40,690 bases of DNA from an uncultured Bacilli bacterium (GTDB taxonomy: Bacteria; Bacillota_I; Bacilli_A; RF39; UBA660), in the NCBI GenBank assembly GCA_944329385.1, contig CALVIE010000005.1, positions 1 through 40,690 of the forward strand, in the 5' to 3' direction. A program made the position numbers and the translations under genes. Position 1 is the first letter of the stretch, and the number at the start of each line of letters is the position of its first letter. Below, one piece after another: positions 1 to 40,690 of the stretch. A model generated the notes under the pieces. It saw only the letters and a program-made list of their open reading frames with translations. It searched no databases and was not told the origin of the DNA.

Positions 1-215
1 CAATCTCTGTCTGATAGTATTGTACTATATTATCAGACAGAATTTCAAGGTTTTAATTTTAATCATTATAAATATATACTTGAAAAAGTAAAACATATCA
101 AAATATTATGTTACATCTAAAGATAGAAAAATTTTAAATTCTATTATTTCTTTTAAAAACATTGATTTGCCTTTAATCTATAATCAATAATCTAATTCTA
201 TATTTGTATTTTAAA

Positions 216-235
216 AAGCCGTTTTACACCGGCTT
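216..235 (-). terminator. Possible second terminator of the left-edge operon
   Basis: A 6-bp GC-rich stem (AAGCCG / CGGCTT) with an 8-base loop is followed on the minus strand by a short T-run. It lies about 80 bases beyond a stronger terminator and may be a backup. Confidence 0.4.
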
Positions 236-307
236 ATCTTTGCGTGGAATATCAAATATTCTTGCTATTTTTGATTGTTTTTAGATATAAATATCATGTT
301 ACCCAAA

Positions 308-331
308 GAAAAAAGTAGATAAAAATCTACT
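308..331 (-). terminator. Rho-independent terminator after the left-edge hydrolase gene
   Basis: Read on the minus strand, a perfect 7-bp stem (AGTAGAT / ATCTACT) with a 4-base loop is followed by six T. It sits about 20 bases past the hydrolase stop codon. Confidence 0.7.
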
Positions 332-351
332 CGATAAATTGTAATTTGAAT

Positions 352-1107
352 TTATTTTTTTAATACTTTATTTAATGTTTTAATATGTTCTTCGGGATTA
401 ATCAGTGCATCTTCACAATGACCTTTTCCATCAAAAGTTATAATATTAGCATTTGGATAATTCTTTTTAATATATTTTGCTGTTTTTTTTGCATACATTT
501 CAGCCATCTTTGTTCCATGCAAATAATATATTTCTGTGCTAGGTGTATCAATGTTTGGTAGTAATTTAAAACTACCTACGGCCTTTAAATAATTTACTAT
601 TGTTGTATCACTCATATTATCTAATAGTTTTAAAAATATTTCTAAATGTTTTTCTTTTACCATTGAGCCAACTGCCTGAGCAACTACATTTTCATCTCTT
701 TGTCTTGCTTTTTCTGTTATTGTTAAATATTGTTTTGTTAAAATTGATGTTATAAAATTTGATTGTGATACTAATGGTGAACTTTCTAATATCAACTTTC
801 TAATATTAATATTTTTGTTCTTCCAAATCATAGAAGCAACTATTCCACCCATACTCATACCATAAATTACATAAACATCATTTCCAAATTTATTAGTATA
901 ATATTGTTCTAGCTCTTTAACTTCTGACTCAAAAGAAACAAAATCTTCTTTTATTTCTGGATTATGACCTGTTAATATTGGAACAATTATAAAATAATCT
1001 TTTTCAAAATATTTAATATAATCTTCCCACACTTGATATGGACTTTCAAATCCATGTATTAGAATCATTTTTTCGTTTCTAGGATTACCAAATTCTAATA
1101 TTTTCAA
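352..1107 (-). CDS. Alpha/beta-fold hydrolase
   Basis: A 251-residue predicted cytosolic serine hydrolase with no signal peptide. Visible motifs are the oxyanion region LIHGF (about 16-20), the nucleophile elbow GMSMGG with Ser85, and a late GKGH motif with the likely catalytic His. The substrate cannot be read from sequence. I chose the TTG start at 1107 because an AAAGTGAG ribosome site lies 8 bases upstream; a GTG three codons earlier would sit on that site. The gene follows the decayed RhuM fragment by 15 bases and probably shares its transcript. It belongs to the same broad family as the hydrolase at 3449-4060 but is not a close copy. Confidence 0.85.
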   Translation of the reverse strand: MKILEFGNPRNEKMILIHGFESPYQVWEDYIKYFEKDYFIIVPILTGHNPEIKEDFVSFESEVKELEQYYTNKFGNDVYVIYGMSMGGIVASMIWKNKNINIRKLILESSPLVSQSNFITSILTKQYLTITEKARQRDENVVAQAVGSMVKEKHLEIFLKLLDNMSDTTIVNYLKAVGSFKLLPNIDTPSTEIYYLHGTKMAEMYAKKTAKYIKKNYPNANIITFDGKGHCEDALINPEEHIKTLNKVLKK

Positions 1108-1122
1108 ATATATCACTCACTT

Positions 1123-1374
1123 TCAAATTACTATTTTTCTATTTCCTTCTTTTTGAATTACCAAGAATTCCTCGGTAGTTTAACTTCTATCAAGTTCATA
1201 ATCATTATATATATTTTCCAAATGTAATGAAACATTGTCGGTAGTACAATTATATAGTTCACTCATAGCCTCTTGAATTAACCATAAATCACCATCTTCA
1301 AATCTAACTTGAACTCCTTTGTCATGTGTTGGTCTTTCAAATATTAAAAATTCAGTACTACTACTTCTAATCAT
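1123..1374 (-). pseudogene. RhuM/Fic-type N-terminal DNA-binding fragment, interrupted and truncated
   Basis: The frame encodes VRFEDGDLWLIQEAMSELY and then NVSLHLENIY. This is the typical start of RhuM-family proteins (the usual pattern is xVRFExxxxWLTQxQMAELF...NISxHIxNI). A TAA at 1182-1180 stops the frame after about 64 codons. The same frame then continues with TTEEFLVIQKEGNRK, which fits the next conserved block of RhuM proteins, and ends at TGA 1125-1123. The remaining two thirds of the usual protein are absent. It is therefore a double remnant: one in-frame stop plus a 3' truncation. The 5' end overlaps the end of the UDG-like gene; ATG 1374 or TTG 1389 could be the old start. RhuM genes commonly sit in mobile or defence-linked regions. 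Confidence 0.7.
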
Positions 1375-1378
1375 TAAA

Positions 1379-2029
1379 CTAAAGTTCAAATTTTATAATA
1401 TACCTTAAATCCTCCATTGCTTTATCTATATTCATCATACCATTTCCAATAGGATAATAAACAGGATATACATGGTAATTTTTCCCTGCTATATTTTTTA
1501 AAAAACTTTGTTTTCTGCACTGTGATACTGATATATTTTTATTTAATATAATAGAACTAACTTGATTTCCAAAAGTTATAATTATCTTAGGGTTAATTAT
1601 TTCTATTTCCTTACATAACAAATCAAGATATTGATTATAAACCGAATTAGGTAATACTCTTGCATCAACTTGAGTACACTTTCCAAGATTAGTTATAAAA
1701 TATTTATGTTGCTCTACATCACTATATACTAAATCAGCAAATGCTTCGTCCCATTCTTGTGATTTTCTCTTTTGAATTTCTTCATATATTTTTTCATCAA
1801 GTAACCCAATTCTATAAAATAATTTCCATATATTTTTTGTTCCTACCCACGGTGCTCTTTTACCTTTCCAATTAGGAGAAGAAGCAATATTCCGACCAGT
1901 TGGATTCATAAACACAAAACAAATATCTGGGTTATCTACACAGCCACCATTATATATAGATGTCAATCCCTTAGCTCCATATTCTTTCTGCAACTTGTCA
2001 TATTCTAAATTCAAATCACTTAACTCCAT
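1379..2029 (-). CDS. Uracil-DNA glycosylase superfamily-like protein
   Basis: 216 residues. The layout matches the UDG superfamily: FVFMNPTGRN (about 38-47) in place of the first catalytic motif, FITNLGKC (about 111-118), IIITFGNQV in the central strand, and YPIGNGMMN near the end where other families have an H-P-S loop. Family members remove uracil or related bases from DNA. Here the usual catalytic Asp/Asn and HPS residues are replaced, so activity and substrate are uncertain. The ATG overlaps the toxin stop codon (TAATG), implying translational coupling to the type III toxin gene upstream. The frame is intact while both flanking genes are broken. Confidence 0.65.
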   Translation of the reverse strand: MELSDLNLEYDKLQKEYGAKGLTSIYNGGCVDNPDICFVFMNPTGRNIASSPNWKGKRAPWVGTKNIWKLFYRIGLLDEKIYEEIQKRKSQEWDEAFADLVYSDVEQHKYFITNLGKCTQVDARVLPNSVYNQYLDLLCKEIEIINPKIIITFGNQVSSIILNKNISVSQCRKQSFLKNIAGKNYHVYPVYYPIGNGMMNIDKAMEDLRYIIKFEL

Positions 2030-2544
2030 TATTTAAACACCTTTTTATTTTCTTCCATTTTAATTAATTGTTCTAATATCTTATCAATATTAGGAAATAC
2101 AATATTTTTCATTCCATGATTATATAAATTTAAAACTTTATTAGCTTTATGTACAATTTCTATTTGTAATTTATTTGATAGTCTTATTGGCACCTTGTTT
2201 TTTATATATTGACTTTCCACATATTCATCAGTAACAGGAAACATGTTTTGTATTAAAAAAACACTATATATATTAGCAACATTACCAAAAACTATAGTAT
2301 CAATTGATGGCTTTTTACCTAATTTTATTTGTTTTTGAATTTTATTATTATAAATTTTTTGATATTTATCTATTTTTGTACTAACTGGAATAAACCATAT
2401 AATATTATCATATCTCTTACTTTTAAAACAAAAATAACATGGTCTTTTGTTCCCATTTTCTTTATTTTGCATTCATTCTTTATCATCTATAATTTCAAAA
2501 AATATATCTTTTATAAAATAAAAATAACCAACATCTATTTGCAT
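2029..2544 (-). pseudogene. Type III toxin-antitoxin toxin (ToxN/AbiQ, CptN-like), interrupted by in-frame TGA
   Basis: Toxins of this family are small endoribonucleases held inactive by a repeat RNA. The frame opens at ATG 2544 after a strong AAAAGGAG site with MQIDVGYFYFIKDIFFE, the conserved N-terminal strand (FYFIKDxFF). After 23 codons there is a TGA at 2475-2473. ATG 2472 follows at once, and the frame continues for 147 residues: MQNKENG, RPCYFCF, IWFIPVSTKIDKY (the S/T-x-K active-site strand), TIVFGNV, FLIQNMFPVTDEY. TTA (Leu) to TGA is one substitution, and Leu before M-x-NKENG is what I recall in relatives. Without the stop the product is 171 residues, a normal family length. TGA is a stop elsewhere in this window. 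Reinitiation at 2472 could give a shortened protein. The antitoxin repeats lie just upstream. Confidence 0.78.
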
Positions 2545-2571
2545 ATTCTAATACTCCTTTTATAATATTTA

Positions 2572-2595
2572 AGGCTCACCATTTCTGGCAAGCCT
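2572..2595 (-). terminator. Hairpin between antitoxin RNA and toxin gene
   Basis: The stem AGGCT / AGCCT has a 2x2 internal loop and an inner 3-bp stem closed by a 4-base loop. It is followed by an AT-rich but not pure-T stretch. Type III loci carry a leaky terminator exactly here, which keeps antitoxin RNA in excess over toxin mRNA. Confidence 0.65.
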
Positions 2596-2604
2596 CAATA
2601 ATTT

Positions 2605-2733
2605 ATTCACTCTCCCATTTATTAGTCGCTTAAAGAGGCAGCGACAAACACATTTATTCACTCTCTCATTTATCAGCCGCCAAAGAGGTGGCGACAAACA
2701 CATTTATTAAAAACAAAAATGTTCTTAAATATT
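2605..2733 (-). ncRNA. Type III antitoxin RNA: two tandem 50/51-base repeats
   Basis: Two near-identical units lie head to tail at 2656-2705 (first transcribed) and 2605-2655, flanked by partial copies. Each begins AAATGTGTTTGTCGC and ends GAGAGTGAAT. Each can fold a 6-bp hairpin. The stem is GTCGCC/GGCGGC in one unit and GTCGCT/AGCGAC in the other, so the closing pair changes from C-G to T-A with pairing kept. The loop carries CCTCTTT, complementary to the downstream GAGAGAG or GGGAGAG, which gives the H-type pseudoknot known for type III antitoxins. Location, repeat length, promoter, hairpin and toxin order all match ToxIN/CptIN loci. Confidence 0.82.
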
Positions 2734-2739
2734 GTATTC

Positions 2740-2769
2740 ATAATAGCATAAAATATAACATTATGTCAA
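2740..2769 (-). promoter_or_regulatory. Promoter of the type III toxin-antitoxin locus
   Basis: Perfect -35 TTGACA (2769-2764), 18-base spacer, extended -10 TGC-TATTAT (2745-2740). Transcription would start near 2733, about 30 bases before the first repeat. Confidence 0.75.
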
Positions 2770-2979
2770 CACTTTTTGAATATACTCTATTTATAATCTA
2801 TATCTTTCTTAAAAATTTACTAAACATTTTTACCATAATACAAAACTTCTATAACCGTCCTATCAGAATATATTTCTGCTCATAATTAGATATATTTGAT
2901 GTTGGTTGACAATAAGAATATTTGCCTAATTATATCATGAAAAAACACTAAAAACCTTTTCTAATACTTAATAAAACTA
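2770..2979. other. AT-rich gap with no supported gene
   Basis: Part of the 435-base gap 2545-2979. The lower part holds the antitoxin RNA, its hairpin and promoter. In the remainder I see no coding frame with a ribosome site. Confidence 0.5.
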
Positions 2980-3360
2980 CTACTTATTATCTTTCCACTC
3001 ATGATAAAGTATGTCTTTTAAAACTAACATACTATCTAATGAATTAAATCCATATTCTTTCTCTAAACTATTAAGTAACCTTCTTATCTCCTTCGCATAC
3101 TTCATTATATCAACCTTATCTAGATATTTAATAAGTATAGGATATTTCTTTCCCCAAGCATTTGTCCAATTAACTTTAGCTTCCTTTTCTTCATCTGTAT
3201 TTTTTATCACATCATATATTTCCTTAACATCAATATCAAATTCGGTTAACTCATCTAAAGATAAATTGTATAATTCGGCCAGTCTTTTAGCCTGATAAAT
3301 ATCAGGCACCGTCTATCCTGCCTTTTTCCTTGCTTGAAATAAACTATTACCTAAATTCAT
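2980..3360 (-). pseudogene. Xre-family regulator lacking its helix-turn-helix core
   Basis: After a GGAGGTG site, ATG 3360 opens MNLGNSLFQARKKAG, the first helix of a Xre/Cro regulator. A TAG at 3315-3313 follows, then the frame resumes with TVPDIYQAKRLAELYNLSL and DELTEFD, the segment that normally comes after the recognition helix and the conserved ISKWE motif. About 20-25 codons covering helices 2 and 3 are missing, with the TAG at the join. The C-terminal part (VNWTNAWGKKYPIL, EIRRLL, SMLVLKDILYHEW) is well preserved and typical of a common Firmicute Xre family. A GTG at 3309 could start a 109-residue product that cannot bind DNA through an HTH. Confidence 0.8.
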
Positions 3361-3448
3361 TTTTTACACCTCCAAATTAAGTGTATCATTTAAACATATA
3401 TTTTTCCATCAACCAAATTTTACAGTTTCGCCCATTTTATTAACACTC

Positions 3449-4060
3449 CTACTTCCAAAAATTATTAATTAACAAAGCCAGTTCCTTCGGACTTTCTTCA
3501 TTTATAATATGGCCAGTATTTTTAATAATTTCCAATTGTGAACCCTTATTATTTTTAGACAAATAATAAGCAGATTTAATATTAGTTTTGTCTTTCTCGC
3601 CGCATATTATTAAAGTCGGACATTCAATTTTAGAAACTCTATCACTAAAATCTAAGTTTTTCATTGAACTTCCTAAAATAAAAGTATCCTTTTTATTAAA
3701 AGCCATATCCTCAAAAAGCGATTTTGGTAAAAACTTAAAAATAACATTTTGAATACCAAACATAACCTTTGATACTTTATAAGGTGTCCCAATTAAAATA
3801 AGCGAATTTACCTTATCTGGATAATCTAAAGTATAATTCAAAGCCAAAATACCACCAAGTGAAAGACCACATAAATCAATTTTACCTTCTATATCATTAT
3901 AGTATTTAACAAATGAAGCATACAAATTATCATAACTTGCTTCCTTTCCATCAAGAATTGAAGATAACTCTGGACATAATACATCATCATTAATATATTC
4001 TAGTGTTTTGTTCCAACTTGTTGCTTTGTGTCCTGAACCGTGAATTAAAACCTTTTTCAT
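3449..4060 (-). CDS. Alpha/beta-fold hydrolase
   Basis: 203 residues, predicted cytosolic. All catalytic motifs are visible: oxyanion HGSG (7-10), nucleophile elbow GLSLGG with Ser67, acid turn GEKD with Asp157, and NTGH with His184. The short cap region (about 95-140) lies between strand 6 and the acid turn, as in small esterases and lipases. The substrate is not predictable. It is transcribed ahead of the broken Xre gene and may have been its partner. Confidence 0.87.
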   Translation of the reverse strand: MKKVLIHGSGHKATSWNKTLEYINDDVLCPELSSILDGKEASYDNLYASFVKYYNDIEGKIDLCGLSLGGILALNYTLDYPDKVNSLILIGTPYKVSKVMFGIQNVIFKFLPKSLFEDMAFNKKDTFILGSSMKNLDFSDRVSKIECPTLIICGEKDKTNIKSAYYLSKNNKGSQLEIIKNTGHIINEESPKELALLINNFWK

Positions 4061-4082
4061 ACCCTCTCCTTCAAATTATAAT

Positions 4083-4304
4083 TTATTTTTCTTTTTTCAC
4101 TACTACCATTAAAAAACGTATTCCATATTCAAGTGCTAATAAAAAGAGATAAAAACCTAACCATATTGAAAAACTTATCATTTTTACTTCTGCTGTATTT
4201 TCAGCCCCACTACCATCTACTTGTCTAACAAACAAAAACACACTAACAGCCAAAAACAGTATAAACTGAATAATCTGAAACACTTTAAAACCATTTGTTT
4301 TCAA
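4083..4304 (-). CDS. Small membrane protein, two transmembrane segments
   Basis: 73 residues with a hydrophobic segment at about 9-27, a short polar loop (DGSGAENTAEVK), a second segment at about 44-66 and a basic tail ending KKEK. The TTG start at 4304 sits 8 bases after AGGTGG; two GTG codons further upstream overlap that site. It lies at the end of the ccdA-thioredoxin-lipoprotein operon, 22 bases after the lipoprotein. I do not recognise a family. Confidence 0.65.
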   Translation of the reverse strand: MKTNGFKVFQIIQFILFLAVSVFLFVRQVDGSGAENTAEVKMISFSIWLGFYLFLLALEYGIRFLMVVVKKEK

Positions 4305-4326
4305 AACTATCACCACCTAAAATATA

Positions 4327-4713
4327 TTACTCACACACATAATCTTGAAGCTCAAGCATCCCTTTAAGCTCACCATAAGTAATTTTTTGATTCATCTTAA
4401 TTCCAATAAAACTATCCTTATCATTATCTGTTACTAACCTAATACCACCATTAATCAAAGATACTTTCATATAAGGCTTACTTGACCTTACACTATTTGC
4501 TATATCTAATAACTGATTTTGATATTCATCTGGGAAAATCATATCAACCGTAAATTTCATATCAGCTACTTTATCATTCTTAACCTTAACCTCTATTTTA
4601 GAATACTTCTTAACATCCTCTGATTCATCATCAAAAGTGCATGTTAACTTCTGACTATTTCCACATCCAGTCATCATAAATACAACAAATAACAAAAACA
4701 AATATTTTTTCAT
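4327..4713 (-). CDS. Predicted lipoprotein
   Basis: 128 residues with a type II signal peptide: KKYLFLLFVVFMM followed by the lipobox MTGC, so Cys17 would be lipidated and the protein held on the outer face of the membrane. The rest is a small beta-rich domain with one further Cys pair candidate (Cys25 and Cys127). Its ATG immediately follows the thioredoxin stop codon. Placement with CcdA and a membrane thioredoxin suggests an extracytoplasmic thiol-linked role, but no function can be assigned. Confidence 0.75.
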   Translation of the reverse strand: MKKYLFLLFVVFMMTGCGNSQKLTCTFDDESEDVKKYSKIEVKVKNDKVADMKFTVDMIFPDEYQNQLLDIANSVRSSKPYMKVSLINGGIRLVTDNDKDSFIGIKMNQKITYGELKGMLELQDYVCE

Positions 4714-5148
4714 TTATTTTACCTCACTCATAATCTTTTCTCCATCAACTGCTCCAACCAGCGTTGAAGTAACCTCACCATTTTTAAATATCATAATAGT
4801 TGGCGTCGCACTAGCTGGATATTCTTTAATAATATCCTCACATTCTTTAGAGTCTACATTAAGCGTTGCTACTTTAACATCTTTATTATTCTTGGCTATA
4901 TCAATTAAAGTTGTCATCATCGCCACACATGGTGGACATGAATTAGAAGAAAAATCTAAAATAACTGGTTTATCAGATTTTAAAACTTCTTTTTCAAAAT
5001 TCTCATCCGTAATCTTCACAACTCCCACACTAACCGCATCTTCTAAAACTTCTTCATTACTCATATTTATATAATAAAAACTTCCTATTACTCCTAATAT
5101 ACAAACAAAAATAATAATTCCTATAATTAGCATAACTTTCTTTCCCAT
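4714..5148 (-). CDS. Membrane-anchored thioredoxin-like protein
   Basis: 144 residues. An N-terminal anchor (about 5-27) puts a thioredoxin fold outside the cell. The active site is SCPPC (Cys71, Cys74) in the context ILDFSSNSCPPC, and the cis-proline loop ATPT (Pro116) is present. CcdA-type proteins pass electrons from cytosolic thioredoxin to such proteins, which reduce thiols at the cell surface. It lies 9 bases downstream of ccdA in the same operon, which supports this pairing. The CPPC dipeptide is a variant of the CGPC of cytosolic thioredoxin. Confidence 0.87.
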   Translation of the reverse strand: MGKKVMLIIGIIIFVCILGVIGSFYYINMSNEEVLEDAVSVGVVKITDENFEKEVLKSDKPVILDFSSNSCPPCVAMMTTLIDIAKNNKDVKVATLNVDSKECEDIIKEYPASATPTIMIFKNGEVTSTLVGAVDGEKIMSEVK

Positions 5149-5157
5149 AAAAACCTC

Positions 5158-5808
5158 CTAAATAATTCCTATAATCCCCTCTATAATCTTCCATATACCA
5201 AATATAATTAATATACTTCCTGAAATCCTATTGATAATATTATAATGTTTCTTAATAAAATCAAAAGTACTTTTAAGTTTTTCCAAAAACAAAGTCGTAA
5301 TCATAAATGGAATAGCTAAACCTAAAGAATAAAGTAAAAGAAGTATAGCTCCCTTTAAAACGCTGCCCGTAGTACTAGCTAAAATCAAAGCCGATGATAA
5401 AAATGCCCCCACACAAGGTGTCCATGTCAAAGAAAATATAATTCCAAATAAAACAGATGTTAAAAAAGTCAGATCATTTTTACCAAAACTAACCCCTTTA
5501 GCCCTATTTAAAAACTTAAATAATATCACTCCAACATAATTAAGACCAATAATAATTAAAAATAAACCAAATACAATATTCAAATAATCCGTATATTCAT
5601 GTATAACCTTACCAAACGAACTTGCAAAAACACCAAGTAAAATAAAAACTATACTAAATCCTAAAACAAAACCAAACGCATTAAATAAAGATTTTTTAAG
5701 TTTCTCATTTTTACCTGCAAAATATGAAATATAAAGTGGAATCACTGGTAAAACACAAGGCGAAATAAAAGAAGCAAATCCCTCAAAAAAAGTAATAATA
5801 TATTCCAT
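5158..5808 (-). CDS. ccdA: CcdA-like thiol-disulfide electron transporter
   Basis: 216 residues with six predicted transmembrane helices, matching the CcdA / DsbD transmembrane domain in length. The two redox cysteines are in the canonical places: SPCVLP (Cys18) in helix 1 and TPCVGA (Cys132) in helix 4. It would carry reducing power from cytosolic thioredoxin across the membrane to the anchored thioredoxin encoded next. An AGGAGG site precedes the ATG. It is the first gene of an operon of at least four genes. No cytochrome c genes are nearby, so a role other than cytochrome maturation is likely. Confidence 0.9.
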   Translation of the reverse strand: MEYIITFFEGFASFISPCVLPVIPLYISYFAGKNEKLKKSLFNAFGFVLGFSIVFILLGVFASSFGKVIHEYTDYLNIVFGLFLIIIGLNYVGVILFKFLNRAKGVSFGKNDLTFLTSVLFGIIFSLTWTPCVGAFLSSALILASTTGSVLKGAILLLLYSLGLAIPFMITTLFLEKLKSTFDFIKKHYNIINRISGSILIIFGIWKIIEGIIGII

Positions 5809-5838
5809 TAAAACCTCCTACTTTTCTCTTACATAATA

Positions 5839-5867
5839 ATTATACTAGTTTTAGATACTTTAGTAAA
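5839..5867 (-). promoter_or_regulatory. Promoter of the ccdA operon
   Basis: -35 TTTACT (5867-5862), 17-base spacer, perfect -10 TATAAT (5844-5839), about 30 bases upstream of the ccdA start. Confidence 0.65.
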
Positions 5868-5898
5868 TCAAAAAAAGAATTACCACTCAGATAATTCC

Positions 5899-6198
5899 CT
5901 AATCACTAACTCTAACCTTAACCCCATTAACATCCTTATAAACACGCCTTTCATTTTTAGAAACCTTTTTCGTAATCTCATCTTCTAAATCAAAACCAAG
6001 CATCTCTGATAAACCAAGTAAATAAATAGCCACATCCGCTAATTCCTCACCCAAATCATCTTTCTTTTTTCTATAAGCCTCATAAGCTTCGGCTACCTCG
6101 CTATATAAAAAACAAAACTCTTTTTCCACATCTGTAGTATTAAATCCCTTATTAACCTTATTCTGCCAAACATCTTTTTGAACCTGTTTTAAATTCAT
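5899..6198 (-). CDS. MazG-like nucleotide pyrophosphohydrolase
   Basis: 99 residues, all-alpha. It shows the MazG-type pattern: YSEVAEAYEAYR (first metal-binding helix, E-x3-E), then LGEELADVAIYLLGL (E-E-x2-D). Family members hydrolyse nucleoside triphosphates to monophosphates, clearing damaged nucleotides. I chose ATG 6198, 9 bases after AGGA; a GTG two codons earlier directly follows the upstream stop and has poor spacing. It follows the 230-residue membrane protein with no gap. Confidence 0.75.
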   Translation of the reverse strand: MNLKQVQKDVWQNKVNKGFNTTDVEKEFCFLYSEVAEAYEAYRKKKDDLGEELADVAIYLLGLSEMLGFDLEDEITKKVSKNERRVYKDVNGVKVRVSD

Positions 6199-6204
6199 AT
6201 CCAC

Positions 6205-6897
6205 CTATCCTATCTGATTTATTAACTCTTCGTATCTACTTCTTATATTATTATCAGAAAAAACAATATTTTCTCCATCTATAACCCAGCTATTTGAATT
6301 ATCAGATAATAAATTTAAAACATCCTCTGAAATATCCAAAATAGAAATAAGCTCATCTACCGAATTTTCTACTGTTTTATCCGAAATAATAACATCATCC
6401 ACTAATTTTTTTTCATATAAATCAGTATAATAACTATCTAAACCCTTATCTGAAATATAACTCATAGCTTTATCTTTTGTCATATCCTCAGTGTATTTTT
6501 TCTTACACTCCTCTAACCTATTTCTTACTGAAGAAATATATTTTTTAGAGCTAATAAAATCCTTACCATCAGACAAATAATTATCCACTGAAAGTAAAGT
6601 AACTATTCTCTCATCATTTATAATATCTAATATCTCAAGCAAATTATCCAAAGTATTTTTTAAATAACGCTTAAAAGAAACCTCTACTTTCGCATAATCA
6701 CCACTTGTAACAGTTCTATCTAATCTTTCATTTATCTCATCTATATCAATATCTTCCGCATTAGCTAGTTCATTTATCTCACTAACCTCTTCCATTAACT
6801 TATCTTCCTGACGCAAATCAGAAACAACCATATATCCTATAATTCCAATAATAACTAATAAAATTACTATAATAACAAATATAACTTTCTTTTTCAT
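6205..6897 (-). CDS. Unassigned single-pass membrane protein, helical
   Basis: 230 residues. The N-terminal segment KKKVIFVIIVILLVIIGII is a transmembrane anchor or uncleaved signal. The remainder is acidic, Leu/Ile-rich and predicted helical, with no Cys motif apart from a single Cys and no recognisable catalytic site. AAAGGAG lies 9 bases before the ATG. It is co-directional with the secreted 262-residue protein upstream and the MazG-like gene downstream. I do not recognise the family. Confidence 0.7.
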   Translation of the reverse strand: MKKKVIFVIIVILLVIIGIIGYMVVSDLRQEDKLMEEVSEINELANAEDIDIDEINERLDRTVTSGDYAKVEVSFKRYLKNTLDNLLEILDIINDERIVTLLSVDNYLSDGKDFISSKKYISSVRNRLEECKKKYTEDMTKDKAMSYISDKGLDSYYTDLYEKKLVDDVIISDKTVENSVDELISILDISEDVLNLLSDNSNSWVIDGENIVFSDNNIRSRYEELINQIG

Positions 6898-6917
6898 TTT
6901 AATTCTCTCCTTTTAAT

Positions 6918-7706
6918 CTATTCCAAAACTACCATATCCACGTAACTAGCTAAATAATTATCCTCTAAAATAAGTTTACCATCATCTAATTTAAACACAC
7001 TCGTTTTAGGAATAATTATATCTTCTGAAGATACGATTATCTTATCCCTCGTATAATATAACTTATCGCCTTTTATTTCATAAGTTCCACTAGACTTTTC
7101 CAAATCTTTTCGCAAAACATATCGCCAATCATCTGGCTTACCAGTCAAATACTCTATAACTAACTCTGCCGTAAATTTTCCACTATCCTCATCCAAACCA
7201 TCAGTAAATAATGCCCTAACCATTGGCTTAAACTCCTTATCTGGTGAAAGTGAAATACTATTTCCCATCGAGTGTTTAGAAAGCATTCCACCCATTTTTT
7301 TAGAATATTCCTCTGCTTTTTTATAAAAACAATAATTACCGTATCTTACATCATAAGTAATGGTATTATAGAAAATATTATTTTTAACCGAATAATTAAT
7401 AATTGTAAAATCATTATCTTTATCATAATAATAAGTAGTATCATTACAATAAATTTTCTTTAAAGTATTCAAATAATTCTTAACCTCTTTTTTCAAAACC
7501 TTATTTCCTCTAATATTTTTATATGAATAACTTCGGTCATTTTCCTTACCCATAACTGATAATTTTGGGACCCCTAATATAATAGACTGCTTCTTTAAAT
7601 CACTATCATAAGTATAACTTTTTAAATTATAGCCCAAAGAACCTATTTTCAAAAAAACAAATATAATTAATAAAAGAAGAAAAATAATCAGTATCAACTT
7701 TTTCAT
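6918..7706 (-). CDS. Unassigned membrane-anchored or secreted protein
   Basis: 262 residues. It opens MKKLILIIFLLLLIIFVFL, a signal anchor, followed by a mixed alpha/beta extracellular part rich in Tyr, Asp and Lys. I see no known domain. I chose ATG 7706, 9 bases after AAGGTG; an ATG eight codons earlier overlaps the -10 element and would lie outside the transcript. It leads a probable operon with the 230-residue protein and the MazG-like gene. Confidence 0.7.
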   Translation of the reverse strand: MKKLILIIFLLLLIIFVFLKIGSLGYNLKSYTYDSDLKKQSIILGVPKLSVMGKENDRSYSYKNIRGNKVLKKEVKNYLNTLKKIYCNDTTYYYDKDNDFTIINYSVKNNIFYNTITYDVRYGNYCFYKKAEEYSKKMGGMLSKHSMGNSISLSPDKEFKPMVRALFTDGLDEDSGKFTAELVIEYLTGKPDDWRYVLRKDLEKSSGTYEIKGDKLYYTRDKIIVSSEDIIIPKTSVFKLDDGKLILEDNYLASYVDMVVLE

Positions 7707-7727
7707 GAATCTTTCACCTTCTACCGA

Positions 7728-7757
7728 CATTATACCTCAATTCAAAAAATAATTTCA
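7728..7757 (-). promoter_or_regulatory. Promoter upstream of the 262-residue protein
   Basis: -35 TTGAAA, 18-base spacer, perfect -10 TATAAT that overlaps the rejected upstream ATG of the gene. Coordinates are accurate to a base or two. Confidence 0.6.
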
Positions 7758-7887
7758 ATATTCCACTTACCAAAAATACATTTTAAGCAAAAAATAGCCA
7801 TAACCAACTTATTACAGTAGTTACTATTTTGTATACTTGAATTTATAAGCCTTACCAAATAGTTACTTAACATGTTAGACATATATA

Positions 7888-7917
7888 AAAAGATTTAAAA
7901 TCAAAATTTTTAAATCT
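7888..7917 (-). terminator. Terminator after the 124-residue membrane protein
   Basis: An 11-bp AT-rich stem (AAGATTTAAAA / TTTTAAATCTT) with a 6-base loop, followed by T-rich sequence on the minus strand. It overlaps the stop codon region. Confidence 0.6.
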
Positions 7918-8291
7918 TATCCTTTAAAATTCTTATATGCACTATGTAAATAATAATAAGGAACTACAAGTAATAAAATATTTATAGCAATTAAAATAAT
8001 ATTACCATCTAAATGCATAAAATAAAGTAACTGTGGAATAAATAAAGCTATTCCAAAAATAACTGTAATAATAGATTTCTTTTTAGATAATGCAAAACCA
8101 ATTAAACCAGCTAAAACTTGAAACCCAGCCGAAGCATAAGCCATAATTAAACTTTTTAATGCCTCACTACCAGAAACAGTTATATCACTAGCCTCAGCTT
8201 CACCTACTAAAAAATAAGTAAATAAAATGCTAGCTACCCCCATTAAAATTAAAATTATACTTGAAATCTTTAAACCTTTAGTACCCTTCAT
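7917..8291 (-). CDS. Unassigned membrane protein, four transmembrane segments
   Basis: 124 residues with four hydrophobic stretches (about 9-28, 45-66, 71-87 and 92-112). There is an acidic extracytoplasmic loop after the first (EAEASD) and a short positive tail. ATG 8291 lies 8 bases after AGGAG. A longer reading from 8342 starts inside upstream noncoding sequence and has no ribosome site. The family is not recognised. Confidence 0.7.
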   Translation of the reverse strand: MKGTKGLKISSIILILMGVASILFTYFLVGEAEASDITVSGSEALKSLIMAYASAGFQVLAGLIGFALSKKKSIITVIFGIALFIPQLLYFMHLDGNIILIAINILLLVVPYYYLHSAYKNFKG

Positions 8292-8359
8292 ATCAAAATC
8301 TCCTATCACCATTTTATCATAATTTAATTTTTTTCTTATCAATAATTAAATATATTCAT

Positions 8360-9193
8360 CTAAAATGATAAAGTTTTTATCTTAGACTTATTTTCTTTAT
8401 AATTATTCATTACCTTATCAATTTCATCATAAGTTAAACTTAAATCAAGTTTTTTATTAAACTCATCTATAAATCTTTTAGCTCTAACATAACCTCTTTC
8501 AGGAATAGTTTGTTTAGAATATAAAAGTTTTAATGAAACAAATTCTAACAATTTATCCCTTAAATAATTATCAATAAATTTATCATTAATAGCATCTTCA
8601 AGCTCCTTAAATTCTAATTTATCACTATAATTTTCACTAAAGTTTTTAAATAAATCATCCAAAGTAATATTATCTGCATCCACATATTTTAAAACCTCAT
8701 AATCAATATCTAAAACTCCACTAACCGCATCAGCTCTTACAATAAAATCTTTATACTTCAAATAATACCTATCAGTAGAATTTCTACCTATTTTAAAAAT
8801 TACTTTCACTCCAGTTCCAACTTTCACATTCCCATCATAAATAAAATATTCCATCTCATCTTTTGACCTATAATTTCCCCTTAAAAACTTAACTTGGTTA
8901 TCTGTTAGCCTAAATAATAATTGATTAATATCCATCAAATCAGATAACTCTTTTTTAATTGCAAAATCCAACGTAACCTCACCATCATAAAAATCAAATT
9001 CTCTTTCAGGATATTTAATCTCATACCAATTAAATAATCTATCTATTAAATCCTGCATATCATCAATACCAATAAATAAATTATAACCTTCATCTATTAA
9101 ATGATTAAACATAATTAAAAACTTTTTATTCTCCTTTAAATCATAAAACCTCTTATCTTCTTTATAAAAACTTCTTAACTCCTCTTTCATCAT
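8360..9193 (-). CDS. Unassigned cytosolic protein
   Basis: 277 residues, no signal or membrane segment, highly charged. Middle beta-rich segment: DGNVKVGTGVKVIFKIGR, YYLKYKDFIVRAD. The C-terminal third is helical. There is no catalytic motif I can name. Two ATG codons stand side by side after GGGGTG; the second (9190) has the better spacing. It is transcribed after the Hsp20 terminator, with a possible -10 TATAAT just upstream. Confidence 0.65.
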   Translation of the reverse strand: MMKEELRSFYKEDKRFYDLKENKKFLIMFNHLIDEGYNLFIGIDDMQDLIDRLFNWYEIKYPEREFDFYDGEVTLDFAIKKELSDLMDINQLLFRLTDNQVKFLRGNYRSKDEMEYFIYDGNVKVGTGVKVIFKIGRNSTDRYYLKYKDFIVRADAVSGVLDIDYEVLKYVDADNITLDDLFKNFSENYSDKLEFKELEDAINDKFIDNYLRDKLLEFVSLKLLYSKQTIPERGYVRAKRFIDEFNKKLDLSLTYDEIDKVMNNYKENKSKIKTLSF

Positions 9194-9227
9194 AAGTACA
9201 CCCCACTAAAAAAATTATATCAGAAAA

Positions 9228-9250
9228 AAAATGACTTAAAAAGCCATTTT
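9228..9250 (-). terminator. Terminator after the Hsp20 gene
   Basis: A 6-bp stem (AAAATG / CATTTT) with a T-run of eight following on the minus strand. It overlaps the Hsp20 stop codon. Confidence 0.65.
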
Positions 9251-9629
9251 ATTTAATTTCAATAGTTTTTGAAGGTTTTTCGATAGTTTCTTTTGGCATA
9301 CATACTTTTAAAACACCATCTTTAAACTCAGCTGATACTTTACTTTCATCTATATCGCCAACATAAAATTTTCTTTCCATAGAACCATAAAATCTTTCTT
9401 GACGAATAAAGTCTTTCTTTTCCTCTTTATCTTCAGATGCTCTTTCAGCTTTAATAGTTAAATAACCATCATTATAATCAACTGTCACATCATCTTTACT
9501 TAAACCTGGCATATCAGCTTCAATAACATAATTATCTTTATCTTCATAGATGTCACATTTCATATCAACACTTGGAGTAAAAATGTCAAACATACTATCT
9601 AAATCAAATCTTCTTGGTAACATTCTCAT
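9249..9629 (-). CDS. Small heat-shock protein, Hsp20/alpha-crystallin family
   Basis: 126 residues, a holdase chaperone that binds unfolding proteins. The alpha-crystallin domain spans about 25-126: YVIEADMPGLSKDDVTV, GYLTIKAER, FIRQERFYGSMERKF and the C-terminal GVLKVCMPK, ending in the I-x-I anchor TIEIK. I chose ATG 9629 because AAGGA lies 6 bases upstream; the ATG two codons earlier abuts that site. It is a single-gene unit with its own terminator and is controlled by a CIRCE operator. Confidence 0.93.
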   Translation of the reverse strand: MRMLPRRFDLDSMFDIFTPSVDMKCDIYEDKDNYVIEADMPGLSKDDVTVDYNDGYLTIKAERASEDKEEKKDFIRQERFYGSMERKFYVGDIDESKVSAEFKDGVLKVCMPKETIEKPSKTIEIK

Positions 9630-9657
9630 ATTCATTCCTTCTTTCTTTTACAATTAT

Positions 9658-9686
9658 GTTATACCACTATTTTTAGCACTTGTCAA
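9658..9686 (-). promoter_or_regulatory. Promoter of the Hsp20 gene
   Basis: Perfect -35 TTGACA (9686-9681), 17-base spacer, -10 TATAAC (9663-9658). The -35 lies inside the CIRCE element, so HrcA binding would block polymerase. Confidence 0.8.
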
Positions 9687-9699
9687 GCATGAGTGCTAA
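9673..9699. promoter_or_regulatory. CIRCE element (HrcA operator)
   Basis: TTAGCACTT, 9-base spacer, GAGTGCTAA. This matches the consensus TTAGCACTC-N9-GAGTGCTAA with one mismatch in the first arm. CIRCE usually controls groESL and hrcA-dnaK; here it controls Hsp20, implying heat-shock induction through HrcA. Confidence 0.9.
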
Positions 9700-9720
9700 A
9701 AAATGACAAAATTTTTAAAA

Positions 9721-9745
9721 AAAGATGATTTATAAAACCATCTTT
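9721..9745 (-). terminator. Terminator after gltX
   Basis: A stem AAAGATG / CATCTTT extended by two A-T pairs beyond a mismatch, followed by a T-run on the minus strand. Confidence 0.65.
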
Positions 9746-11370
9746 ACTCTCTCATTCATTCTATTCTTTCCAAGTAACCTCATAATCTCATATAAATCAG
9801 GAGTATTTACTTTACTTGTTAAACTAACTCTTATAACAGTACTAAAATCCGCAATACTTCCTTTATAATTATCAGGATTTTCTTTATATTCTCTCATTTC
9901 ACCTGCATATCCAAGCTCCATAGCTGCTTTTTTCATATTACTAAACCAAGTATCCTTATCATCATTTATATTATAATAATTATTCAAATAAATATCTAAT
10001 ATATTTTTAATCTCATTTTTATCAGTAATCTTTTGAAATTCATATTCTTTAGGTTCAAATAACTCATCATACATATACCAAATTTGATTTTTCACATCTC
10101 CAAAATATCCAATATCCTTACGAGGCTTTTTCTGCTCTCTTTCAATATTAAATATTTTAGTAGAATAATCTTTATATTTTTCTAAAAGTAAAGCAAAATC
10201 TTTATCATACATTCTTGCCCACTCAAGCGTCATATCATAAACTTCACTTGCCTTTAACGTACTAATATAATTTTTAGAAATATTCATAAGCTTATCATGA
10301 TCAAATAAACTTCCACCAACTGGCATCTTTTTAAAATCTAAAACAAACTCTGAAACATCCTTATCCTTATTTTGATTCATCCACATTTCAAAATTAGAAT
10401 TCGCCACCGTTTCTAAATAAAGCATAACCGCTTTATTAGGAATACCTTTCTCATGATAATAACTAATAGCAGCCTCTGGATCTTTTCTCTTACTGAGCTT
10501 TCTTTTAGTTCCATTATCTTCAATAGTAATTGGCGAAATATGCGCATATTTAGGAACTTTAAACCCTAAATATTCAAATAACTGAACATGCACAGGAACT
10601 GAAGAAAGCCACTCATCACCTCTAATAACATGTGTTGTTCTCATCAAATGATCATCAACCGCATGAGCAAAATGATATGTTGGAAGTCCATCAGATTTAA
10701 TAATAACAATATCTTGATCATTTTCAGGTAATTCCATTTTACCTTTAATTTCATCTTTAAATTTAAATCTATGGTTAAAATTACCTTTAGACTTTAATCT
10801 AATAATATATTTTTCACCATTTTCTATTTTTTCAAGTACTTCTTCCATAGATAAATTACGGCATCTTGCATAATAACCATAATAACCTATTCTCTCTTTA
10901 TGTTTTTCTTGTCTTTCTCTATCTTCTTTTAAAGACTCCTGCGAGCAAAAACAAGGATAAGCCTTATCTTCAATAATTAATTTTTTTGCAAAAGCTTTAT
11001 AAATATCTTCCCTTTCACTTTGAGTATAAGGACCATATTCTCCTTTATCACCATCAATAGTAACACCCTCATCAAAAATAATATCAAAATTGGCTAAATC
11101 ATTAATAATTTTAGAAGTCCCATCCTCAATACTCCTTTTTTGATCAGTATCCTCTATTCTTAAAAAGAAAACACCATTACTTTGATTAGCCATTTTCATA
11201 GAAATAAAAGCCGCATATAAAGCTCCTAAATGAACAAACCCTGTTGGACTAGGTGCATATCTTGTTACCATTGCTTTATCATCTAAATTTCTATTTGGAT
11301 ATAACTTTTCATAATATTCAAAATCATGCTTTGTTTTTAATAATCTATCTGCATACTCTTTTCTATCCAT
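9730..11370 (-). CDS. gltX: Glutamyl-tRNA synthetase
   Basis: 546 residues, class I aminoacyl-tRNA synthetase that charges tRNA-Glu. The HIGH-type motif is PTGFVHLG (about 42-49), the ATP-site sequence FLRIEDTDQKRS follows, and the KMSKS-type motif is KLSKRK (near 290). No second Gln/Glu synthetase is in the window, so it cannot be said whether it also charges tRNA-Gln for amidotransferase repair. It is a single-gene unit with its own promoter and terminator. Confidence 0.93.
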   Translation of the reverse strand: MDRKEYADRLLKTKHDFEYYEKLYPNRNLDDKAMVTRYAPSPTGFVHLGALYAAFISMKMANQSNGVFFLRIEDTDQKRSIEDGTSKIINDLANFDIIFDEGVTIDGDKGEYGPYTQSEREDIYKAFAKKLIIEDKAYPCFCSQESLKEDRERQEKHKERIGYYGYYARCRNLSMEEVLEKIENGEKYIIRLKSKGNFNHRFKFKDEIKGKMELPENDQDIVIIKSDGLPTYHFAHAVDDHLMRTTHVIRGDEWLSSVPVHVQLFEYLGFKVPKYAHISPITIEDNGTKRKLSKRKDPEAAISYYHEKGIPNKAVMLYLETVANSNFEMWMNQNKDKDVSEFVLDFKKMPVGGSLFDHDKLMNISKNYISTLKASEVYDMTLEWARMYDKDFALLLEKYKDYSTKIFNIEREQKKPRKDIGYFGDVKNQIWYMYDELFEPKEYEFQKITDKNEIKNILDIYLNNYYNINDDKDTWFSNMKKAAMELGYAGEMREYKENPDNYKGSIADFSTVIRVSLTSKVNTPDLYEIMRLLGKNRMNERVKMVL

Positions 11371-11391
11371 AATATCCCTCTTTCCTTTAAT

Positions 11392-11420
11392 ATTATCTAA
11401 TAAACATTCCTAAAAATCAA
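11392..11420 (-). promoter_or_regulatory. Promoter of gltX
   Basis: -35 TTGATT (11420-11415), 17-base spacer, -10 GATAAT (11397-11392), just downstream of the LCP gene terminator. Confidence 0.6.
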
Positions 11421-11429
11421 CACTATAAG

Positions 11430-11454
11430 AAAAAAACTCAATTTTTTTGAGTTT
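11430..11454 (-). terminator. Terminator after the LCP gene
   Basis: A perfect 8-bp stem (AAACTCAA / TTGAGTTT) with a 5-base loop, followed by T residues on the minus strand. Confidence 0.7.
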
Positions 11455-13468
11455 ATTCCGTCGTCTGAGGCTCTTCAGGTTCAGTTTCCTCAGGTTGTTC
11501 TGGTGGAGTTACTACTGTATCTTCTTTATCACCTTCTTCAGGTTCAGTAGGAACAATACCATTATCTTCTAAAACATCATCCTCTTCATCTTTACTACTA
11601 GAAGAACTTGAACTACTAGTAGATGGTGTCGATGTCGTATTTCCACCAGCCGTTACTGTAATTGAACTAACATCTTCAACATTGGCCCCAGATGGTACAC
11701 TTTGACTAAGTACATAGCCATTTCCACCTTTCACACTAACACTTATACCATGACTAGAACAATATGATCTCACATAATCCACAGTTTTTCCAACAAAACT
11801 TGGAAGCTGTACCAAAGATTTTGCTCCAGTCTCATCCGCACCAATAACTTCTTTCTCATAAGGAGTATTCACATCAAAACTAAATGATTTAATTACCTTA
11901 GTTTTTTTCTTACCTAAATTTTCTTTCATCGCATTAGAAACTGCTTTCACACTATCATCATATAAAACATAATTGTAAAGTGATAAATTAGTTCCGCCAT
12001 AATCATATATCCTTGCATCATAACCATTTAATTTTAATCTTTGAATACCTAAAACATCGGTCATATCATCCATACCAACACTTTTAGAAGCCACGTCTTT
12101 AAATACATTATATAAAGAAAGTATTTGTTCAGTACTCATATTAGTAACCATATTATTACTAATAGTATCAAGTAATTTATAAACAGTATCTAAACTATCA
12201 ACATCTTTAAATTTATTTAAAAGTGCAGTTACAACCTCTTGTTGATGTTCACCACGAATAAAATCATTACTAGTATAATTTGTCCATTTAGAAGAACACA
12301 TACTAGGATTAGGATGACGATTACGAGCAAAAGCTAACGCTTGTTCACCGTTCAAAGTTTGTAATCCTTTTTCAATATAAATTGTATTTTCTCCCCACTG
12401 ACGTTTACTATTTTGTTCACACAAATTATAAGGAACATCAATTTCCACGCCACCTAAAGCATCAACAAGCTGTACAACACCCGCAAAATTAATTTTAACA
12501 TAATAATCAATATTAATATCTAAGAAATTTTCAATAGTATTCATCATACATGTCTCGCCTTTCCAAGCCGCATGCGTAATCTTATTCTTACGCTCACCAG
12601 GGAAACATGCGATTGGAACATAAGAATCTCTTGGAATACTTAAAATAGTCGTACTAAGTGTTTTTGGATTAAAAGTAATAACCATAAGAGAATCACCGTT
12701 AAACGAACCGTTTTTAATGCCCTCTGCATCAGAATCCACACCCATAAGTAAAACGGTAAATGGTTCAGTTATTGCCTTCGCATTCGCAGAATTTTCATCA
12801 TCCTTTTCTTCTTTAACTTTCTTACTTTCAGTAAGTAATACTTTTGTTTTATCTTTTATATCCTCATAACCCTCCATATTACCAAACATCACAGAATAAT
12901 TAGTAGGTAAAAAGATATAACTAATTTCTTCATTATATAAAGCATCTATTAAAGCAATATAACTGTCATATTCCTTAGTTTTATTTTCCAATTTTTGTTT
13001 TTTCAAAACTTCAAGTGGTATCTTATATCCCTCATAACTAGTTTTGTCTTTTAAAATTCCAATTTCAGAATCATCAATATCCTTGATAGTTTTTGCCTTA
13101 TTATCCTTCAAAGTAACCAAACTAGAAGAATAAGTAGTATATCCAGATGTATCACTAACTTTAGCTAACGTTCCATAAACCCTATCTACATTATAACCTG
13201 CAAAAATACAAACGCCACCTATTAAAAGCATTAAAATAATTACAATAAACAGTTTAACTTTCTTATATTTTCCTAAAAATCTTAAATTTAAAATAAATAA
13301 AATTAAACTAAAAATAGCAAGTACTATTGAACCAAATAATCTCAAATTATTTTCAATATTACTTAGTTTTGATATAGAAAAAATAAAATATCCTACACCA
13401 CCAAATAAAACTAAAATACTAATAAAACTAATAAAAAATAAAAGTTTATGCTTAGTAAGTCTTTTCAT
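11453..13468 (-). CDS. LytR-CpsA-Psr (LCP) phosphotransferase with PASTA-like tail
   Basis: 671 residues, a membrane enzyme of the family that joins wall polymers (teichoic acid or polysaccharide) to peptidoglycan. Order: three N-terminal transmembrane helices (about 7-95), an accessory domain (about 100-210, resembling a solute-binding fold), then the catalytic LCP domain (about 235-420). Visible LCP motifs are LLMGVDSD, GDSLMVITFNP, SIPRDSYV, GVVQLVDALGGVEI and LNGEQALAFARNRH. After a linker comes a PASTA-like repeat (LPSFVGKTVDYVRSYCSSHG to ITVTAGG, about 555-615), then a Ser-rich and Pro/Glu-rich end. PASTA domains bind peptidoglycan fragments or lipid II, so the tail may target the enzyme to the wall. 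It is a single-gene unit. Confidence 0.88.
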   Translation of the reverse strand: MKRLTKHKLLFFISFISILVLFGGVGYFIFSISKLSNIENNLRLFGSIVLAIFSLILFILNLRFLGKYKKVKLFIVIILMLLIGGVCIFAGYNVDRVYGTLAKVSDTSGYTTYSSSLVTLKDNKAKTIKDIDDSEIGILKDKTSYEGYKIPLEVLKKQKLENKTKEYDSYIALIDALYNEEISYIFLPTNYSVMFGNMEGYEDIKDKTKVLLTESKKVKEEKDDENSANAKAITEPFTVLLMGVDSDAEGIKNGSFNGDSLMVITFNPKTLSTTILSIPRDSYVPIACFPGERKNKITHAAWKGETCMMNTIENFLDINIDYYVKINFAGVVQLVDALGGVEIDVPYNLCEQNSKRQWGENTIYIEKGLQTLNGEQALAFARNRHPNPSMCSSKWTNYTSNDFIRGEHQQEVVTALLNKFKDVDSLDTVYKLLDTISNNMVTNMSTEQILSLYNVFKDVASKSVGMDDMTDVLGIQRLKLNGYDARIYDYGGTNLSLYNYVLYDDSVKAVSNAMKENLGKKKTKVIKSFSFDVNTPYEKEVIGADETGAKSLVQLPSFVGKTVDYVRSYCSSHGISVSVKGGNGYVLSQSVPSGANVEDVSSITVTAGGNTTSTPSTSSSSSSSSKDEEDDVLEDNGIVPTEPEEGDKEDTVVTPPEQPEETEPEEPQTTE

Positions 13469-13493
13469 ACAAATCCTCCTCGCATACTATATA

Positions 13494-13522
13494 AGTATAT
13501 CCTATATTTTAAATTTTAACAA
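13494..13522 (-). promoter_or_regulatory. Promoter of the LCP gene
   Basis: -35 TTGTTA (13522-13517), 17-base spacer, -10 TATACT (13499-13494). A GAGGAGG ribosome site follows before the ATG. Confidence 0.65.
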
Positions 13523-13593
13523 GGTCTGCATAAAATATTTTCCCCAATTTTTAAAAAATAAATACAAAAATTGACAAAATTTTCTAAATTAAA

Positions 13594-13614
13594 AACCGCC
13601 AAATTACAGCGGTT
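13594..13614 (-). terminator. Terminator after tRNA-Cys
   Basis: AACCGC / GCGGTT stem with a 9-base loop, followed by five T on the minus strand, about 10 bases past the tRNA end. Confidence 0.75.
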
Positions 13615-13624
13615 ATTTTATATT

Positions 13625-13698
13625 TGGAGGGCCTAGTCGGATTTGAACCAACGATCAGGGAGTTGCAGTCCCACGCCTTACCACTTGGCTATAGACCC
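13625..13698 (-). tRNA. tRNA-Cys (GCA)
   Basis: 74 bases with encoded CCA. The acceptor stem GGGTCTA pairs with TAGGCCC, the discriminator base is T as usual for tRNA-Cys, the D arm is GCC/GGC, the anticodon loop is CTGCAAC (anticodon GCA), and the T loop is GGTTCAAATCC. It stands alone between its own promoter and a terminator. Confidence 0.95.
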
Positions 13699-13699
13699 A

Positions 13700-13862
13700 G
13701 TCAAAAGGTTGAATTGTAAGAGAATTACTAGAAATTCTTTAAAATTTTTATCGGTTTCAACCAGACCGAAGTACTTGTGCGTCATTTATATAAATGACTA
13801 AAATGCAACAGCACGTGCCATAAAAACAGGCAAAGTAAAATTTTTTACAGCACGTACTAAGC
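13700..13862 (-). ncRNA. Structured leader RNA upstream of tRNA-Cys (uncharacterised)
   Basis: About 165 bases lie between the promoter and the tRNA. Several helices are possible: GTACGTGC with GCACGTGC (8 bp), a perfect GTCATTT/AAATGAC hairpin near 13782-13799, and TCGGT/ACCGA near 13751-13769. The motif CACGTGCTGT or a close copy occurs twice. A Cys-rich frame crosses this region, but its ATG lies in the -10 element and no ribosome site precedes it, so I do not call it a gene. It may be a small RNA processed away from the tRNA, or just a long leader. Confidence 0.4.
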
Positions 13863-13868
13863 AATATC

Positions 13869-13897
13869 ATTTTATTATATTTTAAATCGCTTGTCAA
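13869..13897 (-). promoter_or_regulatory. Promoter of the tRNA-Cys transcript
   Basis: Perfect -35 TTGACA (13897-13892), 17-base spacer, -10 TAAAAT (13874-13869). Start expected near 13862. Confidence 0.8.
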
Positions 13898-13978
13898 CAA
13901 TTGTCGATTTTTTTTTAAACAAAAATCCCAATTTCCATTTAAATTATATGCCAAGCAAAACATAAATAGACATATTTT

Positions 13979-16351
13979 CTACTTATTTCTAAGTTTTACT
14001 CCAAGTTCCTTTTCAACTTTATAAATAATATTATTAAAAACTTCCATAACCTCTGATTCATTAAGCGTCTTAGATGGAGAAGAAAAAGTAAGCGAATATG
14101 CCAAAGATTTTTCATTTACCCCTACATTATCTCCTTCATAAACATCAAATAATCTAACATTAGTTAAAAGTCTACCACCAGCTTTTTTAATAGCATTCAT
14201 AACTATATCAGAAGTTATATTTTTTTCACAAGTAAACGCCATATCTTTAATAATTTCTGGATATTTTAATGCTTCTTTAAACTTAATAGGTTTTACCTTA
14301 CCCATCAAAGCTTCCAAAGAAAGTTCAGCTACAAACACATCATCCTTGCAAAAAGACGGATGGACCTTACCAATTATTCCTATCATTTTTCCATCGAGCA
14401 TAATTTTCGCACAAATACCAGGATGTAAATCAGATATTTCTGCTTTCTCAAAAGTATATCTATTATTAAATCCTAAATAATCCAAAACATTTTGAACAAT
14501 TCCTTTAACCAAATAAAAATCTACTGGAATATTAAGGGCATGCCACTGATTAGACATATAATTTCCTGACATCAAAATAGCAATCTTACTTTCCTCATTA
14601 TAATTCGCATCATATGTTTTTGAAATTTCATAAATCAAAACATCACTAACCTTATGATCATGATTATACTCATAAACTTTAAATAAAGATGAAATTAAAC
14701 TTGTTCTAATAACAGACTTATCAATACTCATTGGCTTAGGAAGCACAATTTGTTTTTTATCTTCATACTTAAAACTATCAGCCATACTAGGTGAAACTAA
14801 AGTATAACTCTTAACTTCATTTAACCCTAAACTGCGAAGCCTTTTAGAAATAATCTTACGGTATTTAATGTCACTTGCATACTCACCTTTTTTTATAGCT
14901 TCATTTGGTAAAGTTGATTTCAAATTATGGTATCCATAAAGTCTGCCAACCTCTTCCGCAATATCATTCACATAAGGATCAATATCAAGCCTTCGCGGTG
15001 GAATAATAACCTCAAATTCTCCATTATTATATTCAAAAGGAAAACCCAAACGATTAAGTTCAACTTTAACATCCTCATCGGAAATCACAATTCCAAGCAA
15101 CTTATTAATTTCAAATGACTTAAAATCGACCTTTTTTACTTTCTTATTAATTTTATCATGCATAACAGTTCCTGATAAAACAGTCGCTCCCGCATATTTT
15201 TCAAGTAAATGACAGGCCCTTTCAATAGCTTTTAAAGTATACTCATAACTTAAACCCTTACCATACCTAATAGAAGCTTCACTTCTTAAATCAAGTCTAT
15301 TAGCAGTATTCCTAATACTAACTCCATCAAATATCGCACTCTCAATCAAAATAGACTTAGTATCTGCAGTAACTTCAGTATTTTCACCGCCCATTACTCC
15401 AGCCAAACAAACCGGCTTTTTTCCATCAGTAATAACAATATCATCATTACTCAAAATTCTAATCTTACCATCCAAAGTAACAATTTCTTCACCATCTGCT
15501 GCATCTCTAACTAAAATTTTATCCCCCAAAACATCTTTATCAAAAAAATGTAGTGGCTGGCCATATTCAAGCATCACATAATTTGAAATATCAACAACAT
15601 TATTAATAGATCTCATACCATAAGCTGTAAGCCTTCTTTTAATAAACTCTGGTGATTCACCTATTTTAACCCCAGTAACCATCTTAGCTAAATAATAAGG
15701 ACATTTATCCGTTTCCACCTTCAAGCTAAAATGATCATTAATGTTATCTTTAATTGGACTCGTCTTATCATCTGGTAAAACAACTGGCCTATTTAAAATT
15801 GCCCCAATTTCATAAGCAAAACCAATATGATAATAACAATCATTATTACGGTGTTTATGAATATCAAGTTCATATAATGTATCATCTAAATTAAGACACT
15901 TCATCGCATCCATACCAACCTTGGCCTTACTACTGACCTCATAAATGCCTTTACTATAAGTTTCATCATTTTTCTCCTCTAAACCAAGTTCATAAAGTGC
16001 ACAAAGCATACCATTAGACTCTACTCCTCTAATCTTACTTTTCTTAATCTCAAAATTACCAGGTAAAACTGCTCCAGGTAAAGCCACAATCACCTTTAAA
16101 CCTTTTCTAACGTTAAAAGCTCCACAAACAATCTGTAAATTCTGATTTCCCACATCAACTTGACATACATGTAAATGGTCAGAATCAGGATGCATCTCGC
16201 ACTCTAAAACCTCACCAATTACCAAATTATCAATATGATTAGTAATAACTTTTTCAATATTAATACCAGCTTTAGTTATCTTAACCGCAAGCTCTTTTAA
16301 ATCTTGATCAGAAATATCAATATAATCTTTAACCCACTCTAAATCTATCAT
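13979..16351 (-). CDS. pheT: Phenylalanyl-tRNA synthetase beta subunit
   Basis: 790 residues, the usual length for bacterial PheT, forming the alpha2-beta2 enzyme with PheS. Domains in order: EMAP-type tRNA-binding domain (about 40-150; VIGEVLECEMHPDSDHLHVC), B3/B4 editing domain (about 205-390; NVVDISNYVMLEYGQPLHFFD, CLAGVMGG), B5 (about 400-475; NDIAEEVGRLYGY), the catalytic-like core (about 490-680) and the C-terminal anticodon-binding FDX-ACB domain (about 695-790; FKEALKYPEIIKDMAF). Its ATG overlaps the pheS stop codon (TAATG), so translation is coupled. No clear terminator follows. Confidence 0.95.
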   Translation of the reverse strand: MIDLEWVKDYIDISDQDLKELAVKITKAGINIEKVITNHIDNLVIGEVLECEMHPDSDHLHVCQVDVGNQNLQIVCGAFNVRKGLKVIVALPGAVLPGNFEIKKSKIRGVESNGMLCALYELGLEEKNDETYSKGIYEVSSKAKVGMDAMKCLNLDDTLYELDIHKHRNNDCYYHIGFAYEIGAILNRPVVLPDDKTSPIKDNINDHFSLKVETDKCPYYLAKMVTGVKIGESPEFIKRRLTAYGMRSINNVVDISNYVMLEYGQPLHFFDKDVLGDKILVRDAADGEEIVTLDGKIRILSNDDIVITDGKKPVCLAGVMGGENTEVTADTKSILIESAIFDGVSIRNTANRLDLRSEASIRYGKGLSYEYTLKAIERACHLLEKYAGATVLSGTVMHDKINKKVKKVDFKSFEINKLLGIVISDEDVKVELNRLGFPFEYNNGEFEVIIPPRRLDIDPYVNDIAEEVGRLYGYHNLKSTLPNEAIKKGEYASDIKYRKIISKRLRSLGLNEVKSYTLVSPSMADSFKYEDKKQIVLPKPMSIDKSVIRTSLISSLFKVYEYNHDHKVSDVLIYEISKTYDANYNEESKIAILMSGNYMSNQWHALNIPVDFYLVKGIVQNVLDYLGFNNRYTFEKAEISDLHPGICAKIMLDGKMIGIIGKVHPSFCKDDVFVAELSLEALMGKVKPIKFKEALKYPEIIKDMAFTCEKNITSDIVMNAIKKAGGRLLTNVRLFDVYEGDNVGVNEKSLAYSLTFSSPSKTLNESEVMEVFNNIIYKVEKELGVKLRNK

Positions 16352-17391
16352 TAATTGGCCTCCTTTCTATCAAACACTTTACTTTCTCTTAAATCATTCG
16401 TATAAAATACCCTTAAATCATTAATACCATATTTAATCATAGCAAGCCTCTCTGCTCCAAAACCAAAAGCAAAACCAGACCACTTTTTAGGATCATAACC
16501 ACAATTTTCTAAAACCTTTGGATGTACCATTCCTCCACCAGCTACCGTAATATAACCAGTATTCTTACAAATATTACATCCTTTACCTTTACAATGATGA
16601 CAACTAATATCCATCTCTACAGAAGGCTCTGTAAAAGGATAATAACTAGGTCTAAATCTCGTTTCACAATCTTCACCAAATAAATGTTTCGCAATCACAT
16701 CAAAAGTTCCTTTCAAATCAGATAAACTAACATTTTTATCAACAAGTAAACCCTCTATTTGCATAAACTGATGAGAATGCGTTGCATCATCATCATCCCT
16801 TCTATAAGTTTTACCAGGACAAATCATTCTAATAGGTTTTTTCCCTTTTCCCAAAAGCATACATCTAACTTGAACCGGAGAAGTCTGACTTCGTAAAAGA
16901 AGTTCCTCACCTTCAATATAAAAAGTATCCTGTGCATCTCTAGCTGGATGACCCTTAGGCAAATTAAGCATTTCAAAATTATACTTATCTTCTTCTACCT
17001 CCGGACCATCAATTACATCAAATCCCATTGAAATAAGTAACTCTTCCACATCTTCAATCATCTTCTCTAAAATACTTGGTGCCCCAAACTTAATTTCCGT
17101 AGCTGGAAGTGTAATATCAATACTCTCATTTTTTAATTTTTCATTTAATATTTTAGTTTCAATTAACTCTTTTTTATTATCTATCAAATCACTAGCTTCC
17201 ATTTTAACCTTATTAATCAAACCACCAAAAGACTTCTTACTTTCATCATCTAATTCTCTCATCTTAGAATACAAAGAAGTAATTAATCCTTTTTTACCCA
17301 AATAATGAGCTTTCACTTCACTTAACTGCTGTAAAGTTAAAACCGTTTCCAAGTCTTTTTTTAAATTTTTTAAAATCTCTTCCATTTCCAC
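16351..17391 (-). CDS. pheS: Phenylalanyl-tRNA synthetase alpha subunit
   Basis: 346 residues, catalytic class II subunit. An N-terminal coiled coil (about 1-90) binds tRNA. The catalytic part shows FDVIDGPEVE, LPKGHPARD, LLRSQTSPVQVR (motif 2 region), THSHQFMQIEG, and GFAFGFGAERLAMIKYGI near the end (motif 3). A CHHCKGKGCNIC insert provides a possible zinc site, a less usual feature. I chose GTG 17391, 7 bases after AGGAGG. A longer reading from 17418 starts inside the T-box terminator and is excluded; ATG 17385 is an alternative. Confidence 0.95.
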   Translation of the reverse strand: MEMEEILKNLKKDLETVLTLQQLSEVKAHYLGKKGLITSLYSKMRELDDESKKSFGGLINKVKMEASDLIDNKKELIETKILNEKLKNESIDITLPATEIKFGAPSILEKMIEDVEELLISMGFDVIDGPEVEEDKYNFEMLNLPKGHPARDAQDTFYIEGEELLLRSQTSPVQVRCMLLGKGKKPIRMICPGKTYRRDDDDATHSHQFMQIEGLLVDKNVSLSDLKGTFDVIAKHLFGEDCETRFRPSYYPFTEPSVEMDISCHHCKGKGCNICKNTGYITVAGGGMVHPKVLENCGYDPKKWSGFAFGFGAERLAMIKYGINDLRVFYTNDLRESKVFDRKEAN

Positions 17392-17401
17392 AAAAATCCC
17401 T

Positions 17402-17640
17402 CCTAACAAAAAAATCACAATCCAATAAGGACGTGATTAACGTGGTACCACCTTAATTCGTAAGTAAAACTTACCTCAAAAACTATAACGCGTCACCGAT
17501 ATGTCTTTGCACACATAGCTCCTAAGGTGAATTCATAAAAGATTATTACTAGTTTTCACCAACCACTAGCTCTCTATAAATAATTACTTTTATTACTACT
17601 CCTTAATCATCGCTTTTTTAAATTACAGTATAAATTATAA
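17402..17640 (-). promoter_or_regulatory. T-box leader (Phe) controlling pheST
   Basis: The leader senses uncharged tRNA-Phe. Visible parts in order on the minus strand: stem I with GAGAGCTAGTGGTTGGTG near its base, the specifier region ATGAATTCACC with codon TTC (Phe) at 17531-17529, the conserved T-box AAGGTGGTACCACG (about 17454-17441) and the terminator at 17438-17413. Uncharged tRNA-Phe would pair with the specifier and the T-box bulge and favour read-through into pheS. Confidence 0.93.
17408..17438 (-). terminator. T-box attenuator terminator
   Basis: AATCAC / GTGATT outer stem and TCC/GGA inner stem, then seven T on the minus strand. Its 5' arm overlaps the antiterminator that forms with the T-box. 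Confidence 0.85.
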
Positions 17641-17667
17641 CATATTTTTCTAAATTTACAAAGAAAA

Positions 17668-17684
17668 AACACTAATTAAGTGTT
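17668..17684 (-). terminator. Terminator after the 86-residue gene
   Basis: AACACT / AGTGTT stem with a 5-base loop and TTTTTTC on the minus strand. The gene's TAG stop lies in the stem. A probable T-box promoter (TTGTAA, 16 bases, TATAAT) follows directly. Confidence 0.7.
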
Positions 17685-17932
17685 TTCGCATTATTTGTCA
17701 TAACATTTTGTGCTTGATACTCTTGAACCATTATCTTCAAACTTTCTAAAGTCCCAGGTTCAATTCTCTGCCCTAATGGCAAATAAAACTCTTCCGCATA
17801 AATATTTTCTACACCAACACTAGGAAAAGCTGCAAACATCTTCTCCTGCATATCAAACACATGTGAAGCTCCCCCATGTTTTCTATTTTCATAATTACTA
17901 TTCATATCATTAATTATATCAGCTAATACCAT
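17672..17932 (-). CDS. Unassigned small protein
   Basis: 86 residues, soluble, with no Cys and no signal peptide. Segments NRKHGGASHVFDMQEKMF and YLPLGQRIEPGTLESLKIM stand out but match no family I know. Its ATG overlaps the stop codon of the upstream 177-residue gene (TAATG), so the two products are likely made together and may interact. Confidence 0.6.
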   Translation of the reverse strand: MVLADIINDMNSNYENRKHGGASHVFDMQEKMFAAFPSVGVENIYAEEFYLPLGQRIEPGTLESLKIMVQEYQAQNVMTNNAKTLN

Positions 17933-18465
17933 TATTTTACCTCCGCTTCTGCCATCGCACTCACAACCTTATGGCTATCATTTTTAAAATAAGCATCGAA
18001 TAAAACATCATTTCCAATAACCTTACTAATTAAATTAGTCATAATAATCTCATCAGTAAAAAAATTATTGTCCACATCTCCAACTAAATTATTAGTAAGA
18101 ATTTCTGTATATCCCTCATTTAAAGCTAAAAGCGAATCATTTTCATCATTAAAACCATAATGATTTCCATTTGCCGTAATCACTCCAAGTAAACAGTGCA
18201 TAAGCCAGTGTCTCGCATCTGCTTCTGTAATAAGCCCATAATTGATAGCTATTTCATTATTATGAGGAATATACTTACAAGGCATTTTCACTAAATACAT
18301 ACTCTCTCTTTTAATTTTTAAATCCTTAAGTCTTTCCTTCAAAGTAGTTAAATCAATATCTTTAAATATTTCATGAAAAATTGTAATAAGTTCTAAAAGA
18401 TTATCTTTAACCTCTAAAGTTAAATTTTCATTACCATCCAATATGACTTTAATCTGTTCCATCAT
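17932..18465 (-). CDS. Unassigned protein with a degenerate zinc-peptidase-like pattern
   Basis: 177 residues, soluble. It contains RHWLMHCLLGVI at about 108-119 and then LALNEGYTEILTNNL about 25 residues later. Zinc peptidases of the gluzincin type have HExxH followed by a downstream NExxxE; here the Glu of HExxH is Trp, so catalysis is doubtful though two His and a Glu could still bind metal. This reading is tentative. AGGTGG lies 7 bases before the first of two ATG codons. It is coupled to the 86-residue gene and precedes the pheST T-box, from which it is insulated by a terminator. Confidence 0.55.
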   Translation of the reverse strand: MMEQIKVILDGNENLTLEVKDNLLELITIFHEIFKDIDLTTLKERLKDLKIKRESMYLVKMPCKYIPHNNEIAINYGLITEADARHWLMHCLLGVITANGNHYGFNDENDSLLALNEGYTEILTNNLVGDVDNNFFTDEIIMTNLISKVIGNDVLFDAYFKNDSHKVVSAMAEAEVK

Positions 18466-18485
18466 AACTTAACCACCTGATTTGT

Positions 18486-18491
18486 ATTATA
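18486..18491 (-). promoter_or_regulatory. Extended -10 promoter of the 177-residue gene
   Basis: TGA-TATAAT on the minus strand with only a weak -35 (GTATAC) about 18 bases upstream. It is divergent from the D-aspartate cassette promoter. Confidence 0.5.
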
Positions 18492-18607
18492 TCACACACA
18501 AAAGTAAAAGTATACATTTTTTCCACTTTTTTTTGACATTTATTATACACTTTTATTTTAACAATAGCCAAAAATCCCTTATATTATAATACTTTACACC
18601 CCTTTAT

Positions 18608-18638
18608 TGCCTAAATCTGTAAATTGTTATATAATGTG
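18608..18638 (+). promoter_or_regulatory. Promoter of the D-aspartate cross-bridge cassette
   Basis: -35 TTGCCT, 17-base spacer, perfect -10 TATAAT, about 50 bases upstream of the first start codon. Coordinates are approximate to a few bases. Confidence 0.6.
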
Positions 18639-18686
18639 GAAAAGTGAAAAAATTAAAACAAATGTAAAATAGAAAGTGTGATAAAT

Positions 18687-19910
18687 ATGAAAACATTTCT
18701 CCCAATAATTTTAGGAACTGACGCCAATGCCTATGGCTTAGCTAGATCATTTCATGATGAATATAACGTAAAATCTATAGCCATTGGTTCTTTTCCTTTA
18801 AAAGAAACCCAAAATAGTAAAATAATTGACGTTAAAATAGTAAAAGATATAAATAAAGAAGAAGTTCTAATTGATACCCTATTAAAATTAGGTAAAGAAT
18901 ATAAACAAAAATATGACTACCTAATTTTACTATCATGTGCCGAATGGTATACAAACCCTATCGTCAATAACATGAATGAATTAAAAAAATATTACATCTT
19001 ACCATTCATGAATAAAAAGCTAAAAGATAAATTAGAAGATAAAGAAAGTTTCTATAATATTTGTGATAAATACAACCTAGATTATCCTAAAACATACATT
19101 GTCACCAAAGAAAATCAAAAAAACATAAACCTACCATTTGACTATCCCGTTGCCCTAAAACCATCAAACAGCACCTTATATTCCAAAATAGACTTTGAAG
19201 GTAAAGAAAAAAGTTATAAAATTAAAAATTCCAAAGACTTAAAAGAAACTATCGATAAAATATTCACCGCAGGTTATAATGGCCATATTATCGTCCAAGA
19301 TTTCATACCAGGTAGCGATGATACTATGTATGTTCTAAACTGCTACTCAAATAAAGAAGGTAAAGTCAAAATGATGTGCTTTGGAAGATGTATTTTAGAA
19401 GAACACTCACCTTATGGAGTTGGTAATTATAGAGCCATTATCTCAATTGGAAATAAACAAATCTATGAAAACATTCAAAAATTTTTAGAAAAAATCCATT
19501 ATATTGGATTTTCTAACTTCGATTTCAAATATGATTACCGCACAAACACATATAAGCTATTTGAAATAAATATCCGCCAAGGAAGAAGTAGTTACTTCAC
19601 AACCGCTGCCGGTTTAAACCTAGCTAAATATTTAGTTGAAGATTACGTTTTAAATCTAGACAAAAACACCGAATATAATTATAATAATTTCTTGTGGCTG
19701 CACACACCAAAAAAATTATTAAATAAATATGTTTATAATAAAGATGTTTTAAAAAAAGCTAAAACATTAATCAAACAAAAAAAATATGCCTATACTTTAA
19801 AAAACAAAAAGGATAATAGTTTAATTAGAAAATTTTGGATTCAAAGAATCTATAATAAAGACTATCAAACATTTAAACTATATCCTCCAAAAAAGGAAGA
19901 TGAAAGATGA
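18687..19910 (+). CDS. ATP-grasp ligase, probable D-aspartate ligase
   Basis: 407 residues. Opening MKTFLPIILGTDANAYGLAR, then an ATP-grasp core: DYPVALKPSNS (ATP-binding lysine), HIIVQDFIPGSDDTMYV (acidic and hinge strand), SNFDFKYD and KLFEINIRQGRSSYF (metal-binding Glu/Asn). This layout resembles the Enterococcus/Lactococcus D-aspartate ligase (Aslfm type), which adds D-Asp to the Lys side chain of peptidoglycan precursors. The aspartate racemase and asparagine synthase genes that follow give the substrate and the next step, which is the main support for this reading. ATG 18687 is preferred to GTG 18678, which overlaps the ribosome site. The stop overlaps the next ATG (ATGA). Other amino-acid ligases of the fold cannot be excluded. 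Confidence 0.75.
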   Translation: MKTFLPIILGTDANAYGLARSFHDEYNVKSIAIGSFPLKETQNSKIIDVKIVKDINKEEVLIDTLLKLGKEYKQKYDYLILLSCAEWYTNPIVNNMNELKKYYILPFMNKKLKDKLEDKESFYNICDKYNLDYPKTYIVTKENQKNINLPFDYPVALKPSNSTLYSKIDFEGKEKSYKIKNSKDLKETIDKIFTAGYNGHIIVQDFIPGSDDTMYVLNCYSNKEGKVKMMCFGRCILEEHSPYGVGNYRAIISIGNKQIYENIQKFLEKIHYIGFSNFDFKYDYRTNTYKLFEINIRQGRSSYFTTAAGLNLAKYLVEDYVLNLDKNTEYNYNNFLWLHTPKKLLNKYVYNKDVLKKAKTLIKQKKYAYTLKNKKDNSLIRKFWIQRIYNKDYQTFKLYPPKKEDER

Positions 19911-20584
19911 ATTACGAATTAGGAATAATTGGAGGACTTGGTCCCTTAGCTAGTAGCTATTTTTATAAAATAATTACCGAAAAAACCAAAGCAAATAAAG
20001 ACCAAGATCACTTAAATATTATAATACTAAGCGATGCCAAAACCCCAGATAGAACATCATACATCTTAGATAACACCAAAAAAAGTCCCTATCCCTATCT
20101 TTTAAATGACTGTAAAATTTTAGAAAAACTAGGCTGTAAAATGATAAGCATCCCTTGTAATACCTCCACATATTTTCATGAAAAACTCCAAAAACAAATA
20201 AATATTCCAATCAGTAATATGATTGAAAATACTGCCAACTACATCAAAGAAAAAGGCTACCATAAAACTGCTATATTAGCTACAGAAGGTACAATAAAAT
20301 CAAACTTATATCAACAAGCCTTAGAAAATAATAAGATTAAATATACTCTTCCAAATGAAGAAAAAGTCATGTCAATCATCTATGATTATGTCAAAAAAGG
20401 AAAAAAAGTTCCAAAAAACTTATGGGAAGAAACCATTAAAAACCTAGACTGTGACTGTTATATCTTAGGCTGCACCGAATTATCCATCTTAAAAGAAACA
20501 TTTAATTTAAATGAAAAATTTATTGATCCCTTAGAAATAGAAGCTGAAAAAATTTTAAAATTCTTTAACAAAGAAAGGGCGTGA
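19907..20584 (+). CDS. Aspartate/glutamate racemase family protein
   Basis: 225 residues, cofactor-independent racemase that interconverts L- and D-aspartate. It opens LGIIGGLGPLAS and carries both catalytic cysteines: Cys84 in IPCNTS and Cys189 in LGCTELS. The GGLGPLAS start is typical of aspartate racemases rather than MurI glutamate racemases. It is translationally coupled to the ligase upstream (4-base overlap) and 4 bases ahead of the asparagine synthase gene, so it most likely supplies D-Asp for the cross-bridge. Confidence 0.88.
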   Translation: MNYELGIIGGLGPLASSYFYKIITEKTKANKDQDHLNIIILSDAKTPDRTSYILDNTKKSPYPYLLNDCKILEKLGCKMISIPCNTSTYFHEKLQKQINIPISNMIENTANYIKEKGYHKTAILATEGTIKSNLYQQALENNKIKYTLPNEEKVMSIIYDYVKKGKKVPKNLWEETIKNLDCDCYILGCTELSILKETFNLNEKFIDPLEIEAEKILKFFNKERA

Positions 20585-20588
20585 AAAA

Positions 20589-22430
20589 ATGTGCGGATTT
20601 TGCGGATACATAAATAGAAAAGAAAAAACACATATCAAAAAAATGAATGATATGATTGCTCACCGCGGACCAGACGATGAATCATATTATACCGATGATT
20701 TAATAGCCATGGGCTTTAGAAGATTAAGCATCATTGACCTAAAAGGTGGTCGCCAGCCCATCTCCAACGAAAATAATACCATGTATATCACCTTTAATGG
20801 TGAAATATATAACTTTAAAGAAATAAAAAAAGATCTTATAAACAAAGGTCATATTTTCAAAACTAATACCGATACCGAAGTAATACTCCATGGCTATGAA
20901 GAATATAAAGAAAAAATTTTAGATAAACTAAGAGGCATGTTTGCCTTTGTTATTTGGGATAAAAAAAACCAAACCCTTTTTGGAGCTAGAGATCATTTTG
21001 GACAAAAACCATTTTATTATGCCAACATGCAAGGAACCTTTATGTACGCTTCTGAAATAAAAAGCCTTTTAAAACATCCAGACTTCTTAAAACAAATCAA
21101 TAAAGAAGCTTTAAAACCATATCTAACTTTTCAAACATCAGTGTTAAACGAAACATTTTTCAAAAATGTCTATAAATTAAAACCTGGTCATTACTTCACT
21201 TATAATGAAAACACCAAAAAAATGGATATAAAAAAATACTATGAAGTAACTTTTAATCCTAAAAAACAAGATTTTAATGCCCTTGTAGATAAAATAGATG
21301 AAACCATCACTAAGTCAATAGACTACCACACCATAAGTGATGTCCCAGTAGGTTCATACCTATCAGGAGGTATTGACTCATCTTACGTCGTAAGTTATCT
21401 AAAACCTGATAAAACTTTCTCTGTTGGTTTTGACTATCAAAACTTTAATGAAGTTCCAATGGCTAAAGACCTATCAGATATTCTTCACATTCAAAATAAA
21501 AATGAACTCATAAATGCCGATGACTTCTTTGAAAACATTGATAAAGTACAGTACTATGCTGATGAACCAACCGCCAACCTTTCAGCCGTTCCTTTATATT
21601 TCTTGTCTAAACTAGCTGCAAAAGATGTTAAAGTAGTTCTCTCAGGCGAAGGAGCCGACGAACTATTTGGTGGTTATACAAACTATGATGAAGATGAAAA
21701 ATTAAAAAAATATCGTAAATTACCATTTTTCATTAGAAAATTTTTAAAATTAATCATCTCTCCCCTTCCTTCTTTCCATGGAAAAAACTTTTTAACCAAA
21801 GGCGGCAGTAAAATAGAAGATTACTTTATCGGACAAGCTTTTGTTTTTAACAATAAAGAAGCTAACGATATTTTAACTGATAAATATAAAAGCAATTTAA
21901 AATTTCAAGATATAACTAAACCATACTTCGATAAAGTTAAAAATGCTGACGACCTAACTAAAATGCAATATTTAGATATGAATCTTTGGCTTCCAAACGA
22001 CATCTTACTAAAAGCTGATAAAATGAGTATGGCAAATTCCCTTGAACTTAGAGTTCCTATATTAGACAAAGAAGTATTTGAGCTTGCTAGTACCATTCCA
22101 ACAGAATATAAATTATCTCATAATACAACAAAATATATTTTAAGAAAATCTGCTTCTAAAAGAATTCCAGAAGCTTGGTATAAAAGAAGAAAAAAAGGAT
22201 TTCCTGTACCAATAATTAAATGGTTCAGAGAAGAAAAATATTATAACATTATCAAAGAAATGTTTAATCAAAATTTCACCAAAGAATTCTTTGATCAAAA
22301 AAAATTACTTAAAATGTTAGAAAAACATTATAAAGGAAAGAAAAACTACTGCCGAAAAATCTGGAATGTCTATGTCTTTCTAGTATGGTATAAAAACTTC
22401 TTCATCGATTTTGATAAAAGTACTAATTAA
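20589..22430 (+). CDS. asnB: Asparagine synthase (glutamine-hydrolysing), AsnB/AsnH type
   Basis: 613 residues. The N-terminal glutaminase domain begins MCGFCGY with nucleophile Cys2 and has AHRGPDDE, LSIIDLKGGRQPISNE and FNGEIYN. The synthetase domain carries the PP-loop SGGIDSS (259-265), GEGADELFGGY, and LKADKMSMANSLELRVPILD. It transfers glutamine ammonia to an aspartyl carboxylate. In Lactococcus an AsnB relative (AsnH) amidates the D-Asp cross-bridge to D-isoasparagine. Position in this operon suggests that role, but ordinary asparagine synthesis remains possible. A terminator directly follows. Confidence 0.9.
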   Translation: MCGFCGYINRKEKTHIKKMNDMIAHRGPDDESYYTDDLIAMGFRRLSIIDLKGGRQPISNENNTMYITFNGEIYNFKEIKKDLINKGHIFKTNTDTEVILHGYEEYKEKILDKLRGMFAFVIWDKKNQTLFGARDHFGQKPFYYANMQGTFMYASEIKSLLKHPDFLKQINKEALKPYLTFQTSVLNETFFKNVYKLKPGHYFTYNENTKKMDIKKYYEVTFNPKKQDFNALVDKIDETITKSIDYHTISDVPVGSYLSGGIDSSYVVSYLKPDKTFSVGFDYQNFNEVPMAKDLSDILHIQNKNELINADDFFENIDKVQYYADEPTANLSAVPLYFLSKLAAKDVKVVLSGEGADELFGGYTNYDEDEKLKKYRKLPFFIRKFLKLIISPLPSFHGKNFLTKGGSKIEDYFIGQAFVFNNKEANDILTDKYKSNLKFQDITKPYFDKVKNADDLTKMQYLDMNLWLPNDILLKADKMSMANSLELRVPILDKEVFELASTIPTEYKLSHNTTKYILRKSASKRIPEAWYKRRKKGFPVPIIKWFREEKYYNIIKEMFNQNFTKEFFDQKKLLKMLEKHYKGKKNYCRKIWNVYVFLVWYKNFFIDFDKSTN

Positions 22431-22440
22431 GTACTTTTTT
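22416..22440 (+). terminator. Terminator of the D-aspartate cassette
   Basis: AAAAGTAC / GTACTTTT stem followed by T residues on the plus strand; it overlaps the asparagine synthase stop codon. Confidence 0.75.
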
Positions 22441-22445
22441 TATAT

Positions 22446-22470
22446 AAAAAGTCTGAAATTTCTTCAGACT
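22446..22470 (-). terminator. Terminator of the obg-rubredoxin-ferredoxin operon
   Basis: A perfect 8-bp stem (AGTCTGAA / TTCAGACT) with a 5-base loop, followed by five T on the minus strand. Confidence 0.75.
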
Positions 22471-22954
22471 ATTCATTTACCACTATTTTATCTAATAACT
22501 TATTAGCTAAATCCTGTGCGGCTTTATCACCATTTTGACTAATATCCTTCAAAAAATCATGAGTATTTTTGCTTTGCGGAAGCATATATCCAGCTTCTCT
22601 TAATAAATCTTCTATCATTACCTTATTAGAATGCATTAATGTTTTTAATACTCTATTATCTTTACTTTCATCTAAAAGACCTTTCAATATTTGATTTTGC
22701 TCTATCTTATTATTAACAATATCGAAAATTTCCTTTATTACTTCGTCATTTTTTAATTGCTGTCTAGGAAGTGTATTAGGAATCATCGTTATTGCCCTAG
22801 CCGGACATGCTTTAGCACAAGCCCCACAGCCAATACACTTCTCAAAATCTATCTGACCCGTTTCATTATCACTCGCTCCTGTTGGACATACAAATAAACA
22901 TAAACAGTCCTTAGAACAAATCTTCAAATCACGATAAGCATGACTATTTCCCAT
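22469..22954 (-). CDS. 4Fe-4S ferredoxin-domain protein
   Basis: 161 residues, predicted electron carrier. The N-terminal part holds an incomplete cluster motif (CSKDCLCLFVCP, about 13-24) and a complete one, CIGCGACAKACP (about 40-51). Residues after about 70 are helical and unassigned. It starts 2 bases after the rubredoxin-like gene stop, so the two probably act in one electron-transfer or oxygen-response pathway. Confidence 0.83.
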   Translation of the reverse strand: MGNSHAYRDLKICSKDCLCLFVCPTGASDNETGQIDFEKCIGCGACAKACPARAITMIPNTLPRQQLKNDEVIKEIFDIVNNKIEQNQILKGLLDESKDNRVLKTLMHSNKVMIEDLLREAGYMLPQSKNTHDFLKDISQNGDKAAQDLANKLLDKIVVNE

Positions 22955-22955
22955 A

Positions 22956-23567
22956 TTATTTCACCTCCAAAATCTTTAATGAAGGTACCTTGCATATTGG
23001 ACAAACCTTAGGAGCTTCATCTCCAATATAAATAAATCCGCAAATATCACATACCCAAATTTTTGTATTTTTAATATAATCAATACCTTTTTCTTTATAA
23101 CTCTTTAAAACAGCACTCATCAGTTGAGTTGACTTTTGTGCCCAGTTTAACACCCTTTTAGCTCCTCTATCATTATACTTTACAGCCTTATCCATTGCCC
23201 TTTGAAAATCACATTTATTTATCATATCATAAACATCATCTAACTTGCCGTCTTTAATATCTACTTTATCCATATAATGAATAGCCAATTTTTCAAAAAG
23301 ATCTTTTTCTTCTTCCAAATAAAGTTTCTCACATGCCTTAGATAAATTAAAACAAATATAAGCTATTTCACCATTTGACATTTCAGTCAAAGAATCACTA
23401 TCATCATTATCTAACTGTTCTTTTATATCTTCCTTCAATTCTTTAAACACCGCTTTAGGTGCTCCACATATTGGACAAGTCCAATCGTCTGGTAAATCTT
23501 CAAACTTAACTTTTTCTTTCGCATCATCATAAATATAACCACAAATACTACATTGATATTTTTTCAT
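22956..23567 (-). CDS. Rubredoxin / rubrerythrin-like protein with two iron sites
   Basis: 203 residues. It has an N-terminal rubredoxin domain with [10 protein letters not shown] (Cys6, Cys9) and CPICGAPK (Cys31, Cys34), a central helical stretch (about 55-160) resembling a rubrerythrin core but with few of the usual Glu/His iron ligands visible, and a C-terminal rubredoxin-like knuckle CDICGFIY...CPICKVP. Rubrerythrins normally carry only one rubredoxin domain. The likely role is peroxide or oxygen detoxification, or electron transfer in an anaerobe. ATG 23567 follows AAGGAG by 7 bases. A longer upstream reading overlaps obg and is rejected. Confidence 0.82.
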
Positions 23568-23571
23568 CACA

Positions 23572-24840
23572 CTACTCCTTAAATTCAAATTCATATTCCA
23601 TAATTTTAATAGAATCACCGTCTTTTGCACCAAGTTTTCTTAACTCATCATCGATACCCATTTTTCTTAACTTATTTGAAAAACGAAGTATTGCCTCATC
23701 AGTATCTAAACGACTCATAATAACTAATTTTTCAATTTCTTTTCCACTAACAATAAAACAATCTTTATCTTTAGTAATCTTATAAGGTTTTTCCTCTTTA
23801 AACTTATAAATCACATGACTTTCTAAATTCTCATCTTTTTGCAAACTATCCTTAGGAATTTTATCTAACATATCAGCTAACTTTAAAATAATTTTTTCTA
23901 TACCTTGACCTTTAATTGCCGACATTTCATAAACCTCTTTATGAACCTTTTCTTTAAATTTCTTTAAATTTTCCAAAGAAGAAGGCATATCCATTTTATT
24001 TGCTATTACAATTTGTGGTTTTTTTATTAAAGACTTGTCAAAATTTTCAAGTTCTTTATTGATAGTCACATAATCTTTATAAGGATCATTAGTATAACCA
24101 CTCATATCAATAATATGAGCAATTATTCTAGTCCTTTGCGTATGCTTTAAAAACTTATCTCCAAGACCATGTCCCAAAGAAGCCCCTTCTATTAAACCAG
24201 GCAAATCAGCCACCACAAAACTTCTATTATCACTTGTTTTAACAACACCTAAATTAGGCTTCAAAGTCGTAAAAGGATAATCTGCTATCTTCGGTCTAGA
24301 AGCTGATATTTTAGAAATAAAAGTCGATTTACCAACACTAGGCATACCTACAAGACCAACATCAGCCATCAACTTTAACTCTATTTTTACTTTTACCTTT
24401 TCTCCAGGCTCTCCATTTTCTGCATAATGCGGTGCAGGATTAGATTGTGTTGCAAAAGCCATATTACCTCTTCCACCACGGCCACCTTTGGCAATTACAC
24501 ACTCCTCACCATCCTTCGTTAAATCAGCAATCACTAAATTAGTATCATAATCAGTAACTACCGTCCCAGGTGGTACAAAAATAATTATATCTTCTGCATT
24601 TTTACCATGCATCCCTTTACCAAGTCCATTCTCACCCTTATGACCTTTAATAATCTTTTTATATTTAAAATCAATTAAAGTATTTAAACCTGGATCAACC
24701 TTAAAAATAATATCCGAACCCTTTCCACCATTACCACCAAATGGTCCGCCCATAGCCACATACTTTTCTCTTCTAAAAGCTAAACATCCATCGCCACCAT
24801 TGCCCGCAGAAAGTTCAGCAATAGCCTCATCAATAAACAT
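23572..24840 (-). CDS. obg: Obg GTPase (ribosome assembly)
   Basis: 422 residues. N-terminal glycine-rich Obg fold (about 1-157; [26 protein letters not shown]), GTPase domain (G1 [10 protein letters not shown]3 [11 protein letters not shown]4 NKMD, G5 MSAIKGQG) and a C-terminal OCT domain (about 340-422). Obg binds the 50S subunit and links growth to nucleotide levels. ATG 24840 begins the conserved MFIDEA; an upstream ATG lies in the -10 element. It leads an operon with the two iron-protein genes, an unusual pairing. Confidence 0.95.
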
Positions 24841-24864
24841 ACCTATCACCCATTTCTTAAGCAT

Positions 24865-24893
24865 ATTATACATGAATTATAACTTTTTAACAA
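24865..24893 (-). promoter_or_regulatory. Promoter of the obg operon
   Basis: -35 TTGTTA (24893-24888), 17-base spacer, perfect -10 TATAAT (24870-24865), 25 bases before the obg start. Confidence 0.75.
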
Positions 24894-24922
24894 GGAAAAG
24901 ACTATTAAACAATAAATCACAT

Positions 24923-24951
24923 TTGACATTTTTATTATTTTTTCATAAAAT
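24923..24951 (+). promoter_or_regulatory. Promoter of glmS
   Basis: Perfect -35 TTGACA (24923-24928), 17-base spacer, -10 TAAAAT (24946-24951). Transcription would begin near 24958, giving about 37 bases before the ribozyme cleavage site. Confidence 0.8.
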
Positions 24952-24994
24952 GATAACAAAGGATAGATAACAAAGGAGGTCAATCATCTTCCTT

Positions 24995-25120
24995 AGCGCC
25001 AGAACCAAAACGGTTGACGAGGTTGGTAGTTATCGAATATTCGGCGGATGCTATCACGGTTGGAATCGTTAAATATATGACAAAACATAAAATCAACATT
25101 ATGTACAAAACATATATTCC
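24995..25120 (+). ncRNA. glmS ribozyme (glucosamine-6-phosphate sensor)
   Basis: A self-cleaving riboswitch. The core matches the family: AGCGCC at 24995-25000 with expected cleavage between A24995 and G24996, GACGAGG at 25016-25022, TTATCGA, ATTCGGCGGATGC, P3 pairing GGTAG/CTATC, P3.1 hairpin ACG...CGT, and P4 formed by ATATATG with CATATAT plus the inner ACATAA/TTATGT. GlcN6P binding triggers cleavage and mRNA decay, lowering GlmS. The glmS ribosome site lies about 12 bases downstream. Confidence 0.96.
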
Positions 25121-25144
25121 AAATTTAGTATAAAGGAGATTTTT

Positions 25145-26944
25145 ATGTGTGGTATTGTTGGTAGCGTCAGCACCAAAACAAATATAATACCTATTCTTTT
25201 AGACGGCTTAAAAACATTAGAATACCGTGGATATGATTCCGCTGGATTAAGCTATCTAAAGAATAGTAAACTAATTATAAATAAAGTTAAAGGTCGTGTA
25301 AAAGAACTTGAAAAAAATATTGAGAAAGATGCTTTTTCTAATATTGGCATCGCTCATACTAGATGGGCAACTCATGGAGAAGTAAATGAAACTAATGCTC
25401 ATCCTCATAACGTTGGAAATATTACCATCGTTCATAATGGTATAATTGAAAACTTTAGTAAATTAAAACATAAATTAGAAGAAAAAGGCTATAAATTTAA
25501 ATCATCATCTGACACAGAAATAGCTGCTGGATTACTAGATTATTACTATAAAAAATATGAAAACATTGATAAAACTATTCAAAAATTTATGAAAAAAGTA
25601 GATGGTAGTTATGCAATATGTATGATGATAAATAACATTCCAAACACCATTTATGTTATAAAAAAAGATAGTCCACTAATCATTGGAACAAATAAAAACA
25701 CTAGTTATATTGCAAGTGATGTTCCTGCTATATTAAAATACACTAAAAATTATTACATCCTAGAAGACTATGAATATGGAAAAATAACAGCAAACAATAT
25801 AACTATTTATGATAAAGAAGGAAACATTTTAAACAAACAGTTAAAAGAATATCAAGGAAGTACTCTTACCTCCGATAAAGGTATCTATGAACACTATATG
25901 TTAAAAGAAATTATGGAACAAAAAACCACCATCAGAAAAACCATAAATCCATATATAAATAATATAGATGACTTACTAAAATTACCTGATTTAACTAAGT
26001 ATGAAAGAATTGACATCATTGCTTGTGGAACAGCAATGCATGCTGGACTTGCCGCTAAATACTTATTTGAAGAATATACAAATACTAAATGCGAAGTTTT
26101 CTTAGCTAGTGAATACAGGTATCAAAATAATTTCTTAAATAATAAAGTACTATCAATATTCATATCGCAGTCAGGTGAAACTGCTGATACCTTAGCTGCC
26201 TTAAAAAAAGTCAAAGAAAACAAATGTGACACTTTAGGCATTGTAAACGTCAAAGAAAGCTCTATCGCAAGAATCTTAGACAAAGTATTATACACCGAAG
26301 CCGGCACCGAAATAGCTGTAGCTTCAACCAAAGCATATACTGCCCAAGTTGCCCTACTTTCGGTTCTTATACTTGCTCATGCTTATAGAAAAAAATCTAT
26401 TAAAGAAGAAAAAATACTTAAAATATTAGAAGAATTTAGAGCTGTAACATCAATATTAAATCCTATACTAGAAGGTACAAAAACATATGAAAATATTGCC
26501 AAAGAAATTTATGAAAAAAGTGATGTTTTCTATATTGGAAGAGGCTTAGATTATGCTCTAGCAATGGAAGGATCTTTAAAATTAAAAGAAATATCATATA
26601 TTCATAGCGAAGCCTATGCCGCTGGTGAATTAAAACATGGCACAATATCTTTAATTACAAAAAATACCCCAGTATTTGCTAGTGCTACTAATAAAAAAAT
26701 AAACACCAAAACAATCAGTAATTTAAAAGAAGTCACTTCAAGAGGTGCCAAATGTTACTTAATTACTGACGAAGATATTCAAGATAACTCTTTCGAAATA
26801 TTAAAAATTAAAAAAGTCAGTATGTTTTTAAAACCATTACTAACTATTATTCCTTATCAACTAATTGCCTACTATACAGCTAAATTTAAAAACTGTGACA
26901 TCGACAAACCTCGAAACTTAGCTAAATCAGTCACAGTAGAATAA
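25145..26944 (+). CDS. glmS: Glutamine-fructose-6-phosphate aminotransferase
   Basis: 599 residues. It makes glucosamine-6-phosphate from fructose-6-phosphate and glutamine, the first step to UDP-GlcNAc for the wall. The glutaminase domain starts MCGIVG (Cys2) with HTRWATHGEVNETNAHPH and VHNGIIEN. Two SIS isomerase domains follow (ACGTAMHAGL; SQSGETADTLAAL; IGRGLDYALAMEG). It ends with the conserved DKPRNLAKSVTVE. The AAAGGAG site is 5 bases before the ATG. Product feedback acts through the upstream ribozyme. Confidence 0.97.
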   Translation: MCGIVGSVSTKTNIIPILLDGLKTLEYRGYDSAGLSYLKNSKLIINKVKGRVKELEKNIEKDAFSNIGIAHTRWATHGEVNETNAHPHNVGNITIVHNGIIENFSKLKHKLEEKGYKFKSSSDTEIAAGLLDYYYKKYENIDKTIQKFMKKVDGSYAICMMINNIPNTIYVIKKDSPLIIGTNKNTSYIASDVPAILKYTKNYYILEDYEYGKITANNITIYDKEGNILNKQLKEYQGSTLTSDKGIYEHYMLKEIMEQKTTIRKTINPYINNIDDLLKLPDLTKYERIDIIACGTAMHAGLAAKYLFEEYTNTKCEVFLASEYRYQNNFLNNKVLSIFISQSGETADTLAALKKVKENKCDTLGIVNVKESSIARILDKVLYTEAGTEIAVASTKAYTAQVALLSVLILAHAYRKKSIKEEKILKILEEFRAVTSILNPILEGTKTYENIAKEIYEKSDVFYIGRGLDYALAMEGSLKLKEISYIHSEAYAAGELKHGTISLITKNTPVFASATNKKINTKTISNLKEVTSRGAKCYLITDEDIQDNSFEILKIKKVSMFLKPLLTIIPYQLIAYYTAKFKNCDIDKPRNLAKSVTVE

Positions 26945-26976
26945 AACCTGAAGCCTAATAAAGCCTCAGGTTTTTT
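26944..26976. terminator. Terminator between convergent glmS and clpC
   Basis: AAACCTGA / TCAGGTTT stem with T6 on the plus strand and an AT-rich run on the minus side. It is strong for glmS and may also serve clpC, whose stop codon overlaps its edge. Confidence 0.75.
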
Positions 26977-29260
26977 ATACTTCTTGCTTTAAATTCCTAA
27001 TATAAACTTCCTTTTTATCATCTATAATTTCATCAATAACTATAGCCTCAAGCTTATCTTTAATAACTTTGGCTATCTTTCTAGCTCCATATTCCTCATA
27101 ATTACATAAATTTAAAATTTCCTCTGCCACATCTTTCGAAATTCTTATTTTAATTTTATCCTTATATTTATCCTTAAATTCTTTCAACTTCATATTAATA
27201 ATTTGTAAAATATCATCTTTCTCTAAAGATTTAAAATAAATAACCTTATCAACTCTATTCATAAAAGGAATAGAAAAACTCTCATTAAGTCTAGTTAACT
27301 TACTATTATTAAAACCAACATTTACCTCATGAAAACCAACATTAGATGTCATAATAATAACCACATTATCAAATCTAATAACCTTACCCTTACTATTTTT
27401 TACCTTACCCTCATCTAAAATTTGTAAAAATAAATTAATAATATTTCTATGAGCTTTTTCAATTTCATCTAAAATAAGCACTGAATAAGGCTTACTCCTA
27501 ATTTCCTCAAAAATATTAGTATTATCGTCATAACCAACATATCCTGGAGGAGATCCGATAAGTTTACTAATACTATGAGCCTCCTTATACTCGCTCATAT
27601 CAAGTTTAATAATATTTCTCTCACCCACTAAATTTTCTCCAAAAATCTTTGATAATGCAGTCTTCCCAACTCCCGATGGACCACAAAACAAAAATGAAAA
27701 ACACTTATCATTAAAACCTAATTTTATCTTTTTAGCAACCTTAGTCACTTCTTTAATAGCTTCATCTTGTCCAATAATTTTTTTACTAAGCATTTGCTCA
27801 GTATGTTTAATTAGTTTACTTTTCTCACTTAAAATCTCATAAATAGGAACACCTGTTTTCATATTAATTACCTCAGCCACATCTAATTTAGTTATTACTT
27901 GACTATGTTTCTTATAAAGCTTCAACTCTAAATTATTAATCTTATTCATAAGTTCAAACTCTTGTCTTTTATAATCACTCGCCTTATTAAAATCATTATT
28001 TAAAATTGCCTCTTTCTTACTTTTAATTACTTCTTTCAGTTGTTTATTATACAAACTATATTCTTTCAAATTTTTATTTTCCTTTAAACTAACCTTCGCA
28101 CAAACCTCATCTAATACATCAATAGACCTATCAGGCTCATTACGATTATAAATATATTTACTAGATAAATTGATTATTAAATCAATAATATCATCACCAA
28201 TAATCACCTTATGATACCCTTCATAAATACTCTTTAAATTCAAAAGAATATCACGAACCACTTCCATTTTAGGAGCATCAATCATCACCGTTTGAAAACG
28301 TCTTTCTAAAGCACTATCCTTTTCGATATATTTCTTATACTCATCTGTCGTTGTCGCACCAATACATCTAATTTTTCCTCTCGCAAGTGCGGGTTTAAAA
28401 ATATTAGAAGCATCTATCGCCCCTTCAGCCCCACCAGCTCCAACTAAAGTATGAATTTCATCAATAAATAAAATAATATTATCATTTTCTTCAATTTCTT
28501 TTAAAATCTTATTCATTCGCTCTTCAAATTCACCTCTATATTTTGTTCCAGCAACTGAAGAAGCCATATCTAAACTAATAATTCTCTTATCTCTTAAAGC
28601 TAAAGGAACCTCTCCATTAACTATCATATTCGCAAGTTCCTCTACAATAGCCGTTTTACCAACCCCAGCTTCACCAATCAATAATGGATTATTTTTTCTC
28701 CTTCTACATAAAATTTCTAATACCCTTTTTATTTCCTCATCTCTGCCAGTAACCGGATCCAAAAATCCATTCAAAGCCTTCTTATTCAAATCTACACCAA
28801 TCTCATCAATTAATAACTTTTTATTACTTTTTTGACTAAAATTCTTATCAGAAAACTCATTATATAACTCATCTATATCAATATTCATACCCATTAAAAT
28901 GCGAATAGCAACCCCTTCACCCTCATCTAATAAACTCACAAAAAGATGATTAATAGTTACAGTTCCGTTATTATTCTCTTTCGCATCATAAGTCGCATTT
29001 TCCAATATCCTTTTTAAAAGCGGTGTATATAAAAACCATTCACTTGCCTTACTACCTTTGCCAATTATTTTAATAATCTCTTCTTTAAATCTATCATAAT
29101 CTAAATCATAACCTTTTAATTTTTCACTCACTTCATTTTCACTTTTTAAAATTGCTAGTAATAAATGCTCAGAAGAAACATAAGGATGTTTCAAATCATG
29201 CATTTCCTTTTTCGCATTAACAAGTACCTTTCTTGCTTCTTCTTCAAAGTTTCCAAACAT
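26975..29260 (-). CDS. clpC: ClpC-type AAA+ chaperone ATPase
   Basis: 761 residues, slightly short for ClpC (about 810). Clp N domain (about 1-145; [26 protein letters not shown]), AAA+ module 1 with Walker [10 protein letters not shown] (about 197-205) and Walker [11 protein letters not shown], a middle region with a UVR-like helix pair ([18 protein letters not shown]), and AAA+ module 2 with Walker [10 protein letters not shown], Walker [12 protein letters not shown] and sensor region GARKIAKVI. The VGFN loop is the expected ClpP docking motif, so it should feed substrates to ClpP. No CtsR-type operator is seen upstream, and mcsAB/ctsR are not adjacent as in Bacillus. Confidence 0.92.
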
Positions 29261-29463
29261 ATTTTGCTCCTCTCTAATATATTCTATGTTTATTTTGGGA
29301 AGCCTTGAAAAAATTTATTCGGCAAAATTTTTAATATTAACATTTCTTAACAAACAAAATGCCAAAATAAATTTGACATTAACATGCCACACTATAAACT
29401 ATTTCTTAAACTCTGACTATCTAAAATTTTTTTTACAAAGCAAATTCCTAATAGATGAAAAAA

Positions 29464-29486
29464 GATTGTAAAACTTTTACAATCTC
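29464..29486 (-). terminator. Terminator after the 406-residue membrane protein
   Basis: A near-perfect 10-bp stem (AGATTGTAAA / TTTACAATCT) followed by six T on the minus strand; it overlaps the stop codon. Confidence 0.75.
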
Positions 29487-30697
29487 TTATATAACTTGCA
29501 CCTATTAAGCACTCTAACCATCATATCAAAATTAGGTATTTGTAAATTATCAACAGCCGCTTTATCATCATAAATCTCTAAATTAATCCCTTTCATAAGC
29601 TTATATTTAACCACCACATCTAAAGTAGACTGAATATCAACAATATTTAAATTATCAACTAAATCCAAAGGCTCATTATGAACAAGTTTTGGCTTTGACA
29701 CCTCTTTAATAATCTCTATATTAGACTGTTCAGGTTTAAGTAAATCTGGCTTACCAGCTAAAACATTATTATTAATAAACTTATTACCATCTTTAACTTT
29801 ATTATCGCCCTTATTTTTGCTATCTAATTTTTTCATATCTTTAACCTTAGAAATTAATTTACCCCTCTTTAATTTCTTCGGCAAAACTTTCACATCTGCC
29901 CTTTTAATAACTCTAGGCTCAATAACCTTTTCAATATCATTGCTAAATCTAATTGACTCTAATTTGTTAACATCAAACTTAAATGGTTTTAACTTTGGCT
30001 TACTAGTTGAATCTTTTAAAGCCACATTAATATACCCTATTTTATTATTATCAATCTCAATATTTTTAATCAAAGAAGGCTTTTTAGTCTTTTCCAAAGC
30101 AGTAATTTGTTCACTTATATCCTCAGCCAAAGGCGTACTTCTTTTATCTAAAATATCTGTAACTTTATTAATACCATTAATAATTAAAATTGCAATAATC
30201 TCTAATGCAAACGTTCCAATCAAAAGCTGCATAAGCGTCAAAACATCACTATTTGAATAAAGAGCATTATCCGCATATATATTAATATTTTTAGCTTTTA
30301 CTAAACTTAAAATTAGTAAAAAAAGCATTTGAATAATTGCGAAAGCTGTAATATTAATAATTTTATTTACCCTATACATTTTTCTGCTGAAAAAACTATA
30401 TAAAGCAATAATACTACAAAATATAGTAGCTCCAAACAAAGTAATAAAATTAGGAAAATAAAGTGTCATAAATAAACCATCCATCAAATTATCAAAAAGT
30501 TCAAATATAACTTCCCCACCTACAAATAAAACACAAATAATAACAAGAATATATACAAAAACAAAACCTTTTTTTCCATGCTTTTTCTGCAGTAAAAACA
30601 TAACTGCCGGAACAAGCAAAATAACAATAAAAAGTGGATGTTCAAAAATATTATCAAAAAGTATTTTAAATTTTTCACCTAAAGATAACTCTTCCAT
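29477..30697 (-). CDS. Unassigned polytopic membrane protein with long charged tail
   Basis: 406 residues. About six hydrophobic segments fill the first 180 residues. The remaining 225 are soluble, Lys/Asp-rich and probably cytosolic, with a low-complexity stretch (KLDSKNKGDNKVKDGNKF) and a short ordered end (YKLMKGINLEIYDDKAAVD). I recognise no family. ATG 30697 follows GAGGTGG; a longer reading adds eight codons that overlap that site. It follows the flippase gene by 34 bases, so a wall-related role is possible by context only. Confidence 0.65.
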   Translation of the reverse strand: MEELSLGEKFKILFDNIFEHPLFIVILLVPAVMFLLQKKHGKKGFVFVYILVIICVLFVGGEVIFELFDNLMDGLFMTLYFPNFITLFGATIFCSIIALYSFFSRKMYRVNKIINITAFAIIQMLFLLILSLVKAKNINIYADNALYSNSDVLTLMQLLIGTFALEIIAILIINGINKVTDILDKRSTPLAEDISEQITALEKTKKPSLIKNIEIDNNKIGYINVALKDSTSKPKLKPFKFDVNKLESIRFSNDIEKVIEPRVIKRADVKVLPKKLKRGKLISKVKDMKKLDSKNKGDNKVKDGNKFINNNVLAGKPDLLKPEQSNIEIIKEVSKPKLVHNEPLDLVDNLNIVDIQSTLDVVVKYKLMKGINLEIYDDKAAVDNLQIPNFDMMVRVLNRCKLYKRL

Positions 30698-30731
30698 AAC
30701 GCCCACCTCTCTATATAACATTTTATCATAT

Positions 30732-32375
30732 TTAAGCTCTTTTTTTATAAAATTTTAACTTAGAAAAAATCTTATCCATAAAATCTTTTCCAACAATCTC
30801 AGATATTGTATTTGACTTATAAGCCATAAAGAAATAAATGAAAACACCAATAATTCCATATAAAATAATATATAAAATAGATCCAATTCTATTAACTGAA
30901 AAAGACGGAATAAACAAATTCAAAATTGAAAGTCCAAGTAACATAATTAAAGTGCACATTATAACTTTAATAAGTGATCTCAAAGCCCTCATATAACTAA
31001 TACCAGTTTCTTTTTTTACTTTCTTTAATAAATATAAAGAAGCTAAAGTATCAATAATCATATTTAAACTGATAGTCGCATAATAAGACTCTATTCCTAT
31101 AAAACTAAATAAATGCATAAATGGTACATTAAGTAAAATTTTAAAAATAAGTGATCCAAATAAAGCCGTAATTGTCACTTTAGTCTTATTCATCGTCTGA
31201 TTCGCATTCACCATAACCGAACAAACAGAAAGTGGTATTTGCGATAAAATAAGTAACCTAAAGATAGAACTATTAAGTTCATCATATCCATAAAATACTG
31301 TCCATACCGCCGACGACATAAAACTAATGAAAAAAGAAAGTGGAATAGTCACTAAAAACAAAGTTTGTAAAGCTTGTGTAATTTTACCATTAACCTCTTT
31401 AAAATTTTTAACCGCATAAGCAGAAGCAATAGTCGGAATAAGTGAAGTAATAATACCCGTAGATATTGACATCACAATCATATTAAGCTTAGAACCCCAA
31501 GTTTGAATAACACTAACCACATTCTCACTTATAGCTGTCGTATATCCTAAACCAACTAAACCTTTAACCACCGTAAATACATCAACCATCACATAAATAG
31601 ATTGTAAAAGAGAAATAATTACAAACGGCATTGCATAAAAAACAATTTTTCTAACCAAAGCTTTATTAGTAATCTTTTTCTCTTCTACTATAGGCTTTTC
31701 ATTTCTTTTTAAATCCTTTGCTTTCCTAATTTTTAAAAACACATAAAAATATGCCACAATAGCTCCAGCCGTTGCCCCAAAAACAGCCACTCCAACTGCC
31801 GTATTCAAAGATAAATGAAAAACTTTCAAAGCCAAAAAGCTACCAAGTAAAATAACAGTAACCCTAGCTAACTGCTCTAAAATATCACTAATAGCTGATA
31901 CCTGCATAATCTTATGACCTTGTAAATATCCCTTAGACACACTTAAAAATGGTACAACTAAAACAGCCGTTGAAATAACTCTAATAACCATTGTAACATC
32001 TTCTACACTATTTCCACCCTCAACTCCACCAATAATCATATTAGCTAAACTAGGAGCAAAAATAAATAACACTAAAAACGAAATAATACAAAGTAAAGAT
32101 ATAACCTTTAAACCAATTTTAAATACTCTCTCTTTTGTATTATAAAACTTCATCTCATTATATTCACTTACAACCTTACTCATAGCAACCGGTATACCAG
32201 AAGTCGCTAAATTCAAAAACACATTATAAATAGAATATGCATAACTATATAAAGCTCCGCCTTGCGTTCCAATAATTGCATAAAATGGAATAACATAAAC
32301 AAGACCAATAACCTTACAAATTACAATCCCTAAAACTGAAATAAATGCCCCTGCTAAAAAACCAGTTCGCTTCAT
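30732..32375 (-). CDS. MurJ/SpoVB-type polysaccharide or lipid II flippase (MATE/MOP superfamily)
   Basis: 547 residues with about 14 predicted transmembrane helices. The opening FLAGAFISVLGIVICKVIGLVYVIPF and the segments LYSYAYSIYNVFLNLATSGIP, VSEYN, FLSVSKGYLQGHKIM and QLARV are typical of the Firmicute SpoVB/YtgP branch that flips undecaprenyl-linked wall precursors. An AGGTAGGTG site precedes the ATG. It starts 8 bases after the small Cse60-like gene and in one run with the M23 peptidase gene upstream. Confidence 0.88.
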   Translation of the reverse strand: MKRTGFLAGAFISVLGIVICKVIGLVYVIPFYAIIGTQGGALYSYAYSIYNVFLNLATSGIPVAMSKVVSEYNEMKFYNTKERVFKIGLKVISLLCIISFLVLFIFAPSLANMIIGGVEGGNSVEDVTMVIRVISTAVLVVPFLSVSKGYLQGHKIMQVSAISDILEQLARVTVILLGSFLALKVFHLSLNTAVGVAVFGATAGAIVAYFYVFLKIRKAKDLKRNEKPIVEEKKITNKALVRKIVFYAMPFVIISLLQSIYVMVDVFTVVKGLVGLGYTTAISENVVSVIQTWGSKLNMIVMSISTGIITSLIPTIASAYAVKNFKEVNGKITQALQTLFLVTIPLSFFISFMSSAVWTVFYGYDELNSSIFRLLILSQIPLSVCSVMVNANQTMNKTKVTITALFGSLIFKILLNVPFMHLFSFIGIESYYATISLNMIIDTLASLYLLKKVKKETGISYMRALRSLIKVIMCTLIMLLGLSILNLFIPSFSVNRIGSILYIILYGIIGVFIYFFMAYKSNTISEIVGKDFMDKIFSKLKFYKKRA

Positions 32376-32383
32376 ACAAACAC

Positions 32384-32551
32384 CTACCTATAGACAACTA
32401 AAGCCGAAAAACAGTAAATCTGCTCCTCTGAAACCGCAATAGCTGTCGAAAACTTAATATCAATTATCTCTGGCTCACACTCAAAAATAAACTTATTTAT
32501 TGCCTCTTCTAAATCTTTTTCATGACTTTCATCAAAAACTTTTACTTTCAT
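32384..32551 (-). CDS. Small Cse60-like protein
   Basis: 55 residues, below the usual length cut-off for gene calling. It opens MKVKVFDESHEKDLEEAINK and ends with STAIAVSEEQIYCFSALVVY. This matches my memory of the Cse60 family (a small sporulation-associated protein of Bacillus, also found in non-sporulating Firmicutes). The function is unknown. The gap to the flippase ATG is 8 bases and the frame is clean. The ribosome site (TTTGGTG) is weak. A TTGACA with an 18-base-spaced TGTTAT lies just upstream. Confidence 0.75.
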   Translation of the reverse strand: MKVKVFDESHEKDLEEAINKFIFECEPEIIDIKFSTAIAVSEEQIYCFSALVVYR

Positions 32552-32598
32552 TATATCACCAAATAATAATATAACAAAAATATAAACACCAAAATGTC

Positions 32599-32619
32599 AA
32601 AAAAAGAGGAAAATCCTCT
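32599..32619 (-). terminator. Terminator after the M23 peptidase gene
   Basis: AGAGGA / TCCTCT stem and seven T on the minus strand; it overlaps the stop codon. Confidence 0.75.
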
Positions 32620-33808
32620 AACTCCTATTTCCATAATAAGATGTAAATCTTACTCCTTTACCAGGAATATTTGTTATATATTTATGAGGATTTTCTCTTC
32701 CACTGTTATTATAATGTATTCCCCTAAACGCATTCACGTGAACATGTGTACCAGCAGAGCAGCTATCTTCGCTAGCTAAACCGCCCATAGACCCTAATTT
32801 AGTATCCGGATTAACACCTTGTCCAACTCTAACATTAACGCCCGTCATGTGCCAGTAAGATGTCGTAAAACCAAGTCCTGTATGATAAACATATACAATA
32901 TGATTTCCACAAGCTCCACTATACTTCGGATAAGTAATATTTATAACCTCTCCAGCCGCTACCGGATATACCGCATCACCGTGCTCACTATTAGAAAAAT
33001 CAACCCCTGTATGGAAATCACTACTACGCTGTCCATAATCACTAGTAACTCTTCCTCTAGTAATTGGCATATAAGTCCTACCAGTAACTACAATGCCATT
33101 TGGTCTATTTTTATCTTTTTCATTTTGACACTGCGTTAAAGTTTGATTCTCACTACATCCATGATTAACTAAATTATTAATCAAACTAATAGTCGTCTTA
33201 TATTCTTCATCTTTACTAAGCATACCTTCTTGTAAAGTTTCAATCTCCTCACTTAACCTTGCTTCTAAAACAGCAAGTTCTTGCTGTTTCGCGCTAAGTT
33301 CTTGTTGCTTAGTATTAAGTTCAGATTTTTTACTATCTAACTTTTCCACATCTTTATTATATTCTTCAATCAACTCTTCATTATAATTACCAAGCTGTTC
33401 AGCCACTGAAATACGGTAAATAAAATCAGTAAAATCTGTTGCCCCAAAAATATATTCTAAATAATTAGAATCACCATTAGTAACTTGAACAAACGCCATA
33501 ATTTCCTTCATCTGTTCATCTTTTTTATCAATATCTTTTTGAATCTCTTCTATCTGCTTTTCCGTATCTTCAATTTGCCCATTAATACTAGCAATCTCAC
33601 TTTCTACTTGTTTTTTATCCGCCTGCGCTTTACTTCTTTCAGCTTCTGTAAGCGCTTTTTCATTTTTAGCTTTATTATAAGCATCTCTATTGGCCTTAGC
33701 TTCTGCTCTAAGCTGTCCTAAAGTTTTTTCCTTCGCATAACTAGTTGGTAAAAACATACTAAATAAAACTAAAACAATCATAAATAAACTAATAAATCTA
33801 AACTTCAA
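32618..33808 (-). CDS. Secreted M23 peptidoglycan endopeptidase with coiled coil (EnvC/PcsB-like)
   Basis: 396 residues. Signal peptide 1-25 (cleavage likely after SYA), two long coiled-coil blocks (about 27-105 and 140-205), then an M23/LytM domain (about 245-370). Zinc ligands are visible as HTGVDF (His266, Asp270) and HVHVN (His355, His357). Such proteins cut peptide cross-links during growth or division and their coiled coils usually contact FtsEX. A four-Cys insert around the domain (Cys218, Cys227, Cys300, Cys350) could form disulfides, fitting the thiol system at 4.7-5.8 kb. It lies 9 bases after the YgjP-like gene. Confidence 0.88.
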   Translation of the reverse strand: MKFRFISLFMIVLVLFSMFLPTSYAKEKTLGQLRAEAKANRDAYNKAKNEKALTEAERSKAQADKKQVESEIASINGQIEDTEKQIEEIQKDIDKKDEQMKEIMAFVQVTNGDSNYLEYIFGATDFTDFIYRISVAEQLGNYNEELIEEYNKDVEKLDSKKSELNTKQQELSAKQQELAVLEARLSEEIETLQEGMLSKDEEYKTTISLINNLVNHGCSENQTLTQCQNEKDKNRPNGIVVTGRTYMPITRGRVTSDYGQRSSDFHTGVDFSNSEHGDAVYPVAAGEVINITYPKYSGACGNHIVYVYHTGLGFTTSYWHMTGVNVRVGQGVNPDTKLGSMGGLASEDSCSAGTHVHVNAFRGIHYNNSGRENPHKYITNIPGKGVRFTSYYGNRS

Positions 33809-33817
33809 AATACCACC

Positions 33818-34462
33818 TCATTCTTTTAAAATAGCCACTGCTTTTTTATAATCAGGCATATATTCTCTAACCGTTTCCCAAAACTCCTTAGAATGATCAA
33901 AATGCACCAAATGTGAAAGTTCATGAATAATTACATAGTCAATTTCATGAACTGAATACTCAATTAACTTAGAATTAAGGGTAACTGATGTATCTCTTTT
34001 GTTGCACACACCCCACCTTGTTTTCATACTTCTAATTTTTAACTTTGGAAAAGGAATATCCTCATCAAATAAATTGTAATTAAACTCTAATCTCTCAGAA
34101 AAAATCCTTTTCATCTCTTTTTTAAGCCACTTTTCTAAAGTCTTATCATCACGAACATATATCTTATGATCACTTATCTCTACTTTATCAAATGGTACTT
34201 TAATTATATCATATTTTTCACCAAGATAATAAAAAAGCTTCTCTTTTTCCAGTTTTTTCTTAGCTTTTGACAAAGCCTTTCTTAAAAAATCCTTTTCATT
34301 ATCAAGCATAACCTTCACATTTCTTTTACTAGTCAAATAATTTGTCGTTACATATATTGTTAAATCATTTTTAATTTTAATATAAGTGTTTTTATTGTTT
34401 TTTTTAACAATTAAAACCTTATATATCTCTCCATCTAATTTATAATCAAAAACTACTTCCAT
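33818..34462 (-). CDS. YgjP-like metallopeptidase-domain protein (M48/DUF45 type)
   Basis: 214 residues, cytosolic. The C-terminal half carries the zinc motif HELSHLVHFDHSKEFW (HExxH plus a third His five residues on), preceded by MKTRWGVCNKRDTSVTLN, the hallmark of YgjP/DUF45 proteins. The biological substrate is not established for the family. ATG 34462 follows GGTGGT by 4 bases; the upstream TTG is part of that site. It forms a pair with the M23 peptidase gene. Confidence 0.85.
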   Translation of the reverse strand: MEVVFDYKLDGEIYKVLIVKKNNKNTYIKIKNDLTIYVTTNYLTSKRNVKVMLDNEKDFLRKALSKAKKKLEKEKLFYYLGEKYDIIKVPFDKVEISDHKIYVRDDKTLEKWLKKEMKRIFSERLEFNYNLFDEDIPFPKLKIRSMKTRWGVCNKRDTSVTLNSKLIEYSVHEIDYVIIHELSHLVHFDHSKEFWETVREYMPDYKKAVAILKE

Positions 34463-34513
34463 TTTTACCACCAAAATAATTCTATCACAAAAGAAAAAAA
34501 GGTCAAACCCTAA

Positions 34514-34909
34514 TTATTTAACCTCTAACTTAGATATGCAGTGTGGACATCTAACTGCCTTAACATTAATTTCACTAAAACAGTATGGACATATTTTAAA
34601 TGATGGTTTCTTCTCTTTTTTAGGCCCAAGCTCCTTTATCTTATTAATTGCCTTAACAATACAAAAAAGTGCGAAAGCCATAATTAAAAAATTAACTAAA
34701 GCTGATATAAAAGCTGATATAAACAAAGAAATATCATGCCATCCATAACGAGCCCCACCAGTCACTACATTTAAAATAGGATTAATAAAATTATCTGTAA
34801 ATGAAGTTACAAGCCCTGTAAAGCCAGTTCCTATAACAACACCAATTGCCATATCAATCATATTTCCTTTTAACGCAAAAGTTTTAAACTCTTCAATAAA
34901 TTTTTTCAT
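34514..34909 (-). CDS. mscL: Large-conductance mechanosensitive channel MscL with C-terminal zinc ribbon
   Basis: 131 residues. The channel part is standard: FKTFALKGNMIDMAIGVVIG (N-terminal helix and pore helix TM1), NFINPIL, and TM2 (about 62-85). The cytoplasmic bundle KEL is followed by an extra tail with CPYC (Cys107, Cys110) and CPHC (Cys121, Cys124), a zinc ribbon. MscL releases solutes when the membrane is stretched. The ribbon is not part of the model E. coli or Bacillus proteins. ATG 34909 chosen; GTG 34918 overlaps the AAGTGAG site. It has its own promoter. Confidence 0.92.
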   Translation of the reverse strand: MKKFIEEFKTFALKGNMIDMAIGVVIGTGFTGLVTSFTDNFINPILNVVTGGARYGWHDISLFISAFISALVNFLIMAFALFCIVKAINKIKELGPKKEKKPSFKICPYCFSEINVKAVRCPHCISKLEVK

Positions 34910-34932
34910 AAAACTCACTTCTTTCGCTAAAT

Positions 34933-34961
34933 ATTATAGCATATAAATAACTTTATTCCAA
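34933..34961 (-). promoter_or_regulatory. Promoter of mscL
   Basis: -35 TTGGAA (34961-34956), 17-base spacer, extended -10 TGC-TATAAT (34938-34933). Confidence 0.7.
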
Positions 34962-34977
34962 ATTAATATAATTTTAA

Positions 34978-35004
34978 AACTATTCGTTTATATAACGAAT
35001 AGTT
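34978..35004. promoter_or_regulatory. Palindromic operator-like site
   Basis: Perfect 11-base arms (AACTATTCGTT / AACGAATAGTT) around TATAT. The centre overlaps a candidate plus-strand -35 (TTTATA, with TATAAT at 35011-35016), and the site is 17 bases from the mscL -35. It has no U-tract, so a repressor site is more likely than a terminator. Confidence 0.45.
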
Positions 35005-35022
35005 ATATTATATAATGTTATT

Positions 35023-35260
35023 AAAAACATTTAATCGAGTGTTGCCTCTTTTCTTGTTGAAAGAAGGAAAGATAAAGATAAAAATTAAAACATTTATTCT
35101 AAAATCGCTTAAACTCATCTGCTTCATTTTACTGCTTCTATTTTACTAGTATTAGCAATCAAAATGTAACCATCGAAAAAGACACTCATCGCATTGATAG
35201 AGTGTCAAACCCTTTTATTGAGGTGACATTCATTCCAGTTTAAATGTTCCTCTTTTTTTA
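35023..35260 (+). ncRNA. Candidate structured RNA, unassigned
   Basis: From the possible start near 35023 the plus strand can form a 12-bp closing helix (with G-U pairs) between GAGTGTTGCCTC (35037-35048) and GAGGTGACATTC (35220-35231). An inner hairpin GACACTC/GAGTGTC lies at 35181-35206, and a terminator of the form GAGG..ACATT / AATGT..CCTC then T7 ends at 35259. The closing helix and the terminator use the same 35220-35231 strand, so they exclude each other. No open reading frame is seen. No known RNA family is recognised. Confidence 0.35.
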
Positions 35261-35290
35261 TGAGAATTATCTCATCTATATACATAATAA

Positions 35291-35313
35291 AAAACTACTA
35301 AACAGTAGTTTTT
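35291..35313 (-). terminator. Terminator after the YfcC-family transporter gene
   Basis: AAAACTACT / AGTAGTTTT stem with a 4-base loop and T-rich tail on the minus strand; it overlaps the stop codon. Confidence 0.75.
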
Positions 35314-36901
35314 ATAAAAGCGTAATAATTCCACATGTTAACAATACTAATAAGAATGCAATTAAAGCAAATTTCCAAATATATTTCATCCATTCTTTAT
35401 AAGAAACTTTAAACAAACTAAGTCCTGCAATTAAAATTACACTAGTTGGGAAAATAAGCATTGCAATTCCGTAAACTGATTGAATTAAAAGTCCTGCATT
35501 AGAAAGTGCGGCTGCATCAAATCCAGAAATATAAACAGAAACATTCGCAAGCAAATAATATAAATCATTGAAGAAGAAACTACCAATTAATGTTGCTATA
35601 CCTGTTGTAAGAACATTAAAGCCATCAGTAAGTTCAAATATCTTTGCATTCATTGTATCTACTAAAGTACCAGTTCCACTATATGAAGCTTGATATAAAA
35701 TAGATAAAATTACGCTTGCTAAAGCTGCTAAACAAGCTGTTGGAAGCCATTTTTTTACACCTTCTGTAAAACTATCAATAAAATCATTTAAACTAAGTCT
35801 ATAAACCCAAGCAATAATACCAGACATAATAATTAATGCTCCTGCAAATTCTACATTACTCCAGTATCCAAGCTCAGAAAGACCACTTAATAGATGTTCA
35901 AAAATTGGAAATTCCTCAATTTCAACACCCATAATAGCTTCATGAATATTACTAAAGAAATCAATACCAAATGCATAATACCAATTATACATACCTACTA
36001 AACATAAAATAAATATTAATAAGAAAATAATAACAAGTGGAACAGCACTAATTTTAGATTTTGCAGAAACCTTTTTAACAGATTTAGAAATTGCAAAAGC
36101 TTTAGTAGTTGATTTAGTACTCTTCTTTTTACTAGAAGTAGTTTTCTTATTTCCAGTAGTTTTTTTACTTTCCTTCACAGTTTTTTTACTATTCTTAGCA
36201 GTATTTTTTACAGTTTTAGAAGTTTTTTCCTCTTTAGGAACTTTTACTTCTTTCTCATTTTTATTAACTTTAGCCTCTTTTATTTCTTTTACCGTAGTTC
36301 TTTTATTAGAAGTAAGTATTACAAAAATAAGTGCTACAACTAAAATAACTAATAAAATTATCTTTGCCACAATTTGATTGCTCATATCTAAACTTAAAAT
36401 GTTTTTAGTATATCCAGTAATATTAAAACCATAAGTTGATGCAATTGAACCAACAAGCAACGAACCAACTGTTGAAGCCATTACCGTCACTTTATCATAA
36501 TTCATTGCAAAAAGCACTGCAGCAAATAAAGGAACAAGTGCAAAAAGTGGAATAATCAAACCAGTAACTGAAGAAAGTACAGTAAATAAAATAACAGTTA
36601 AAATTATAAATCCTTTTTCTTTACCTACGAAAACCTTAATCATCTTATCAGTAACTTTTTCTAAAGCACCAGTTTTTTCCATCACACCATAAAGTCCACC
36701 AATAACCGCAAATACAATTCCATATAAAATAAAGGTTGTAAATGCTTGAATAGGTGTATTAAATAGATCAATTAATCCTACAGGATCTATACCATTAGTT
36801 GTAAGTTCACCATTTGAATAAGTACCTACCGGAATAATCCAACTCAACACTACGAAAATCAAGAAAGATATTCCAATTACCTTAAGTAACTTCTTTTTCA
36901 C
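35312..36901 (-). CDS. YfcC/DcuC-family membrane transporter with long basic loop
   Basis: 529 residues with about 11-12 transmembrane helices in two halves. The halves show ion-transporter-superfamily features, including a re-entrant-like GLYGVMEKTGALEKVTDKM and PTACLAALASVILSILYQASYSGTGT. Relatives move C4-dicarboxylates, arginine/ornithine or peptides; the substrate here is unknown. Between the halves (about 203-285) is a cytosolic loop of about 80 residues made mostly of Lys, Thr, Ser, Val and Glu, with runs such as KKTTGNKKTTSSKKK. The GTG start follows GGGAGG. It is a single-gene unit divergent from the radical SAM gene. Confidence 0.78.
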   Translation of the reverse strand: MKKKLLKVIGISFLIFVVLSWIIPVGTYSNGELTTNGIDPVGLIDLFNTPIQAFTTFILYGIVFAVIGGLYGVMEKTGALEKVTDKMIKVFVGKEKGFIILTVILFTVLSSVTGLIIPLFALVPLFAAVLFAMNYDKVTVMASTVGSLLVGSIASTYGFNITGYTKNILSLDMSNQIVAKIILLVILVVALIFVILTSNKRTTVKEIKEAKVNKNEKEVKVPKEEKTSKTVKNTAKNSKKTVKESKKTTGNKKTTSSKKKSTKSTTKAFAISKSVKKVSAKSKISAVPLVIIFLLIFILCLVGMYNWYYAFGIDFFSNIHEAIMGVEIEEFPIFEHLLSGLSELGYWSNVEFAGALIIMSGIIAWVYRLSLNDFIDSFTEGVKKWLPTACLAALASVILSILYQASYSGTGTLVDTMNAKIFELTDGFNVLTTGIATLIGSFFFNDLYYLLANVSVYISGFDAAALSNAGLLIQSVYGIAMLIFPTSVILIAGLSLFKVSYKEWMKYIWKFALIAFLLVLLTCGIITLL

Positions 36902-36999
36902 TTTTTTCTACCTCCCAATAAAAATTATATCAAAAAAACCTTATAATATAAAGCTTTTTTGAATAATTTTCAGCACTTTTTCACAAAACAAAAACATGA

Positions 37000-37005
37000 T
37001 ATAAT
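37000..37005 (+). promoter_or_regulatory. Extended -10 promoter of the radical SAM gene
   Basis: TGA-TATAAT just upstream of the AAAGGTGA ribosome site; the -35 region is poor. Confidence 0.5.
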
Positions 37006-37021
37006 GGTAAAGGTGATTCAA

Positions 37022-37963
37022 ATGAACAATTTTCCATTTTCAAATAATAACAAACGCTATCACACTTTAGACTTTTTTTATAAACAAAAATTTGGTAAAA
37101 AAGTAAGTAAAATAAGCTTAAATGCCGGTTTTACCTGTCCAAATATTGATGGAACATTATCTAAAAATGGCTGCATATACTGTTCAAAAACAGGTAGCGG
37201 TGAATATGGTGGAAATATTGAAGATGATCTCATAACCCAGTTTAATAAAATTAAAAAAATCATGGATCAAAAATGGCCAAATTCAAAATATATTGGATAC
37301 TTTCAAGCTAGAACTAATACCTATGCCCCACTAAATATTTTAAAAGAAAAATACGAAACAATTTTAAATCAAAAAAACGTTGTAGGCTTATCCATCGCCA
37401 CTAGACCAGATTCCATCACCGACGAATGTATAGATTACTTAGAAAAATTAAATAAAAAAACATTTATAACCGTCGAACTAGGCCTTCAAACTATCCATGA
37501 AAAAACCTCTAAAATAATAAATAGATGTCATGATCTAAAATGCTTTGAAACTACATTAAAAAAACTAAAAGAAAAACATATTTTTACTGTCGTCCATATA
37601 ATAAATGGATTGCCTTATGAAACAAAAGAAATGATGATTGAAACAGTAAAATATTTAAACAAACTAAACATTGATGGAATTAAAATCCACATGCTTACAG
37701 TTTTAAAAAATACCCCTTTAGAAAAATATTATAAAATAAAACCATTTCCTATTTTAACCAAAGAAGAATATATAGATATTGTAATTAATCAATTAGAATA
37801 CCTAAATCCTAAAATAGTTATCCAAAGACTAACCTCAGATCCTGTAAAAGAAGATCTAATTGCCCCAAAATGGACAACAAAAAAAATCGATGTGTTAAAT
37901 AACATCGATAAAGAAATGGTTAAAAGAAATACCTATCAAGGAGCTAAATGTGATATTGTTTAG
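37022..37963 (+). CDS. Radical SAM protein, YtqA/YhcC (TIGR01212) type
   Basis: 313 residues. The cluster cysteines are Cys39, Cys51 and Cys54 in FTCPN...GCIYCS, the spacing typical of this family rather than CxxxCxxC. Other landmarks: GKKVSKISLNAGF, YIGYFQARTNTYAP, LSIATRPDSI, ELGLQTIHEKTSKIINRCHD and GIKIHMLTVLKNTPLEK. Some relatives have been linked to tRNA modification, but the substrate is not settled here. ATG 37022 follows AAAGGTGA; a longer reading starts upstream of the -10. The last 20 bases overlap the convergent gene. Confidence 0.88.
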   Translation: MNNFPFSNNNKRYHTLDFFYKQKFGKKVSKISLNAGFTCPNIDGTLSKNGCIYCSKTGSGEYGGNIEDDLITQFNKIKKIMDQKWPNSKYIGYFQARTNTYAPLNILKEKYETILNQKNVVGLSIATRPDSITDECIDYLEKLNKKTFITVELGLQTIHEKTSKIINRCHDLKCFETTLKKLKEKHIFTVVHIINGLPYETKEMMIETVKYLNKLNIDGIKIHMLTVLKNTPLEKYYKIKPFPILTKEEYIDIVINQLEYLNPKIVIQRLTSDPVKEDLIAPKWTTKKIDVLNNIDKEMVKRNTYQGAKCDIV

Positions 37964-38312
37964 ACTTCTTTTTTAAACAAAGTTTTGAATTAACGCTTTG
38001 AGCATAATCTAAAGATTTTCCTTCAAACATATCATATCCAAAATAACTTACTCCCTCATAATTAATAAATGACTTATCTAAAAAAGCTGTATCAAGACAA
38101 ATCATTCCTTCATTATCACGGTAAACATACATCATTTCATTTTCATTCAAAACTATATAACTAAGACACATCTCACTATTAGAAATAGAACCATTTGTCA
38201 TACTATCCGCATTAATATTAAAATCATCTTTAAATAAAATTGCATCTTCTAAAAAAGTAATAAGTTTATCGCCTAAATTATAATATAAAAGTTTCTTTTG
38301 TTGTTTATTCAT
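37944..38312 (-). CDS. Unassigned small protein
   Basis: 122 residues, soluble, acidic in the middle and basic at the end (KKKSKQYHI). It has MCLSYIVLNENEMMYVYRDNEGMICLD and Tyr-rich segments but no known motif. ATG 38312 lies 8 bases after GGGAGG; an upstream start would overlap the site. It is 48 bases downstream of feoB on the same strand, so it could be co-transcribed. No FeoA or FeoC is recognisable in it. Its 3' end overlaps the end of the radical SAM gene. Confidence 0.65.
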   Translation of the reverse strand: MNKQQKKLLYYNLGDKLITFLEDAILFKDDFNINADSMTNGSISNSEMCLSYIVLNENEMMYVYRDNEGMICLDTAFLDKSFINYEGVSYFGYDMFEGKSLDYAQSVNSKLCLKKKSKQYHI

Positions 38313-38360
38313 TAAAATACCTCCCTTGAACTTATATATTAGCACTAAACTTTAAAATAA

Positions 38361-40394
38361 TCAAATAATTTTAAAAAATAAATTTATTAAAAAACAAAAA
38401 CTAATACCAATTAAAAGCGGAATAATAAAAGCTAAAAAACTCCAAAAATAACTTCCTGTTTCTTTTTTAATTGTTACCAAAGTTGTTAAACAAGGAAAAT
38501 GAAATAAAGAAAAAATCATAACACAAATAGCCGTAACTACACTCCAGCCATTATCTATAAAAAGCTCCTTAAGTATAACCAAATCACTAATATCCACAAT
38601 CATACCAAGTGACATATATCCCATAACCATAATAGCTGTCACAATCTCATTAGCCGGAAAACCCAAAATAAATGCCATCAAAATTACTCCATCCATACCT
38701 AACATTTTCCCAAAAGGATTTAAAAAATTAGAAAATATTTCAAGTAAACTATTACCATTAATACAAACATTCGCAAAAACCCAAATAATAAAACCAGCTG
38801 CCGATGAAACCAAAAGTGCCCTTTTTAAAACAAACCATGTTCTATCAATTAAAGACCTAATAAGCACCTTACAAATCTGTGGCCTTCTATAAGGTGGAAG
38901 TTCCAAAGTAAACGAAGAAGATACCCCCCTCAAAATAGTCATAGATAAAATTTTTGAAACAATAAAAGTAACTATTATACCAATTAAAATAAATATCAAA
39001 AGTACCATAGCTCTCATCACCCCAGAAAAGCCATCAGTAATTAAAAACATTATAATCATAGAAATCAAAAGTGGAAAACGACCATTACAAGGAACAAAAC
39101 TATTAGTCAAAATTGAAATTAACCTTTCCCTATCAGAATCTATTATTCTAGCTCCCGTAACTCCTACCGCATTACATCCAAACCCCATAAGCATCGTTAA
39201 AGACTGTTTACCACAAGAATTACATTTTTCAAACCCCTTATCCAAATTAAAAGCAATTCTAGGAAGTAATCCAAAATCCTCAAGTAACGTAAAAAGTGGA
39301 AAAAATATTGCCATTGGTGGAAGCATAACCGCCACTACCCAAGCCATAACTCTATAAATTCCATGCACAAGTAAATCAGAAATCCAAGTAGGTAAAAATG
39401 AAACTAAAAAATTATATAAAATATCTTCAAATAAAAATAATTTCTCATATAAAAATTCAGAAGGAATATTTGCTAAACTAATCGTTATCCATAAAATCAA
39501 AAATAAAAGTAAAATCATAATTGGTATTCCCGTAACTTTATTAGTTAAAATCTTATCTAAAACTCTTTGTTTTTTATCATAATCTAACTTACCATAATGT
39601 AAAACCTCTAAACATATATTTGAACTTTCCTCATTAATTTTTTCTATCATAAGTCTTTCAATATCCTCTTGATAAATTCCCCTTTTTCTAAACTTATTTA
39701 AAACTAAATCTTTCTCATCTTTAATATCTAAATCACCCATTAAATTAGTCTTATACTTAAAATCAAAAGCATTAATAAAATCATAATCATTTGTCAAATA
39801 CCTTAAAATAACATTATCACCATTAACAAAAACATTAGGAATATTTTTTTTCAAAGAATAAATCTCATCAGATAAAAAATCATAATTAATTTTTCTAAAC
39901 CCACTTTTCTTAAAACGAATTTTCTCTAAAGCCAAAAATAACTCATCAAAACCTTTTTTACTCCTAGCCACCATACCAATAACTGGAATATTTAATAACT
40001 CACTAAGCCTTTTTAAATCAACATCTATCTTTTTCTTCCTAGCCTCATCCATTAAATTAACACATAAAACTACTTTATCCGTAATCTCTAAAACCTGTAA
40101 AACTAAATTTAAATTTCGCTCTAAAGCCGTTCCATCACAAACTATAATCAAACCATCATAATCAGAAAAATAAACAAAATCCCTCGTAACCTCTTCTTCC
40201 TTTGAATGAGCAAATAATGAATAACATCCAGGTAAATCCTCAAACTGATACCTAACCCCATTATAAACCTTGTAACCAGTTGCCCCACTAACAGTCTTAC
40301 CAGGCCAATTACCAGTATGTTGCCTCATTCCAGTAAGACCATTAAATATCGTGCTCTTACCAACATTTGGATTTCCAATCAAACCAACTTTCAT
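38361..40394 (-). CDS. feoB: Ferrous iron transport protein B
   Basis: 677 residues, the membrane Fe2+ permease with GTPase domain. G motifs: GNPNVGKST (G1, 7-15), DLPGCYS (G3), NLMD (G4). A helical insertion domain follows (about 165-275), then the membrane part with two gate regions: GFGCNAVGVTGARIID and SFVPCNGRFPLL in the first, and LVSSAAGFIIWVF and GFPANEIV in the second. ATG 40394 follows GGAGG by 8 bases. A longer reading adds 47 residues from the upstream promoter region and is rejected. No feoA is adjacent. The length is normal. Confidence 0.95.
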   Translation of the reverse strand: MKVGLIGNPNVGKSTIFNGLTGMRQHTGNWPGKTVSGATGYKVYNGVRYQFEDLPGCYSLFAHSKEEEVTRDFVYFSDYDGLIIVCDGTALERNLNLVLQVLEITDKVVLCVNLMDEARKKKIDVDLKRLSELLNIPVIGMVARSKKGFDELFLALEKIRFKKSGFRKINYDFLSDEIYSLKKNIPNVFVNGDNVILRYLTNDYDFINAFDFKYKTNLMGDLDIKDEKDLVLNKFRKRGIYQEDIERLMIEKINEESSNICLEVLHYGKLDYDKKQRVLDKILTNKVTGIPIMILLLFLILWITISLANIPSEFLYEKLFLFEDILYNFLVSFLPTWISDLLVHGIYRVMAWVVAVMLPPMAIFFPLFTLLEDFGLLPRIAFNLDKGFEKCNSCGKQSLTMLMGFGCNAVGVTGARIIDSDRERLISILTNSFVPCNGRFPLLISMIIMFLITDGFSGVMRAMVLLIFILIGIIVTFIVSKILSMTILRGVSSSFTLELPPYRRPQICKVLIRSLIDRTWFVLKRALLVSSAAGFIIWVFANVCINGNSLLEIFSNFLNPFGKMLGMDGVILMAFILGFPANEIVTAIMVMGYMSLGMIVDISDLVILKELFIDNGWSVVTAICVMIFSLFHFPCLTTLVTIKKETGSYFWSFLAFIIPLLIGISFCFLINLFFKII

Positions 40395-40431
40395 ACAAAC
40401 GCCTCCATATTTCCACTTTATTATATGAAAT

Positions 40432-40437
40432 AAAAAA
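40432..40437 (-). promoter_or_regulatory. Probable -10 region of the feoB promoter
   Basis: A TATAAT on the minus strand about 35 bases before the feoB start, with a weak -35 (TTAACG) 17 bases upstream. No Fur-type box is evident. Coordinates are approximate (within about 10 bases). Confidence 0.4.
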
Positions 40438-40505
40438 AGAAGCGTTAAAAAAACTAGTACATTTATAAATGTTAATATAGAAACTGATAAAAATGTTAAA
40501 GTTAA

Positions 40506-40527
40506 AATCTGATAAAATTTATCAGAT
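40506..40527. terminator. Palindromic hairpin upstream of feoB
   Basis: AATCTGATAAA / TTTATCAGATT, 11-bp arms with no spacer, followed by six T on the plus strand and flanked by A on the other. It could be a bidirectional terminator or an operator. Confidence 0.45.
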
Positions 40528-40586
40528 TTTTTCAATACTTTGATATACTTATACTATCTCATAATAAAAAGGAGTTGGTTATAAGT

Positions 40587-40622
40587 ATGAGAAAAGATAT
40601 TACAATAGAACATTGGATTTAG
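40587..40622 (+). pseudogene. Eleven-codon frame, possible transposase-gene remnant
   Basis: AAAAAGGAG and ATG 40587 start the short peptide MRKDITIEHWI, ended by TAG. A promoter-like TTGATA lies upstream. A good ribosome site on so short a frame suggests the 5' stub of a deleted gene. It runs straight into an insertion-sequence-like end (40621-40640). Confidence 0.3.
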
Positions 40623-40640
40623 GTCAAGTTTTTAGACACA
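40621..40640. mobile_element. Possible insertion-sequence terminal repeat
   Basis: AGGTCAAGTTTTTAGACACA resembles the ends of IS3-family (IS150-like) elements, which read TGT-(C)-AAAAA-TTGACC on the other strand. No partner repeat is visible within the window, so this may be a lone end or chance. Confidence 0.25.
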
Positions 40641-40690
40641 TTTTTTAAGAGAAATTTAAGCTATAGCTAAACTAGCTTTATATTGATTAA

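What the first reader, a model, noticed from the sequence alone, without database searches (positions are those of the whole stretch)
2029..2544. Type III toxin gene broken by a single in-frame TGA while its antitoxin remains intact
The frame from ATG 2544 has the family N-terminus, a TGA after 23 codons, and then the rest of the toxin in the same frame starting at an adjacent ATG. One substitution (TTA to TGA) explains it. It may be an inactivated toxin kept with a live antitoxin, a stop-reinitiation arrangement that lowers toxin output, or a population variant or assembly error. TGA is a genuine stop in neighbouring operons, so recoding is unlikely.
Basis: partly seen in the sequence, partly recalled or inferred. 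Interest (0 to 1): 0.8.

Follow-up and report, generated by a model that had tools for sequence, protein, structure and literature searches.

The report
Recently broken CptIN toxin, antitoxin kept
A common bacterial toxin-antitoxin pair has recently lost its toxin to one premature stop codon while its RNA antitoxin and promoter still look intact; relatives show the same kind of toxin-first decay many times, so this is an ordinary case.

Summary
On the minus strand, ATG 2544 opens 23 codons, TGA lies at 2475-2473, and an adjacent ATG 2472 continues in frame to TAA 2029. The frame is a CptN toxin (type III, CptIN family: NCBIfam NF047359, 159 bits read through; PDB 4RMO). The CptI antitoxin upstream (two 50-nt units, 2705-2608), its promoter and the hairpin before the toxin are intact by sequence. 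All twelve close copies (L026-L037) lack this stop. TGA is a real stop here: RF2 is encoded, and TGA ends 4 of 34 window ORFs. Substitutions on the window's branch are still constrained (9 nonsynonymous, 10 synonymous; P = 8e-4 against neutrality), so the lesion is recent. The 147-residue restart product would lack strand 1, helix 1 and 9 of 38 strongly conserved positions, and is probably inactive. In the same bacterial family 73 full-span copies are stop-free and about 18 loci are broken; arrays remain at all 30 evaluable intact loci and at 10 of 18 broken ones. Best reading: an early stage of ordinary toxin-first decay. An assembly error or minor variant cannot be excluded without reads.

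The parts
2740..2769 (-). sigma-70-type promoter TTGACA-18-TATTAT of cptIN
   Evidence: 11 of 12 consensus positions; conserved in relatives
2659..2705 (-). cptI antitoxin unit 1 (47 nt core)
   Evidence: tandem repeat, period 50; all pseudoknot pairs kept
2608..2655 (-). cptI antitoxin unit 2 (48 nt core)
   Evidence: as unit 1
2570..2597 (-). hairpin between antitoxin array and toxin (no T-run)
   Evidence: -19 kcal/mol for the 63-nt stretch, z -5.1
2554..2560 (-). ribosome-binding site of cptN (AAAGGAG)
   Evidence: read from the sequence
2473..2544 (-). cptN 5' part: 23 codons of the family N-terminus and the premature TGA (2475-2473)
2029..2472 (-). remainder of cptN, 147 codons from the conserved Met25 codon to TAA
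   Evidence: NF047359 136.6 bits; 4RMO
1379..2029 (-). UDG-like gene overlapping the toxin stop (TAATG), intact and constrained
   Evidence: Pfam UDG 1.4e-7; omega 0.13 against L026

Best explanation
This is a CptIN type III toxin-antitoxin locus whose toxin gene was recently inactivated by one nonsense change, while the RNA antitoxin remains structurally intact. In the intact system the RNase CptN cuts the repeat RNA CptI into pseudoknots that lock it (shown for E. rectale, PMC4627078). Here translation from the proper start ends after 23 residues. If ribosomes restart at ATG 2472 they make a protein without strand 1 and helix 1, probably unfolded or inactive. Losing the toxin first is the safe order of decay, since losing the antitoxin first would free the RNase. 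The array is probably still transcribed but unprocessed and without a partner, and will erode unless it protects against an incoming related CptN. Shown: the lesion as assembled, its privacy, its recency, antitoxin integrity by sequence. Inferred: loss of toxicity, continued transcription, later erosion.
For: Stop private: none of the 12 copies L026-L037 has it. Real stop: RF2 over cut-off, TGA ends 4 of 34 ORFs. Recent: window branch 9 N: 10 S against 4.4:1 expected if neutral (P 8e-4); at most about 40% of the branch can have been neutral. N-terminus needed: 5 of 21 invariant and 4 of 17 near-invariant columns lie in the lost 24 residues; the read-through model matches 4RMO at Z 20.6 over 150 residues, the 147-residue model at Z 15.0 over 125, with strand 109-112 no longer formed. 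Recurrence: independent toxin breaks in L035, L038, L043 and at about 18 loci of the family survey, including L131 with a slip deletion just before the same Met. Arrays at 30 of 30 evaluable intact loci and 10 of 18 broken ones.
Against: No reads, so the base itself is unverified. No expression or toxicity data. The constrained branch pattern would also fit a truncated but working protein. All known catalytic residues lie after Met25.
Confidence: 0.77

Rival explanations
1. The TGA is a sequencing or assembly error, or a minor or strain-level variant that the draft metagenome assembly happened to record; the population's toxin is intact.
For: The genome is a draft in 99 contigs, 81% complete. 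The downstream frame is fully open and the branch is constrained, as expected if the gene is alive in most cells.
Against: A second lesion, a 69-nt deletion in the neighbouring HTH gene, shows real decay nearby. Broken toxins recur in independent assemblies.
Confidence: 0.14
2. Stop-restart: ribosomes end at the TGA and restart at the adjacent ATG 2472, making a low dose of an N-terminally shortened, still toxic RNase that the antitoxin controls.
For: TGA and ATG are adjacent; the rest of the frame is open; catalytic residues known from 4RMO lie downstream (PMC4627078); L035 and L131 also have lesions before the same conserved Met.
Against: No relative shares the arrangement; no ribosome-binding site was gained at ATG 2472; the lost residues hold 9 of 38 strongly conserved positions and strand 1 plus helix 1; lesions before Met25 are not enriched (P 0.26).
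Confidence: 0.06
3. The toxin loss was favoured because the remaining array serves as an anti-addiction RNA that protects the cell from mobile cptIN cassettes with near-identical antitoxins.
For: Close cptIN cassettes of about 700 bp sit in unrelated flanks, which suggests mobility; array units are nearly identical among them; a single CptI repeat can neutralise (PMC4627078); antitoxins as anti-addiction modules are known for type II (PMC7354431).
Against: CptI is highly specific for its own toxin (PMC4627078). About half of broken loci, mostly deeply decayed, have lost the array, as expected without selection. No array-only locus was found in the genus.
Confidence: 0.02
4. TGA is read as an amino acid here (recoding).
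For: The frame continues after it.
Against: RF2 present; TGA ends 4 of 34 ORFs; Trp uses TGG; no relative has TGA at this place.
Confidence: 0.01

Closest known systems
CptIN of Eubacterium rectale (PDB 4RMO, PMC4627078)
   Same: promoter, tandem pseudoknot repeats, hairpin, CptN RNase; 37% identity over 150 residues, Z 20.6 for the read-through model
   Different: the toxin here ends at codon 24; the active-site triad reads S-T-K where E. rectale has S-S-R
Intact cptIN copies L026 and L027 (uncultured Clostridia)
   Same: same promoter, two-unit array, toxin 86-89% identical over its full length, same downstream UDG-like gene
   Different: toxin frame open; in L026 the HTH gene lies downstream and is intact
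Degenerated type II loci and orphan antitoxins (PMC7354431, PMC10790755)
   Same: antitoxin kept after toxin loss
   Different: the antitoxin here is an RNA array that is normally processed by its own toxin

Membership tests
CptIN type III toxin-antitoxin | CptN toxin sequence | tested here: met
   NF047359 136.6 and 159 bits, cut-off 90; 4RMO E 2e-24
CptIN type III toxin-antitoxin | tandem repeats of about 45-50 nt upstream that can form an H-type pseudoknot | tested here: met
   two units, period 50; 94.6% of cells paired, slid versions 50-61%; one pair with changes on both sides, so covariation support is modest
CptIN type III toxin-antitoxin | promoter before the array and hairpin between array and toxin | tested here: met
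   the hairpin lacks a T-run
CptIN type III toxin-antitoxin | intact full-length toxin reading frame | tested here: not met
   TGA at codon 24: a broken member by descent, not a functional one
CptIN type III toxin-antitoxin | toxicity, and neutralisation by the cognate RNA | not testable with these tools
   needs expression
ToxIN (Pfam PF13958 ToxN_toxin) | Pfam gathering score | tested here: not met
   20.3 and 18.7 bits, cut-off 25

The most novel reading that the evidence does not exclude
CptN can be restarted at its conserved Met25, so that lesions in front of it give attenuated, still antitoxin-controlled RNases, and such stop-restart forms arise repeatedly.
Probability: 0.05. Interest if true: 0.5.

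Novelty: new member of a known kind. Interest (0 to 1): 0.2.

Why it matters
It is a clean early stage of decay of a type III toxin-antitoxin locus: one lesion in the toxin, antitoxin untouched. With about 18 broken loci in one bacterial family, it allows an estimate of how often such RNA antitoxins outlive their toxins, which has been described mainly for protein antitoxins. By itself it is ordinary.

Tried and rejected
Rfam gave no CptI match at gathering or relaxed thresholds; this excludes nothing. PADLOC had no model for the toxin. Phage records and viral contigs gave no relative; plasmids gave only distant ones. No second cptN in the draft genome, so no evident replacement toxin, but the assembly is 81% complete. 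A search of the genus with the array found no closely similar solitary array; divergent arrays would be missed. Clustering of first lesions before Met25 was tested and not supported (P 0.26). The lower array rate at broken loci (10/18 against 30/30, Fisher 1e-4) is descriptive: I sorted the loci by hand, related loci are not independent, and the detector uses simple shuffles. L118 and L109 were left out because a contig end cuts the array region. A literature search for pseudogenes of type III systems found nothing on CptIN decay.

Full report
On the minus strand ATG 2544 follows a good ribosome-binding site (AAAGGAG, 2560-2554), runs 23 codons to TGA at 2475-2473, and the next codon, ATG 2472, continues in the same frame for 147 codons to TAA 2029. 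PDB 4RMO, CptN of Eubacterium rectale, is the only solved relative found by sequence. Pfam's ToxN model stays below its cut-off, so the precise family is CptIN.

The stop is private. A scan of one genome per species gave 55 relatives. The twelve closest that cover the region (L026-L037, 80-91% identical) all have a sense codon at that place, next to the same Met25. TGA is a true stop in this genome: RF2 scores above its cut-off, and TGA ends 4 of 34 long ORFs of the window.

The antitoxin side is whole by sequence. There is a near-consensus promoter, two 50-nt units (2705-2608), and a stable hairpin before the toxin. On twenty distinct units from relatives a two-stem pseudoknot pairs 94.6% of cells, while slid versions pair 50-61%; both window units pair fully. 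Covariation is modest: one stem pair changes on both sides (C-G to U-A). I proposed the structure from these sequences, so the comparison with slid versions leans towards it.

The lesion is recent. Window-specific changes polarised by outgroups number 9 nonsynonymous (stop excluded) and 10 synonymous. Neutrality predicts about 4.4 to 1 (P 8e-4), whereas the ratio of intact copies (omega 0.12) is compatible (P 0.18). At most about 40% of the branch can have been neutral; the best estimate is about 10%. The overlapping downstream UDG-like gene is intact and constrained (omega 0.13).

The restart product is probably inactive. Of 21 invariant and 17 near-invariant columns in 35 aligned proteins, 5 and 4 lie in the lost residues. 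AlphaFold models give Z 20.6 to 4RMO for the read-through form and 15.0 for the 147-residue form. The latter lacks strand 7-11 and helix 13-19, and the strand at 109-112 is no longer formed; that strand is next to the tyrosine (Tyr104 in E. rectale, Tyr113 here by the alignment) that places the scissile adenine (PMC4627078). The known catalytic residues all lie after Met25, so activity is not excluded, and models of truncated proteins are weak evidence.

Toxin breaks are frequent in this group. Among the close copies, L035 has a frameshift in the N-terminus with three antitoxin units kept, L043 a frameshift and a deletion with two units kept, and L038 an insertion of about 2.3 kb between one remaining unit and a truncated toxin. 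In 386 genomes of the same family 76 matches span the toxin, 73 of them without a stop (counted), and about 18 loci in all are broken by stops, frameshifts or deletions. A repeat array is found at all 30 evaluable intact loci and at 10 of 18 broken ones including the window. Loci with one lesion keep it; most deeply decayed ones have lost it. This is the order expected if the toxin must go first. Lesions before Met25 (window, L035, L131, L134) are not more common than expected from its share of the length (P 0.26).

The verdict is ordinary, recent inactivation of a CptIN toxin, with the antitoxin not yet eroded. Error or population variation remains open for want of reads. Anti-addiction use of the array is possible: copies with similar arrays sit in unrelated flanks, and one CptI repeat suffices to neutralise in E. 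rectale (PMC4627078). But CptI is highly specific (same paper), and nothing here requires it.

Noticed in passing
window 2980-3360 (-): A helix-turn-helix regulator gene is also broken: against the intact copy in L026 a 69-nt in-frame deletion removes part of the DNA-binding domain and leaves a TAG at the junction.
   Followed up: partly
window 1379-3360 and L026:2700-4770: The HTH gene lies upstream of cptIN in the window but downstream of the UDG-like gene in L026, so the neighbourhood has been rearranged; most other close copies share only the roughly 700-bp cptIN cassette, in unrelated flanks.
   Followed up: partly
window 1379-2029 (-): A uracil-DNA-glycosylase-like gene starts inside the toxin's stop codon (TAATG). 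Among the close copies this neighbour is found only in L026, L027 (cut by the contig end) and, as a remnant, L043.
   Followed up: partly
L131:872-1320: A small deletion between ATGATAAA direct repeats shifts the frame just before the conserved Met, with array and remaining toxin intact: an independent case much like the window.
   Followed up: yes
L038:519-3280: An insertion of about 2.3 kb separates a single antitoxin unit from a truncated toxin.
   Followed up: partly
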